From: Thermococcus sp.
Lineage (GTDB): Archaea; Methanobacteriota_B; Thermococci; Thermococcales; Thermococcaceae
Direction of reading: 5' to 3'
NCBI RefSeq assembly: GCF_026988555.1
Contig: NZ_JALSLB010000056.1
Span: 1 to 40,997, forward strand
Length of the DNA: 40,997 bases
Of the stretch, positions 1 through 40,997 are shown in pieces (position 1 is the stretch's first letter; each line of letters opens with the position of its first letter). The notes below the pieces were generated by a model, which saw only the letters and a list, made by a program, of their open reading frames with translations, was not told the DNA's origin and made no database searches. Made by a program: the position numbers and the translations under genes.

Positions 1-270
1 AAGGACTTCAGAAGGGCAGAGCCCAATGAGGTGCTTGAGGTCAGGGTCAACGGGCTTGCCTTTGGTCGATACAGGCTGGGAGAATACAGGGGTGCATACG
101 GGTATGTGGAATCCTACGCCATCTCAAATTCCGGTCTTCTCATAGAGGATGCAGATGGAAAATGGTACTATCTGGCTTTTGACAATATTCATGAAGCTGT
201 GGACGCCATGATGGACGATAACAAAAAGGAGAAGGTTATAGAGGTACGGCGCTTCCATCAGGCTAAATAA
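1..270 (+). CDS. unknown protein, 3' part (gene cut by window edge)
   Basis: The reading frame is open from base 1 and ends with TAA at 268-270, so this is the last 89 codons of a gene that starts upstream of the window. A GTG at base 31 exists, but the frame is already open before it and no ribosome site precedes it, so I do not take it as the start. The visible part is mixed alpha/beta with no membrane segment and no cysteines, and ends in a basic stretch. I do not recognise the family. The next gene is convergent and ends only 7 bases away. Confidence 0.7.
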   Translation, partial: KDFRRAEPNEVLEVRVNGLAFGRYRLGEYRGAYGYVESYAISNSGLLIEDADGKWYYLAFDNIHEAVDAMMDDNKKEKVIEVRRFHQAK

Positions 271-277
271 ATAAAAA

Positions 278-940
278 TCAGTCCCTGCCCTTCGGCAGAT
301 GGGGGATTATCCAGCTTATAAAACTGTCCATGCTCCTCGTCTGTATGTAGAGAGTTCCCGTGCCGTGGAATTCCGCCACCAATCCTTCTCCGCTGAAGAG
401 CGTGCTCTTAAGCCCTCCAACACGCCTTACCTTGAAGTCCAGTCCGTCCGTGAAGGCCACCATGTGTCCGGTATCTATGACAAAATGCTCGTTGTGGAGT
501 TCCTTCCTGTATATCGCCCCGAAGCTTGAGAGGAATACCATACCCCTTCCGCTCATCTTAAGGAGGAAAAGGCCTTCCCTTCCGAAGAAGGTTTTTGCCC
601 CTCCCCACTTGGTATCTATGCGTATTCCCTCGCTGCTGGCCAGAAATGCCCCGCTCTGGGCGTAGAGGGTTCCGTCGATTTCCAGCCCCTCTATATCCCC
701 GGGATAGGAGGGTGCAAGCCCCAAAGTCCCAGGCCCGCGGAATGTGTTGATGAAAAAGCTCTCTCCCCCGAGCATTGAACGCTTTAAAGCGCCAAAAACG
801 CCTCCCTTGGCTTTTGTCTCCATCTTTATGGTGGGACTCATGTGCACCATGGCTCCGGCCTCCGCCTGAATGGCCTCCCCCTGGGAGAGCTCCACCTCAA
901 GCAGAGAAAAGCTCGGCCTGTGGTTTATCGTGTATCTCAA
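278..940 (-). CDS. AIM24 / TIGR00266 family protein
   Basis: A protein of about 220 residues of the AIM24 (TIGR00266) family, a beta-rich fold related to a mitochondrial biogenesis factor. Its role in archaea is not established. The N-terminal part (QAEAGAMVHMSP) and the glycine-rich middle (GGVFGALKRSMLGGESFF) are typical of the family. Start choice: GAGGTGA lies 5 bases before a TTG at 940, giving a product beginning MRYTINHRPSFSLLE, as I expect for relatives. An in-frame ATG at 946 and GTG at 949 overlap the ribosome site itself. A TATA box (minus strand, 973-981) lies about 35 bases upstream. The gene is divergent from the HMG-CoA synthase gene. Family call fairly sure; exact start moderate. 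Confidence 0.8.
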   Translation of the reverse strand: MRYTINHRPSFSLLEVELSQGEAIQAEAGAMVHMSPTIKMETKAKGGVFGALKRSMLGGESFFINTFRGPGTLGLAPSYPGDIEGLEIDGTLYAQSGAFLASSEGIRIDTKWGGAKTFFGREGLFLLKMSGRGMVFLSSFGAIYRKELHNEHFVIDTGHMVAFTDGLDFKVRRVGGLKSTLFSGEGLVAEFHGTGTLYIQTRSMDSFISWIIPHLPKGRD

Positions 941-972
941 AAACATCACCTCACAGAGATTATGCAGGGGTT

Positions 973-981
973 CCTTATATA
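973..981 (-). promoter_or_regulatory. TATA box for the AIM24-like gene
   Basis: Minus-strand TATATAAGG. A transcript starting about 25 bases downstream would have a leader of roughly 10-15 bases containing GAGGTGA. Confidence 0.55.
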
Positions 982-1029
982 CCTCCGCATCGTTAATCGT
1001 CGAAAAAACCTTTTACTTTCACCGAAAGA

Positions 1030-1038
1030 CTTTTATAA
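1030..1038 (+). promoter_or_regulatory. TATA box for the HMG-CoA synthase/thiolase/DUF35 operon
   Basis: CTTTTATAA lies 59 bases before the chosen ATG at 1097. The predicted transcript start is near 1060, leaving a short leader that carries the AGGTGAT ribosome site. The same 150-base gap holds the divergent AIM24-like promoter. Confidence 0.5.
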
Positions 1039-1096
1039 TGGCCGGGTTTAGCACTAAAAGAACGTTTAAAGCTCAGCTCTTATGCAGGTGATGGCC

Positions 1097-2149
1097 ATGG
1101 GAAAACTGCTGAAACCTATTAAGGATGTCGGTATCGTCGGATACGGTGCCTACGTCCCCATGTACAGGATTAAAAACGAGGAGATAGGAAGGGTCTGGGG
1201 TGTTTCGAGCTTTCCTATCAGGGAAAAATCAGTCCCGGGTCTGGATGAGGATGCAATAACGATTGGAATTGAGGCAGCGAGGAATGCCCTTAAAAGGGCG
1301 CGGATTGATCCCAGGCTTATAAGGGCACTCTGGTTTGGAACCGAGTCAAAGCCCTACGCCGTCAAGCCTTCTGCAACGGTTATAGCCGAGGCAATCGGTG
1401 CAACACCCGATCTGGATGCAGCCGATTTCGAGTTTGCATGCAAAGCGGGAACCGAAGCCCTGCAGGCTGCTATAGGATTCGTGGGTTCTGGAATGGCTGA
1501 ATATGCCATGGCGATAGGTGCCGACACATCCCAGGGGAGGCCGGGTGACCACCTCGAATTCACCGCCTCGGCCGGTGGAGCGGCCTACCTCCTCGGTCCA
1601 AAAGGTTCTGATACCCTCGCGTATTTTGAGGCAAGCTACTCCTACGTAACCGATACCCCCGACTTCTGGAGGAGGCAGCACGAGCACTACCCGAGGCACG
1701 GCAACCGCTTCACAGGCGAACCTGCATACTTCCATCAGATAATAAGTGCCGCCAAGACCCTCATGGAAGAGATGGACTACACGCCGGACGACTTCGACTA
1801 CGCCGTCTTCCACCAGCCCAACGTCAAGTTCCCGCTGACGGCCGCAAAGATACTCGGCATCCCGAAGGAAAAAGTAATTCCAGGACTCCTTACAGGGTTC
1901 ATTGGCAACACCTACAGCGGCGCAACCCTCGTCGGCGTTTCGGCGGTTCTCGACGTGGCCAAACCCGGTGACAGAATTCTCTGGGTGAGCTTTGGTTCAG
2001 GAGCAGGAAGTGACGCCTTCAGTCTCGTCGTGCAGGACGCCATAGAGGAGAAGAGAGACCTAGCACCGAAGACAATGGACTACGTGAACAGAAAGAGGTA
2101 CATCGATTACGCGCTCTACGCGAAGGCCAGGAGGAAGTACATACTGTAG
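1097..2149 (+). CDS. hydroxymethylglutaryl-CoA synthase (archaeal)
   Basis: Condenses acetyl-CoA with acetoacetyl-CoA to HMG-CoA, the entry to the mevalonate route that makes archaeal isoprenoid lipids. Start at ATG 1097 (350 aa): AGGTGAT at 1086-1092 is correctly spaced for it, whereas ATGs at 1082 and 1091 fall before or inside the ribosome site. Visible catalytic features of the thiolase-like fold are Glu83 ([12 protein letters not shown]), Cys115 ([10 protein letters not shown]) and His239 (FHQPNVKFP). Full family length. It is followed 11 bases later by the thiolase and then by the DUF35 protein. In Methanothermococcus these three are known to form one complex that channels acetoacetyl-CoA; the same gene order here suggests the same assembly. 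Confidence 0.95.
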
Positions 2150-2160
2150 GGGGTGTTAAG

Positions 2161-3333
2161 ATGACGATTGAAAAGCCCGTGATCATCGGCGTTGGTATGA
2201 TTCCTGTCGGAGAGCACTGGAAGCTCTCGCTCAGAGACATAGCCGTTGAAGCCCTTCTCAACGCGATGGATGATGCTGGAGTCGAGAGGGTTGACTCGCT
2301 CTACGTTGGAAACATGATCTCAGGTTCCTTCATTGAGCAGGAGAACCTCGGCGCCCTTATAGCCGACTGGGCAGGCCTTGGAAACGTTCCAGCCGTTAAG
2401 GTTGAGGCCGCATGTGCTTCAGGTGGGGCGGCTGTGCAGGAGGGTGCAAAGGCCGTAATGGCCGGCCTTGAGGACGTTGTTGCGGTTGTGGGTGTTGAGA
2501 AGATGACCGACGCCTGGCCGAGCGACGCCACCAGGTATCTGGCCTACGCCGCTGATGCGGACTGGGAGCTATTCCACGGGGCCAGTTTTGTGGCATTAAA
2601 CGCACTCATAATGAGGCACTACATGAATACATATGGCTACACCGAGGAGGACCTGGCGCTCTTCGCAGTCAACGCCCACGCCAACGGTGCCAAGAACCCC
2701 TACGCAATGTTCAAGGGACCCATAAAGGTTGAGACCGTCCTGAAAAGCCCCTACATAGCAGACCCTCTCAAGCTCTTCGATGCATCGCCGGTCTGCGACG
2801 GTGCGGCGGCAGTGATAATCACCACACAGGAGAAGGCCAAGGAGCTCGGCGTTCCCAGGGAGAAGTGGGTCGAGGTTGCTGGAATGGGGAGGGCGATTGA
2901 CACCATAAACCTCGCCAACAGGGAAGACCTTCTCACGCTTAAAGCTGCGAAAATTGCAGCGGATAGGGCATACAGAATGGCCGGCGTTGAGGCTAAGGAG
3001 GTCAACTTCTTCGAGGTTCACGACGCCTTTACCGTCATGGCCGCGCTCAGCCTCGAGGCCCTCGGTGTCGCGAAAAAGGGAGAGGGCGCGAAGCTCGCCA
3101 GGGAGGGCCAGATAGCGGTCGATGCAAACTACCCGATACAGACTATGGGAGGGCTGAAGAGCAGAGGGCACCCAGTTGGAGCCACCGGCGTTTACCAGAC
3201 GGTCGAGGCGGTTCTGCAGCTCCGCGGCGAGGCACCTGAGGGGATACAGGTTCCGAACGCCGAGGTAGGTCTGACCCAGAACATAGGCGGTACGGGCTCG
3301 AACATAACGGTCAACGTGTTTAGGAGGGTCTGA
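2161..3333 (+). CDS. acetyl-CoA acetyltransferase (archaeal thiolase)
   Basis: Makes acetoacetyl-CoA from two acetyl-CoA and passes it to HMG-CoA synthase. 390 aa, the full length of archaeal SCP2-like thiolases. The acyl-accepting cysteine is Cys85 in VEAACASGGA. EVHDAF supplies one conserved histidine and GHPVGATG near the C-terminus the other. The usual C-terminal Cys-x-Gly of bacterial thiolases is replaced by NIGGTGSN, as is normal in this archaeal subgroup. ATG start preceded by GGGGGTG. The stop codon is followed one base later by the ATG of the DUF35 gene, so translation is probably coupled. Confidence 0.95.
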   Translation: MTIEKPVIIGVGMIPVGEHWKLSLRDIAVEALLNAMDDAGVERVDSLYVGNMISGSFIEQENLGALIADWAGLGNVPAVKVEAACASGGAAVQEGAKAVMAGLEDVVAVVGVEKMTDAWPSDATRYLAYAADADWELFHGASFVALNALIMRHYMNTYGYTEEDLALFAVNAHANGAKNPYAMFKGPIKVETVLKSPYIADPLKLFDASPVCDGAAAVIITTQEKAKELGVPREKWVEVAGMGRAIDTINLANREDLLTLKAAKIAADRAYRMAGVEAKEVNFFEVHDAFTVMAALSLEALGVAKKGEGAKLAREGQIAVDANYPIQTMGGLKSRGHPVGATGVYQTVEAVLQLRGEAPEGIQVPNAEVGLTQNIGGTGSNITVNVFRRV

Positions 3334-3334
3334 G

Positions 3335-3739
3335 ATGGGAAAGCCCATGCAGGTTGCAAGGCACTGGAGACACTTCCGCGAGAAGTACGCCCTCATCGGG
3401 GGCAAATGTGAGAACGGCCACATATTTTTCCCCTACAGAAGCGTCTGTCCCGTATGCGGAAGCAGGAACGTCAAGGAATATGAACTGAACGGAAAGGGGA
3501 AGGTCATAAGCTGGACAATAGTACGGAACCCCCCGAGCGGCTTTGAATACTACCGGCCGTATCCCCTCGCACTAATCCAGCTGGAGGAGGGTCCCGTCGT
3601 TCTGGCCCAGCTAACCGACGTTGACCCCGAGGAAATCCATGAGGGTATGGAGGTGGAGATGGTAACAAGAAAACTACGCGAGTTCGACGAGGACGGAATA
3701 ATACTCTACGGGTACAAGTTCAGGCCCGTTTTGAAGTGA
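3335..3739 (+). CDS. DUF35 Zn-ribbon/OB-fold protein of the thiolase-HMGCS complex
   Basis: A 134-aa protein with an N-terminal rubredoxin-like zinc ribbon (residues about 22-45) and an OB-fold. In the archaeal acetyl-CoA acetyltransferase/HMG-CoA synthase complex such a protein bridges the two enzymes and helps form a shared CoA-binding site. Metal ligands visible are Cys25, Cys38 and Cys41. The second position of the first knuckle is not cysteine (CENGH), so His29 may be the fourth ligand or the zinc site may be weakened. Start ATG is one base after the thiolase stop. Last gene of the operon. Confidence 0.92.
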   Translation: MGKPMQVARHWRHFREKYALIGGKCENGHIFFPYRSVCPVCGSRNVKEYELNGKGKVISWTIVRNPPSGFEYYRPYPLALIQLEEGPVVLAQLTDVDPEEIHEGMEVEMVTRKLREFDEDGIILYGYKFRPVLK

Positions 3740-3765
3740 GCTCTTTCCTATTTCTTTCCTACCCT
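3740..3765 (+). terminator. pyrimidine-rich terminator after the mevalonate operon
   Basis: CTCTTTCCTATTTCTTTCC directly follows the stop codon. This matches the oligo-T/pyrimidine terminators of Thermococcales; no clear hairpin is visible. Confidence 0.4.
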
Positions 3766-3814
3766 CCGGAAGTCGCCCAAATAGGAAGCGGTGGTAAAGT
3801 GGATGTGCGGCTCC

Positions 3815-4111
3815 TCAAGCCTTTTCGATCTTCATTCGCTCGCCGCTCTCAAACTCCAGCTCCAGGAGGCCCCTTTTCATCCTAACCTTGATACCATCAA
3901 CGACGGCTTCTATCCCACCATTCTCCGCCCTAACACCAAGCATCCCCGCTATCTCATCCACGCTCTTCAGAGAGCCGTTCATGGTAGTTTCCATGACCTC
4001 ACCTTCGCTCTCAATGCTAATCCTGAGCTTTCCTTTACCGTCACGTATGAAACTCTCCTCTTTCAATTCCCTTACCTTATCGGGTTGAGGTGGGTGTACA
4101 CACGGCATCAT
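3815..4111 (-). CDS. small conserved-looking unknown protein
   Basis: About 98 aa, family not recognised. It begins MMPCVHPPQPDKVRELK and then alternates charged strands and helices; there is no signal peptide or membrane segment. The start is uncertain: the ATG pair at 4111/4108 has GGTGA just upstream (best spacing for 4108), a GTG at 4132 overlaps the end of the acetyltransferase gene, and an ATG at 4156 lies further inside it. In every case it directly follows, or overlaps, the GNAT gene on the same strand, so the two are probably co-transcribed and translationally coupled. Confidence 0.65.
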   Translation of the reverse strand: MMPCVHPPQPDKVRELKEESFIRDGKGKLRISIESEGEVMETTMNGSLKSVDEIAGMLGVRAENGGIEAVVDGIKVRMKRGLLELEFESGERMKIEKA

Positions 4112-4121
4112 TTTCACCGAT

Positions 4122-4628
4122 TCAATCTTCACCCGGGGGTTTATCAGGTTTTGCATGAAGGTCCCTGACCATCCTAACCCATATTCCGCTCTGCCCAACC
4201 TTCCTAAAGCCGTAGCTTTCGTAGAACTCGATGGCACCCCTGTTTTTCTCACCGACCCACAGCTCAACACGATCCGTGTAACGGGACAGGTAATCCAGAC
4301 CTTTCCCCATCAGGATGCGTCCGATACCGTGGCCCTGGAATCTTCTGTCGACGACGAACTCATGAATCGCACCAACTATCCTGCCCTCGTACTTGCTGTA
4401 CCAGTCACGGTCACATACTATAAAGCCCGCGAGTTCTCCGCCCCTTCTGGCCACAAAAAAGCCATCCCTGGCCTTACTCCAGCACCAGCGGAGATAGCGT
4501 TTGGCGTAGCCCTCGCCCTCACCACCGTACTCACGGAGTCCCTCGTACCCCCTCATGTAGATCCCGACGAGTTCCTCCAGGGTTTCCGCGTTGAGTCTAT
4601 CAAGCCTCTCAACTTCTACCGCGCCCAT
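4122..4628 (-). CDS. GNAT family N-acetyltransferase
   Basis: A 168-aa GCN5-related acetyltransferase that transfers acetyl from acetyl-CoA to an unknown amine. The acetyl-CoA pyrophosphate loop is RRFQGHGIGRIL (about residues 95-106), followed by the typical GAIEFYESYGF segment (131-141). Start chosen at ATG 4628 (MGAVEVERLDRL), because the frame upstream contains promoter sequence: a minus-strand TATA box at 4651-4660 is 27 bases before this ATG, which would make the mRNA leaderless. Divergent from aMBF1. Could be a protein or small-molecule acetyltransferase; the sequence does not say which. Confidence 0.85.
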   Translation of the reverse strand: MGAVEVERLDRLNAETLEELVGIYMRGYEGLREYGGEGEGYAKRYLRWCWSKARDGFFVARRGGELAGFIVCDRDWYSKYEGRIVGAIHEFVVDRRFQGHGIGRILMGKGLDYLSRYTDRVELWVGEKNRGAIEFYESYGFRKVGQSGIWVRMVRDLHAKPDKPPGED

Positions 4629-4650
4629 CAGAGATAGTACGGCGACGGGT

Positions 4651-4660
4651 TTATAAAAGA
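4651..4660 (-). promoter_or_regulatory. TATA box for the GNAT gene (leaderless)
   Basis: Minus-strand TCTTTTATAA centred about 27 bases before the ATG at 4628, with no ribosome site between. Confidence 0.55.
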
Positions 4661-4698
4661 TAGCTCTAAGCCTTAAATGGAGCAAGAAGGTGATTGGG

Positions 4699-5241
4699 AT
4701 GGGGAAGGCGAAGCCCAAGTTATGTGAAATCTGCGGTGCACCGATAAGAGGGCCTGGACACAAGATAAGGATCGAGGGGGCCGAACTTCTGGTGTGTGAC
4801 CGGTGTTACGAGAGATACAGCCATAAGAAGCCCGGGACATTCAGCACCATGCCCACCGGCAGGCGGCCGGTCAGGAGAACTCACATCCCGTCGGGACCGA
4901 AGCCCAGGAATACCGGAAGACCCAGAACCGAGCGCCCGCTATACCAAGAGGAGATAGTGGAGGACTTCGCTGACCGGGTCTACCACGCGATTCAGAAAAC
5001 AGGCAAAAGTTACGAGGAACTCTCCCACGAGATCGGCCTCTCAATGAACGACCTGAGGGCGATCGCTCACGGCTACCGCGAGCCCACCATAAAAGAGGCA
5101 AAAAAGCTTGAGAAGTACTTCAAGATAACGCTAATCGAGCGCACGGGCCAGGAGGTTCAGGAAAAAGCCACGGTTCCAAAGGATTATGAACCGACCCTCG
5201 GGGACGTAGCAAACATCAGGATCAAGAAGCGGAAGAAGTAA
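4699..5241 (+). CDS. archaeal multiprotein bridging factor aMBF1 (TIGR00270)
   Basis: A 180-aa homologue of eukaryotic MBF1. It has an N-terminal zinc ribbon (CEICGAPI and, about 25 residues later, CDRCYERY), a basic proline-rich linker (about 45-80), a cro-type helix-turn-helix (about 90-145, with YEELSHEIGLSMNDLRAIAH) and a lysine-rich tail ending IKKRKK. Archaeal MBF1 has been linked to the ribosome and to transcription. Start at ATG 4699, with AGGTGAT at 4688-4694; the GTG at 4690 is inside that site. A weak TATA (CCTTAAATGG, 4671-4680) precedes it. TBP lies less than 1 kb downstream. Confidence 0.93.
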   Translation: MGKAKPKLCEICGAPIRGPGHKIRIEGAELLVCDRCYERYSHKKPGTFSTMPTGRRPVRRTHIPSGPKPRNTGRPRTERPLYQEEIVEDFADRVYHAIQKTGKSYEELSHEIGLSMNDLRAIAHGYREPTIKEAKKLEKYFKITLIERTGQEVQEKATVPKDYEPTLGDVANIRIKKRKK

Positions 5242-5286
5242 CGGACACCGACCAGCGCCCTTCCGAACCACTCACTCGTGTTTTCT

Positions 5287-5658
5287 TCAGTCCTCATTCT
5301 TCGCCCTCTTTGGGGGGTGGAACCCTTTAAGTTTTTCAAAGGTTCTCCAAAGACGCATCAGCTCCTCCCAAGCATCGGTATCTGGGGGAATCACCAGTAC
5401 ATGCGCCGGTGGGTGGATGTCGGTCAGCCGTCCTATGGCCTTCGCGGGGGGAAGGTCCACCTGGGCAACTACGTGCGCGTTGAACCTTCTCCTCGGCTTC
5501 TCACCGCTCACGCTCTCAAACGCCCAGTCCGAGAGGGCGGGGGGTATTATCCTTGGATCACCCCGGATCCTCATTCCTCCGTAGCGAACGAGATCGGCCA
5601 GTGCGATGCTGGCCTTGTGAAAATCGTCAGTTCTAACCAGGATAAACGTGTTTCTCAT
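5287..5658 (-). CDS. unknown protein
   Basis: 123 aa, start ATG 5658 with GGTGACG a few bases upstream and a TATA-like CCTTAAAAGG (minus, 5692-5701) before that. It starts with a predicted strand (RNTFILVRTDDFHKA) and contains many prolines and basic residues, ending HPPKRAKNED; no membrane segment, no cysteine. The pattern of short strands and an arginine-rich middle (GEKPRRRFNAHVV) would suit a nucleic-acid or nucleotide binder, but that is only an impression. Convergent with aMBF1 and divergent from TBP. Confidence 0.7.
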   Translation of the reverse strand: MRNTFILVRTDDFHKASIALADLVRYGGMRIRGDPRIIPPALSDWAFESVSGEKPRRRFNAHVVAQVDLPPAKAIGRLTDIHPPAHVLVIPPDTDAWEELMRLWRTFEKLKGFHPPKRAKNED

Positions 5659-5752
5659 CGAACGTCACCGTGGCCCCTTGAATGAAGACCTTTTAAGGGT
5701 TCCTCAATGAAAGCCTCGCGTACCTAAACCTTTAAAAACTCATCCGGGCTCA

Positions 5753-5761
5753 TTTATAAAG
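5753..5761 (+). promoter_or_regulatory. TATA box of the tbp gene
   Basis: TTTATAAAG, 34 bases before the TTG start. The transcript would begin near 5780, right at the GGAGGTG ribosome site (5782-5788). A second TATA-like CCTTTAAAAAC lies at 5729-5739. Confidence 0.55.
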
Positions 5762-5794
5762 GGTTTTTAAACCCACCATGTGGAGGTGTAAACC

Positions 5795-6367
5795 TTGGTT
5801 GATATGGGCAATGTAAAGCTCAGAATTGAGAACATAGTCGCTTCTGTTGATCTGTTTACCCAGCTGAACCTTGAGAGGGTCATAGAGATATGCCCCAACT
5901 CCAAGTACAATCCGGAGGAGTTCCCCGGAATTATATGCCGCTTCGAGGAGCCAAAGGTCGCCCTTCTGGTGTTCAGCTCCGGAAAGCTCGTTGTCACAGG
6001 AGCCAAAAGCGTCGATGACATCGAGAGGACAGTGAACAAGCTGATTCAGATGCTCAAGAAGATAGGGGCGAAGTTCGGTCGGGCACCCCAGATAGACATC
6101 CAGAACATGGTCTTCAGCGGCGACATAGGTATGGAATTCAACCTCGATGCGGTCGCTTTGAGCCTGCCCAACTGTGAATACGAGCCGGAGCAGTTCCCCG
6201 GCGTCATCTATCGCGTCAAGGAGCCAAGGGCCGTGATACTGCTCTTCTCCTCAGGAAAGATCGTCTGCTCTGGGGCAAAAAGCGAGCACGACGCTTGGGA
6301 AGCCGTTAGGAAGCTTATCAGGGAGCTTGAAAAGTACGGCCTCATTGAAGAAGAGGAAGAGTGGTGA
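5795..6367 (+). CDS. tbp: TATA-box-binding protein (TBP)
   Basis: General transcription factor that binds the TATA box and recruits TFB and RNA polymerase. 190 aa made of two direct TBP repeats of about 90 residues: the first has [21 protein letters not shown], then [11 protein letters not shown]; the second has [21 protein letters not shown], then [11 protein letters not shown]. The acidic tail EEEEEW is typical of Thermococcales. The start codon is TTG: GGAGGTG is 6 bases before it and the product [17 protein letters not shown] matches the N-terminus I know for this family. An ATG three codons later is too far from the ribosome site. Confidence 0.97.
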
Positions 6368-6369
6368 AA

Positions 6370-6400
6370 GGCTTTCTCTTCTTATTCCCTCTTTGTCAGG
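6370..6400 (+). terminator. pyrimidine-rich terminator after tbp
   Basis: CTTTCTCTTCTTATTCCCTC directly after the tbp stop, with no hairpin. The following gap to 6584 is AT-rich near its right end, contains TATA-like stretches (GATATATTTTAA about 6505, TTATTTAACC about 6547), and I see no gene in it. Confidence 0.4.
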
Positions 6401-6584
6401 GTCCCGAACGCTCTGTTTTGCCTTAGTACAATCTCCCGAGAGGCCTAGGAAAGGGCGGTACCCATATTCCTGGCTGTCATTTATTCAGATATTACCGTTA
6501 ATATGGATATATTTTAATCAATAATCCAAAAATTTCGAATAAATGTTATTTAACCCTAAGTTTTATTGTCTTCAGGTGGAAACC

Positions 6585-7454
6585 ATGGACACCAGAACGT
6601 TAAGGATAAAGACTGAGATACTGGGCTACCTCTCGGACACATTTCTGTCAAAGGGCTATCTCTGGATGCTTCCCAAGGTGCTTTCTCCAGTAACCGATCC
6701 CCTATGGCCAGACCCAGCGGAGCAAAAAACCGAACTGCTGGAAGTCGAGGTGAGGACGTACGGGATGAGACTGCGGCTGATGCACAGCATGATACTCCAC
6801 AAACAGACGGCGGTTTCAAGGTTCGGAAGGATATTCGTGCTGTCTCCGAACGTGAGGATAGAGGCCCGGAAACCAGACGGGTGGCACACCTTTGAGTTCA
6901 CCCAGTTTGACTTCGAAGCCCGCAATCTGAGGATGAAGGACGTAATGGAAACCCTAGAAGAGGTCATTAAGGGAATCGTCAGAAGGTTGTGTGAGGATGC
7001 CCTCGTATCCTGCGAGGAGTATGGGAGCATATTAAAAGGAGGCTTCCCAGTTTACAATTATGCCGATTTGGGAGAGGAGGAAGTAAACCGGTTAACACAG
7101 GAGAAAGAACGGCCGTTTTTTGTTGTGAACATACCGCGCGAGTTCTACGACTACTACGACGAAGAAACCGGGGAGTGGCATAACTACGATCTCTACGTGC
7201 CGGGATACGGCGAGGTGGCAAGTGGAGGTGAGAGGGAGTGGGAATACGAGAAGATAAAGCGGAAGATACTCAAAGGTGGCCTTAAAGTTGAGAACTTCGC
7301 TCCCTATCTCAGGATGGTCAAAAACGGCGAGATCATGCCTTCGGCAGGGGCAGGACTTGGAGTGGAACGGCTCGTAACGTTCTTCTCAGGCCTTAGGGAT
7401 ATATCTGAGGCGCAGGTGTTTCCACGGATTCCATACATGAAGGTGGAACTTTGA
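6585..7454 (+). CDS. archaeal asparagine synthetase A (AsnRS-related, AS-AR)
   Basis: 289 aa. It is the catalytic core of a class II asparaginyl/aspartyl-tRNA synthetase without the N-terminal OB-fold anticodon-binding domain. Such stand-alone cores from Pyrococcus abyssi are known to make asparagine from aspartate, ammonia and ATP. Motif 2 is visible as RKPDGWHTFEFTQFDFEA, and motif 3 as GAGLGVERLVTFFSGLRD near the C-terminus, ending with the family's FPRIPY. Start ATG 6585 with AGGTGG at 6575-6580; the ATG at 6543 lies in the AT-rich promoter region. Stands alone, convergent with iorB. Confidence 0.9.
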   Translation: MDTRTLRIKTEILGYLSDTFLSKGYLWMLPKVLSPVTDPLWPDPAEQKTELLEVEVRTYGMRLRLMHSMILHKQTAVSRFGRIFVLSPNVRIEARKPDGWHTFEFTQFDFEARNLRMKDVMETLEEVIKGIVRRLCEDALVSCEEYGSILKGGFPVYNYADLGEEEVNRLTQEKERPFFVVNIPREFYDYYDEETGEWHNYDLYVPGYGEVASGGEREWEYEKIKRKILKGGLKVENFAPYLRMVKNGEIMPSAGAGLGVERLVTFFSGLRDISEAQVFPRIPYMKVEL

Positions 7455-7623
7455 AGGAGAATTTGGATTCAACGTTCATCCGGTGGTGACGTTTCATCGA
7501 GTGAAGACGGGGCATACCGCGGTGCAGGGAAATCCCCCAACCGTAAGTTAGGTTCACTGGAAAGGATAATGGTTTTTAGGGATAAAAATCCGAGATCAAC
7601 ACCAGAGAAGCACTGATGCTTGA

Positions 7624-7640
7624 AATTAATAAAAATTGCA
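7624..7640 (-). terminator. T-rich terminator after iorB
   Basis: On the minus strand CAATTTTTATTAATTT follows the iorB stop. The gap 7455-7648 holds no gene I can support; a short palindrome GGATAAAAATCC lies in it at about 7580-7591. Confidence 0.4.
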
Positions 7641-7648
7641 GGAGGGCA

Positions 7649-8266
7649 TCAAAGCCCCAGAATCTCCTTCGCGGCCTCGATTCCGAGGTCAAAGGCTTTC
7701 ATGTTCACGTCAACGGCCTTCGGCGGGACGTTGAGCCTTATGACCTCCCTGACATGTTCTGCGTCGAGCGGGAACTCGGGGATCTGGGTGAGTGCCCCTA
7801 TGAGGACGGTGTTGGTTGTGATGACGTGCCCCGCTTTGATGGCCAGTTCCTCCGCGTTGAAGCCGATCCACTTGGCCCTAAAGTCGTCTTCCACTATCTT
7901 CTTTATCTCGTCGAGTTCTGGATAGCGGGCCTTACCCATCGAGACCTGGACGGGGACGATGGACTTGGTGTTGGTAACGATCATCCCCCCCCTTCTGAGG
8001 TGGTTGATGTAACGGAGTGCCTCGACCGGCTCAAAGCTGAGGATAACATCACCCCTTCCTTCCGGGACCATCGAACCGTAGACCTCGTCGCCGAAGCGGA
8101 CGTACGAGACGACGCTTCCAAATCGCTGGCTCATCCCGTGAACCTCACCCATCCTAACCTTGTAGCCTGCATGAAGGGCGGCCCAACCGAGTATATTCGC
8201 CGCGGTGAGAACACCCTGACCGCCAACACCCGTAATCACTATGTTGTACTCATTAACGGGCTTCAT
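7649..8266 (-). CDS. iorB: indolepyruvate:ferredoxin oxidoreductase, beta subunit
   Basis: 205 aa, the gamma-type (2-oxoacid ferredoxin oxidoreductase C-terminal) subunit of indolepyruvate oxidoreductase. With IorA it oxidises aryl 2-oxo acids from Trp, Phe and Tyr to aryl-acetyl-CoA and reduces ferredoxin. The family signature is [17 protein letters not shown] near the N-terminus, followed by [13 protein letters not shown]. Start at ATG 8266, which overlaps the iorA stop by the four bases ATGA; the open frame upstream of it is inside iorA. This is the last gene of the operon. Confidence 0.95.
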
Positions 8267-10203
8267 TCCTCTCCCCCCTCTACTGGCTTGAAGGCACCGA
8301 ATGGACAGATCTGCGCGCACCCTCCGCAGCCCCAGCACATGCTGGGCTCTATCCTCGCCTGCTTCTCCTCCTCATCCCAGTAGATTGCAGGACAGCCGTA
8401 GGCGTTGATACATATCTTACAGCCGGTACAGGCATCCTCATCGACGTAGTATATCGGCCACTTCTCGCCCCTGCGCCTCATCTGACCTATCTTGTAGAGG
8501 GCACAGACCTGCCTCGACACGACGACGCTGACTCCTTCGACCTCAAGAGCCTTCTTAACCGTCTCGTAAGTCTTCTTTATGTCGTACGGATCAACCACCG
8601 CCACAAAGTCGGCACCCATCGCCTTAGCGACGTCCTCTATCGGAATCCTCTTACCCATGCCGTGGGGCGTCTGGCCGGTGCTCGGGTTAGGCTGATCGCC
8701 GGTCATGGCCGTGACCAAGTTGTCGAGAACCACTATGAGCACGTTGGAGCGGTTGTATATCGCGTTCGCCAGGGCGGGAAGACCGGTATGGAAGAACGTT
8801 GAGTCCCCAATGGTGGCCACAATGACCTTCTTCTCCTTCTTTCTCTGTTCCTCGCTCACCGACCCGTGCTGGGCCATCTCGAGCCCATGGGCGATGCCGA
8901 TTGAGCCGCCCATGGCGACGGTCGTGTCAACCGCGTTGAGCGGTGGGAGCAAACCGAGGGTGTAGCAACCTATATCGCTCGGGTAGATTCCCCTCGAGTG
9001 GGTGGCCTTCTTTATAGCGTAGAAGCTGTTCCTGTGCGGACAGGCGGGACAGAGGCTCGGCGGCCTCGGCGGGACCACCTCGAGGGCCTTGTTGTACTTG
9101 ACGTCGAGCTCTTCGTAGTTCAGCGGGGTCTCAAGGTTGAGGAACTTCGCTATGGCGGTAACCGCCCTTCTGGTGGTCATCTCATAAACCCTCGGTACAA
9201 GGTCCTTGCCATGTATCGGGATCGTGAGACCCTTATCGTAGGCCCAGGTCTTGACCTGCTCCTCAACCACGGGCTCAAGCTCCTCGACGATGAGAACCTT
9301 CTCAAGGCCCTCCATGAACCTCTCAAGCAGGCCGTAGGGAACCGGGAAAGGCGTGCCAAGCTTGAGAACCTTGACATCCTCCACGCCAAGCCAGTGAAGT
9401 GCCTCCTTTACATAGGCGTAGGAAAGGCCCGGCGCTATTATGCCAACCTTCGCGTTCTCATTGCCTTCTATCCAGTTGAACGGACAGTCTTCGAGCTCCT
9501 TGCGGATCTTCTCGATCTTTTCAAGAATCTGCGGGTGGAAGCGTCTCGCATTTGATGGGACGTCAACGAACCTGTTCGGGTCTTTTTTGAACTTGCCAAA
9601 CTTCCTCTTGCCGGTCTTTATATCCTCAGGGAGCTCCCCAAGGACGACGTCTCCCCTAGAGTGGGAGCTTCTCGTCGTGGTCCTCAGGATGACGAAGTGC
9701 TTGAACTTTTCGCTGAGGTCAAAAGCGTACTTAACCATCTCCTTTGCCTCATGCGGGTCGCTGGGTTCAAGCACGGGGACGTTGGCGAACTTTCCATACA
9801 TTCTTGTGTCCTGTTCGTTCTGGCTGCTCCACATGCTCGGGTCATCCGCCACCATTATGACAAAACCGCCCTCAACACCCATTCCAACGGAGCTCATGAA
9901 TGTGTCGGCGGCAACGTTGAGCCCCACGTGCTTCATCGCCGTCATTGCCCTTAAACCGCTCCAAGCCGCTGCGAGAGCGGTCTCGAAGGCGACCTTCTCG
10001 TTGGTGGAGTACTCCATGTAAACGCCGGCCTTCTTGGCAACTATCGCCATCGTATCCGTAAGCTCAGAACTGGGGGTTCCTGGATAGGCCGCATAAACAG
10101 CGACGTTCGCCTCAAGCGCACCTCTGGCTATAGCTTGGTTGCCGAGAAGGGGAACCTTCTCCCCCGGCTTGTCCCACAAAACCATATCGGTAACTTTTGC
10201 CAT
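8263..10203 (-). CDS. iorA: indolepyruvate:ferredoxin oxidoreductase, alpha subunit
   Basis: 646 aa, cytoplasmic. N-terminal pyruvate-ferredoxin-oxidoreductase-like domain I/II ([22 protein letters not shown]), then a thiamine-diphosphate domain with [19 protein letters not shown], and a C-terminal pair of iron-sulfur motifs. The first is [14 protein letters not shown], with the irregular spacing C-x2-C-x2-C-x5-C known for this enzyme; the second is [12 protein letters not shown]. It generates reduced ferredoxin during peptide fermentation. Start ATG 10203 with GGTGATTTTGG upstream. 11 bases downstream of the acyl-CoA synthetase alpha gene, so they share an operon. Confidence 0.97.
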
Positions 10204-10214
10204 CCAAAATCACC

Positions 10215-11591
10215 TCACTCCTCCTTCAAAACTCCCCTTGCCTTTGCAGACTCCACCAGGGCGTGAGCCCCAGCCGCAACGTCCTCAGGCCTTTCGTAGC
10301 TCGGAATTCCGTTCGCCTCGAGGACTTCCTTAGCCTTCTCACTCACGTAGCCTGCCATGAAGAGGCCGAGGACGGGCTTGCCGTTGTTGACCTCCTTAAC
10401 GGCCTTGATAACGCCCTCAGCGTGCTCGGTCGGGGTCATTCCCGCGAAGGTTGGGACGACGCAGATGCTTATGAGCATGTCAACGTTCGGATCCTCAAGG
10501 AGAAGCTTTGCGGTTCTGTAGTAGTCCTCGCCCCTGGCACTCGCGATCATGTCGACCGGGTTCTTGACTGCTGCCATCGGCGGAAGGAACGAGCGAAGCT
10601 CCTCAATCGTCCCCGGTTTGAGGTCCGCCAGGTTGAGGCCGAGCCGGTCTATCGCGTCGGCTGTGAGGACGCCGGGGCCACCCGCATTGGTCATTATGGC
10701 AACGCGCTTGCCCTTCGGAAGCGGCTGGGTGAAGGCCCTCGCCATGCTGAGCATGTCGTCTATGGTCTCCGCGACTATGACACCGCTCTGCTTGAAGGCG
10801 GCTTCGTAGATGCGCCAGCTTCCAGCGAGGGAACCGGTGTGACTCGAAGCGGCCCTCGCACCGCTTTCGCTCTTTCCTGCTTTGAGAACTATTACAGGCT
10901 TTTTCCGGGTAACGCGCTTGGCGACCTCCATGAAGCGTCTCCCGTCCTTGAGACCCTCTATGTAGAGGGCTATGGCCTTGTCCTCCCCGGTGTCCGCCAG
11001 ATACTCCATGAACTCGGAGAAGTCCACGTCCGCCATGTTGCCTATGCTGACGAACTTGGAGAAGCCTATCCCCTCCTTGACGGTCTTGTAGATTATCCCA
11101 GCTCCTAGAGCCCCGCTCTGACTGATGAAGGCTATGTTACCCTTTTTAGCATCCATGACGAAGGTCGCGTTCATGTCGTCCTGGGTGTTCATTATACCAA
11201 CGCAGTTCGGGCCTACGAGCCTCATGCCATACTTCCTTGCTATCTCAACGAGCTGGCGCTCCTCCTTCTTTCCCTCAGGTCCAACCTCACCAAAGCCCGC
11301 GGTAATGAGGATTATCCCCTTAACCCCCTTCTCACCGCAGTCGATTACCGTCTGCCTGACGAAGCGCTTCGGAACGACGATGACCGCGAGGTCAACCTCG
11401 TCGGGGATATCCTTCACGTTTCTGTAAGCCCTGACTCCCTGGACCTCTTCATCCTTGACATTAACTGGATAGACCTTGCCAGCCTTGTATTTTTTGAGGT
11501 TTTTGAAGACTTCATAGCCGAGCTTGAGGGGGTCGTTTGATGCCCCTATAACAGCTACAGCCCTCGGCTTGAAGAAGTAGTCAAACGTCAT
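10215..11591 (-). CDS. ADP-forming acyl-CoA synthetase, alpha subunit
   Basis: 458 aa. Splits acyl-CoA with ADP and phosphate into acid plus ATP, the energy-conserving last step of peptide fermentation. N-terminal CoA-binding Rossmann domain (AVAVIGASNDPLKLGYEV), succinyl-CoA-ligase-like domain with GPNCVGIMN, and the phospho-histidine at His251 in ASSHTGSLAGS. The ATP-grasp beta subunit is not in the window. Because it leads an operon with iorAB, I infer the aryl-acid-preferring isoenzyme (type II), as in the Pyrococcus furiosus gene cluster. Start ATG 11591 behind GGTGAGTGAC. Confidence 0.93.
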   Translation of the reverse strand: MTFDYFFKPRAVAVIGASNDPLKLGYEVFKNLKKYKAGKVYPVNVKDEEVQGVRAYRNVKDIPDEVDLAVIVVPKRFVRQTVIDCGEKGVKGIILITAGFGEVGPEGKKEERQLVEIARKYGMRLVGPNCVGIMNTQDDMNATFVMDAKKGNIAFISQSGALGAGIIYKTVKEGIGFSKFVSIGNMADVDFSEFMEYLADTGEDKAIALYIEGLKDGRRFMEVAKRVTRKKPVIVLKAGKSESGARAASSHTGSLAGSWRIYEAAFKQSGVIVAETIDDMLSMARAFTQPLPKGKRVAIMTNAGGPGVLTADAIDRLGLNLADLKPGTIEELRSFLPPMAAVKNPVDMIASARGEDYYRTAKLLLEDPNVDMLISICVVPTFAGMTPTEHAEGVIKAVKEVNNGKPVLGLFMAGYVSEKAKEVLEANGIPSYERPEDVAAGAHALVESAKARGVLKEE

Positions 11592-11623
11592 CTGTCACTC
11601 ACCGTTAAAACCTCGATTGAATC

Positions 11624-11633
11624 GTATATAAGC
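11624..11633 (-). promoter_or_regulatory. TATA box of the acyl-CoA synthetase-iorAB operon
   Basis: Minus-strand GCTTATATAC, about 38 bases before the ATG. Predicted transcript start about 11604. Confidence 0.6.
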
Positions 11634-11773
11634 TTTCCCAAAACGGACAGTGAGGCAGATATGGACGTTAACAGCCTATATAATGCTTTAATGGGCATAA
11701 CAGAACATTAAACGGCGGGGTTCATATCATTAACCCGAATGAGAGGGCGCCGTTAAAGACCCCCTGTCGAAAA

Positions 11774-11781
11774 CTTTATAG
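11774..11781 (+). promoter_or_regulatory. TATA box of the UPF0173 hydrolase gene
   Basis: CTTTATAG about 41 bases before the GTG start. Further upstream, 11674-11683 contains another good TATA sequence (CTATATAATG) of unknown use. Confidence 0.5.
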
Positions 11782-11817
11782 CAACCGCCGGTTAGTATAA
11801 CTCCGGAGGTGGTCTGA

Positions 11818-12492
11818 GTGGTGCAGATTCGGTTTTTGGGACACGCCGCGTTTGAGGTAGCCGGCAGCAAGAGAATTCTGATAGATCCATTTCTTACGGG
11901 GAATCCACAGGCGGCAGCGAAGCCAGAAGAGCTCAATGCAGACCTGATCCTCGTCACACACGCCCATGGTGACCACATCGGTGACGCTGTGGAGATAGCC
12001 AAGAGAACCGGAGCCAAGATAGTCGCGATGTTCGACGTGGCCAACTACCTAGTCGAGAACAACGATGGGATAACCACGATAGGAATGAATTATGGCCCGA
12101 CCGAGATCGATGGTGTAGGGATCGTGCAGGTTCCCGCCTGGCACTCCAGCAGCGATGGAAAGTACAGCATAGGCAACGCCTCAGGATACATCGTAAAACT
12201 CGACGGAAAGACGATATATCACGCCGGGGACACCTTCGTCTTCTCCGACATGGCCCTGTTCAGTGAGCTTTACGGGCCGATTGACGTTGCCCTCCTCCCA
12301 ATAGGCGGCCACTTCACGATGGGGCCGAGGGAGGCCGCTAAGGCCGTTGAGCTGCTGAAGCCAGGAAAGGTCGTTCCGATGCACTACAACACCTGGCCCC
12401 CGATTTCCGCCGACCCGGAGGAGTTCCAGGGGCTCGTCGGGGACGGAGCGGAGGTCTATATACTCAAACCCGGTGAGGTCCTGGAGCTTTGA
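11818..12492 (+). CDS. UPF0173 metal-dependent hydrolase (metallo-beta-lactamase fold)
   Basis: 224 aa, full length for UPF0173. The metal-binding motif THAHGDHIGDA gives His48, His50, Asp52 and His53. Further ligands are likely in PAWHSSSD, HAGDTF and the C-terminal PMHYNTWPP. Substrate unknown. Start is the GTG at 11818: GGAGGT at 11805-11810 is 7 bases before it and the product MVQIRFLGHAAFEV has the usual family N-terminus. Followed 44 bases later by the membrane-anchored regulator gene, which has its own TATA-like sequence. Confidence 0.9.
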   Translation: MVQIRFLGHAAFEVAGSKRILIDPFLTGNPQAAAKPEELNADLILVTHAHGDHIGDAVEIAKRTGAKIVAMFDVANYLVENNDGITTIGMNYGPTEIDGVGIVQVPAWHSSSDGKYSIGNASGYIVKLDGKTIYHAGDTFVFSDMALFSELYGPIDVALLPIGGHFTMGPREAAKAVELLKPGKVVPMHYNTWPPISADPEEFQGLVGDGAEVYILKPGEVLEL

Positions 12493-12497
12493 AAAAG

Positions 12498-12507
12498 CTT
12501 TTTAAGC
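12498..12507 (+). promoter_or_regulatory. TATA-like box before the membrane-anchored regulator gene
   Basis: CTTTTTAAGC lies 30-39 bases before the ATG at 12537 and just after the stop of the preceding gene. AGGTGAT (12528-12534) is the ribosome site. Confidence 0.45.
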
Positions 12508-12536
12508 TTCCTCCCCCACCCTTTTTAGGTGATAAA

Positions 12537-13541
12537 ATGGTTAGACGGGCCCTTGCACTGGTATTCATCCTCGTAATTGCATCGTCGTTTGTTATACCCC
12601 TAATAGGGGCCCAATCCGAAAACCCCAAATACGACCTTATCATCGTCAGGAATGATGATCCGATAGATTACATAGTTGCCTTACCCTATTCAAAGATGCT
12701 GGGCATTCCAATCCTGCCCGTTAATCCCAAAGAACTGGACACCACGATGCAGGCCCAGCTCCAGTCATACGCCCAGTTCGGATGGAGTCACGTTCTGATA
12801 ATCGGTGACTCAAAGGCCGTGAGCGACACCGTACAGGACCAGCTCATGAGCCTGGGCTTTATCCCCGAGAGAATTGGGGGTGTGGTGAGAACCGCAACGG
12901 CGGCGAAACTGGCGGAGTACTTCTACCCCAACGGAAAGGACACCGTGGTAATAGCAAGCTCCAGCGACTACGGTTCGGCCCTAGCGGCGGCGCGCTTCGC
13001 CATGAACTACGATTACCCTCTCCTCCTCAATCCCGAGACCAATCTCTCGGTGTACACCGAGGAGGCACTCAAGAAGCTCAAACCAAGTTTGGTGATACTC
13101 GTCGGTGCCGGCCTCCCCGCGAACCTAGAGCAGACCCTGAACTCACTGGGGTACCACACCTACTGGTACAAGAAGAACGTCGAGATAACAATAAAACCAC
13201 CGGCGAAGGGGAAAGAGACCGACTGGACAAAGGTCATCATAGCCGTGGCCCTCTCCCTTGCAGTGGCGGTTCCAGGATCCCTCTACTACGCCAGGAAGAA
13301 GTGGGCCGAGAACAGGGTTCCCATTGAGGTGCTCACCGAGAAGGAGCGCATAGTTGTCAAGGCCATAGTGCAGAGGGGCGGTGAAGTCAAACAGGAGGAT
13401 CTCCCTGAACTTACGGGCTATTCAAGACCCACAATAAGCAGGATAATCCAGGAACTTGAAAAGAAGCAGTTGGTTACCAGGGAGAAGATAGGGAAGACTT
13501 TCATGGTAAAACTCACAAAAGACATAATCATGCGGGATTGA
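12537..13541 (+). CDS. membrane-anchored winged-helix protein with extracellular CWB2-like domain
   Basis: 334 aa. A signal peptide or N-terminal anchor covers residues 4-25 (ALALVFILVIASSFVIPLIG, ending AQS). Residues about 30-215 resemble the cell-wall-binding repeat 2 fold: alternating strands such as SHVLIIGDSKAVSDTV and SLVILVGAG. A membrane helix spans about 232-251. The C-terminus (about 264-334) is a MarR/IclR-like winged helix with GYSRPTISRIIQELEKKQLV. The topology therefore puts a sensor-like domain outside and a DNA-binding domain inside. Start ATG 12537, AGGTGAT 12528-12534; the in-frame ATG at 12489 is before the promoter. Function inferred from layout only. Confidence 0.82.
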   Translation: MVRRALALVFILVIASSFVIPLIGAQSENPKYDLIIVRNDDPIDYIVALPYSKMLGIPILPVNPKELDTTMQAQLQSYAQFGWSHVLIIGDSKAVSDTVQDQLMSLGFIPERIGGVVRTATAAKLAEYFYPNGKDTVVIASSSDYGSALAAARFAMNYDYPLLLNPETNLSVYTEEALKKLKPSLVILVGAGLPANLEQTLNSLGYHTYWYKKNVEITIKPPAKGKETDWTKVIIAVALSLAVAVPGSLYYARKKWAENRVPIEVLTEKERIVVKAIVQRGGEVKQEDLPELTGYSRPTISRIIQELEKKQLVTREKIGKTFMVKLTKDIIMRD

Positions 13542-13576
13542 CCCCAAGACAACGGCTTTCAAAAGGTAGAGATAAA

Positions 13577-14446
13577 TCAGAGCCAGATCCTGTTTCCCTT
13601 GACCTTTATGTATCCTAATGTCTGAAGTTCCTTGAGGAAGTCCTCGATGGAGTCCTCGTCGAAGTACACGTTGATCCTCTCGTTCTTCCCATCCACCACT
13701 ATCGGCTCCCGCTCCATAAGGGCTTCCAGGAGCTCGTTCTTTTTCCTGTGCTCCCAGGCCATCTCAAGTATGGTGTCCGCCAGAACCGAGCGGGCTATCC
13801 CCTCAAACATGGCATCAACGATGCTCTCCTCGGTTGCGCGGTCCTCGGCTATCCGAAGGGCACTCTCGATGAGTTCCCTATCGACCTCCATGACTTCGAC
13901 GTAGTAGTGTTTCGCAAGGGTAAACTCCGTTATCATGCCTACGTTGAAGCGTTCCTCCACGGCCTCAAGGTACCCCTCCATCTCCTCTATCGGGAAACGG
14001 AGCTCCAACCTCAAGGAATCCAGAGAAGGCACCTCCCGGAGAATCAGCTTCCCATCGTTCTCCACGACCGCCCCGGACTCGAGAAGTGCCATCATGAGCA
14101 TGAACTTTCCGTGCTCCGACTCGTCAAAAAGTTCCTCAACACGTTTCTCCGCACTAGGTTTCCAGTAGGAGAGGAGGTCATCGAAAGCGGCTTTGAGCTC
14201 CTCCAGGCTCTCAGCTACGGGTTCAATTCCCTCTGCCCGTTCAAGGAGCTCGGCGTACGTACCGCTGATGATGGTGTAATGCGCAACATCCGGTCGAACT
14301 TCCTCCTTAGTCCTGTTCATGACCCCCGCCCTACTGAGCTCCCGGGAGAGGGTGTTCATATCCTCCTTGCTCAGAACTTCGAACCTCAACGTTCTCACCA
14401 GGGAGATAAACGGGTGAGGGGTTATAACCTTATTCACGTTTTCCAT
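13577..14446 (-). CDS. unknown soluble protein, last gene of the speE operon
   Basis: 289 aa, very acidic, largely helical (for example GKFMLMMALLESGAVVENDGK, DRELIESALRIAEDRAT). The last 50 residues (DSIEDFLKELQTLGYIKVKG) look like the end of a winged helix, but no DNA-binding helix is obvious. No membrane segments. It overlaps the 3' end of the upstream membrane-protein gene by 17 bases in another frame, so the two are very likely translated together. Family not recognised. Confidence 0.75.
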   Translation of the reverse strand: MENVNKVITPHPFISLVRTLRFEVLSKEDMNTLSRELSRAGVMNRTKEEVRPDVAHYTIISGTYAELLERAEGIEPVAESLEELKAAFDDLLSYWKPSAEKRVEELFDESEHGKFMLMMALLESGAVVENDGKLILREVPSLDSLRLELRFPIEEMEGYLEAVEERFNVGMITEFTLAKHYYVEVMEVDRELIESALRIAEDRATEESIVDAMFEGIARSVLADTILEMAWEHRKKNELLEALMEREPIVVDGKNERINVYFDEDSIEDFLKELQTLGYIKVKGNRIWL

Positions 14447-15134
14447 CGGTCTCGGCGGGGGGCAGAAGGGTACGGAGGAGCATTCTGAGGGGTTTGTTGG
14501 TCAGGGAAGTGAGGGTCTCCTCAACATCCTCCTTGAGGCCCTCATCATAGGTTGTGTACAGGTAGAGGGCGTAGGCCATCATCTTTGGGTCCCCTTCGTG
14601 TGTCCGTTCCAGTGCACGGGCGAGTAGGGGATCGTTTAAGAGCTTTTCCGCGAGTGCCCTCATCCCATCAACATCCCCCTCCTCAACGGCCCCCCGAAGT
14701 GGGGTGTAGAACCCGGAGATGACGAGTTTGGCGGCCCGTTCAAGCTCCTCAAGCTCCTCAATGGGCGTTCCCAGGTGCTCCTTTTTGTTTAGAACGAGAT
14801 AAACCAGGGGGGCCACCGCAATCACGAGGGCTATGATGAGGTAAGGGAGCAGTGGAAGGTTAAACGTTTCAGGTAGATTCCTCTTCATGCGTATGAGTAC
14901 TAGGACCCCCGCCATCAACCAGAGGCCCAGCAGGATGAGGTAGTAAACTCCGTAGTCCTTCCTACCCCGCAGAAGGCGATACTTTGATGGAGCGCCTATA
15001 CCCTCTAGGTATTTGAGCCGCTCCTCGGCTATCTCAATCTGGGCGCTCAGACGTTTTATCCTGCCGTCGATCTCGGCGAGCACGTTCTCCGTTTTCACAT
15101 CACCCACTAACTCCTCTGCCGCGTTATCCTTCAT
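14430..15134 (-). CDS. unknown membrane protein with coiled coil and two membrane helices
   Basis: 234 aa. Residues about 18-45 form a short coiled coil (DGRIKRLSAQIEIAEERLKY), followed by two membrane helices at about 62-80 (VYYLILLGLWLMAGVLVLI) and 93-113 (LPYLIIALVIAVAPLVYLVL), then a helical cytoplasmic domain with a DPLLARALERTHEGDP segment. Start ATG 15134, preceded by GGTGGG; a GTG at 15146 is inside that site. It sits between the flippase-like gene (38 bases) and the 289-aa gene (overlap), suggesting one functional unit. Not recognised. Confidence 0.75.
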   Translation of the reverse strand: MKDNAAEELVGDVKTENVLAEIDGRIKRLSAQIEIAEERLKYLEGIGAPSKYRLLRGRKDYGVYYLILLGLWLMAGVLVLIRMKRNLPETFNLPLLPYLIIALVIAVAPLVYLVLNKKEHLGTPIEELEELERAAKLVISGFYTPLRGAVEEGDVDGMRALAEKLLNDPLLARALERTHEGDPKMMAYALYLYTTYDEGLKEDVEETLTSLTNKPLRMLLRTLLPPAETDGKRE

Positions 15135-15172
15135 AAGGTTTCCCACCCGATGTCCCGACGGTGAGGATACCG

Positions 15173-16063
15173 CTATCTCTCCCTCCCCACCAGCCGGTAG
15201 AAGGCAACCGCGCCCAAGAGTGCGTACGCGTACTGGCCGATGAACTTGTAGGTTATTGCGGTTAACGCCGCCAGTCCGGAGTGTCCTATGCCGAACATGA
15301 GACCCACCTCGTTCGCGCCCATTCCCCCAGGGGTTCCAAGGAGGCCTCCAAGAACCTCCGAGTAGATGATGGCCATAACGGCACTGCGGAAGGAGAAGTC
15401 TGCACCAAAAGACAGGCCAACCAGGAGGAGGGAAAGGGCATTAAACACCACGAGGAGGGAGGCGACGAAGAAAGCGGCGGCCAGGTTGACGGCCCTCGAT
15501 TTAACGGCGCTCCATCCTTGGTAGAAGGACCGAAGGCTTTTCTTGATGCCCTCCCATTTAAGCCGGTTTATTGGGTAGGAAACCAGACGATAGTAAAAAC
15601 CGTCGAAAACTACCGCCCCGAGGAGGAGAAGCACGAAAGGGAGTGCACTCATATCGGAGTTCAACCCCATTATCATCATGCCGCCGACCGTCAACTCAAG
15701 GGTTATCGCTAGTGCCGTAGCCCCAAGGACCTTGAAGTAGTCAGTGCCAAGGAACTTGGCCTTGATGATGTTCCCGATGGCGGCGTTAAGTGAAAAAGCC
15801 AGGTACGTCCCAGCTAGATTGACCTTCAGGACCTCAGCGTAGGTGGTTCTGGCGACCCCCCTGACGAGAACGTACCAAAGAAGCGTGTAGAGCAGGTACG
15901 AGACCACCCCCGCCAGCACCGCCAGGAGGAAGAGTAAGGGGTTGAGGTGCCGTATACTGGCCTGGACGTTGGAGGCCTCGCTCTTTATCTTGTAGAGGAG
16001 GTAAAAAAAGAGTACCGCTGTTATAACCAGTGTGGCTGCCTGCTTCCTGCGCATTTGGCTCAC
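15173..16063 (-). CDS. UPF0104/flippase-like (LPG synthase TM domain) membrane protein
   Basis: 296 aa with about eight membrane helices. It belongs to the family around the lysylphosphatidylglycerol-synthase membrane domain (UPF0104, PF03706), as shown by the N-terminal two-helix unit, the [17 protein letters not shown] segment and the late [19 protein letters not shown] motif. Members are thought to move lipids or lipid-linked molecules across membranes. The start codon GTG at 16063 overlaps the speE stop (GTGA); an ATG at 16054 is possible. Coupling to spermidine synthase is notable. Confidence 0.85.
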
Positions 16064-16914
16064 GTTCGCTCGTTCTCAAGCAGCCGTCTCACATAGCGTG
16101 GCATCTGGAATAGAGTCCCGTGTCTCTCCGGGTCGTAGTAGTAAAGGTCAAGCTTTCCTGCCCTCCCCAGGTCAACCTTGTTGAAGTCAAGGTAGCCCCT
16201 TATCCCGACGAGAAAACCCCAGGGTGAGGCGTAGCCGATTACCGGGAAGCTGAAGTAGTGGACGTGATCGAAGACCTTCTTCATCGCCATGTAAGCGTCG
16301 AGGAGCTCGTTCGTGAAAAGGTAGACGCTACCGGCCTGCGTGATGTACAGGCCGTTGTCGTTTAAGCGGGTGTACGCGCTCTCAAAGAATCCCTCAGAAA
16401 AGAGGAGCTTGGCCGGTCCAACAGGGTCTGTTGAATCCACTATTATGACGTCGAATCTCTCCCCCGTGTTCCGGAGGTACTCAACACCGTCCCCCACTAT
16501 CACCTCAGCCCGGGGATCATCAAAAACGCCCTTGGCAACGTCCATATAGAGCTTTGAGACCTCTATAACCGTCTCATCAATCTCAACCATGACAACTCTT
16601 TCAACGTCTTCGTGCTTTAGAACCTCCCGAAGGGCCCCCCCATCGCCACCGCCGATTATCAAGACCTTTCTGGGACGTGGATGGGCCAGCATAACCGGAT
16701 GAACGAGAACCTCATGATAACTCTCCTCCCCCACCTCGAGGAGCTGAACCGTCCCATCAAGGACCAGCAGTTTACCGAAGCCCTCGGTCTCGTAAAGCTC
16801 CAGCCTCTGGTATTTAGTCTGGGTTTCAAGGAGCCTCTCTTTGACTTTGAAACCCACCCCATATCCCCGCGGATACCACTCAATGAAGGCGTTATCCTCC
16901 CTGTTGAATCCCAT
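16060..16914 (-). CDS. speE: spermidine synthase / polyamine aminopropyltransferase
   Basis: 284 aa. Transfers the aminopropyl group of decarboxylated SAM to an amine; in Thermococcus the physiological acceptor is thought to be agmatine, giving N1-aminopropylagmatine. The methyltransferase-like fold shows [20 protein letters not shown] for nucleotide binding, [16 protein letters not shown], and the DSTDPVGPA catalytic loop. Start ATG 16914 with AGGTGAG seven bases upstream; the GTG at 16923 is within that site. TATA box at 16946-16955. The arginine decarboxylase that supplies agmatine is encoded at 17649-18122. First gene of a four-gene operon. Confidence 0.95.
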
Positions 16915-16945
16915 GTTTCTCACCTAAATCCAGAGACGGGATTGG

Positions 16946-16955
16946 GGTTTTAAAG
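16946..16955 (-). promoter_or_regulatory. TATA-like box of the speE operon
   Basis: Minus-strand CTTTAAAACC about 36 bases before the speE ATG. The divergent unknown gene at 17109 has its own TATA (GGATTATAAG, 17065-17074). The 194-base gap contains no further gene. Confidence 0.5.
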
Positions 16956-17108
16956 TTGATGCCCCCCGGTCCCCGTGCTCAGTTATCCATGTACAATAGT
17001 AGCATAAGTTCACACAGACAGCAACGGACATTGATGTACTATAATTTTTGCAACTGCATGGTAAGGATTATAAGACGAAAACACGAAATGTGTCCACAGG
17101 TGCGGTAA

Positions 17109-17609
17109 ATGTCCACGGGCCATTCAAACATCAGAAAGGAGCTCTTCCGCAGGATAAAACGCGTGGCGAAAGAGGCTGAGGACGGGATGAGGTACGGGGT
17201 ACCGCACTTGGTGGGGGAGGTCAGTCTGGAGGGAAACGACCCCAAAGTGGAGGTTGTCGTTGCGGTATTTGAGGACACCAGACACCGTTTCATGATAGTC
17301 GAGGGTGGGAGCGTTAAGTTTCTGTTTCCCGTGGACAGTGAGAGCCCCCGCAGGACATTTATGGAACTGTGGATGTTCCTAAACGGGAAGTCCGAAGATA
17401 GTCGCATCAGACCTGGAAACACCATAAAAGGCCCCCTTTACGAGGTGCTCCGGAAGAAGAGGTTTGAAATCGTGTGGATGAGCTCCCAGGGGAGTGAGAG
17501 CACCGGATACGCCCAGATCGTTGCGATCAGGGACGGCGTGCGGTACAACATGCTGTTCGAGGTTCTGGGGGACAACCTCTTCAGAGTAGTTGACGTGAAG
17601 GAGACATAA
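17109..17609 (+). CDS. unknown protein between speE and pdaD
   Basis: 166 aa. Helical basic N-terminus (NIRKELFRRIKRVAKEAEDG) followed by a beta-rich domain (VEVVVAVFEDTRHRFMIVEG). No membrane segment or metal motif. Start ATG 17109; CAGGTG lies about 6 bases upstream and a TATA box (GGATTATAAG) at 17065-17074, so it seems to be transcribed alone. Family not recognised. Convergent with pdaD. Confidence 0.7.
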   Translation: MSTGHSNIRKELFRRIKRVAKEAEDGMRYGVPHLVGEVSLEGNDPKVEVVVAVFEDTRHRFMIVEGGSVKFLFPVDSESPRRTFMELWMFLNGKSEDSRIRPGNTIKGPLYEVLRKKRFEIVWMSSQGSESTGYAQIVAIRDGVRYNMLFEVLGDNLFRVVDVKET

Positions 17610-17648
17610 AGAACAGCGAAGAGAGATTCTCAAACAAAAAGGGACAGT

Positions 17649-18122
17649 TCAATACGGAAACATAACGACGACCGCCAGTGCCGCCACTGGTTTGTCCCTT
17701 ACGGTGGCCTCGGCAGAAGCCACGCGGAACTCTTTGAGGTTCCAGCCGCGGACTGCGAATCCCTCCTCGACCATTTTTCTGACCATTTCCTCGGCCTCTT
17801 CTTTAGTGCAGTAACCGGAGTACTCGTAGATAAGACCCCCCTGGTTACCCTCACTTATACCGACCCCAAGGGCCGCACTGATGGTCATTCCGGGCTCATC
17901 ACTCTCCACATGGGCATAGACGGTGGGAAGGAGCATTCCTATGGGAACGTCGTGGACGCCCTCCATCCACTCAATGTGTGCGGGGATGACGCTGCTCAGC
18001 TTGACCAGATTAACGTTACCTATACCCAACTTCAGCAGGGCGTTGTCAAAGGCGTTGAGCTTGGTACCGCCTTCGGCAGCGGCCGCGCCTATAAACGCCT
18101 TCTTGGGAGTTGTCCAGCTCAT
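17649..18122 (-). CDS. pdaD: pyruvoyl-dependent arginine decarboxylase
   Basis: 157 aa. Converts arginine to agmatine, the first step of polyamine synthesis in Thermococcales. The proenzyme cleaves itself at the Ser43-Ser44 bond in VKLSSVIPAHIEW; Ser44 becomes the pyruvoyl group of the large chain and residues 1-43 the small chain. Other family features are IGAAAAEGGTKLNAFDNAL at the N-terminus, GISEGNQGGLIYEY and the C-terminal alternating AALAVVVMFPY. Start ATG 18122, preceded by GGAGGAAG. Probably a single-gene transcript from a TATA-like GGGTTTAAGTC near 18165-18175. Confidence 0.95.
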   Translation of the reverse strand: MSWTTPKKAFIGAAAAEGGTKLNAFDNALLKLGIGNVNLVKLSSVIPAHIEWMEGVHDVPIGMLLPTVYAHVESDEPGMTISAALGVGISEGNQGGLIYEYSGYCTKEEAEEMVRKMVEEGFAVRGWNLKEFRVASAEATVRDKPVAALAVVVMFPY

Positions 18123-18290
18123 CTCAACTTCCTCCGTCCAGTTCTCTCCAGTCTTTCATTTAATGACTTAAACCCGAACTCGCTCACTCGCTAATCAAGC
18201 ACTGGCTTAAAAACGTTTCGTTACAGCGTGCACTGCGGGAATGGCAAAGCCAAGGAGGGTAAGAGCGGTGGATAAGCCTCCACGCACCCC

Positions 18291-19442
18291 TCAGGGAGCT
18301 TCTCGGGCCTTACTGTTGTACACCTCCACAGCCCTTCCTATTGTGGCCGACACGAATATCCCGAGGATGCTCACGAGGGAGGCGAGGGCGTACATGTGTT
18401 CACTCAAAACCCCGTACGAGTATCCGATCTCCCCAACGAGAAGACCGAGAACTCCAAAACTCGAAATCCCGGCAGCCCTTGACAGGGACGTCTTCAGACT
18501 TTCCTCCCACACCAGCGCCGTCGTCAGCACTATCCTGACCAAGTATATAACAACGAAGAAGTACACGACGACAAGGGAGAGCTCGGTATCGAAGTTTATT
18601 CCCCTCCAAGCGAAGAATATGGGGGCGAAGATGCCGTAGGTCACGCCAGAGATTATGGTGTGAACCCGCTCGTACTGTTTGGTGCCCATGAGGTCGCTGT
18701 GAAGGAGTAGACCAACTAAAAAAGCCCCAATGCTGAAGTGGAGGCCTATCTGCTCGCTGACCAGGGCAAGGGACGTCGCCAGTATCATAACCATCCCAAA
18801 GACGGCCTCATCACTTTTGAGCCTGCGAAGTTTGGTCACGAGCCACAGCTTGTGCTTTATGCCGATGACGTAATTGATGCCAAGTATAACAGTCAGGAAA
18901 ACCGCGTCCTTGACGAGTTCGAGGAATATCCCGAAGTAGCTGAGGTGATGCAGTTCGAAATTTATGAGAAGGTACAGAATGACCAAGGTTCCGACCTCGC
19001 TTATAACGGCATAAGAGAGGGCTATGTGCAGAAAATCCTTCCCAAAGAAACGTGTCATCCTCAGAACCACGGGTGCGGACGCGACTGAGAGTATGGAGGC
19101 GACTATCACGTTGTCGGCTCCCACCCGGTAAGAGGTAAAAGGAACCGTGAGGAGGAACATGACGGTGAGGGTGATGAGATATATCGGGAAGCTCTTCCTG
19201 CCGCCCAGACGGACCTCCTCCGGCGTAAGCTCAAGGCCAGCGTATAGCATGAGAAAGAATATACCAAGCTCGGCCAGGAGACCCAGTTCCTCCCTTGGAA
19301 GGTTGTGGATGATGGCCCCCAAAAGCAGTCCGGCAGAGATCTCACCGAGAAAGCCGGGATAGCCGAACCGCTCAAAGATCTCAGCGAAAATCCGTGCGGT
19401 GGCTATGATAATGAAGACGTAACCGATAACGTCGAACGCCAA
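18291..19442 (-). CDS. cation:proton antiporter, CPA2 (KefB/NapA-like)
   Basis: 383 aa with about 12 membrane helices and no cytoplasmic NAD-binding (TrkA-N) domain. Exchanges Na+ or K+ for H+ across the cell membrane. Family signs are FGYPGFLGEISAGLLLG near the N-terminus and the later GAFLVGLLLH segment. The start appears to be TTG at 19442: GGGGGTG lies about 5 bases before it, and no other start occurs before the first helix. A TATA box (CCTTAAATA on the plus strand, about 19473-19481) is upstream. 168 bases separate it from pdaD. Confidence 0.9.
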   Translation of the reverse strand: MAFDVIGYVFIIIATARIFAEIFERFGYPGFLGEISAGLLLGAIIHNLPREELGLLAELGIFFLMLYAGLELTPEEVRLGGRKSFPIYLITLTVMFLLTVPFTSYRVGADNVIVASILSVASAPVVLRMTRFFGKDFLHIALSYAVISEVGTLVILYLLINFELHHLSYFGIFLELVKDAVFLTVILGINYVIGIKHKLWLVTKLRRLKSDEAVFGMVMILATSLALVSEQIGLHFSIGAFLVGLLLHSDLMGTKQYERVHTIISGVTYGIFAPIFFAWRGINFDTELSLVVVYFFVVIYLVRIVLTTALVWEESLKTSLSRAAGISSFGVLGLLVGEIGYSYGVLSEHMYALASLVSILGIFVSATIGRAVEVYNSKAREAP

Positions 19443-19501
19443 CAGGCACCCCCATAACTTCTGCGGGGTATCCCTTAAATATCTTTGGCGGTTCTAACTC
19501 C

Positions 19502-21433
19502 CTAAGCCAAGAGGATACCCGCGTTTATCAGGAAATGTACAAGGGACAAATACGGAACAGATGGGTGACGGTCGTACAGATAGAGGCTGAGGAGCTGATA
19601 GAGGAAGAGGTACACCGAGTAAATAGGGATAATCTTCAGATACGTGAAGAAGATGTTCAGGTTCAAGAGATGGGTAAACAGGAAGAGCATGCCGACGACC
19701 AGCCTCGTCTGGAGGGACGTTCCAGCCCCCCTATAGATTATTCCCTTCATCATGACCTCCTCCGCAACGCTGAAAAGTAAGAGCAGCAACAGGCCCACCG
19801 CGGTTTTGCTGAAGGGAATGATCTCACCCAGCCCCCTCCCGAACAGGATGAACGCGGGAACAAGCAGCAGGGAGAATACCACAGTGCCCCTGTCTGGCAG
19901 AGAATGAACCAGTTCATCCCTGAAATTGAGGATGAAATAGAGCAGGACCAGGAGAAGGACCGAGAGAAGTTCGTACCGTCCAAGGAAGAGGATCGTTGAC
20001 AGATAAAAGACCAGAGCGCCCTTAAGGAATATTCCAGAGGTCCCAGACCTCACGGCCACGAAGTACAGCGCCATTAAGATGAAAAAAGATGTGGAGTAGA
20101 TAGAAGGAACCAGAACCAGAAATACCAGAGCCACGTAGAGGAGCACAACCTGAGTAAGCATTCCCGGGGCCGAAACAAGTGCCTGCCTCATCCAATCCCA
20201 GGATATCACGGCGATGGAGATGACAAAGAAAGCCAGCAGAACAACCAAGAACACGAGGTAGGGCGAGGTACGGTACCACATGATGATGCTCTCGGTGAGG
20301 GAGTAGATATAGACGAGCACGTACGGTGCTATAAACGAGAGTGAGGCCAGAGGGAGGACCGAGGAAAGCACCTCCGGCCAGTTCTTCTCGTAGAGGGGGA
20401 TAATGGCGAAGAGAGACAAGGACGCCACGAGCGCGAAGATGGACAGGCGTACGTCGTAATTAGGAACCCACGGCATCATAACAACGCCATAGCCATTGTA
20501 GCTCACCAGAGGGCTCAGGAGAACGGAGGGAAAGATGAAGAAGGTTACCATGACCGGTATCTCAACGACTGTGAGCTTTACAACATCGAGTTTTTCATGT
20601 AGCGCCCTAAGAAGGAAGGGATAGAGAATGGAATAAACGTACGCTCCAAGGGAAATGTAGGTGGCGGCCGGCACATGAACTCTGGAAACGGTGAGTCCCA
20701 GCTGGGCGAGGTAACCTGAGGGGTCCCAGAGCCCGGTTGTAGCAGGGACCACGTATAGATTAAAATCGGAGAGAATATAGAACAGGAGAACTGCATAAAA
20801 ATAAAAAGCCAGCTTGTTAACCTTACCTGCGGGTTTTATCAGGAGTTCCTCGGCAATGAAGGTATCAAACTCAAGAACCATCTGAAAGAGCTCCCGGAGG
20901 TTTAGGCCCTCCCTCGAAGTACTCTTGACCACAGAATACACGAGGTAGAGGGTGGCTGCGAGCGCCACAAACTTGTCCATCAGGAGAGAATAAAGCTGAC
21001 TGACCGGATAAACTATCCCAATGGCCAGCAGGAGGAGCATAACCATCTTTCTAACGCTCTTCTCGAAAAGGTAGGCAACAACGGGGAGGACCAGGAACAT
21101 CAACAGGATCGGCAGCATGTTGAGAACTCCCCTGTACTCTACAAGAACCCTATTCGGAAGAATGAACTTCAGCATTATGTTAACGTTCGAAAGGAAGAAT
21201 ATAGAAATGAGGGTGTACACGGTAACGGGACGAAGTCCAAACTCAATTTCAAGGAATTCTTGGAATATGAAGAACGCTAAAAACATCGTGGCGAATATAG
21301 CCAGATCGTTGAGAAACGGGGGGAGGCTAACCTGCACGTTAGCGGCATCCAGAGAATCCAGAACGAAATCGTAAACCTGAAGCAGGAGAAGAATGAACAC
21401 GAAGAGCGAAGCTATCCTCTCCCTAAGCTTCAT
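19502..21433 (-). CDS. large polytopic membrane protein with C-terminal CPBP (Abi) domain
   Basis: 643 aa, about 17 membrane helices. The C-terminal 100 residues carry the CPBP intramembrane glutamic protease pattern: Glu558-Glu559 in SVAEEVMMKGII, His588 in FLFTHLLN and His633/Asn637 in LVHFLINAG. The usual EExxxR is EExxxK here. The first 550 residues are helices and loops I do not recognise, far longer than a normal CPBP protein (200-300 aa). Start ATG 21433 behind GAGGGAG. It is divergent from the AbrB-ACT gene. A protease or a membrane-protein processing role is possible but unproven. Confidence 0.8.
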   Translation of the reverse strand: MKLRERIASLFVFILLLLQVYDFVLDSLDAANVQVSLPPFLNDLAIFATMFLAFFIFQEFLEIEFGLRPVTVYTLISIFFLSNVNIMLKFILPNRVLVEYRGVLNMLPILLMFLVLPVVAYLFEKSVRKMVMLLLLAIGIVYPVSQLYSLLMDKFVALAATLYLVYSVVKSTSREGLNLRELFQMVLEFDTFIAEELLIKPAGKVNKLAFYFYAVLLFYILSDFNLYVVPATTGLWDPSGYLAQLGLTVSRVHVPAATYISLGAYVYSILYPFLLRALHEKLDVVKLTVVEIPVMVTFFIFPSVLLSPLVSYNGYGVVMMPWVPNYDVRLSIFALVASLSLFAIIPLYEKNWPEVLSSVLPLASLSFIAPYVLVYIYSLTESIIMWYRTSPYLVFLVVLLAFFVISIAVISWDWMRQALVSAPGMLTQVVLLYVALVFLVLVPSIYSTSFFILMALYFVAVRSGTSGIFLKGALVFYLSTILFLGRYELLSVLLLVLLYFILNFRDELVHSLPDRGTVVFSLLLVPAFILFGRGLGEIIPFSKTAVGLLLLLLFSVAEEVMMKGIIYRGAGTSLQTRLVVGMLFLFTHLLNLNIFFTYLKIIPIYSVYLFLYQLLSLYLYDRHPSVPYLSLVHFLINAGILLA

Positions 21434-21628
21434 TTTAACTCCCTCAATCTGTGATTGGAGAGCGGGATTGGCAAATGGAGCTTAACCCCATGTTCACCCA
21501 CCCAGTGTTAAAGTAGGACGGCCGTTATCTCCACGTGCCTGTCCAAGTCTCCAAATCTTTGAAACTTATAATACTTAAGGGTTGCGTATTCCAGTAAAGA
21601 TTGCAGGGGCGGACGTAACTTAGAGTAG

Positions 21629-21638
21629 GTTTTTATCC
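21629..21638 (+). promoter_or_regulatory. TATA-like box of the AbrB-ACT gene (leaderless)
   Basis: GTTTTTATCC centred about 26 bases before the ATG at 21659, with no ribosome site between, so the mRNA is probably leaderless. The rest of the gap 21434-21628 has TATA-like sequence at 21566-21577 (CTTATAATAC) but no gene that I can support. Confidence 0.45.
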
Positions 21639-21658
21639 ATGAACCTGAAAGTCCATAC

Positions 21659-22066
21659 ATGAAACACTACGAGATTGTAAGGATCAAGGAGGATGGAAAG
21701 GTGGAGCTTCCCTTTGAGTACGCCCACGAGCTGGGGCTGGTGGAGGGGGGGTACTTCCTCGTCGAGATAGACCCAGGGCTTAAGGAGGCCCACCTTGAGA
21801 GGATAGCCCTCCCCGGGAAGAAGCTCCTCGAAGTTGAACTGGTTGTGGAGGACAGGCCTGGTGTCTTGGCAAAGGTGAGCGGCCTCTTCGGGAGACATGG
21901 GGCAAACATCCTCTTCAGTGAGAGTGAGGAGCTTAAAGAACTGGACCTGGCGGCTATCGTTGCCGTCCTTGACGTTAGCAAGAGCAGGATTCCTCTGGAA
22001 GAGCTTGAGAGGGAGCTCCTCAATGAGGAGGGGGTAAGGGAGGTCAGCCTAAAGAACGTGGAGTAG
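21659..22066 (+). CDS. AbrB-like plus ACT domain protein
   Basis: 135 aa. Residues 1-40 (YEIVRIKEDGKVELPFEYAH) resemble the SpoVT-AbrB swapped-hairpin DNA-binding or dimerisation unit. Residues about 57-130 form an ACT domain, with VVEDRPGVLAKVSGLFGRHG as the ligand-binding turn and first helix. ACT domains sense amino acids, so this may be a small amino-acid-responsive regulator. The last 18 bases overlap the 3' end of mrpD on the other strand. Domain calls by eye; ACT is sure, AbrB likely. Confidence 0.8.
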   Translation: MKHYEIVRIKEDGKVELPFEYAHELGLVEGGYFLVEIDPGLKEAHLERIALPGKKLLEVELVVEDRPGVLAKVSGLFGRHGANILFSESEELKELDLAAIVAVLDVSKSRIPLEELERELLNEEGVREVSLKNVE

Positions 22067-23527
22067 GAACAGTAGAAAGAGTGCGTACAGGGCCGCGTTT
22101 ATGCTCACATCCCTCCCCACAGGGAGGTCAAACCCAATCCCGCGGCCAGTGAGTCCGGAGAGCCTCAGCAGGGCAAAGGTTAAGATGCCTGCACCCACTA
22201 TAACCACATCAAGGGGCTGGAGAGCCCTGTAAAGATACAGTCCAAAAACCACCACCAAAAGTGGGGGAACTATTGAAAGGAATCGGTAAACCCCTGCAAC
22301 ACCCACCCCAACACCGCGCGATAACCAGTAGTTGAGCTTTGCGAAGGCGGCCAAGGTCCCAACACCCGCGAGGTAAAAGAGCCACCGACCCCACGTCAGA
22401 CCGCGAAGAAGCTCCGCTTTTCCCAGGGCACTTACGAATGGGGAAACACCGCCGATGGCCAAACTGAGGGCGATAACTGAGACGGCGATCAGGGTATCTC
22501 CCCTGTACGAGAGGGCATCAAGACGCCGGCTCCCCCTGGCATCTGAGAGGGAACCAACTGAGAGGAAGAGGCCCCCTTTGATTATCGCGTGTGCGAAGGA
22601 GTAGTACACAGCCCCCAGCAGGTTTCCCGTTCCGAGTCCAATAAGGGCGTACCCCATCTGGGAGACTGTCGAGTAGGCGAGCAACCTCTTCGCGTCCCTC
22701 TGAAGAAGGGCCATACCCGCCCCGACAAACATTGACACGAAGGCAATGGAAGTGAGTGCGGTCTTAAAGTGGATGCTCAATGGGAGGTATTTGGAAAGGA
22801 GCAGCATACCGTACAGGGGCACGTTTACGGTTATCCCCGAGAGAATCACAACCGGTGTTGGGGCCACAGAATTTGCATCGGGGAGCCAGGAGTGAAGAGG
22901 AAACACACCCGCCTTAAGAAGCAGGGAGGTAAAGGCTATCGCGATCGCAGCGACTACCTCTTTTGATTGCGTTACGGCCCGGGACATAAGGTAAAGGTTG
23001 AGGTATCCTGTCTTGAGGTACAGCAACCCGACTGCAAACACAAAGAAGTAAGATGAGATCATGGACAGCATGAGGTACTTGTACGCGGCCCGCTTAGCCT
23101 CGCTGTCCCTTGGAAACGCCACGAGGGAGAAGGTGGACACCGACACGACCTCCATGTAGATGTAGTAGTTGAAGAGATCGCGGGATATAAAGGCACCCAG
23201 GAGTCCCGTATGAATCAGGAGAAGCAGGACGAATGGTTTAACCTTTCCTCTGAAGTAAACCACGGAGTAAAGCGCAGCGATGGAAAAGAGCAGCAGTTCC
23301 GCCAGGATAAACCACCTGCTGTACGGGCCTACGGCAACCTCAATACCCCCCGTCCGCGTCCAGCCGCCGACGACCTCGCTTCCCTCACCCCCGAAGAGAA
23401 AAACCACCCAAGGGGCAAAGGCACCCGTCAGAAATAAGTACTTGGTCAGGTTATTACGGTGTAGGGGAATGAGAAGCGCAGTGGCAAAGGCAAATAACAG
23501 CGGAAGTGCAGCGAGCAGAGGGATCAC
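22049..23527 (-). CDS. mrpD: Mrp antiporter subunit D (NuoM/N-like)
   Basis: 492 aa, about 14 membrane helices. The only large ion-translocating subunit in this operon, homologous to MrpD and to complex I antiporter subunits. The core motif HSWLPDANSVAPTPVVILSG and the later FAHAIIKGGLFLSVGSLSD are diagnostic, with the lysine of IIKGG on the proton path. The start GTG at 23527 overlaps the mrpC stop (GTGA). Last gene of the eight-gene operon; corresponds to MbhH in membrane-bound hydrogenases. Confidence 0.93.
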   Translation of the reverse strand: MIPLLAALPLLFAFATALLIPLHRNNLTKYLFLTGAFAPWVVFLFGGEGSEVVGGWTRTGGIEVAVGPYSRWFILAELLLFSIAALYSVVYFRGKVKPFVLLLLIHTGLLGAFISRDLFNYYIYMEVVSVSTFSLVAFPRDSEAKRAAYKYLMLSMISSYFFVFAVGLLYLKTGYLNLYLMSRAVTQSKEVVAAIAIAFTSLLLKAGVFPLHSWLPDANSVAPTPVVILSGITVNVPLYGMLLLSKYLPLSIHFKTALTSIAFVSMFVGAGMALLQRDAKRLLAYSTVSQMGYALIGLGTGNLLGAVYYSFAHAIIKGGLFLSVGSLSDARGSRRLDALSYRGDTLIAVSVIALSLAIGGVSPFVSALGKAELLRGLTWGRWLFYLAGVGTLAAFAKLNYWLSRGVGVGVAGVYRFLSIVPPLLVVVFGLYLYRALQPLDVVIVGAGILTFALLRLSGLTGRGIGFDLPVGRDVSINAALYALFLLFLLHVL

Positions 23528-23811
23528 GCATCCACCCCCATGTCGGTTATCAGAGCAAGTGCCAGGGCCGTCAGTGCCACGTCCACCACCAGTGTTGTGA
23601 GCATGAGGGTCGCGGGGAGCGGGTCAACGGGGTTCGCGGGCATCACCGGGAACGTTCGGTTTGGTACGTAGCCCGTCCCGATGAAGAAAAGTACAAGCCC
23701 AACCGAGAGCACGTTTACGGAGAGAACCTGCTTTATCGGTTTCTCGTTTACCATGATGCCGTAGAGACCTATTAACATTACTAGAACCCCAACGGTCTCC
23801 GCGTCAATCAT
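23524..23811 (-). CDS. mrpC: Mrp antiporter subunit C (NuoK-like)
   Basis: 95 aa with three membrane helices, homologous to NuoK/MbhG. Typical features are IGLYGIMVNEKPIKQVLSVN in the first loop and the TLVVDVALTALALAL third helix. Start ATG 23811 behind AGGTGGG; it lies 8 bases inside the mrpB gene. Part of the proton/Na+ path next to MrpD. Confidence 0.92.
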   Translation of the reverse strand: MIDAETVGVLVMLIGLYGIMVNEKPIKQVLSVNVLSVGLVLFFIGTGYVPNRTFPVMPANPVDPLPATLMLTTLVVDVALTALALALITDMGVDA

Positions 23812-24211
23812 GGTCAACCCACCTGGACAGGAGATAAAACGTAAGGATAAACGCGGCGGCAACCTTTAAGGCCACCCCAACGTTGAATAGTACGATCGTG
23901 CCCCCCGGAAGGTAAGGCCTCAGAAAGTTGAAGAAGAAGCCCCCGAACAGGAGACCGGCCAGTGCAAGGGCCGTGAGGAACAGGCCAGAAAACCCCTCCA
24001 ATAAACTGACCTCCCCTCCGGGAAAGTGCCTTTTTACCCATCTTGGGCCGTACGCGGTCATCAGGAGGATGGCACTGACCGCCAGGACCACACCAGCCTG
24101 AAAACCGCCCCCTGGGCTTGCGTATCCGTACAGAGCCAGGTAAGCCCCGTAAGTTACCAGAAACGGTGCCACCAGCGTGGTCGTTGTCTTAACCACTAAG
24201 GTCATCCCCAT
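23804..24211 (-). CDS. mrpB: Mrp antiporter subunit B
   Basis: 135 aa, four membrane helices, MnhB/MbhF family. GYASPGGGFQAGVVLA is the family hallmark. Start ATG 24211, overlapping the upstream gene by 10 bases, with AGGGGAG before it. Overlaps mrpC by 8 bases. Confidence 0.93.
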   Translation of the reverse strand: MGMTLVVKTTTTLVAPFLVTYGAYLALYGYASPGGGFQAGVVLAVSAILLMTAYGPRWVKRHFPGGEVSLLEGFSGLFLTALALAGLLFGGFFFNFLRPYLPGGTIVLFNVGVALKVAAAFILTFYLLSRWVDHD

Positions 24212-24453
24212 CTCCCCTTCCCTCCCAATATGAGCGAGAAGCCGGTAGCAGCGGCAAACAGAATGGCCACCTCCCCAAGGCTGTCGTAACCCCTCCAGTC
24301 AGCTAGAATAGCCGTGACCAGGTTGGGTATTCCCACGTCCTTCCAGTGGGTCACGTAGTAGGTGTAGCTCCCTCCAATGGTCTTCGAGTAATCGAGACCC
24401 CAGAGCGTCGCCAAGAGCGCACCAGCTATCAGGATTGCAAGCAGACGCCTCAC
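24202..24453 (-). CDS. MbhE-like subunit (MrpA C-terminal/MrpB-related)
   Basis: 83 aa, two membrane helices. Equivalent of MbhE of membrane-bound hydrogenase, which corresponds to part of the MrpA C-terminal extension. Key segment: VTAILADWRGYDSLGEVAIL, where RGYDTLGE-like sequence is conserved. Start GTG 24453 overlaps the preceding stop (GTGA). Confidence 0.88.
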   Translation of the reverse strand: MRRLLAILIAGALLATLWGLDYSKTIGGSYTYYVTHWKDVGIPNLVTAILADWRGYDSLGEVAILFAAATGFSLILGGKGRWG

Positions 24454-24680
24454 TCCCCTACCCCCCTAACAGCGTAGAGGAAGAGTCCGGTGAGCACTGC
24501 CCCGACAACCACAGCGGACAGGGCCACGTCGGGGGCCCTGAGCATGATAAGCACGAGCACGAACACTAGGCCAAGGAGACCGTAGCGGATAACCGCCCTA
24601 ACCGGTTCCCTGGATTCCACCACCGAGACGGCCAGGAAAACCATTGCTACCAGAAGGACGCTAAGGATGGTCCCCACCAT
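24450..24680 (-). CDS. DUF4040 subunit (MbhD-like, MrpA C-terminal helices)
   Basis: 76 aa, three membrane helices. Equivalent of MbhD. The signature LIMLRAPDVALSAVVVGAVL is that of the MrpA C-terminal DUF4040 region. Start ATG 24680, inside the last 20 bases of mrpG in another frame. Confidence 0.88.
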   Translation of the reverse strand: MVGTILSVLLVAMVFLAVSVVESREPVRAVIRYGLLGLVFVLVLIMLRAPDVALSAVVVGAVLTGLFLYAVRGVGE

Positions 24681-24975
24681 ACATATCCACCACCACTTTG
24701 GGTTTTATCCCACGTTTGTAGGCTCCCCTCGCTATTGCATGGGATAGCATGGGGTTGATGAGGGCTATAAGGAAGGCGAGCAGTATGAACTTGAGCCTTA
24801 TGAGGGGGGGCGCATTTACGGAAACGGCAAGGGCCAGCAGTATGCTCATTGCCCCGCCGGTGTCGCATTTGGAGGTCGCGTGAAGTCTGGTGTACACGTC
24901 GGGGAAACGAAGGAGACCCAAAGCTCCGAACAGCATTATGAACAACCCAAACGCCAGGAGGACGAACTCGATCAC
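24661..24975 (-). CDS. mrpG: Mrp antiporter subunit G
   Basis: 104 aa, three membrane helices, MnhG/MbhC family. GALGLLRFPDVYTRLHATSK is the conserved first-loop motif. Start GTG 24975 overlapping the mrpF stop (GTGA), with GGAGGTGGG upstream. The C-terminal hydrophilic tail is typical. Confidence 0.93.
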   Translation of the reverse strand: MIEFVLLAFGLFIMLFGALGLLRFPDVYTRLHATSKCDTGGAMSILLALAVSVNAPPLIRLKFILLAFLIALINPMLSHAIARGAYKRGIKPKVVVDMYGGDHP

Positions 24976-25244
24976 CTTCCCACCTCCAGGTACCTGGCTG
25001 TTATGAGGCCGCCCACGGCGTTTACCATGAGGAGGACTACAGCCACGTCTAGGAGGTAGTACGCGTCCAGCACTACCGAGAGCACCGCCACCATAACGAC
25101 CACCTTCGTCGTGGCAGTGTTGAGGGCAACCATCCTATCGGCCAAGGTCGGACCGAACACGACCCGGTAGCTGACCACGGCGGCCGTAAAGACCAGGAAC
25201 CAAACGGTGTACCTGAGGGTCACCAGAAAATTTTCTTCAGCCAT
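24972..25244 (-). CDS. mrpF: Mrp antiporter subunit F
   Basis: 90 aa, three membrane helices, MnhF/MbhB family. The signature is FGPTLADRMVALNTATTK. Start ATG 25244 lies 25 bases inside the end of mrpE in another frame, so translation is coupled. Confidence 0.93.
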   Translation of the reverse strand: MAEENFLVTLRYTVWFLVFTAAVVSYRVVFGPTLADRMVALNTATTKVVVMVAVLSVVLDAYYLLDVAVVLLMVNAVGGLITARYLEVGR

Positions 25245-25825
25245 TCCTCCAAATCCCCCTTAATTATTCTCCCTGCCCTCTCACCGTCCAGCGTCTCCAC
25301 GTTGATCCAGTGAACGTACAAATAAGCTTTCCCGAGCTTTTTCTCCACATCCAGCGTCAATGTTCCCGGTGTTAGCGTTATCGAGTTAGCGAGGATCGTC
25401 AGGCCCGTATCAGAGTAGAGATCCGCCTCGATCTTAATGATGCCAGGGGTTATGTCCAGGAGGATAACGTTTCTCACGACGCGGAGGTTGCTCTCAAGGA
25501 GGCGGAACGCCATGATGAACAGGTACTGAGGAACCACAAAAAGGAAGATGTAGAGGGACTTGATGAGAAGGTGCCCCCTCCCCCGTATATCCTCCGTCAG
25601 CATGTCCCTCATTATCACCGCGATGAGCAGCGTGACCACAGCGGCTATGAGCAGGTGAACCTCATCCCCCCAACCCGCCACCAGCAGCCAGAAAGTGAAG
25701 AGGACCACCCAGGTTACGGCGACCCTTTCCCACGGGGGGAGCTTCATCGCCTCGTAGCTCTCGTAAAGAACCCTCCTCTTGATGTCTTCGATACGTTCTT
25801 TGAGGTAGAAGTGAACCCTGCTCAT
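25220..25825 (-). CDS. mrpE: Mrp antiporter subunit E
   Basis: 201 aa. The MnhE/MbhA core (about 45-195) has three membrane helices and the conserved ANSITLTPGTLTLDV strand. The first 45 residues form an additional charged helical N-terminus (KERIEDIKRRVLYESYEAMK). First gene of the Mrp operon. Start ATG 25825 has no ribosome site; a TATA box 28 bases upstream indicates a leaderless mRNA. Confidence 0.93.
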   Translation of the reverse strand: MSRVHFYLKERIEDIKRRVLYESYEAMKLPPWERVAVTWVVLFTFWLLVAGWGDEVHLLIAAVVTLLIAVIMRDMLTEDIRGRGHLLIKSLYIFLFVVPQYLFIMAFRLLESNLRVVRNVILLDITPGIIKIEADLYSDTGLTILANSITLTPGTLTLDVEKKLGKAYLYVHWINVETLDGERAGRIIKGDLEEWLKKIFW

Positions 25826-25848
25826 AATGGAATTTACGGTTTTTGGGG

Positions 25849-25857
25849 TTATAATAG
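25849..25857 (-). promoter_or_regulatory. TATA box of the Mrp operon (leaderless)
   Basis: Minus-strand CTATTATAA, centre about 28 bases before the mrpE ATG, with no Shine-Dalgarno sequence between. Confidence 0.55.
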
Positions 25858-25957
25858 TTTTGAAACTTCACAACTTCAGACATTTTTTCGAAGGATATAC
25901 GAGCGATTCCTACTCAATCTGAGCTACCTCTTGGTTGCCATAGCGATCATTTATGGA

Positions 25958-25968
25958 AAAGTTTAAAT
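25958..25968 (+). promoter_or_regulatory. TATA-like box of gcvH
   Basis: AAAGTTTAAAT, about 37 bases before the chosen ATG. The rest of 25858-25957 contains no gene that I can support. Confidence 0.4.
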
Positions 25969-25999
25969 CTACGGCCCGCTAGTGATATCGGTGATGTTC

Positions 26000-26404
26000 A
26001 TGATTAAAGCCGGAGAATACAAGGTCAAGGAGGGGCTTTACTATACCAAAGACCACGAATGGGCCCAGGTTCTTGAGGACGGGACGGTTCTCGTGGGCAT
26101 AAGCGACTACGCCCAGAAGGAGCTCGGTGACCTCGCCTACGTTGAGCTTCCGGAGGTTGGAAAGGAGGTCAGCAAAGGCGATGTCCTTTGCGAGCTTGAG
26201 AGTGTCAAGGCCGTCTCCGAGGTCTACGCCCCTGTCAGCGGCGAGGTGGTTGAAGTCAACGAGGTTCTTGAGGACTCCCCCGAGGTCCTCAACGAGGAAC
26301 CCTACGAGAACTGGATAGCCAAGCTCAAGCCGACCAACCTTGAGGAAGAGCTCAAAGGGTTAATGGACGCAGAAGCCTACGCCAAGTACCTCGAAGAGAT
26401 TTAA
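26000..26404 (+). CDS. gcvH: glycine cleavage system H protein
   Basis: 134 aa lipoyl carrier protein of the glycine cleavage system. The lipoylated lysine is Lys70 in CELESVKAVSEVYAPVSGEV. The N-terminal YYTKDHEWAQV and ISDYAQKELGDLAYVELPEVG are classical. Start ATG 26000: GGTGA at 25990-25994 is 5 bases upstream; ATG at 25994 and GTGs before it overlap the site. The P, T and L components are not in this window. It may also accept octanoate or lipoate for other enzymes. Confidence 0.95.
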   Translation: MIKAGEYKVKEGLYYTKDHEWAQVLEDGTVLVGISDYAQKELGDLAYVELPEVGKEVSKGDVLCELESVKAVSEVYAPVSGEVVEVNEVLEDSPEVLNEEPYENWIAKLKPTNLEEELKGLMDAEAYAKYLEEI

Positions 26405-26447
26405 CCGCATCTTCACCGTTTTCATATTTCCCCTCAAGGGTGGGGCC

Positions 26448-26459
26448 GAAAAAGAAAAA
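26448..26459 (-). terminator. oligo-T terminator of the box C/D sRNA
   Basis: CTTTTTCTTTTT on the minus strand begins within a few bases of the D box and terminal stem, as expected for a Thermococcales small RNA. Confidence 0.6.
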
Positions 26460-26520
26460 GAGCTCAGCCTTTCTGGTTCATCATCGGACCGTCAGATACC
26501 CTAGAGGTCTTCATCGCTCA
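26460..26520 (-). ncRNA. box C/D guide sRNA (2'-O-methylation guide)
   Basis: On the minus strand all parts of an archaeal C/D RNA occur in order within about 60 bases. A 4-bp terminal stem pairs GAGC (26519-26516) with GCTC (26463-26460). C box GCGATGA is at 26517-26511, D' box CTGA at 26495-26492, C' box ATGATGA (perfect) at 26484-26478 and D box CTGA at 26467-26464. The D' guide region (26510-26496) reads GACCTCTAGGGTAT next to D'; the D guide region (26477-26468) reads ACCAGAAAGG. A TATA box lies about 25 bases before the predicted 5' end and oligo-T directly follows. Targets would be rRNA or tRNA positions complementary to those guides; I could not assign them. Confidence 0.8.
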
Positions 26521-26539
26521 ATTATAGAAACGGCCCTAT

Positions 26540-26549
26540 GTTTTTAAAC
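26540..26549 (-). promoter_or_regulatory. TATA box of the box C/D sRNA gene
   Basis: Minus-strand GTTTAAAAAC (plus-strand GTTTTTAAAC) centred about 25 bases upstream of the predicted RNA 5' end at about 26520. The adjacent CTTTTTAACC (26551-26560, plus) could serve marC. Confidence 0.55.
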
Positions 26550-26578
26550 TCTTTTTAACCAGGTTGATGGGTGGTCAC

Positions 26579-27220
26579 GTGATAGGGCTCCTGAAGTATT
26601 TCCTGCTCCTCTACGGAGGGCTGTTTGCAATAACAAACCCAGTTGGAGCGGTCCCCATGTTCCTCAGCATTACACATGACCTTGACCCCGTAAACCGCAG
26701 AGAGATAGCCAATAAAACGTCGGTCTCGGTGATCCTGACCCTGCTGACCTTCGCCCTCATCGGGCAGTGGATATTCAAATTCTTCGGGTCAAGCGTCGAT
26801 GCGTTCTCCATAGCAGGAGGGATACTCCTGTTCAAAATGGGCCTTGAGATGCTCTCCGGGAAACTCTCATCCGTGAAGATCAGTCGCGAGGAAACCGAGG
26901 AGTTTGGGGAGGACGTCGTTACCCTTGAAGAGGTCGCAATAATCCCCCTTGCGATCCCCCTGATCTCCGGTCCGGGGGCCATAACGACGGTCATGATATA
27001 CATGGCGAAGAGCGGAACCCTGCCTGGAAAACTCACCGTCATGACGACGGTAGTCACGATAGGCCTAACGGTCTGGCTCGTCCTGCACTCCGCAAACAGG
27101 ATACAGGAACGTCTCGGTAGGGTGGGGATAAAGGTCATGACCAGGATGATGGGCCTCATACTGACCTCTATGGCGGTTCAGATGATAATAAACGGGGTTA
27201 AAGGGGCCTTTGGGCTCTGA
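26579..27220 (+). CDS. MarC family integral membrane protein
   Basis: 213 aa, six membrane helices. MarC/NAAT family; the name derives from a reported neutral amino-acid transporter in Thermococcus, but most members have no assigned role. Conserved parts are FAITNPVGAVPMFLSITHDL, IAGGILLFKMGLEML and IIPLAIPLISGPGAITTVMI. Start most likely the GTG at 26579 behind GGGTGGT; an ATG at 26567 is the alternative. It is divergent from the C/D sRNA. Confidence 0.9.
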   Translation: MIGLLKYFLLLYGGLFAITNPVGAVPMFLSITHDLDPVNRREIANKTSVSVILTLLTFALIGQWIFKFFGSSVDAFSIAGGILLFKMGLEMLSGKLSSVKISREETEEFGEDVVTLEEVAIIPLAIPLISGPGAITTVMIYMAKSGTLPGKLTVMTTVVTIGLTVWLVLHSANRIQERLGRVGIKVMTRMMGLILTSMAVQMIINGVKGAFGL

Positions 27221-27240
27221 GGAAACCTTTTAAGGTTTCC
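27221..27240. promoter_or_regulatory. perfect 20-bp palindrome containing the DUF1884 gene's TATA box
   Basis: GGAAACCTTTTAAGGTTTCC is its own reverse complement. Its centre CTTTTAAG is the only TATA-like element before the ATG at 27265 (centre 34 bases upstream). A repressor bound here would block TBP. It begins right after the marC stop, so a role as an RNA hairpin at the marC 3' end is the alternative. Confidence 0.6.
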
Positions 27241-27264
27241 CTTCAACCCCCATCCGGTGGTAGT

Positions 27265-27546
27265 ATGAGGGGAGACCTTATCCGTGTTCTGAGTGCCATA
27301 GAGGAGAAGGCCAATGAGCTCAAGATGGACGGTTATCAGCCGGACGTGGTGTTGTTCGGCGCCGAAGCGTACGAGTACGTAAAAGCCCAGGTTGCCGAGG
27401 AGTTTGGAGGAGAGGAGGAGGTTCTGGAACTGTCCGGAATAACGGTCAGGATCCTCGATGAACTCGACGGCGACGGGGTCGTTGTAGACTCCAGCGCCCT
27501 GGGTCTGGGACTCGGCGGTGCCAAGCGCTTTAGGGTTGTTGAGTGA
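27265..27546 (+). CDS. DUF1884 protein, possible family 4 (A-domain) encapsulin
   Basis: 93 aa. Starts with a helix (RGDLIRVLSAIEEKANELK), then alternating strands and helices (PDVVLFGAEAYEYVKAQVAE) and ends with VVVDSSALGLGLGGAKRFRV. This fits DUF1884, a Thermococcales family whose Pyrococcus structure resembles the HK97 capsid A-domain and which has been proposed as a truncated encapsulin. Known relatives often sit beside a metabolic enzyme taken to be cargo; here the neighbours are marC upstream and a convergent CitG-like gene that overlaps its last 17 bases. GGTGG at 27256-27260 precedes the ATG. Family likely; function unknown. Confidence 0.75.
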   Translation: MRGDLIRVLSAIEEKANELKMDGYQPDVVLFGAEAYEYVKAQVAEEFGGEEEVLELSGITVRILDELDGDGVVVDSSALGLGLGGAKRFRVVE

Positions 27547-28426
27547 AGCGGTACCCCCTGAGCAGCAGTAGACTCAAAGCCACAGCCATCACGTCGGCCA
27601 GACTTCCAGGGTTCCTCAAGTCCCCCTTCTCCCTCATAAAGGCGTCGAGTTCTTCAGCGCTCATCTCCCCGTTCAGGACCCCTTTGGCTTTTCTCATGAC
27701 CAGTCCCGCTTCCTCCATCCCAGCCTTCCTAATTATCAGGGTATCAGGGACCGTTGCCAGCAGCTCAAGAAATGCTCTCCTCACAGCATTCTCAAGGGAA
27801 TCCTCCTTAACCATGGAGTACAGACGTACAAAGGTTCTATAGCTGAGCTCGTAGCCGTTTATCCACTCACAGAACACCAGTTCCCTATCGCAGCTGATCT
27901 CTGCCAGCCTCTTCAGGTTGACGCTGTCCCTGAAGACCTCCCGAAAAGAATCATCGCTGTAGACGTCGTACTTGACACCGCCCGGGATGCCCTTGGGATT
28001 CGCGAGACGTATTGCCCTGTAGAGCTCCATCGTATCCCGTGCCGTGGATTCGCCTATCAGCCGCACCGCCCACTCCCTACCCTCAATCATGTTCCTTCCG
28101 GCCGCAAGCCCGATGACCAGGGGAATGGAGAGCGCGGTTACCCCAAAACTGGGGTTGGCATCCTGAACCTCCTTCGAGTTCTGAACGGCCCTTTTTATTA
28201 GCTCCCCAATGCCCGCCTCATTGAGTCGGTACGTGCCCCTCCTCAGCAGATCACCGACTTTCGTGGCCTCGTGAAGTATGTCCACCGTCCAAGTCTCGGC
28301 AAATAGGAAATTGTAAAAGCTCAGATCGTCGAAATCGCGGTAGCGATTCACGTTGCCTGGTTTGGGAATCGCGGCCTCCAGAAGGGGCCCCAGTGTGAAC
28401 GCTTTGATTATCCTCCACCGTTCCAT
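27530..28426 (-). CDS. triphosphoribosyl-dephospho-CoA synthase-like (CitG/MdcB family)
   Basis: 298 aa. Family shown by LLEAAIPKPGNVNRYRDF at the N-terminus and by the C-terminal KGDLRNPGSLADVMAVALSL. Bacterial CitG makes the prosthetic-group precursor of citrate lyase from ATP and dephospho-CoA. No citrate or malonate lyase gene is visible here, so the archaeal member probably acts on another dephospho-CoA or nucleotide reaction. ATG 28426 follows directly on the stop of the small membrane protein gene, so it is the third gene of the PspC operon. Confidence 0.85.
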   Translation of the reverse strand: MERWRIIKAFTLGPLLEAAIPKPGNVNRYRDFDDLSFYNFLFAETWTVDILHEATKVGDLLRRGTYRLNEAGIGELIKRAVQNSKEVQDANPSFGVTALSIPLVIGLAAGRNMIEGREWAVRLIGESTARDTMELYRAIRLANPKGIPGGVKYDVYSDDSFREVFRDSVNLKRLAEISCDRELVFCEWINGYELSYRTFVRLYSMVKEDSLENAVRRAFLELLATVPDTLIIRKAGMEEAGLVMRKAKGVLNGEMSAEELDAFMREKGDLRNPGSLADVMAVALSLLLLRGYRFTQQP

Positions 28427-28663
28427 TTATATCACCAGGTATATCAGCAGGTACAGGATGTAGAGGGCCAGGACGATCCGCCTAGCCGTTTTCCTGAACA
28501 TGAGGTAAAACCCAAAGGCCACCAGAGTTACTCCCCAGAAGGCGTCCTTGATGTAGGGGGCGTAGGGTTTAAGGGGTTCCAAGAACGTGGGCTGGAATTC
28601 CTTCAACAGAACGAGGAAACCCAGAAAGACCATAACTGAACCCAGCCACCTCACATCAGTCAC
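28427..28663 (-). CDS. small membrane protein of the PspC operon
   Basis: 78 aa, with three hydrophobic stretches (about 8-20, 40-54 and 62-78) and very few charged residues after the middle. Start GTG 28663, 8 bases inside the end of the PspC gene; stop directly adjoins the CitG-like ATG. Family not recognised. Confidence 0.75.
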   Translation of the reverse strand: MTDVRWLGSVMVFLGFLVLLKEFQPTFLEPLKPYAPYIKDAFWGVTLVAFGFYLMFRKTARRIVLALYILYLLIYLVI

Positions 28664-29090
28664 CCCCCGTGAGCAGGATTACACCGATTACCAGGAGGAC
28701 CACCGCGGTGAGCGTCCTGAAATCTATGGCCGGCGTTAGAACGCGGACGAACGGCCCCGCCAGGAGCAGAGCACCGAGGAGTATGAGAACGAGGGCGATT
28801 ACCCGTGAATTATCTCTGTCTGGGAAAATCCTACTCAGTCCATCCTCGGTCTCATCGATGACCGTGTCCAGCCTATCGGGAAGAGAGCCCTCCACCGGCC
28901 CGCTCCCCTCCTCGGGTATTATTAAAGCCGCCAGAAAATAGAGCAGTACCATCGCCACTGGATTGAAAACCAGGAGGACCACGAATATAAGCCTCACAAG
29001 GGTTGGGTCCACCCCGATGTGTTCGGCGATCCCGCCTAGGACACCTAGAAGAATCCTCTCATTCCTTGACCTTGTGAGTTTTCCCCCCAT
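28656..29090 (-). CDS. PspC domain membrane protein
   Basis: 144 aa. The N-terminal PspC domain (about 3-60) has LTRSRNERILLGVLGGIAEH followed by GVDPTLVRLIFVVLLVF. A hydrophilic linker (about 65-95) leads to two further membrane helices at the C-terminus. PspC proteins are linked to membrane stress in bacteria. Start ATG 29090 behind GGTGGTGAG; TATA box GGTTTTTAAGCC (minus, about 29120-29131). Confidence 0.88.
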   Translation of the reverse strand: MGGKLTRSRNERILLGVLGGIAEHIGVDPTLVRLIFVVLLVFNPVAMVLLYFLAALIIPEEGSGPVEGSLPDRLDTVIDETEDGLSRIFPDRDNSRVIALVLILLGALLLAGPFVRVLTPAIDFRTLTAVVLLVIGVILLTGGD

Positions 29091-29142
29091 CTCACCACCA
29101 CCATAATGGGATAGGGTGGGCTTAAAAACCATTACTCAACCG

Positions 29143-29289
29143 TCACGTTTTCAATATGTTCGAGGAACTCACCAGCAAAGTGACGGTGGCCCCGATGAGG
29201 ACAACCGCCAGAACGGCGCCAATCACGATCGGAAAACCCCGACGTGCATGATCATATTCCCACCAGTGGGATATACCAACCAGCCCCAT
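29143..29289 (-). CDS. possible small single-helix membrane protein
   Basis: 48 aa from ATG 29289, preceded at about 10 bases by GGAG. One clear membrane helix (about residues 21-41, IVIGAVLAVVLIGATVTLLV) after a short aromatic N-terminus. It lies 61 bases downstream of pfpI on the same strand and may be co-transcribed with it. Longer starts at 29319 and 29328 exist. Not recognised; coding status uncertain. Confidence 0.45.
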   Translation of the reverse strand: MGLVGISHWWEYDHARRGFPIVIGAVLAVVLIGATVTLLVSSSNILKT

Positions 29290-29350
29290 AAGGTTCACAC
29301 TCCGGCGACCGTCCTCCATACATCCCAACTAAAACAAGGTGAGGAAATGC

Positions 29351-29851
29351 TCACTTAAGGAGCTTCACGAACTCCCTCATCCATGCGTGGAGGTCGCCGG
29401 GGTGCCTTGAGCTGACCCAGTTGCCGTCAACCACTACCTCCTCGTTCACCCATTCAGCGCCCGCATTTACCACGTCGTCCCTGATGGTTATAGTGCTGGT
29501 GCCCCTCCTGCCCCCCAGCACTCCGGCGGAGATGAGTATCTGCGGGCCGTGGCAGATGCTGGCGACGGGCTTGCCCTCCTTGAACATCCTCCTAGTTATC
29601 TCAATGGCCTTCTCGTTGAGCCTGACTATCTCGGGCGCCCTTCCGCCGGGCAGAACGAGGGCATCGAACTCGTCCGGGTCAACCTCCTCAAAGGCAAGGT
29701 CAACGTTGACGGAATAGCCGTGCTTGCCCGTTATCTTGCCCCTCTCAAAACTCGCCACGTAGATCCCGTGCCCTCCCTCTTTTATCCTGTGGAGGGGGTA
29801 TATGAGCTCCAAGTCTTCAAAACCGTCCGCGCTCAGAAACAGCACCTTCAT
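29351..29851 (-). CDS. pfpI: PfpI/DJ-1 family cysteine protease or deglycase
   Basis: 166 aa, exactly the length of Pyrococcus PfpI. The catalytic cysteine is Cys100 in the nucleophile elbow VASICHGPQIL, next to His101; Glu12 (ADGFEDLE) is the conserved acid. First described as an intracellular oligomeric protease; relatives are reported to repair glycated proteins. Start ATG 29851 with GGAGGTG 6 bases upstream. TATA box (minus GGTTATAAGTG, about 29898-29908). Confidence 0.95.
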   Translation of the reverse strand: MKVLFLSADGFEDLELIYPLHRIKEGGHGIYVASFERGKITGKHGYSVNVDLAFEEVDPDEFDALVLPGGRAPEIVRLNEKAIEITRRMFKEGKPVASICHGPQILISAGVLGGRRGTSTITIRDDVVNAGAEWVNEEVVVDGNWVSSRHPGDLHAWMREFVKLLK

Positions 29852-29924
29852 CTCAAACACCTCCATGCTAACGTTCAGATGAAGATAGGAAAAGACACTT
29901 ATAACCCTTTCTGGACGGAAATGG

Positions 29925-30377
29925 TCAGAGCGGGAGCTCGGTGGTCTCCTTGTGAACCTTCAGAACCACCATGGTGTGGGTGGCCTCAACCCCATCCGTT
30001 CTCCCGATCGTGTCAAGGAACTCGTTGAGTTCTTCGCTACCGTAGGTCCTTATCTTGATGAGCATGTCGTAGTCTCCAGTGGTCTCATAAATCTCGACGA
30101 TCTCCGGGTATTTACTAAGCTCCTCGGCCACGGTGGCGTACTTCCCTGCCCTGGACTTGATAAGGATGAAAGCCAGAAGGTTGAAGTTCAAAGCCTCGGG
30201 ATCAAGTATCACCGTGAACTTCTTTATGATGCCGCGCTCCTTGAGCTTCTTTATCCTCTCATATACCGTGGACTCGGCGAGGTTGACCTCACGAGAAATC
30301 TCGCGGAGGGGCGTCCTGCTGTTCTTCTGGAGTATCGAGAGGATCTTCCTATCGACGTCGTCCAAACCCATTCGCAT
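29925..30377 (-). CDS. Lrp/AsnC regulator of the FL11 type
   Basis: 150 aa. N-terminal winged helix (about 3-55, with TPLREISREVNLAESTVYER) and a C-terminal RAM/amino-acid-sensing domain (about 65-150) with ETTGDYDMLIKIRTYGSEEL and ATHTMVVLKVHKETTELPL. The C-terminal sequence is very close to what I recall of Pyrococcus FL11, a feast/famine regulator that responds to lysine and represses its own and other metabolic genes. Start ATG 30377 behind GGTGAGCTC; the long open frame upstream is promoter. Divergent from the TGS GTPase gene. Confidence 0.93.
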   Translation of the reverse strand: MRMGLDDVDRKILSILQKNSRTPLREISREVNLAESTVYERIKKLKERGIIKKFTVILDPEALNFNLLAFILIKSRAGKYATVAEELSKYPEIVEIYETTGDYDMLIKIRTYGSEELNEFLDTIGRTDGVEATHTMVVLKVHKETTELPL

Positions 30378-30391
30378 GAGCTCACCACCAC

Positions 30392-30405
30392 TGAAAAAAT
30401 TTTCG
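30392..30405. promoter_or_regulatory. candidate FL11-type operator at the regulator's own promoter
   Basis: TGAAAAAATTTTCG lies between the TATA box (minus-strand ATTTATATAC, 30411-30420) and the ATG at 30377. It matches the FL11 consensus TGAAA-N3-TTTCA at 8 of 10 fixed positions. It would cover the predicted transcript start, as expected for autorepression. Confidence 0.5.
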
Positions 30406-30410
30406 GATAA

Positions 30411-30420
30411 GTATATAAAT
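30411..30420 (-). promoter_or_regulatory. TATA box of the FL11-type regulator
   Basis: ATTTATATAC on the minus strand; predicted transcript start about 30391. Confidence 0.6.
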
Positions 30421-30442
30421 TTGCCGATTTTGTGGAACCATA

Positions 30443-30452
30443 CTTTTATAAA
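30443..30452 (+). promoter_or_regulatory. TATA box of the TGS-domain GTPase gene
   Basis: CTTTTATAAA lies 49 bases before the ATG at 30496; GGTGGTG (30486-30492) is the ribosome site. Confidence 0.6.
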
Positions 30453-30495
30453 ACTGGCCAGGCTCTTTAGTTTGAAGAGCTTCTTGGTGGTGTCC

Positions 30496-31665
30496 ATGCC
30501 AACGAACGTGACAGCAGAGTACCTAGCGGCCGAGGAGGAGTACAGAAACGCAAGAACCATCCCAGAAAAGATACGCGCCCTAGAGAAGATGTACGCCACG
30601 GTGCCAAAGCACAAGGGAACGGAGAAACTTCGACTTCAGATAAAAAGAAAGCTCTCAGAGCTCAGAAAAGAACTTGAAAAGCAGAGACAGCTCCAGAAAA
30701 AAGGAAGTGGAGGGTACTCTTTTAGCGTGAAAAAGGAAGGAGCGGCTCAGATAGTCCTAGTGGGACTTCCAAACGTCGGCAAGAGCTCCCTAATGAAGAG
30801 ACTGACCAACGTTGAGGCGGACGTCGCCGACTATGCGTTCACCACGGTCGAACCCATCCCGGGGATGATGCACTACAGAGACGTTCAGATACAGCTGGTG
30901 GAGGTTCCGGGACTCGTTGAAGGAGCATCCCTTGGAAAAGGCATGGGCACGCAGTTGCTTAGCGTTATAAGGAACGCCGACGCCGTGGCTATAGTCGTTG
31001 ACCTCTCAAAAGACTCCATAAAACAGATGAACCTGCTCTTACGGGAGTTTGAGAGAGCGGGCATCAAAGTGAACAGGAGGCGCCCGCGCGTTGAGATAAA
31101 AAGGACGTCCAGCGGGGGCATCATCATAAACGGGGTGGAGAACATCCAGGGTGATGTGGGCGAGGTCATGAAGATGCTCCGCGAGGAGCGCATCCACTCA
31201 GCGGAAGTCACTGTGAAGGAACCGGTAACCCTGGAGGAGTTCGCCGACGCCCTGGACGACAGCCTCGTATGGAGAAGGGGCGTGATCATAGCGAACAAGG
31301 GAGATGCGGCCGGAAGTAGGGAGAACTACGAGCGTCTGGTGAGAAACTATGGGGAACGCTTTAGGATAATACCTGTGTCGGCACGGCGCGGGGTAAACCT
31401 GGATGAGCTCAGGGAGACACTCTACGACCTCGCAGGGATAATACGTGTTTTCACCAAGAGCCCGGGGGAGGACCCGGCTTACCCACCGATAGCCATGAAG
31501 AGGGGCTCCACCGTCCTCGACGTCGCCAAGAAGGTTCATAAAGAGTTCGCCAGGAACTTCCGCTACGCTCGGGTCTGGGGTAAGAGCGTCAAGTTCCCGG
31601 GCCAGAGGGTTGGAGCAGACCACGTTCTTGAGGACGGGGATGTGGTTGAGATTCATATTAGATAA
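30496..31665 (+). CDS. DRG/Obg-type GTPase with TGS domain
   Basis: 389 aa. Helical, basic N-terminus (about 45-70 coiled), then a GTPase domain: G1 GLPNVGKS (90-97), G3 region VEVPGLVEGA, with Glu where Asp is usual before x-Pro-Gly, and G4 NKGD. A C-terminal TGS domain follows (about 310-389, FTKSPGEDPAYPP ... GDVVEIHIR). DRG proteins act with the ribosome in translation. Start ATG 30496 with GGTGGTG upstream; the open frame extends to 30133 but this would cross the promoter and the regulator gene. Confidence 0.93.
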   Translation: MPTNVTAEYLAAEEEYRNARTIPEKIRALEKMYATVPKHKGTEKLRLQIKRKLSELRKELEKQRQLQKKGSGGYSFSVKKEGAAQIVLVGLPNVGKSSLMKRLTNVEADVADYAFTTVEPIPGMMHYRDVQIQLVEVPGLVEGASLGKGMGTQLLSVIRNADAVAIVVDLSKDSIKQMNLLLREFERAGIKVNRRRPRVEIKRTSSGGIIINGVENIQGDVGEVMKMLREERIHSAEVTVKEPVTLEEFADALDDSLVWRRGVIIANKGDAAGSRENYERLVRNYGERFRIIPVSARRGVNLDELRETLYDLAGIIRVFTKSPGEDPAYPPIAMKRGSTVLDVAKKVHKEFARNFRYARVWGKSVKFPGQRVGADHVLEDGDVVEIHIR

Positions 31666-31730
31666 TTAAGTAGAACGACCCAATGCACTCAACTTCACCC
31701 CTACGTTCTCGATAAACTCAAAAAGAATGC

Positions 31731-31830
31731 CAACCGGCGTACGTTCATAACGGGGCCAAATCCTGTTTAAAACCTTTTTTGCACAACCCAACGTTTATAA
31801 GCATCGGTGTATAAAGGGTGGCGCCGGTTG
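31731..31830. promoter_or_regulatory. promoter region of the first proline-dehydrogenase pair, with inverted repeat
   Basis: CGTTTATAAGC at 31792-31802 is the likely TATA box (predicted start about 31822). Nine-base arms CAACCGGCG (31731-31739) and CGCCGGTTG (31822-31830) form a perfect inverted repeat across it. The remaining gap 31666-31730 has no gene. Confidence 0.45.
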
Positions 31831-31851
31831 TAAAACTTTTGAGGTGGGAGC

Positions 31852-33330
31852 ATGAGAACGCTCGACCTGACCGAGAAGGACCCTTCTAAGAGGATCACCA
31901 TCTATTTTGAGGGAGAGGAATACGAAGCCTATGAAGGCGAGAAGTTCCCCGTCGCAATGCTCGCTAACGGTGTTTACTGGCTCACAATCAGTACAGAGGG
32001 AAGACACAGGGGCGCCTTCACCTTCGGCCCGGTCCCCCTAACCGTTAACGGCGTTAAAAACATCAACGGGAGAAAGCTAAGGGTCAGAGACGGTATGAGA
32101 ATAAAGAGACAGTCCTACGATGAGTTCCAGGAACAGGTGAACGTGGATAGGGACAAGCCGGTCCTCCGTTATGTCGTGGACGTTGCCGTTATAGGCGCCG
32201 GTCCCGCGGGTCTTGGAGCCGTTGAGGAGATCGGGGGAAAACTCACCGTTGCACTCATCGAGGAGAGGGGCTGGCTTGGTGGGGACATGTGGCTCAAGGG
32301 CGTTGAACAGGAGGACTTTGGGGATCCAAGGGGAGCCATTGAAAAGTTAACCAATTTTCCGGAGAACGTTCGCGTCTTCCTCAGTACAGCCGCCCTGGGA
32401 GTTTTTGACAGGGGAGAGTATCTCCTAGTCCCAGCCGTGAGGAAAGACCAGCTCATCGAGGTGATGGCCAAACGCATCGTCATCGCCACTGGGGCCGTCG
32501 ACTCGATAATGCTCTTCGAAAACAACGACTATCCGGGTGTATTCAGAAGGAGCGATGCCCTGGAGGTCATCAATGTCTGGGGAGTCGCTCCGGGAAGAAG
32601 GGTCGCCGTCGTTGGGGCGTTCCCTGAGGAAGTACTCCCCGAACTGGAACGCTGGGGCATAGAGTATGTTGTCGTGCCAAATCCCAGACGCGTCGAAGGT
32701 GTGGGTAGGGTTGAACGCCTCATCGACGGGAACGGCAACGTCTACGAGGTCGACGCCGTGATAATGGCCGACGGAAGAATCCCGGACATAAACCCAGTCA
32801 CACAGGCCGGTGGAAAACTCAGGTTCAAGCGCGGTTATTACACCCCGGTTCTCGATGACCGACACAGGATAAGGGAAGGGATATACGTCGCGGGGAGTGC
32901 GGTGAGTGTAAAGCCCCACCACGCGAACTACCTAGAAGGGAAGCTCGTCGGGGCTAACGTCCTCAAGGAGTTCGGCTTTGAGGCCGAGCCCTGCACCTAT
33001 AGGGAGAGACTGAGGGAGTACGAGCCCGTGGGCAGACAGATACCCAGGTTCCCGCTCGACGAGTTCAGGGGGGAGGACGTGCAGATATGCGGCTGCGGAG
33101 TCACCCTCAAAAAGGTTGACGACGTGGTGAAGAGCGGCATAACAGACCTGCAGATAATTAAACGCCTCACCCACCTGGCCATGGGATTCTGCCAGGGCCG
33201 TTTCTGCCTCTTCAACGGTGCCCTCCTAGCCTCACAGAGGAATGGAACGCCAATGGGAGAGCTCGACATGCCCGTCGCAAGGCCTCCCATAAAGAACGTC
33301 AGGATGAAGGTCCCCGCGGGGAGGGATTAA
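31852..33330 (+). CDS. dye-linked L-proline dehydrogenase-type alpha subunit, fused and partly degenerate
   Basis: 492 aa. Order: (1) residues about 15-90 align with the N-terminal [2Fe-2S] domain of the paralogous alpha at 34608, but all four cysteines are gone (RGAFTFGPVPLTVNGVKN). (2) A Rossmann domain with intact GAGPAG (115-120). (3) The second nucleotide site is changed to VAVVGAFPEEV, so it lacks GxGxxG. (4) The C-terminus carries a BFD-like cysteine domain (Cys413, Cys415, Cys447, Cys452) that is a separate gene (36557) in the second system. This two-gene layout fits the PDH1 (alpha4-beta4) type of Pyrococcus. ATG behind GAGGTGGG. Confidence 0.85.
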   Translation: MRTLDLTEKDPSKRITIYFEGEEYEAYEGEKFPVAMLANGVYWLTISTEGRHRGAFTFGPVPLTVNGVKNINGRKLRVRDGMRIKRQSYDEFQEQVNVDRDKPVLRYVVDVAVIGAGPAGLGAVEEIGGKLTVALIEERGWLGGDMWLKGVEQEDFGDPRGAIEKLTNFPENVRVFLSTAALGVFDRGEYLLVPAVRKDQLIEVMAKRIVIATGAVDSIMLFENNDYPGVFRRSDALEVINVWGVAPGRRVAVVGAFPEEVLPELERWGIEYVVVPNPRRVEGVGRVERLIDGNGNVYEVDAVIMADGRIPDINPVTQAGGKLRFKRGYYTPVLDDRHRIREGIYVAGSAVSVKPHHANYLEGKLVGANVLKEFGFEAEPCTYRERLREYEPVGRQIPRFPLDEFRGEDVQICGCGVTLKKVDDVVKSGITDLQIIKRLTHLAMGFCQGRFCLFNGALLASQRNGTPMGELDMPVARPPIKNVRMKVPAGRD

Positions 33331-33332
33331 AG

Positions 33333-34493
33333 ATGCCGACTAGGAGTTTACCCGAAAGGAGCGAGATAACCATCGTAGGCGGTGGGATAGTAGGGGTTAC
33401 AATCGCCCACGAGTTAGCGAAGCGAGGCGAAGACGTCACGGTTATCGAGAAGCGCTTCATAGGTTCGGGCTCGACCTTCCGCTGTGGAACGGGAATAAGG
33501 CAGCAGTTCAACGATGAGGCAAACGTACGGACTATGAAGCGCTCCGTCGAACTGTGGAGGAAATACAGCGAGGAGTACGGCTTCTCCTTCGAGCAGACTG
33601 GCTACCTCTTCCTGCTCTACGACGACGATGAAGTAGAGGAGTTCAAGCGCAACATAGCCATCCAGAACCGCTTTGGCGTCCCCACGAGACTGATAACATC
33701 TGAGGAGGCCAAGGAGATAGTGCCGCTCATCGACATAAGCGAGGTTATCGCCGCTTCCTGGAACCCCACCGACGGAAAGGCAGATCCGTTCTACGCCACC
33801 GCCGCCTTTGCCCTTAACGCCGAGCGCTTCGGTGCCAAACTCGTCGAGTACACGGAGGTCAAGGACTTCATAGTTGAAAACGGCAAGATTAAAGGCCTGA
33901 AGACGAACTGGGGGGTTATTAGGACCGGCACCGTCATCAACGCCACCAACGCGTGGGCCAAGCTCATCAACGCGATGGCCGGGATAGGCGTTAAAATCCC
34001 GATTGAGCCGTACAAGCACCAGGCGGTAATCACCCAGCCGATAAAGAGGGGCTCTATAAAGCCGATGGTCATCTCCTTCAAGTACGGGCACGCATACCTA
34101 ACCCAGACCGCCCACGGCGGCATCGTTGGAGGCGTTGGTTATGAACTCGGCCCGACCTACGACCTCAGCCCGACCTACGAATTTATGCGCGAGGTGAGCT
34201 ACTACTTCACCAAGATAGTTCCAGCTTTGCGTGAGCTCCTCATACTGAGGACGTGGGCAGGCTACTACGCCAAAACCCCAGACAGCAACCCCACCATCGG
34301 AAAAATCGAGGAGCTGGACGACTACTACATCGCGGCTGGATTTTCAGGCCACGGCTTCATGATGGCGCCGGCGGTTGCAGAGATGATGGCCGAACTCGTG
34401 ACGAAGGGAAGAACGGACCTTCCAGTGAACTGGTACGACCCATACCGCTTCGAGCGTGGAGAACTGCGCGGACAGGCACTCCAGATGGGGTGA
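33333..34493 (+). CDS. dye-linked L-proline dehydrogenase-type beta subunit (first system)
   Basis: 386 aa flavoprotein of the D-amino-acid-oxidase (DAO) family; in PDH complexes beta is the catalytic, FAD-bearing subunit that oxidises L-proline to pyrroline-5-carboxylate. FAD motif VGGGIVGVTIAHELAKRG at the N-terminus; GTGIRQQFNDEAN and YIAAGFSGHGFMMAPA near the C-terminus. Starts 2 bases after the alpha stop. Very similar to the beta at 36837-37994, including DNA patches identical over 41 and 47 bases. Substrate inferred; sarcosine or another imino acid is possible. Confidence 0.85.
   Translation: MPTRSLPERSEITIVGGGIVGVTIAHELAKRGEDVTVIEKRFIGSGSTFRCGTGIRQQFNDEANVRTMKRSVELWRKYSEEYGFSFEQTGYLFLLYDDDEVEEFKRNIAIQNRFGVPTRLITSEEAKEIVPLIDISEVIAASWNPTDGKADPFYATAAFALNAERFGAKLVEYTEVKDFIVENGKIKGLKTNWGVIRTGTVINATNAWAKLINAMAGIGVKIPIEPYKHQAVITQPIKRGSIKPMVISFKYGHAYLTQTAHGGIVGGVGYELGPTYDLSPTYEFMREVSYYFTKIVPALRELLILRTWAGYYAKTPDSNPTIGKIEELDDYYIAAGFSGHGFMMAPAVAEMMAELVTKGRTDLPVNWYDPYRFERGELRGQALQMG
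33468..33508 (+). repeat. 41-bp patch identical between the two beta genes (copy 1)
   Basis: Identical to 36960-37000. Encodes GSTFRCGTGIRQQF. Identity includes silent positions, while flanking sequence differs. Confidence 0.85.
34443..34489 (+). repeat. 47-bp patch identical between the two beta genes (copy 1)
   Basis: Identical to 37944-37990; encodes YRFERGELRGQALQMG at the extreme C-terminus of both beta subunits. Confidence 0.85.
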
Positions 34494-34607
34494 AAGCGAA
34501 GTGTTAATGGACATTTTCCTGTTTTTCGTTTTCAACCAAAGGTGAACAACGTTTTTATGAAAAAATCCTCATAAACCTCCCCCTCTAGGTTACACTGGTG
34601 AAAGGAG
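34494..34607 (+). promoter_or_regulatory. intergenic promoter region of the second proline-dehydrogenase operon
   Basis: Contains a T-rich stretch (CCTGTTTTTCGTTTTC, about 34519-34534) that may end the first operon, a TATA-like AACGTTTTTATGA near 34548-34560, and GGTGAAAGGAG just before the ATG at 34608. No gene. Confidence 0.4.
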
Positions 34608-36053
34608 ATGCGCCTCACTGAACATCCAGTTCTCAGATTTCATCGCGGCAGGAAGGTTAAAATATACTTCGAAGGTCAGCCAGTAGAGGCCTACGATGGT
34701 GAAACAATAGCAATGGCACTTCACGCAGCTGGAATCCGCGTCCTAAGCCACAGCAGTGAGAAACACCGCCCTCGAGGGCTTTTCTGTGCCATAGGCAAGT
34801 GTTCTTCGTGTTTGGTGAAGGTGAACGGGATTCCCAACGTCCGCTCCTGCATTACCCTTGTAGAAGATGGCATGAGGGTGGAGATGCAGAGGGGGAAAGA
34901 GGAGCTCCCAAAGACAGCGAAGTCTCCGGCCTGGAGGGACGTGCCCCGCCACGAGGCTGACGTGGTCGTCATTGGTGGAGGACCCGCGGGATTGATGGCG
35001 GCCATAAACGCCGCGGACGCCGGGGCGAGGGTAATCCTAATTGACGAACAGCCAATGCTCGGCGGCCAGCTCATCAAGCAGACCCACAAGTTCTTCGGGA
35101 AGAGGGAGCAGTTCGCTGGGATCAGGGGGGTTGAGATAGCGAGGATCCTTAGCAACGAAGCGAAAAAGAGGTATAATATACAGATTTTCCTGGAGACGTC
35201 AGCCCTTGGAATCTTCCAGGAGGGTGAGAAAAAGCTCATCACGGCCGTTCGGAGGAACACTGAACTGGTCGAATTTATGGGAAAGAGCCTCGTCGTTGCG
35301 ACGGGGGCTATGGAGAAAATGATTCCCTTTGAGAACAACGACCTGCCCGGGATTTACGGCGCCGGCGCGATTCAAACGCTCATGAACACCTACGGAGTCA
35401 AGCCCGGCGATAGAGTCCTGATCATCGGGGCCGGAAACGTGGGACTTATTCTGGCGTATCAGCTCATCCAGGCCGGAGTTGAGGTGAAAGCGATAGTCGA
35501 GGCCATGCCCAAGGTGGGCGGCTACTTCGTCCATGCCGCCAAGGTCAGAAGGCTCGGGGTTCCGATACTCACGAGACACACCATCCTGCGCGCCGAGGGG
35601 AAGGAGAGGGTCGAGAGGGCAGTCGTTGCCCGACTGGACGAGAACTGGAGGCCGGTTCCCGGAACGGAGAGGACCTTTGAGGTTGACGTCATAGCCCTAG
35701 CTGTTGGATTGAGACCCAGCATCGAACTCCTCCACCAGGCCGGCTGTCAGGTAAGGTACGTCCGCGAGCTGGGCGGGCACGTAACCGTGAGGGACGAGAG
35801 GATGGAGACCACCATCAGGGGGATATTCGTCGCAGGGGACTCCGCCGGAATAGAGGAGGCCACCACCGCTATGCTGGAGGGAAAAATAGCGGGCATAGCG
35901 GCCGCACTGACGGCGGGGGTTGCCGCTCCAGAATGGCTCAACGAGATAGAGAAGGCTCAGCGCGACCTGTATGAGTTCCGTTCGGGTCCCTTCGGAAGAC
36001 ACGTGCTGGAGGGAATAAAGAAGGCCCTTATCGGAGGTGTCGCCAGTGAGTGA
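34608..36053 (+). CDS. pdhA: dye-linked L-proline dehydrogenase alpha subunit (NADH dehydrogenase-type)
   Basis: 481 aa. N-terminal [2Fe-2S] domain with Cys60, Cys65, Cys68 and Cys81 (LFCAIGKCSSCLV, then RSC). FAD Rossmann domain VVVIGGGPAGLMAAINAADAG followed by a second, intact nucleotide site VLIIGAGNVGLILAYQLI, so it can handle electrons to or from NAD(P). It is the first gene of an A-F-X-B operon, the order I recall for the alpha-delta-gamma-beta PDH of Thermococcus profundus and PDH2 of Pyrococcus. ATG start with GGTGAAAGGAG. Similar in plan to HcnB/SoxA subunits, hence some uncertainty about substrate. Confidence 0.88.
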   Translation: MRLTEHPVLRFHRGRKVKIYFEGQPVEAYDGETIAMALHAAGIRVLSHSSEKHRPRGLFCAIGKCSSCLVKVNGIPNVRSCITLVEDGMRVEMQRGKEELPKTAKSPAWRDVPRHEADVVVIGGGPAGLMAAINAADAGARVILIDEQPMLGGQLIKQTHKFFGKREQFAGIRGVEIARILSNEAKKRYNIQIFLETSALGIFQEGEKKLITAVRRNTELVEFMGKSLVVATGAMEKMIPFENNDLPGIYGAGAIQTLMNTYGVKPGDRVLIIGAGNVGLILAYQLIQAGVEVKAIVEAMPKVGGYFVHAAKVRRLGVPILTRHTILRAEGKERVERAVVARLDENWRPVPGTERTFEVDVIALAVGLRPSIELLHQAGCQVRYVRELGGHVTVRDERMETTIRGIFVAGDSAGIEEATTAMLEGKIAGIAAALTAGVAAPEWLNEIEKAQRDLYEFRSGPFGRHVLEGIKKALIGGVASE

Positions 36054-36564
36054 GATTCCCGCTTACCTCAGAAACGGTTACATCACCCCGGAGGAGCTTG
36101 AAAAGTTCATCCCCTTGCCGAGCGAGGAGAGGATGAGGAAACGGCCGGTTGCGATTCCGGAGTGTCCGCAGGAGATACCCTGCGCCCCGTGCAGGGAGGT
36201 ATGCCCCGTCAACGCCATCGAGATGCCTACTCCCAACGATTTGCCGATTGTGAACTACGAGAAGTGTGTGGGCTGCTCCCTCTGCGTTCAGATATGTCCT
36301 GGCCTGGCCTTCTTCATGGTGCACTACGTCGGTAACAGAGCAAGGGTAACGATGCCCTACGAACTCCTGCCGGTTCCTAAGAGGGGCGAAGAGGTGATCT
36401 TACTCAACCGCACCGGCGAACCCGTCGGCAGGGGGAGGGTTGTTCTCGTCATCCCGCGCGAAAAGAGCATGGGGGATAGGGCGGTTATCACAGTGGAGAT
36501 GCCCATAGACCTTGCCTGGGAGGTCAGGGGCATAAAGGTGCCAGGGGATGAGGAAGATGGCTGA
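36046..36564 (+). CDS. pdhF: ferredoxin-like 4Fe-4S subunit of proline dehydrogenase complex
   Basis: 172 aa with two cubane motifs: C-x5-C-x2-C-x3-CP in the segment CPQEIPCAPCREVCP, and C-x2-C-x2-C-x3-CP in CVGCSLCVQICP. About 80 residues follow with beta structure. Electron carrier between the flavin subunits and ferredoxin or the dye. Start GTG 36046 overlaps the pdhA stop and has GGAGGTG at 36033-36039; the GTG at 36037 lies in that site. Overlaps the start of the next gene by 8 bases. Confidence 0.85.
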   Translation: MSEIPAYLRNGYITPEELEKFIPLPSEERMRKRPVAIPECPQEIPCAPCREVCPVNAIEMPTPNDLPIVNYEKCVGCSLCVQICPGLAFFMVHYVGNRARVTMPYELLPVPKRGEEVILLNRTGEPVGRGRVVLVIPREKSMGDRAVITVEMPIDLAWEVRGIKVPGDEEDG

Positions 36565-36847
36565 AGATCCGAGGGAGAGGATAATAATCTGTCGCTGCAA
36601 CGACGTTACGCTGAAGGAGATAGAAGAACTGGTGGAGCAGGGGATAACCGACATTGAGGAGATAAAACGCCTCACGCGCATTGGGATGGGTCCCTGCCAG
36701 GGCAGGACCTGCGTGCCGCTTGTTATAGGAATAATAGCGAGGAAAACAGGCAGAAAACCCGAAGAAACCCCTGTTCCAGCCACGCGCGTTCCAGTGAGAC
36801 CGGTGATGATGGGAGTACTCGCGGGGGAGATGGACGATGAGGGATAA
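36557..36847 (+). CDS. pdhX: small BFD-like [2Fe-2S] or iron-binding subunit of proline dehydrogenase
   Basis: 96 aa. CRCNDVTLKEIEELVEQGITD and GMGPCQGRTCVPL give the Cys-x-Cys ... Cys-x4-Cys pattern of bacterioferritin-associated ferredoxin-like domains. It matches the C-terminal domain of the alpha subunit at 31852-33330. ATG 36557 chosen (GAGG just before); an ATG at 36548 is also possible. It ends inside the pdhB start region (11-base overlap). Confidence 0.85.
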   Translation: MAEDPRERIIICRCNDVTLKEIEELVEQGITDIEEIKRLTRIGMGPCQGRTCVPLVIGIIARKTGRKPEETPVPATRVPVRPVMMGVLAGEMDDEG

Positions 36848-37994
36848 GGCGGAGACCGTTATCATAGGCGGCGGCATAATCGGCCTTTCAATCGCCTACA
36901 ACCTGGCCAAGCTCGGGGAGGAAGAAATCGTAGTCCTTGAGAAGGGCTACCTCGGCAACGGCTCGACCTTCCGCTGTGGAACGGGAATAAGGCAGCAGTT
37001 TGGCGAGGAGGCCAATATCAAGATGATGAAGCGCTCGGTGGAGCTATGGGGTGGGCTGAGGGAGGAGCTCGGACGCGACGTGGAGTTCACCCAGACCGGT
37101 TACCTCTTCCTTATCTACGATGAGGAGGAGCTTGAGTCTTTCAAAGAGAAGGTAACTCTGCAGAATCGGTTAGGCGTCCCATCACGGATAATAACACCTG
37201 AGGAGGCCAAGGAGATAGTGCCCCTCCTGAACACTGATGGGGTTATAGCCGCTTCATGGAACCCCACGGACGGAAAGGCCAATCCATTCAAGACCGTCTT
37301 CGCTTACGCAGACGCTGCCAGGAGGTTGGGGGTTGAAATCCATGAATACACCGAGGCAAAGGACATCAAGGTGGAGGGAGGCGAGATAAAGGCCGTTGTC
37401 ACAGACAGGGGGGAGATAAGGACAGAGCGGGTGATAAACGCGGCCAACGCCTGGGCACCCCTGGTAAACAGGATGGCAGGCCTTCCGCTTGATCTCCCCA
37501 TCCACCCCTACAAGCATCAGAGCGTCAAGACGGAGCCGATAAAAGCCGGCCAGATCGAGCCAATGGTGGTTTCCTTCAAGCACGGGGGGGTTTACCTAAC
37601 GCAGGAAGCCAACCAGGGAGGGGTTATAGGTGGCTACGGCCTTAAATACGGCCCAACCTACGACATCACACCCACCTATGAATTCCTCAGGGGGGTAAGC
37701 TACCGCTTCAGTCAGATAGTCCCCGCCCTCAAATATGTCAACGTAATAAGGGTGTGGGGAGGGTTCTACGCTGAGACCCCTGATGGGAATGCGGCCATCG
37801 GTCGGATAAAGGAGGTGGAAGAGTTCTACATAGCAGCTGGCTTCTCCGGTCATGGATTCATGCTAGCGCCCACTGTGGGAGAGGCCCTGGCGGAGCTAAT
37901 CGTGAATGGAAAAACCGACAAACCCCTTGAGTTCTACGACCCGTACCGCTTCGAGCGTGGAGAACTGCGCGGACAGGCACTCCAGATGGGATAA
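36837..37994 (+). CDS. pdhB: dye-linked L-proline dehydrogenase beta subunit (second system)
   Basis: 385 aa DAO-family flavoprotein, catalytic subunit. FAD motif VIIGGGIIGLSIAYNLAKLG; GTGIRQQFGEEAN; YIAAGFSGHGFMLAPTVGEA at the C-terminus. ATG 36837 behind GGGGGAG, overlapping pdhX. Close paralogue of 33333-34493. Last gene of the four-gene operon. Confidence 0.88.
   Translation: MRDKAETVIIGGGIIGLSIAYNLAKLGEEEIVVLEKGYLGNGSTFRCGTGIRQQFGEEANIKMMKRSVELWGGLREELGRDVEFTQTGYLFLIYDEEELESFKEKVTLQNRLGVPSRIITPEEAKEIVPLLNTDGVIAASWNPTDGKANPFKTVFAYADAARRLGVEIHEYTEAKDIKVEGGEIKAVVTDRGEIRTERVINAANAWAPLVNRMAGLPLDLPIHPYKHQSVKTEPIKAGQIEPMVVSFKHGGVYLTQEANQGGVIGGYGLKYGPTYDITPTYEFLRGVSYRFSQIVPALKYVNVIRVWGGFYAETPDGNAAIGRIKEVEEFYIAAGFSGHGFMLAPTVGEALAELIVNGKTDKPLEFYDPYRFERGELRGQALQMG
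36960..37000 (+). repeat. 41-bp patch identical between the two beta genes (copy 2)
   Basis: Identical to 33468-33508. Confidence 0.85.
37944..37990 (+). repeat. 47-bp patch identical between the two beta genes (copy 2)
   Basis: Identical to 34443-34489. Confidence 0.85.
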
Positions 37995-38025
37995 TTTCTA
38001 TCCTCTTCTTATCATTTCGACGGAA

Positions 38026-38035
38026 ATTTTATAAG
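38026..38035 (+). promoter_or_regulatory. TATA box of the MFS transporter gene (leaderless)
   Basis: ATTTTATAAG centred about 27 bases before ATG 38058; no ribosome site follows. Confidence 0.6.
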
Positions 38036-38057
38036 CCCCCAATCCTTTCTTCCAGCG

Positions 38058-39296
38058 ATGGCGAAGAGAGAACTCGTAGTTGCCCAGGGAAAACGCGAGA
38101 AGACGCTCAAACTCAAGAAACTCCGGGTTAAACGGAGGAACGTCGCTATTCTAGCGGTAGCCATGTTCATCGCCAACGTGTCCTTCGGAATGGCTTTCCC
38201 ATACCTCAGCGTCTATATGCGCCTCCTCGGTGCGAGTATGTTCATGGTGGGTCTCCTAAGTGTCGCTTTCAACCTAACCTCTACCGTTTCCCAGTACCCC
38301 TTCGGCTGGCTCTCCGACTCAACGGGCAATAGGAAGGGATTCATAGCCTTCGGCGTGGCCTCCATAGGTGTGTTCTACACGGCAATGGCCTTCATCGGCT
38401 CCGCCGCTGGCGTTTTAATTCTCAGAACCCTCCAGGGTGTCTCTGGTTCTGCCATGACGCCGGCCCACTCCGCCCTCATATCCGAGCTCTCGACCAGGGC
38501 GGGCTCGATATTCGGTCTCTTCAACTCCATCGAAAACGCCGGTTACATGGTGGGCAACTTCCTCGGCTCGGCGATAATCGGCTACCTCGGTGTCAGGAAA
38601 CTCTTCCTCATTTCCGGTCTCCTCCTCTTCGTCTCAGCCGGGATAGTCATCTTAATCCGCGAGCGCCCGACCGGAAGACGCTCTCTCCTCGGCATGATTC
38701 TTGTGCAGGAAGGCAGGGAGAGCTGGAGGGCAACCGTTAATGGCTCGGCCTTCAGGCGATTGATACATGGACGCCTTGGGATGTTCTACGCAACGGTCTT
38801 CCTCGTCATGGTCGCCAGCGGGCAGTTCTACAGCGTATCGTCGGTTTATTTCAAGGAGACCTTCGGCGAGTGGAGCGTTGGCGTTATCTTTGGCATCGAG
38901 AGCCTCGCGGCCGCGTTAACAGGCTACTTCCTCGGGAAGCTGATAGACAGGTATGGAGCCAAGAGGTTCTACCTGATAGCCATAGCGGGCTACGGCTTGG
39001 CTTTTCTGCTCTACGCCTTCGTTAAAAACGTCTGGCTCGTCTTTGGAGTGGCTTTCCTCTCGGGCGTCAAGTGGGTTCTGACGATAAACTCGACCTCTGC
39101 CTACGTCGCCCAGAACGTTAAGGTCAGCGAGAGGGCCCAGGGGATGGGCTTGCTCAACGCCATGATGAGCCTCGGCTGGGTCGTCGGGCCTCTCATAGGG
39201 GGCTATCTCTCGGGAGTAAGCTTCACGTTGAATTTTATCAGCACGCTGGTTCCCCTCGGGCTGGCCTTCGTTTTAGCCCTCAGACTGCCAGAGTGA
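38058..39296 (+). CDS. MFS transporter
   Basis: 412 aa with a basic cytoplasmic N-terminus of about 30 residues ([16 protein letters not shown]) and 12 predicted membrane helices. The loop 2-3 motif is [14 protein letters not shown], the classical MFS G-x-x-x-D-x-x-x-R-[KR] form, repeated as [15 protein letters not shown] in the second half. Substrate unknown. It follows the proline-dehydrogenase operon but has its own leaderless promoter, so a functional link is only suggested. Overlaps the end of kptA by 17 bases, tail to tail. Confidence 0.9.
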
Positions 39297-39819
39297 TGCA
39301 CTCGGGCGGAACGCGCTCGACTATTCTAACGTTCTTCCCGGCCTTGTAGACTTTCAGGCCCTTTCTCCTCAGGCAGTCGGCGTCTATGACGAGCAGAACG
39401 ACGTCCCTTCCGTGCCTCCTGCCCGTTTCGAGGGCTTCTTCCCTGCTCGTTGTTAGATGGACGAACTGCCTTTTCATCGGCTTAAGGCCCTCCTCCATAA
39501 TCCGCCCAAGGTTCCTCTTCGGCGTCCCGTGGTAGAGGATTTTTGTTTCCGTGTCTTCCCCGTGGTTGAGCCTTACCTCAAAGCTGTGGCCATACCTCGC
39601 CCTGATTTTTCCATCTCTAATCTCGTAGCGCCCCTTAGGGTCCCTTTCGACTATCTCCCTCACGAACTCCTCGGTTACGTCTGGGTAGACCCTTCTCAGG
39701 GCATTCACGAGCTCCTCCAGGGGGATGAAGCCCTCTCTGTCGAGTTTAAGACCGAACTCCTCCGGAGAATGGCGAAGTATGTAGGCCATAAGCTTGCTGA
39801 CCCTCACCCTCGACGGCAT
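39280..39819 (-). CDS. kptA: RNA 2'-phosphotransferase (KptA/Tpt1)
   Basis: 179 aa. Transfers an internal RNA 2'-phosphate to NAD+, producing ADP-ribose 1'',2''-cyclic phosphate; in eukaryotes it completes tRNA splicing, in archaea the need is unclear because the ligase leaves no 2'-phosphate. Conserved parts: [37 protein letters not shown] and [11 protein letters not shown]. Start ATG 39819; a TATA-like box (plus GGATAAAACCC, 39840-39850) lies about 26 bases upstream, so it may be leaderless. GTG codons a few residues later are alternatives. Confidence 0.92.
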
Positions 39820-39851
39820 GTAGAAAGGGCAGTGGTAGAGGATAAAACCCT

Positions 39852-40706
39852 TTAGGAAACGTAGCTCTGGGGAACTTTAACCGGCTTCTTAACGTTGATG
39901 TCAAAAATTATGAACTCATCGTAGACGTGCCCTATTTCGTAGACATCAACGCGCTTCCCGAGGTTTTCTCCCCGGATGTGAACGCTTATGCGGTATCCCA
40001 TCCTGCCACCAACGAGAACGCCGTTCCTGAAGCGGAGCTCGAGAACACCTTTGGTTACGTTGAAAGTCATGTTAGAGTTTCCTATGAAAGCCTTCGCAAT
40101 GGCAGTTAAGTCTTCCTCCGTGATGTTGTAGTAGAGGAACTGCGTCCCGTTCTCAAATGCCTCCTTAAAGGGCTTCCGTTGGAGGTATCTCCCCGCGAAG
40201 CTAACTATGTTATATTTCCACGTCATGTTGAGCAACGCTCCAAGAGAAATCCCGAGAGTTTCGTTGGTTAGCTTGAGCCACCTGGCACCGAGGAAGACGT
40301 AGACGTCTTTTCCAACTATTATGTCCCTCGTAAAAGTCGATACACCACTCGGAAATGTTATAGTGGTCGTGTTTATGTCTGCCTTTCTGTCCGCGAGATC
40401 CACGTATCTGACTCTACGGTATATTACAGTAACGTTCCTACTCTGGGTCAGGTTACCAGTCGTGAGGGTTAGGTTAAGAACCGTGCTCGTGTTCTCACGG
40501 TAGGAGAACCGTTTTATTTTCTCCAGGTTGTTCAGAAACTCGTCGAGGGAATACTTTTTGATCTGGCCCGCGGACTTTGATGAACTGGTCGGAGAATAAC
40601 TCTGAACGCCCGTCGGGGAGCTGGAAGCATGAGAGCCGTTCTCGATGCAGCCCGCTGAGAACCCGATGACGACCAGAACCATCAAGACGTATGCAAGCTT
40701 TTTCAA
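39852..40706 (-). CDS. secreted lipoprotein of unknown function
   Basis: 284 aa. N-terminal signal [20 protein letters not shown] ends in a lipobox (FSAGC), so the mature protein is probably attached to the outer face of the membrane by the cysteine. A Ser/Thr-rich spacer of about 30 residues follows, then a beta-rich domain with many N-glycosylation sequons (NLT, NVT, NTT, NMT, NET). Start: TTG at 40706, with GGTGA 5 bases upstream; a TTG at 40733 is the longer alternative. It may belong to the LolA/LppX-like fold, but I do not claim it. Confidence 0.8.
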
Positions 40707-40764
40707 CTTACTCACCCGGAGAGGTTTTCTCAAACCTTAAAAAGTTTGCCCGGGAATTCTAGGC

Positions 40765-40997
40765 ATGTCACACTTCAAAAATTTGAACACGCCTCAGAGA
40801 AAACTGTTAATCGCCTCGATGAGTGTAGTAATTTCACTCGCGGCCTATGGAAGAACGGAAAGCTTTTACATGAGCCACGGGACTGGAGCTTTAAAGTTCA
40901 CAGTGTACAACGTTCTTTTCCTTCTCCCCACGCTTCTCGCCTGTGTCTTCCTTGGCGGTAAAAGAAGAAGATGGGTTCCATTCTACGCACTGTTCCT
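40765..40997 (+). CDS. start of a membrane protein gene (cut by window edge)
   Basis: An ATG at 40765 opens a frame without stop to the last base (77 complete codons). It encodes a basic N-terminus (FKNLNTPQRKLLIAS), a membrane helix (about 17-30), a loop, and a second helix (about 52-69, VLFLLPTLLACVFLGG) followed by KRRRW. A TATA-like CCTTAAAAAG (40735-40744) is about 25 bases before the ATG, suggesting a leaderless transcript divergent from the lipoprotein gene. Another ATG at 40819 is possible. Family unknown. Confidence 0.6.
   Translation, partial: MSHFKNLNTPQRKLLIASMSVVISLAAYGRTESFYMSHGTGALKFTVYNVLFLLPTLLACVFLGGKRRRWVPFYALF

Follow-up and report, generated by a model that had tools for sequence, protein, structure and literature searches.

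Gene content of the locus

The window (the whole stretch of 40,997 nucleotides that was analyzed) carries on its plus strand, at 27265 to 27546, an open reading frame encoding a 93-aa product with the N-terminus MRGDLIRVLS. This A-domain gene (Family 4A, PF08967/ENCP4, formerly DUF1884) was assigned by Pfam, a match to PDB 2PK8, an AlphaFold2 (AF2) model, Foldseek, and a tree. On the same strand, across a 44-nt gap, it is preceded by the gene of a MarC family membrane protein (26564 to 27220; PF01914, E-value 2.9e-58), for which the GTG at 26579, located after a GGTGGT, is the likelier start. Before marC lies gcvH, encoding the glycine cleavage H protein (25982 to 26404, plus strand; PF01597, E-value 2.4e-46). 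A CitG-family gene on the minus strand (27530 to 28426; PF01874, E-value 4.6e-46) converges on the A-domain gene and overlaps it tail to tail by about 17 nt (27530 to 27546). CitG was the steadiest neighbor: in 47 of the 57 Family 4A loci compared it lies a short way downstream in convergent orientation; eight of the ten loci that deviate belong to genus g12. MarC was found upstream of the A-domain gene in most relatives of genus g1, and the placement of gcvH before marC is shared only with the sister species (G025). An Mrp/Mnh-type Na+/H+ antiporter subunit run (MnhE, MrpF, and MnhG matched; 23804 to 25825, minus strand) adjoins gcvH and sits where the local gene order diverges from that of most relatives.

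The earlier note had remarked that no cargo enzyme gene adjoins the A-domain gene on the same strand. This holds for enzymes, but MarC, a reported accessory of OsmC-type Family 4A loci (PMC8346489), is directly upstream with gcvH before it. The OsmC ortholog of this genome was detected on contig C29 (L078, G000:C29) beside its old neighbors, a radical-SAM-like and a glutamine-amidotransferase-like gene (both named by eye), and a break has therefore parted OsmC from marC. The other flank of OsmC on C29 is now a glutamate-synthase/sulfide-dehydrogenase-like gene. Two things account for the missing enzyme neighbor: the rearrangement that moved OsmC, and the promoter that 4A genes across the family have of their own.

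The A-domain protein is a Family 4A member

In the Pfam search the A-domain protein matched PF08967 at an E-value of 2.1e-26 (92.3 bits against a cut-off of 31.4), and it was found to be 51% identical to PF0899 of P. furiosus (PDB 2PK8; E-value 1.5e-25). No other credible relative emerged when PDB sequences were searched with a profile; pentatricopeptide, antitoxin, and other PDB matches were discounted as short, weak, or repeat-driven. The AF2 model, for which 39 family members served as input, had a pLDDT of 89.5. With this model Foldseek placed 2PK8 on top (TM 0.95), followed mostly by HK97 capsid structures (probability 0.97 to 0.98, TMq 0.56 to 0.58, E-value 0.05 to 0.1), and viral major capsid proteins were repeatedly present among the BFVD matches. 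The predicted fold is that of 2PK8, with a weaker likeness to the HK97 capsid A-domain, and as modeled the protein has the dimensions of a stand-alone HK97 A-domain fold of about 100 aa. The model and the Foldseek results agree with the claim of Andreas and Giessen (2021; PMC8346489) that Family 4 consists of the HK97 A-domain alone. The proposal in the earlier note that the product belongs to DUF1884, with an HK97 A-domain and Family 4 membership, was right.

The tree gave a fully supported split between 4A and 4B, with the product of 27265 to 27546 on the 4A side. The protein is also nearer to 2PK8 than to the 4B copy of its own genome (27% identity), and it has the long loop of 4A. Its sequence places it in PF08967 and among the "A-domain encapsulins" published as Family 4A. 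The Pfam label "type 4B" for all of PF08967 was not adopted, because 2PK8 (a dimer in its crystal form) is placed in Family 4A (PMC8346489) and because the tree separates the two groups. A viral origin was not traced by sequence: the A-domain protein had no significant match in PHROGs, and other members gave only scattered weak matches. The BFVD matches also included A-domain-sized phage or viral proteins with balanced TM-scores (A0A068EMQ5, 82 aa; A0A127AW84, 128 aa; F8WPQ2, 87 aa; and A0A6J7VQR9, 95 aa), which suggests that tailed phages may have stand-alone A-domain-like proteins as well.

A conserved core promoter precedes the A-domain gene

Promoter elements were scanned for from -400 to +262 (about 660 bp) at the 57 Family 4A loci, which represent six genera. 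Since the training matches came from positions -50 to -22, the profile applied to a locus was built from the other loci, excluding that locus or its group. The best promoter-like site was found about 35 to 43 bp before the start codon at all 57 loci, irrespective of the upstream gene, and a score of at least 8 was reached by 55 of them compared with 3.4% of random 42-position stretches and none of 21 4B genes. At the locus under study the elements, all on the plus strand, include: (i) a BRE-like purine/A-rich element, GGAAACC, at 27221 to 27227, as defined by the position profile of the 57 loci; (ii) a TATA box, TTTTAA, at 27228 to 27233 (-37 from the ATG), the position at which the top 18-mer falls in 57 of 57 loci; and (iii) a Shine-Dalgarno-like GGTGGT at 27256 to 27261. 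A TATA-like box was present at -37 to -41 in all 37 aligned loci of the genus, and GGTG occurred within the 16 nt preceding the start codon at 48 of the 57 4A loci. Published spacings between TATA box and start site of about 23 to 27 bp (PMC4247193 and PMC5316973) would put transcription initiation some 23 to 25 bp past the TATA box, in the predicted region 27251 to 27256, with the CA step at 27251 to 27252 as the best candidate and a leader of about 10 to 14 nt; a start close to 27252 would give about 13 nt. Judged by this conservation, the TATA/BRE elements of the A-domain gene represent a genuine and ordinary core promoter. The TATA element noted previously at the center of a repeat thus exists and is kept among relatives, in the role of a plain core promoter element.

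The inverted repeat is near-perfect and lineage specific

Immediately 3′ of the marC stop codon, the 20-mer GGAAACCTTTTAAGGTTTCC (27221 to 27240), with TTTTAA inside it, forms an inverted repeat, GGAAACCTT-TT-AAGGTTTCC, that overlaps the core promoter. It had been described as a perfect 20-bp palindrome. The dyad on the TATA box was confirmed, but its perfection was not: the reverse complement, GGAAACCTTAAAAGGTTTCC, has two mismatches to GGAAACCTTTTAAGGTTTCC, and the repeat is composed of two perfect 9-bp arms around a 2-nt noncomplementary TT center. The dyad is near-perfect, not perfect; its inner CTT/AAG pairs are supplied already by the TATA box, and the core promoter makes up 14 of the 20 bases.

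The chance level of such repeats (arms no shorter than 9 bp, spacers of 0 to 4) was estimated on 577 kb of Thermococcus sequence (the window and relatives), with dinucleotide shuffles as reference. Thirteen repeats were observed versus 9.3 in the shuffles; taken as a class, they therefore occur at the rate expected by chance, with an extrapolated frequency of a few tens per genome. No repeat with such arms fell on a TATA box in any of three shuffle sets, and one in that position is locally rare. However, because real promoters already supply CTTTTAAG, only six further pairs need to match, which is expected roughly once in 4,000 per promoter carrying CTTTTAAG. With more than 1,000 Thermococcus start sites reported (PMC4247193), one TATA-centered repeat with 9-bp arms per genome or per few genomes would not be surprising. 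A 9-bp-arm inverted repeat around TTTTAA, GGAACCCTTTTAAGGGTTCC, was also observed in another species in other surroundings (G024:C22:33809-33828, L068, minus strand).

When the 37 aligned genus loci (the window and 36 relatives) were compared, the 9-bp-arm repeat was confined to the window and its sister species (G025, L066). The other 35 relatives keep the gene and the TATA box at the same place, with repeat arms of at most 4 bp, so that only one of the 36 other loci conserves the repeat. By the earlier note's own reasoning, a palindrome missing from close relatives that retain the gene speaks against its proposal, and it is missing from 35 of those 36 loci. The sister species shares the gcvH-marC-A-domain order and has 92% DNA identity to the window over 7 kb. 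Between the two, the 20-mer shows 0 changes, the adjacent leader 5 in 24 positions, and the gcvH-marC interval 24 in 160. The repeat could be constrained between these species, although too little of the right arm lies outside the core promoter to decide this.

Sites differing from the 20-mer at no more than 3 positions were sought across 61 genomes, and no further near-perfect one was found in the genome of the window, which contains this site and two 3-mismatch sites only. With the center left free and at most 2 arm mismatches allowed, 8 sites were found in this genome, within the range of the relatives and of a reversed-pattern control and hence with no enrichment. The same palindrome was thus not seen as a set of similar sites at other promoters of the genome. 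A regulon drawn from a near-match at window position 5684 and the palindromic TTTTAA of G024 (L068) was considered and dropped, as the surroundings differ.

Family 4A and 4B genes probably differ in transcriptional organization

The PF08967 family was found in 60 of 61 genomes of the genus, normally as two copies, 4A and 4B, and the only taxonomic family of the class in which it was detected is the one to which the window belongs. The 4B gene of this genome is of the DeoC type (G000:C65:14549-14785), and its start overlaps the deoC stop; none of the 21 4B genes has a promoter of its own scoring at least 8. The gene directly upstream of the 57 4A genes varied: MarC in 18, OsmC in 11, the hydrogenase large subunit in 6, a distant MarC in 15, and none of these in 7. 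At 13 4A loci the A-domain gene keeps its promoter even though about 0.8 to 2.5 kb of other sequence, in many cases containing ORFs, sets it apart from MarC; in other genera MarC is missing from the 4A locus or a hydrogenase takes its place. The genome of L108 (6285 to 10477) encodes a protein that shares about 98% identity with 2PK8; there the hydrogenase large subunit gene and the A-domain gene are about 2.6 kb apart, and the gap holds four opposite-strand ORFs, one of them an ABC-type ATPase. The "hydrogenase operon" is interrupted in the very lineage of the 2PK8 crystal structure.

Family 4A has been typified as a two-component operon with an upstream enzyme, an arrangement given as usual and not defining, with orphans also listed (PMC8346489). 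Here gcvH and marC are upstream, OsmC is on C29, and the gene has its own promoter. Given the promoter at 57 of 57 loci, the ORFs at L108, and the displacement of OsmC, 4A genes are therefore probably monocistronic, and their cargo is not readable from adjacency. The A-domain gene and its local neighborhood probably never shared one transcription unit. The two-component operon claim is weakened for 4A and strengthened for 4B.

A simple promoter with a probably fortuitous repeat

Overall, we consider it quite likely that this is an ordinary Family 4A A-domain (encapsulin-like) gene of a Thermococcus-group archaeon, transcribed alone from a canonical BRE/TATA promoter and with a short leader carrying a Shine-Dalgarno motif, and that the repeat is lineage specific and probably fortuitous. 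TBP would bind TTTTAA at 27228 to 27233 and TFB the A-rich element preceding it; transcription would start about 23 to 25 bp downstream of the TATA box, giving a short leader with the Shine-Dalgarno-like GGTGGT. The repeat may have grown from the self-complementary CTTTTAAG core. The protein would be a small oligomeric scaffold, most likely one that binds a partner encoded elsewhere.

The earlier note had proposed that a dimeric repressor on the palindrome competes with TBP. In its lineage-specific form, a repressor on GGAAACC-N6-GGTTTCC over the TATA box would block TBP/TFB in the window species and its sister. Archaeal repressors do bind over TATA elements, for example EnfR in T. onnurineus (PMC10570040), the repeat is identical in two species that are 92% identical, and a TATA-centered repeat is rare in shuffles. 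However, 35 further relatives in the genus have this gene and promoter but not the repeat, the symmetry of the repeat is imperfect, no more near-perfect sites or regulon were found in the genome (the 8 sites with at most 2 arm mismatches fall within the range of relatives and control), repeats with 9-bp arms occur at chance frequency overall, and a single target would be unusual. The proposal was thus not supported; we regard such an operator as quite unlikely, and we infer that a dedicated repressor at 27221 to 27240 is unlikely to exist. That the marC transcript ends in an RNA hairpin formed by the repeat, serving as a terminator or stabilizer, is more improbable still. The repeat does start straight after the marC stop and folds as an 8-bp hairpin, but the fold is unexceptional (z -1.2, with 23 of 200 shuffles as good), a U-tract is missing downstream, and relatives with the same marC end lack such a repeat.

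A different alternative makes the A-domain gene the last of a gcvH-marC-A-domain (or ancestral OsmC-MarC-A-domain) operon, with MarC or OsmC as the functional partner. The shared strand, the 44-nt gap, the adjoining MarC in many relatives, and the published OsmC/MarC operon type speak for it, and read-through from marC into the A-domain gene may occur. We nonetheless judge it unlikely: the gene has its own promoter at every 4A locus, including the 13 with long intervening sequence, OsmC is on another contig here, other genera lack MarC or have a hydrogenase instead, and the true operon pattern of the family, overlap without a promoter, is that of 4B with deoC. Extended to all Thermococcaceae, the preferred reading would make 4A genes autonomous and separately transcribed, with hydrogenase, OsmC, and MarC as passengers, the assigned 4A cargos wrong, and the true partner elsewhere; the chances of this generalization we rate as about even.

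The claim of the palindrome as a regulatory feature was thus not upheld, and the picture of Family 4 encapsulins is corrected, with 4B in a real deoC operon and 4A under its own promoter in every lineage tested while its upstream neighbors are swapped. Because 4A genes have their own promoter and changing upstream neighbors, their function is better sought by pull-downs and genetics than by gene adjacency.

Comparison with known systems

The protein resembles Family 4A and 2PK8 (PMC8346489) in its PF08967 membership, length of about 93 aa, HK97 A-domain fold, helix at the N-terminus, and extended loop separating the main helices, and the locus resembles OsmC-type 4A loci in its MarC neighbor. 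Unlike the two-component Family 4A systems (PMC8346489), the enzyme is not upstream here and the gene has its own promoter. The 4B protein (DeoC type) of the same genome shares the Pfam family and the fold core, but is only 27% identical, lacks the long loop and a promoter, and has a start that overlaps the deoC stop. EnfR binds a pseudo-palindrome over a TATA element in T. onnurineus (PMC10570040), and the inverted repeat covering the TATA element here is similar to such operators in layout only; in contrast to them it is unconserved, occurs at a single site, and has no known binder.
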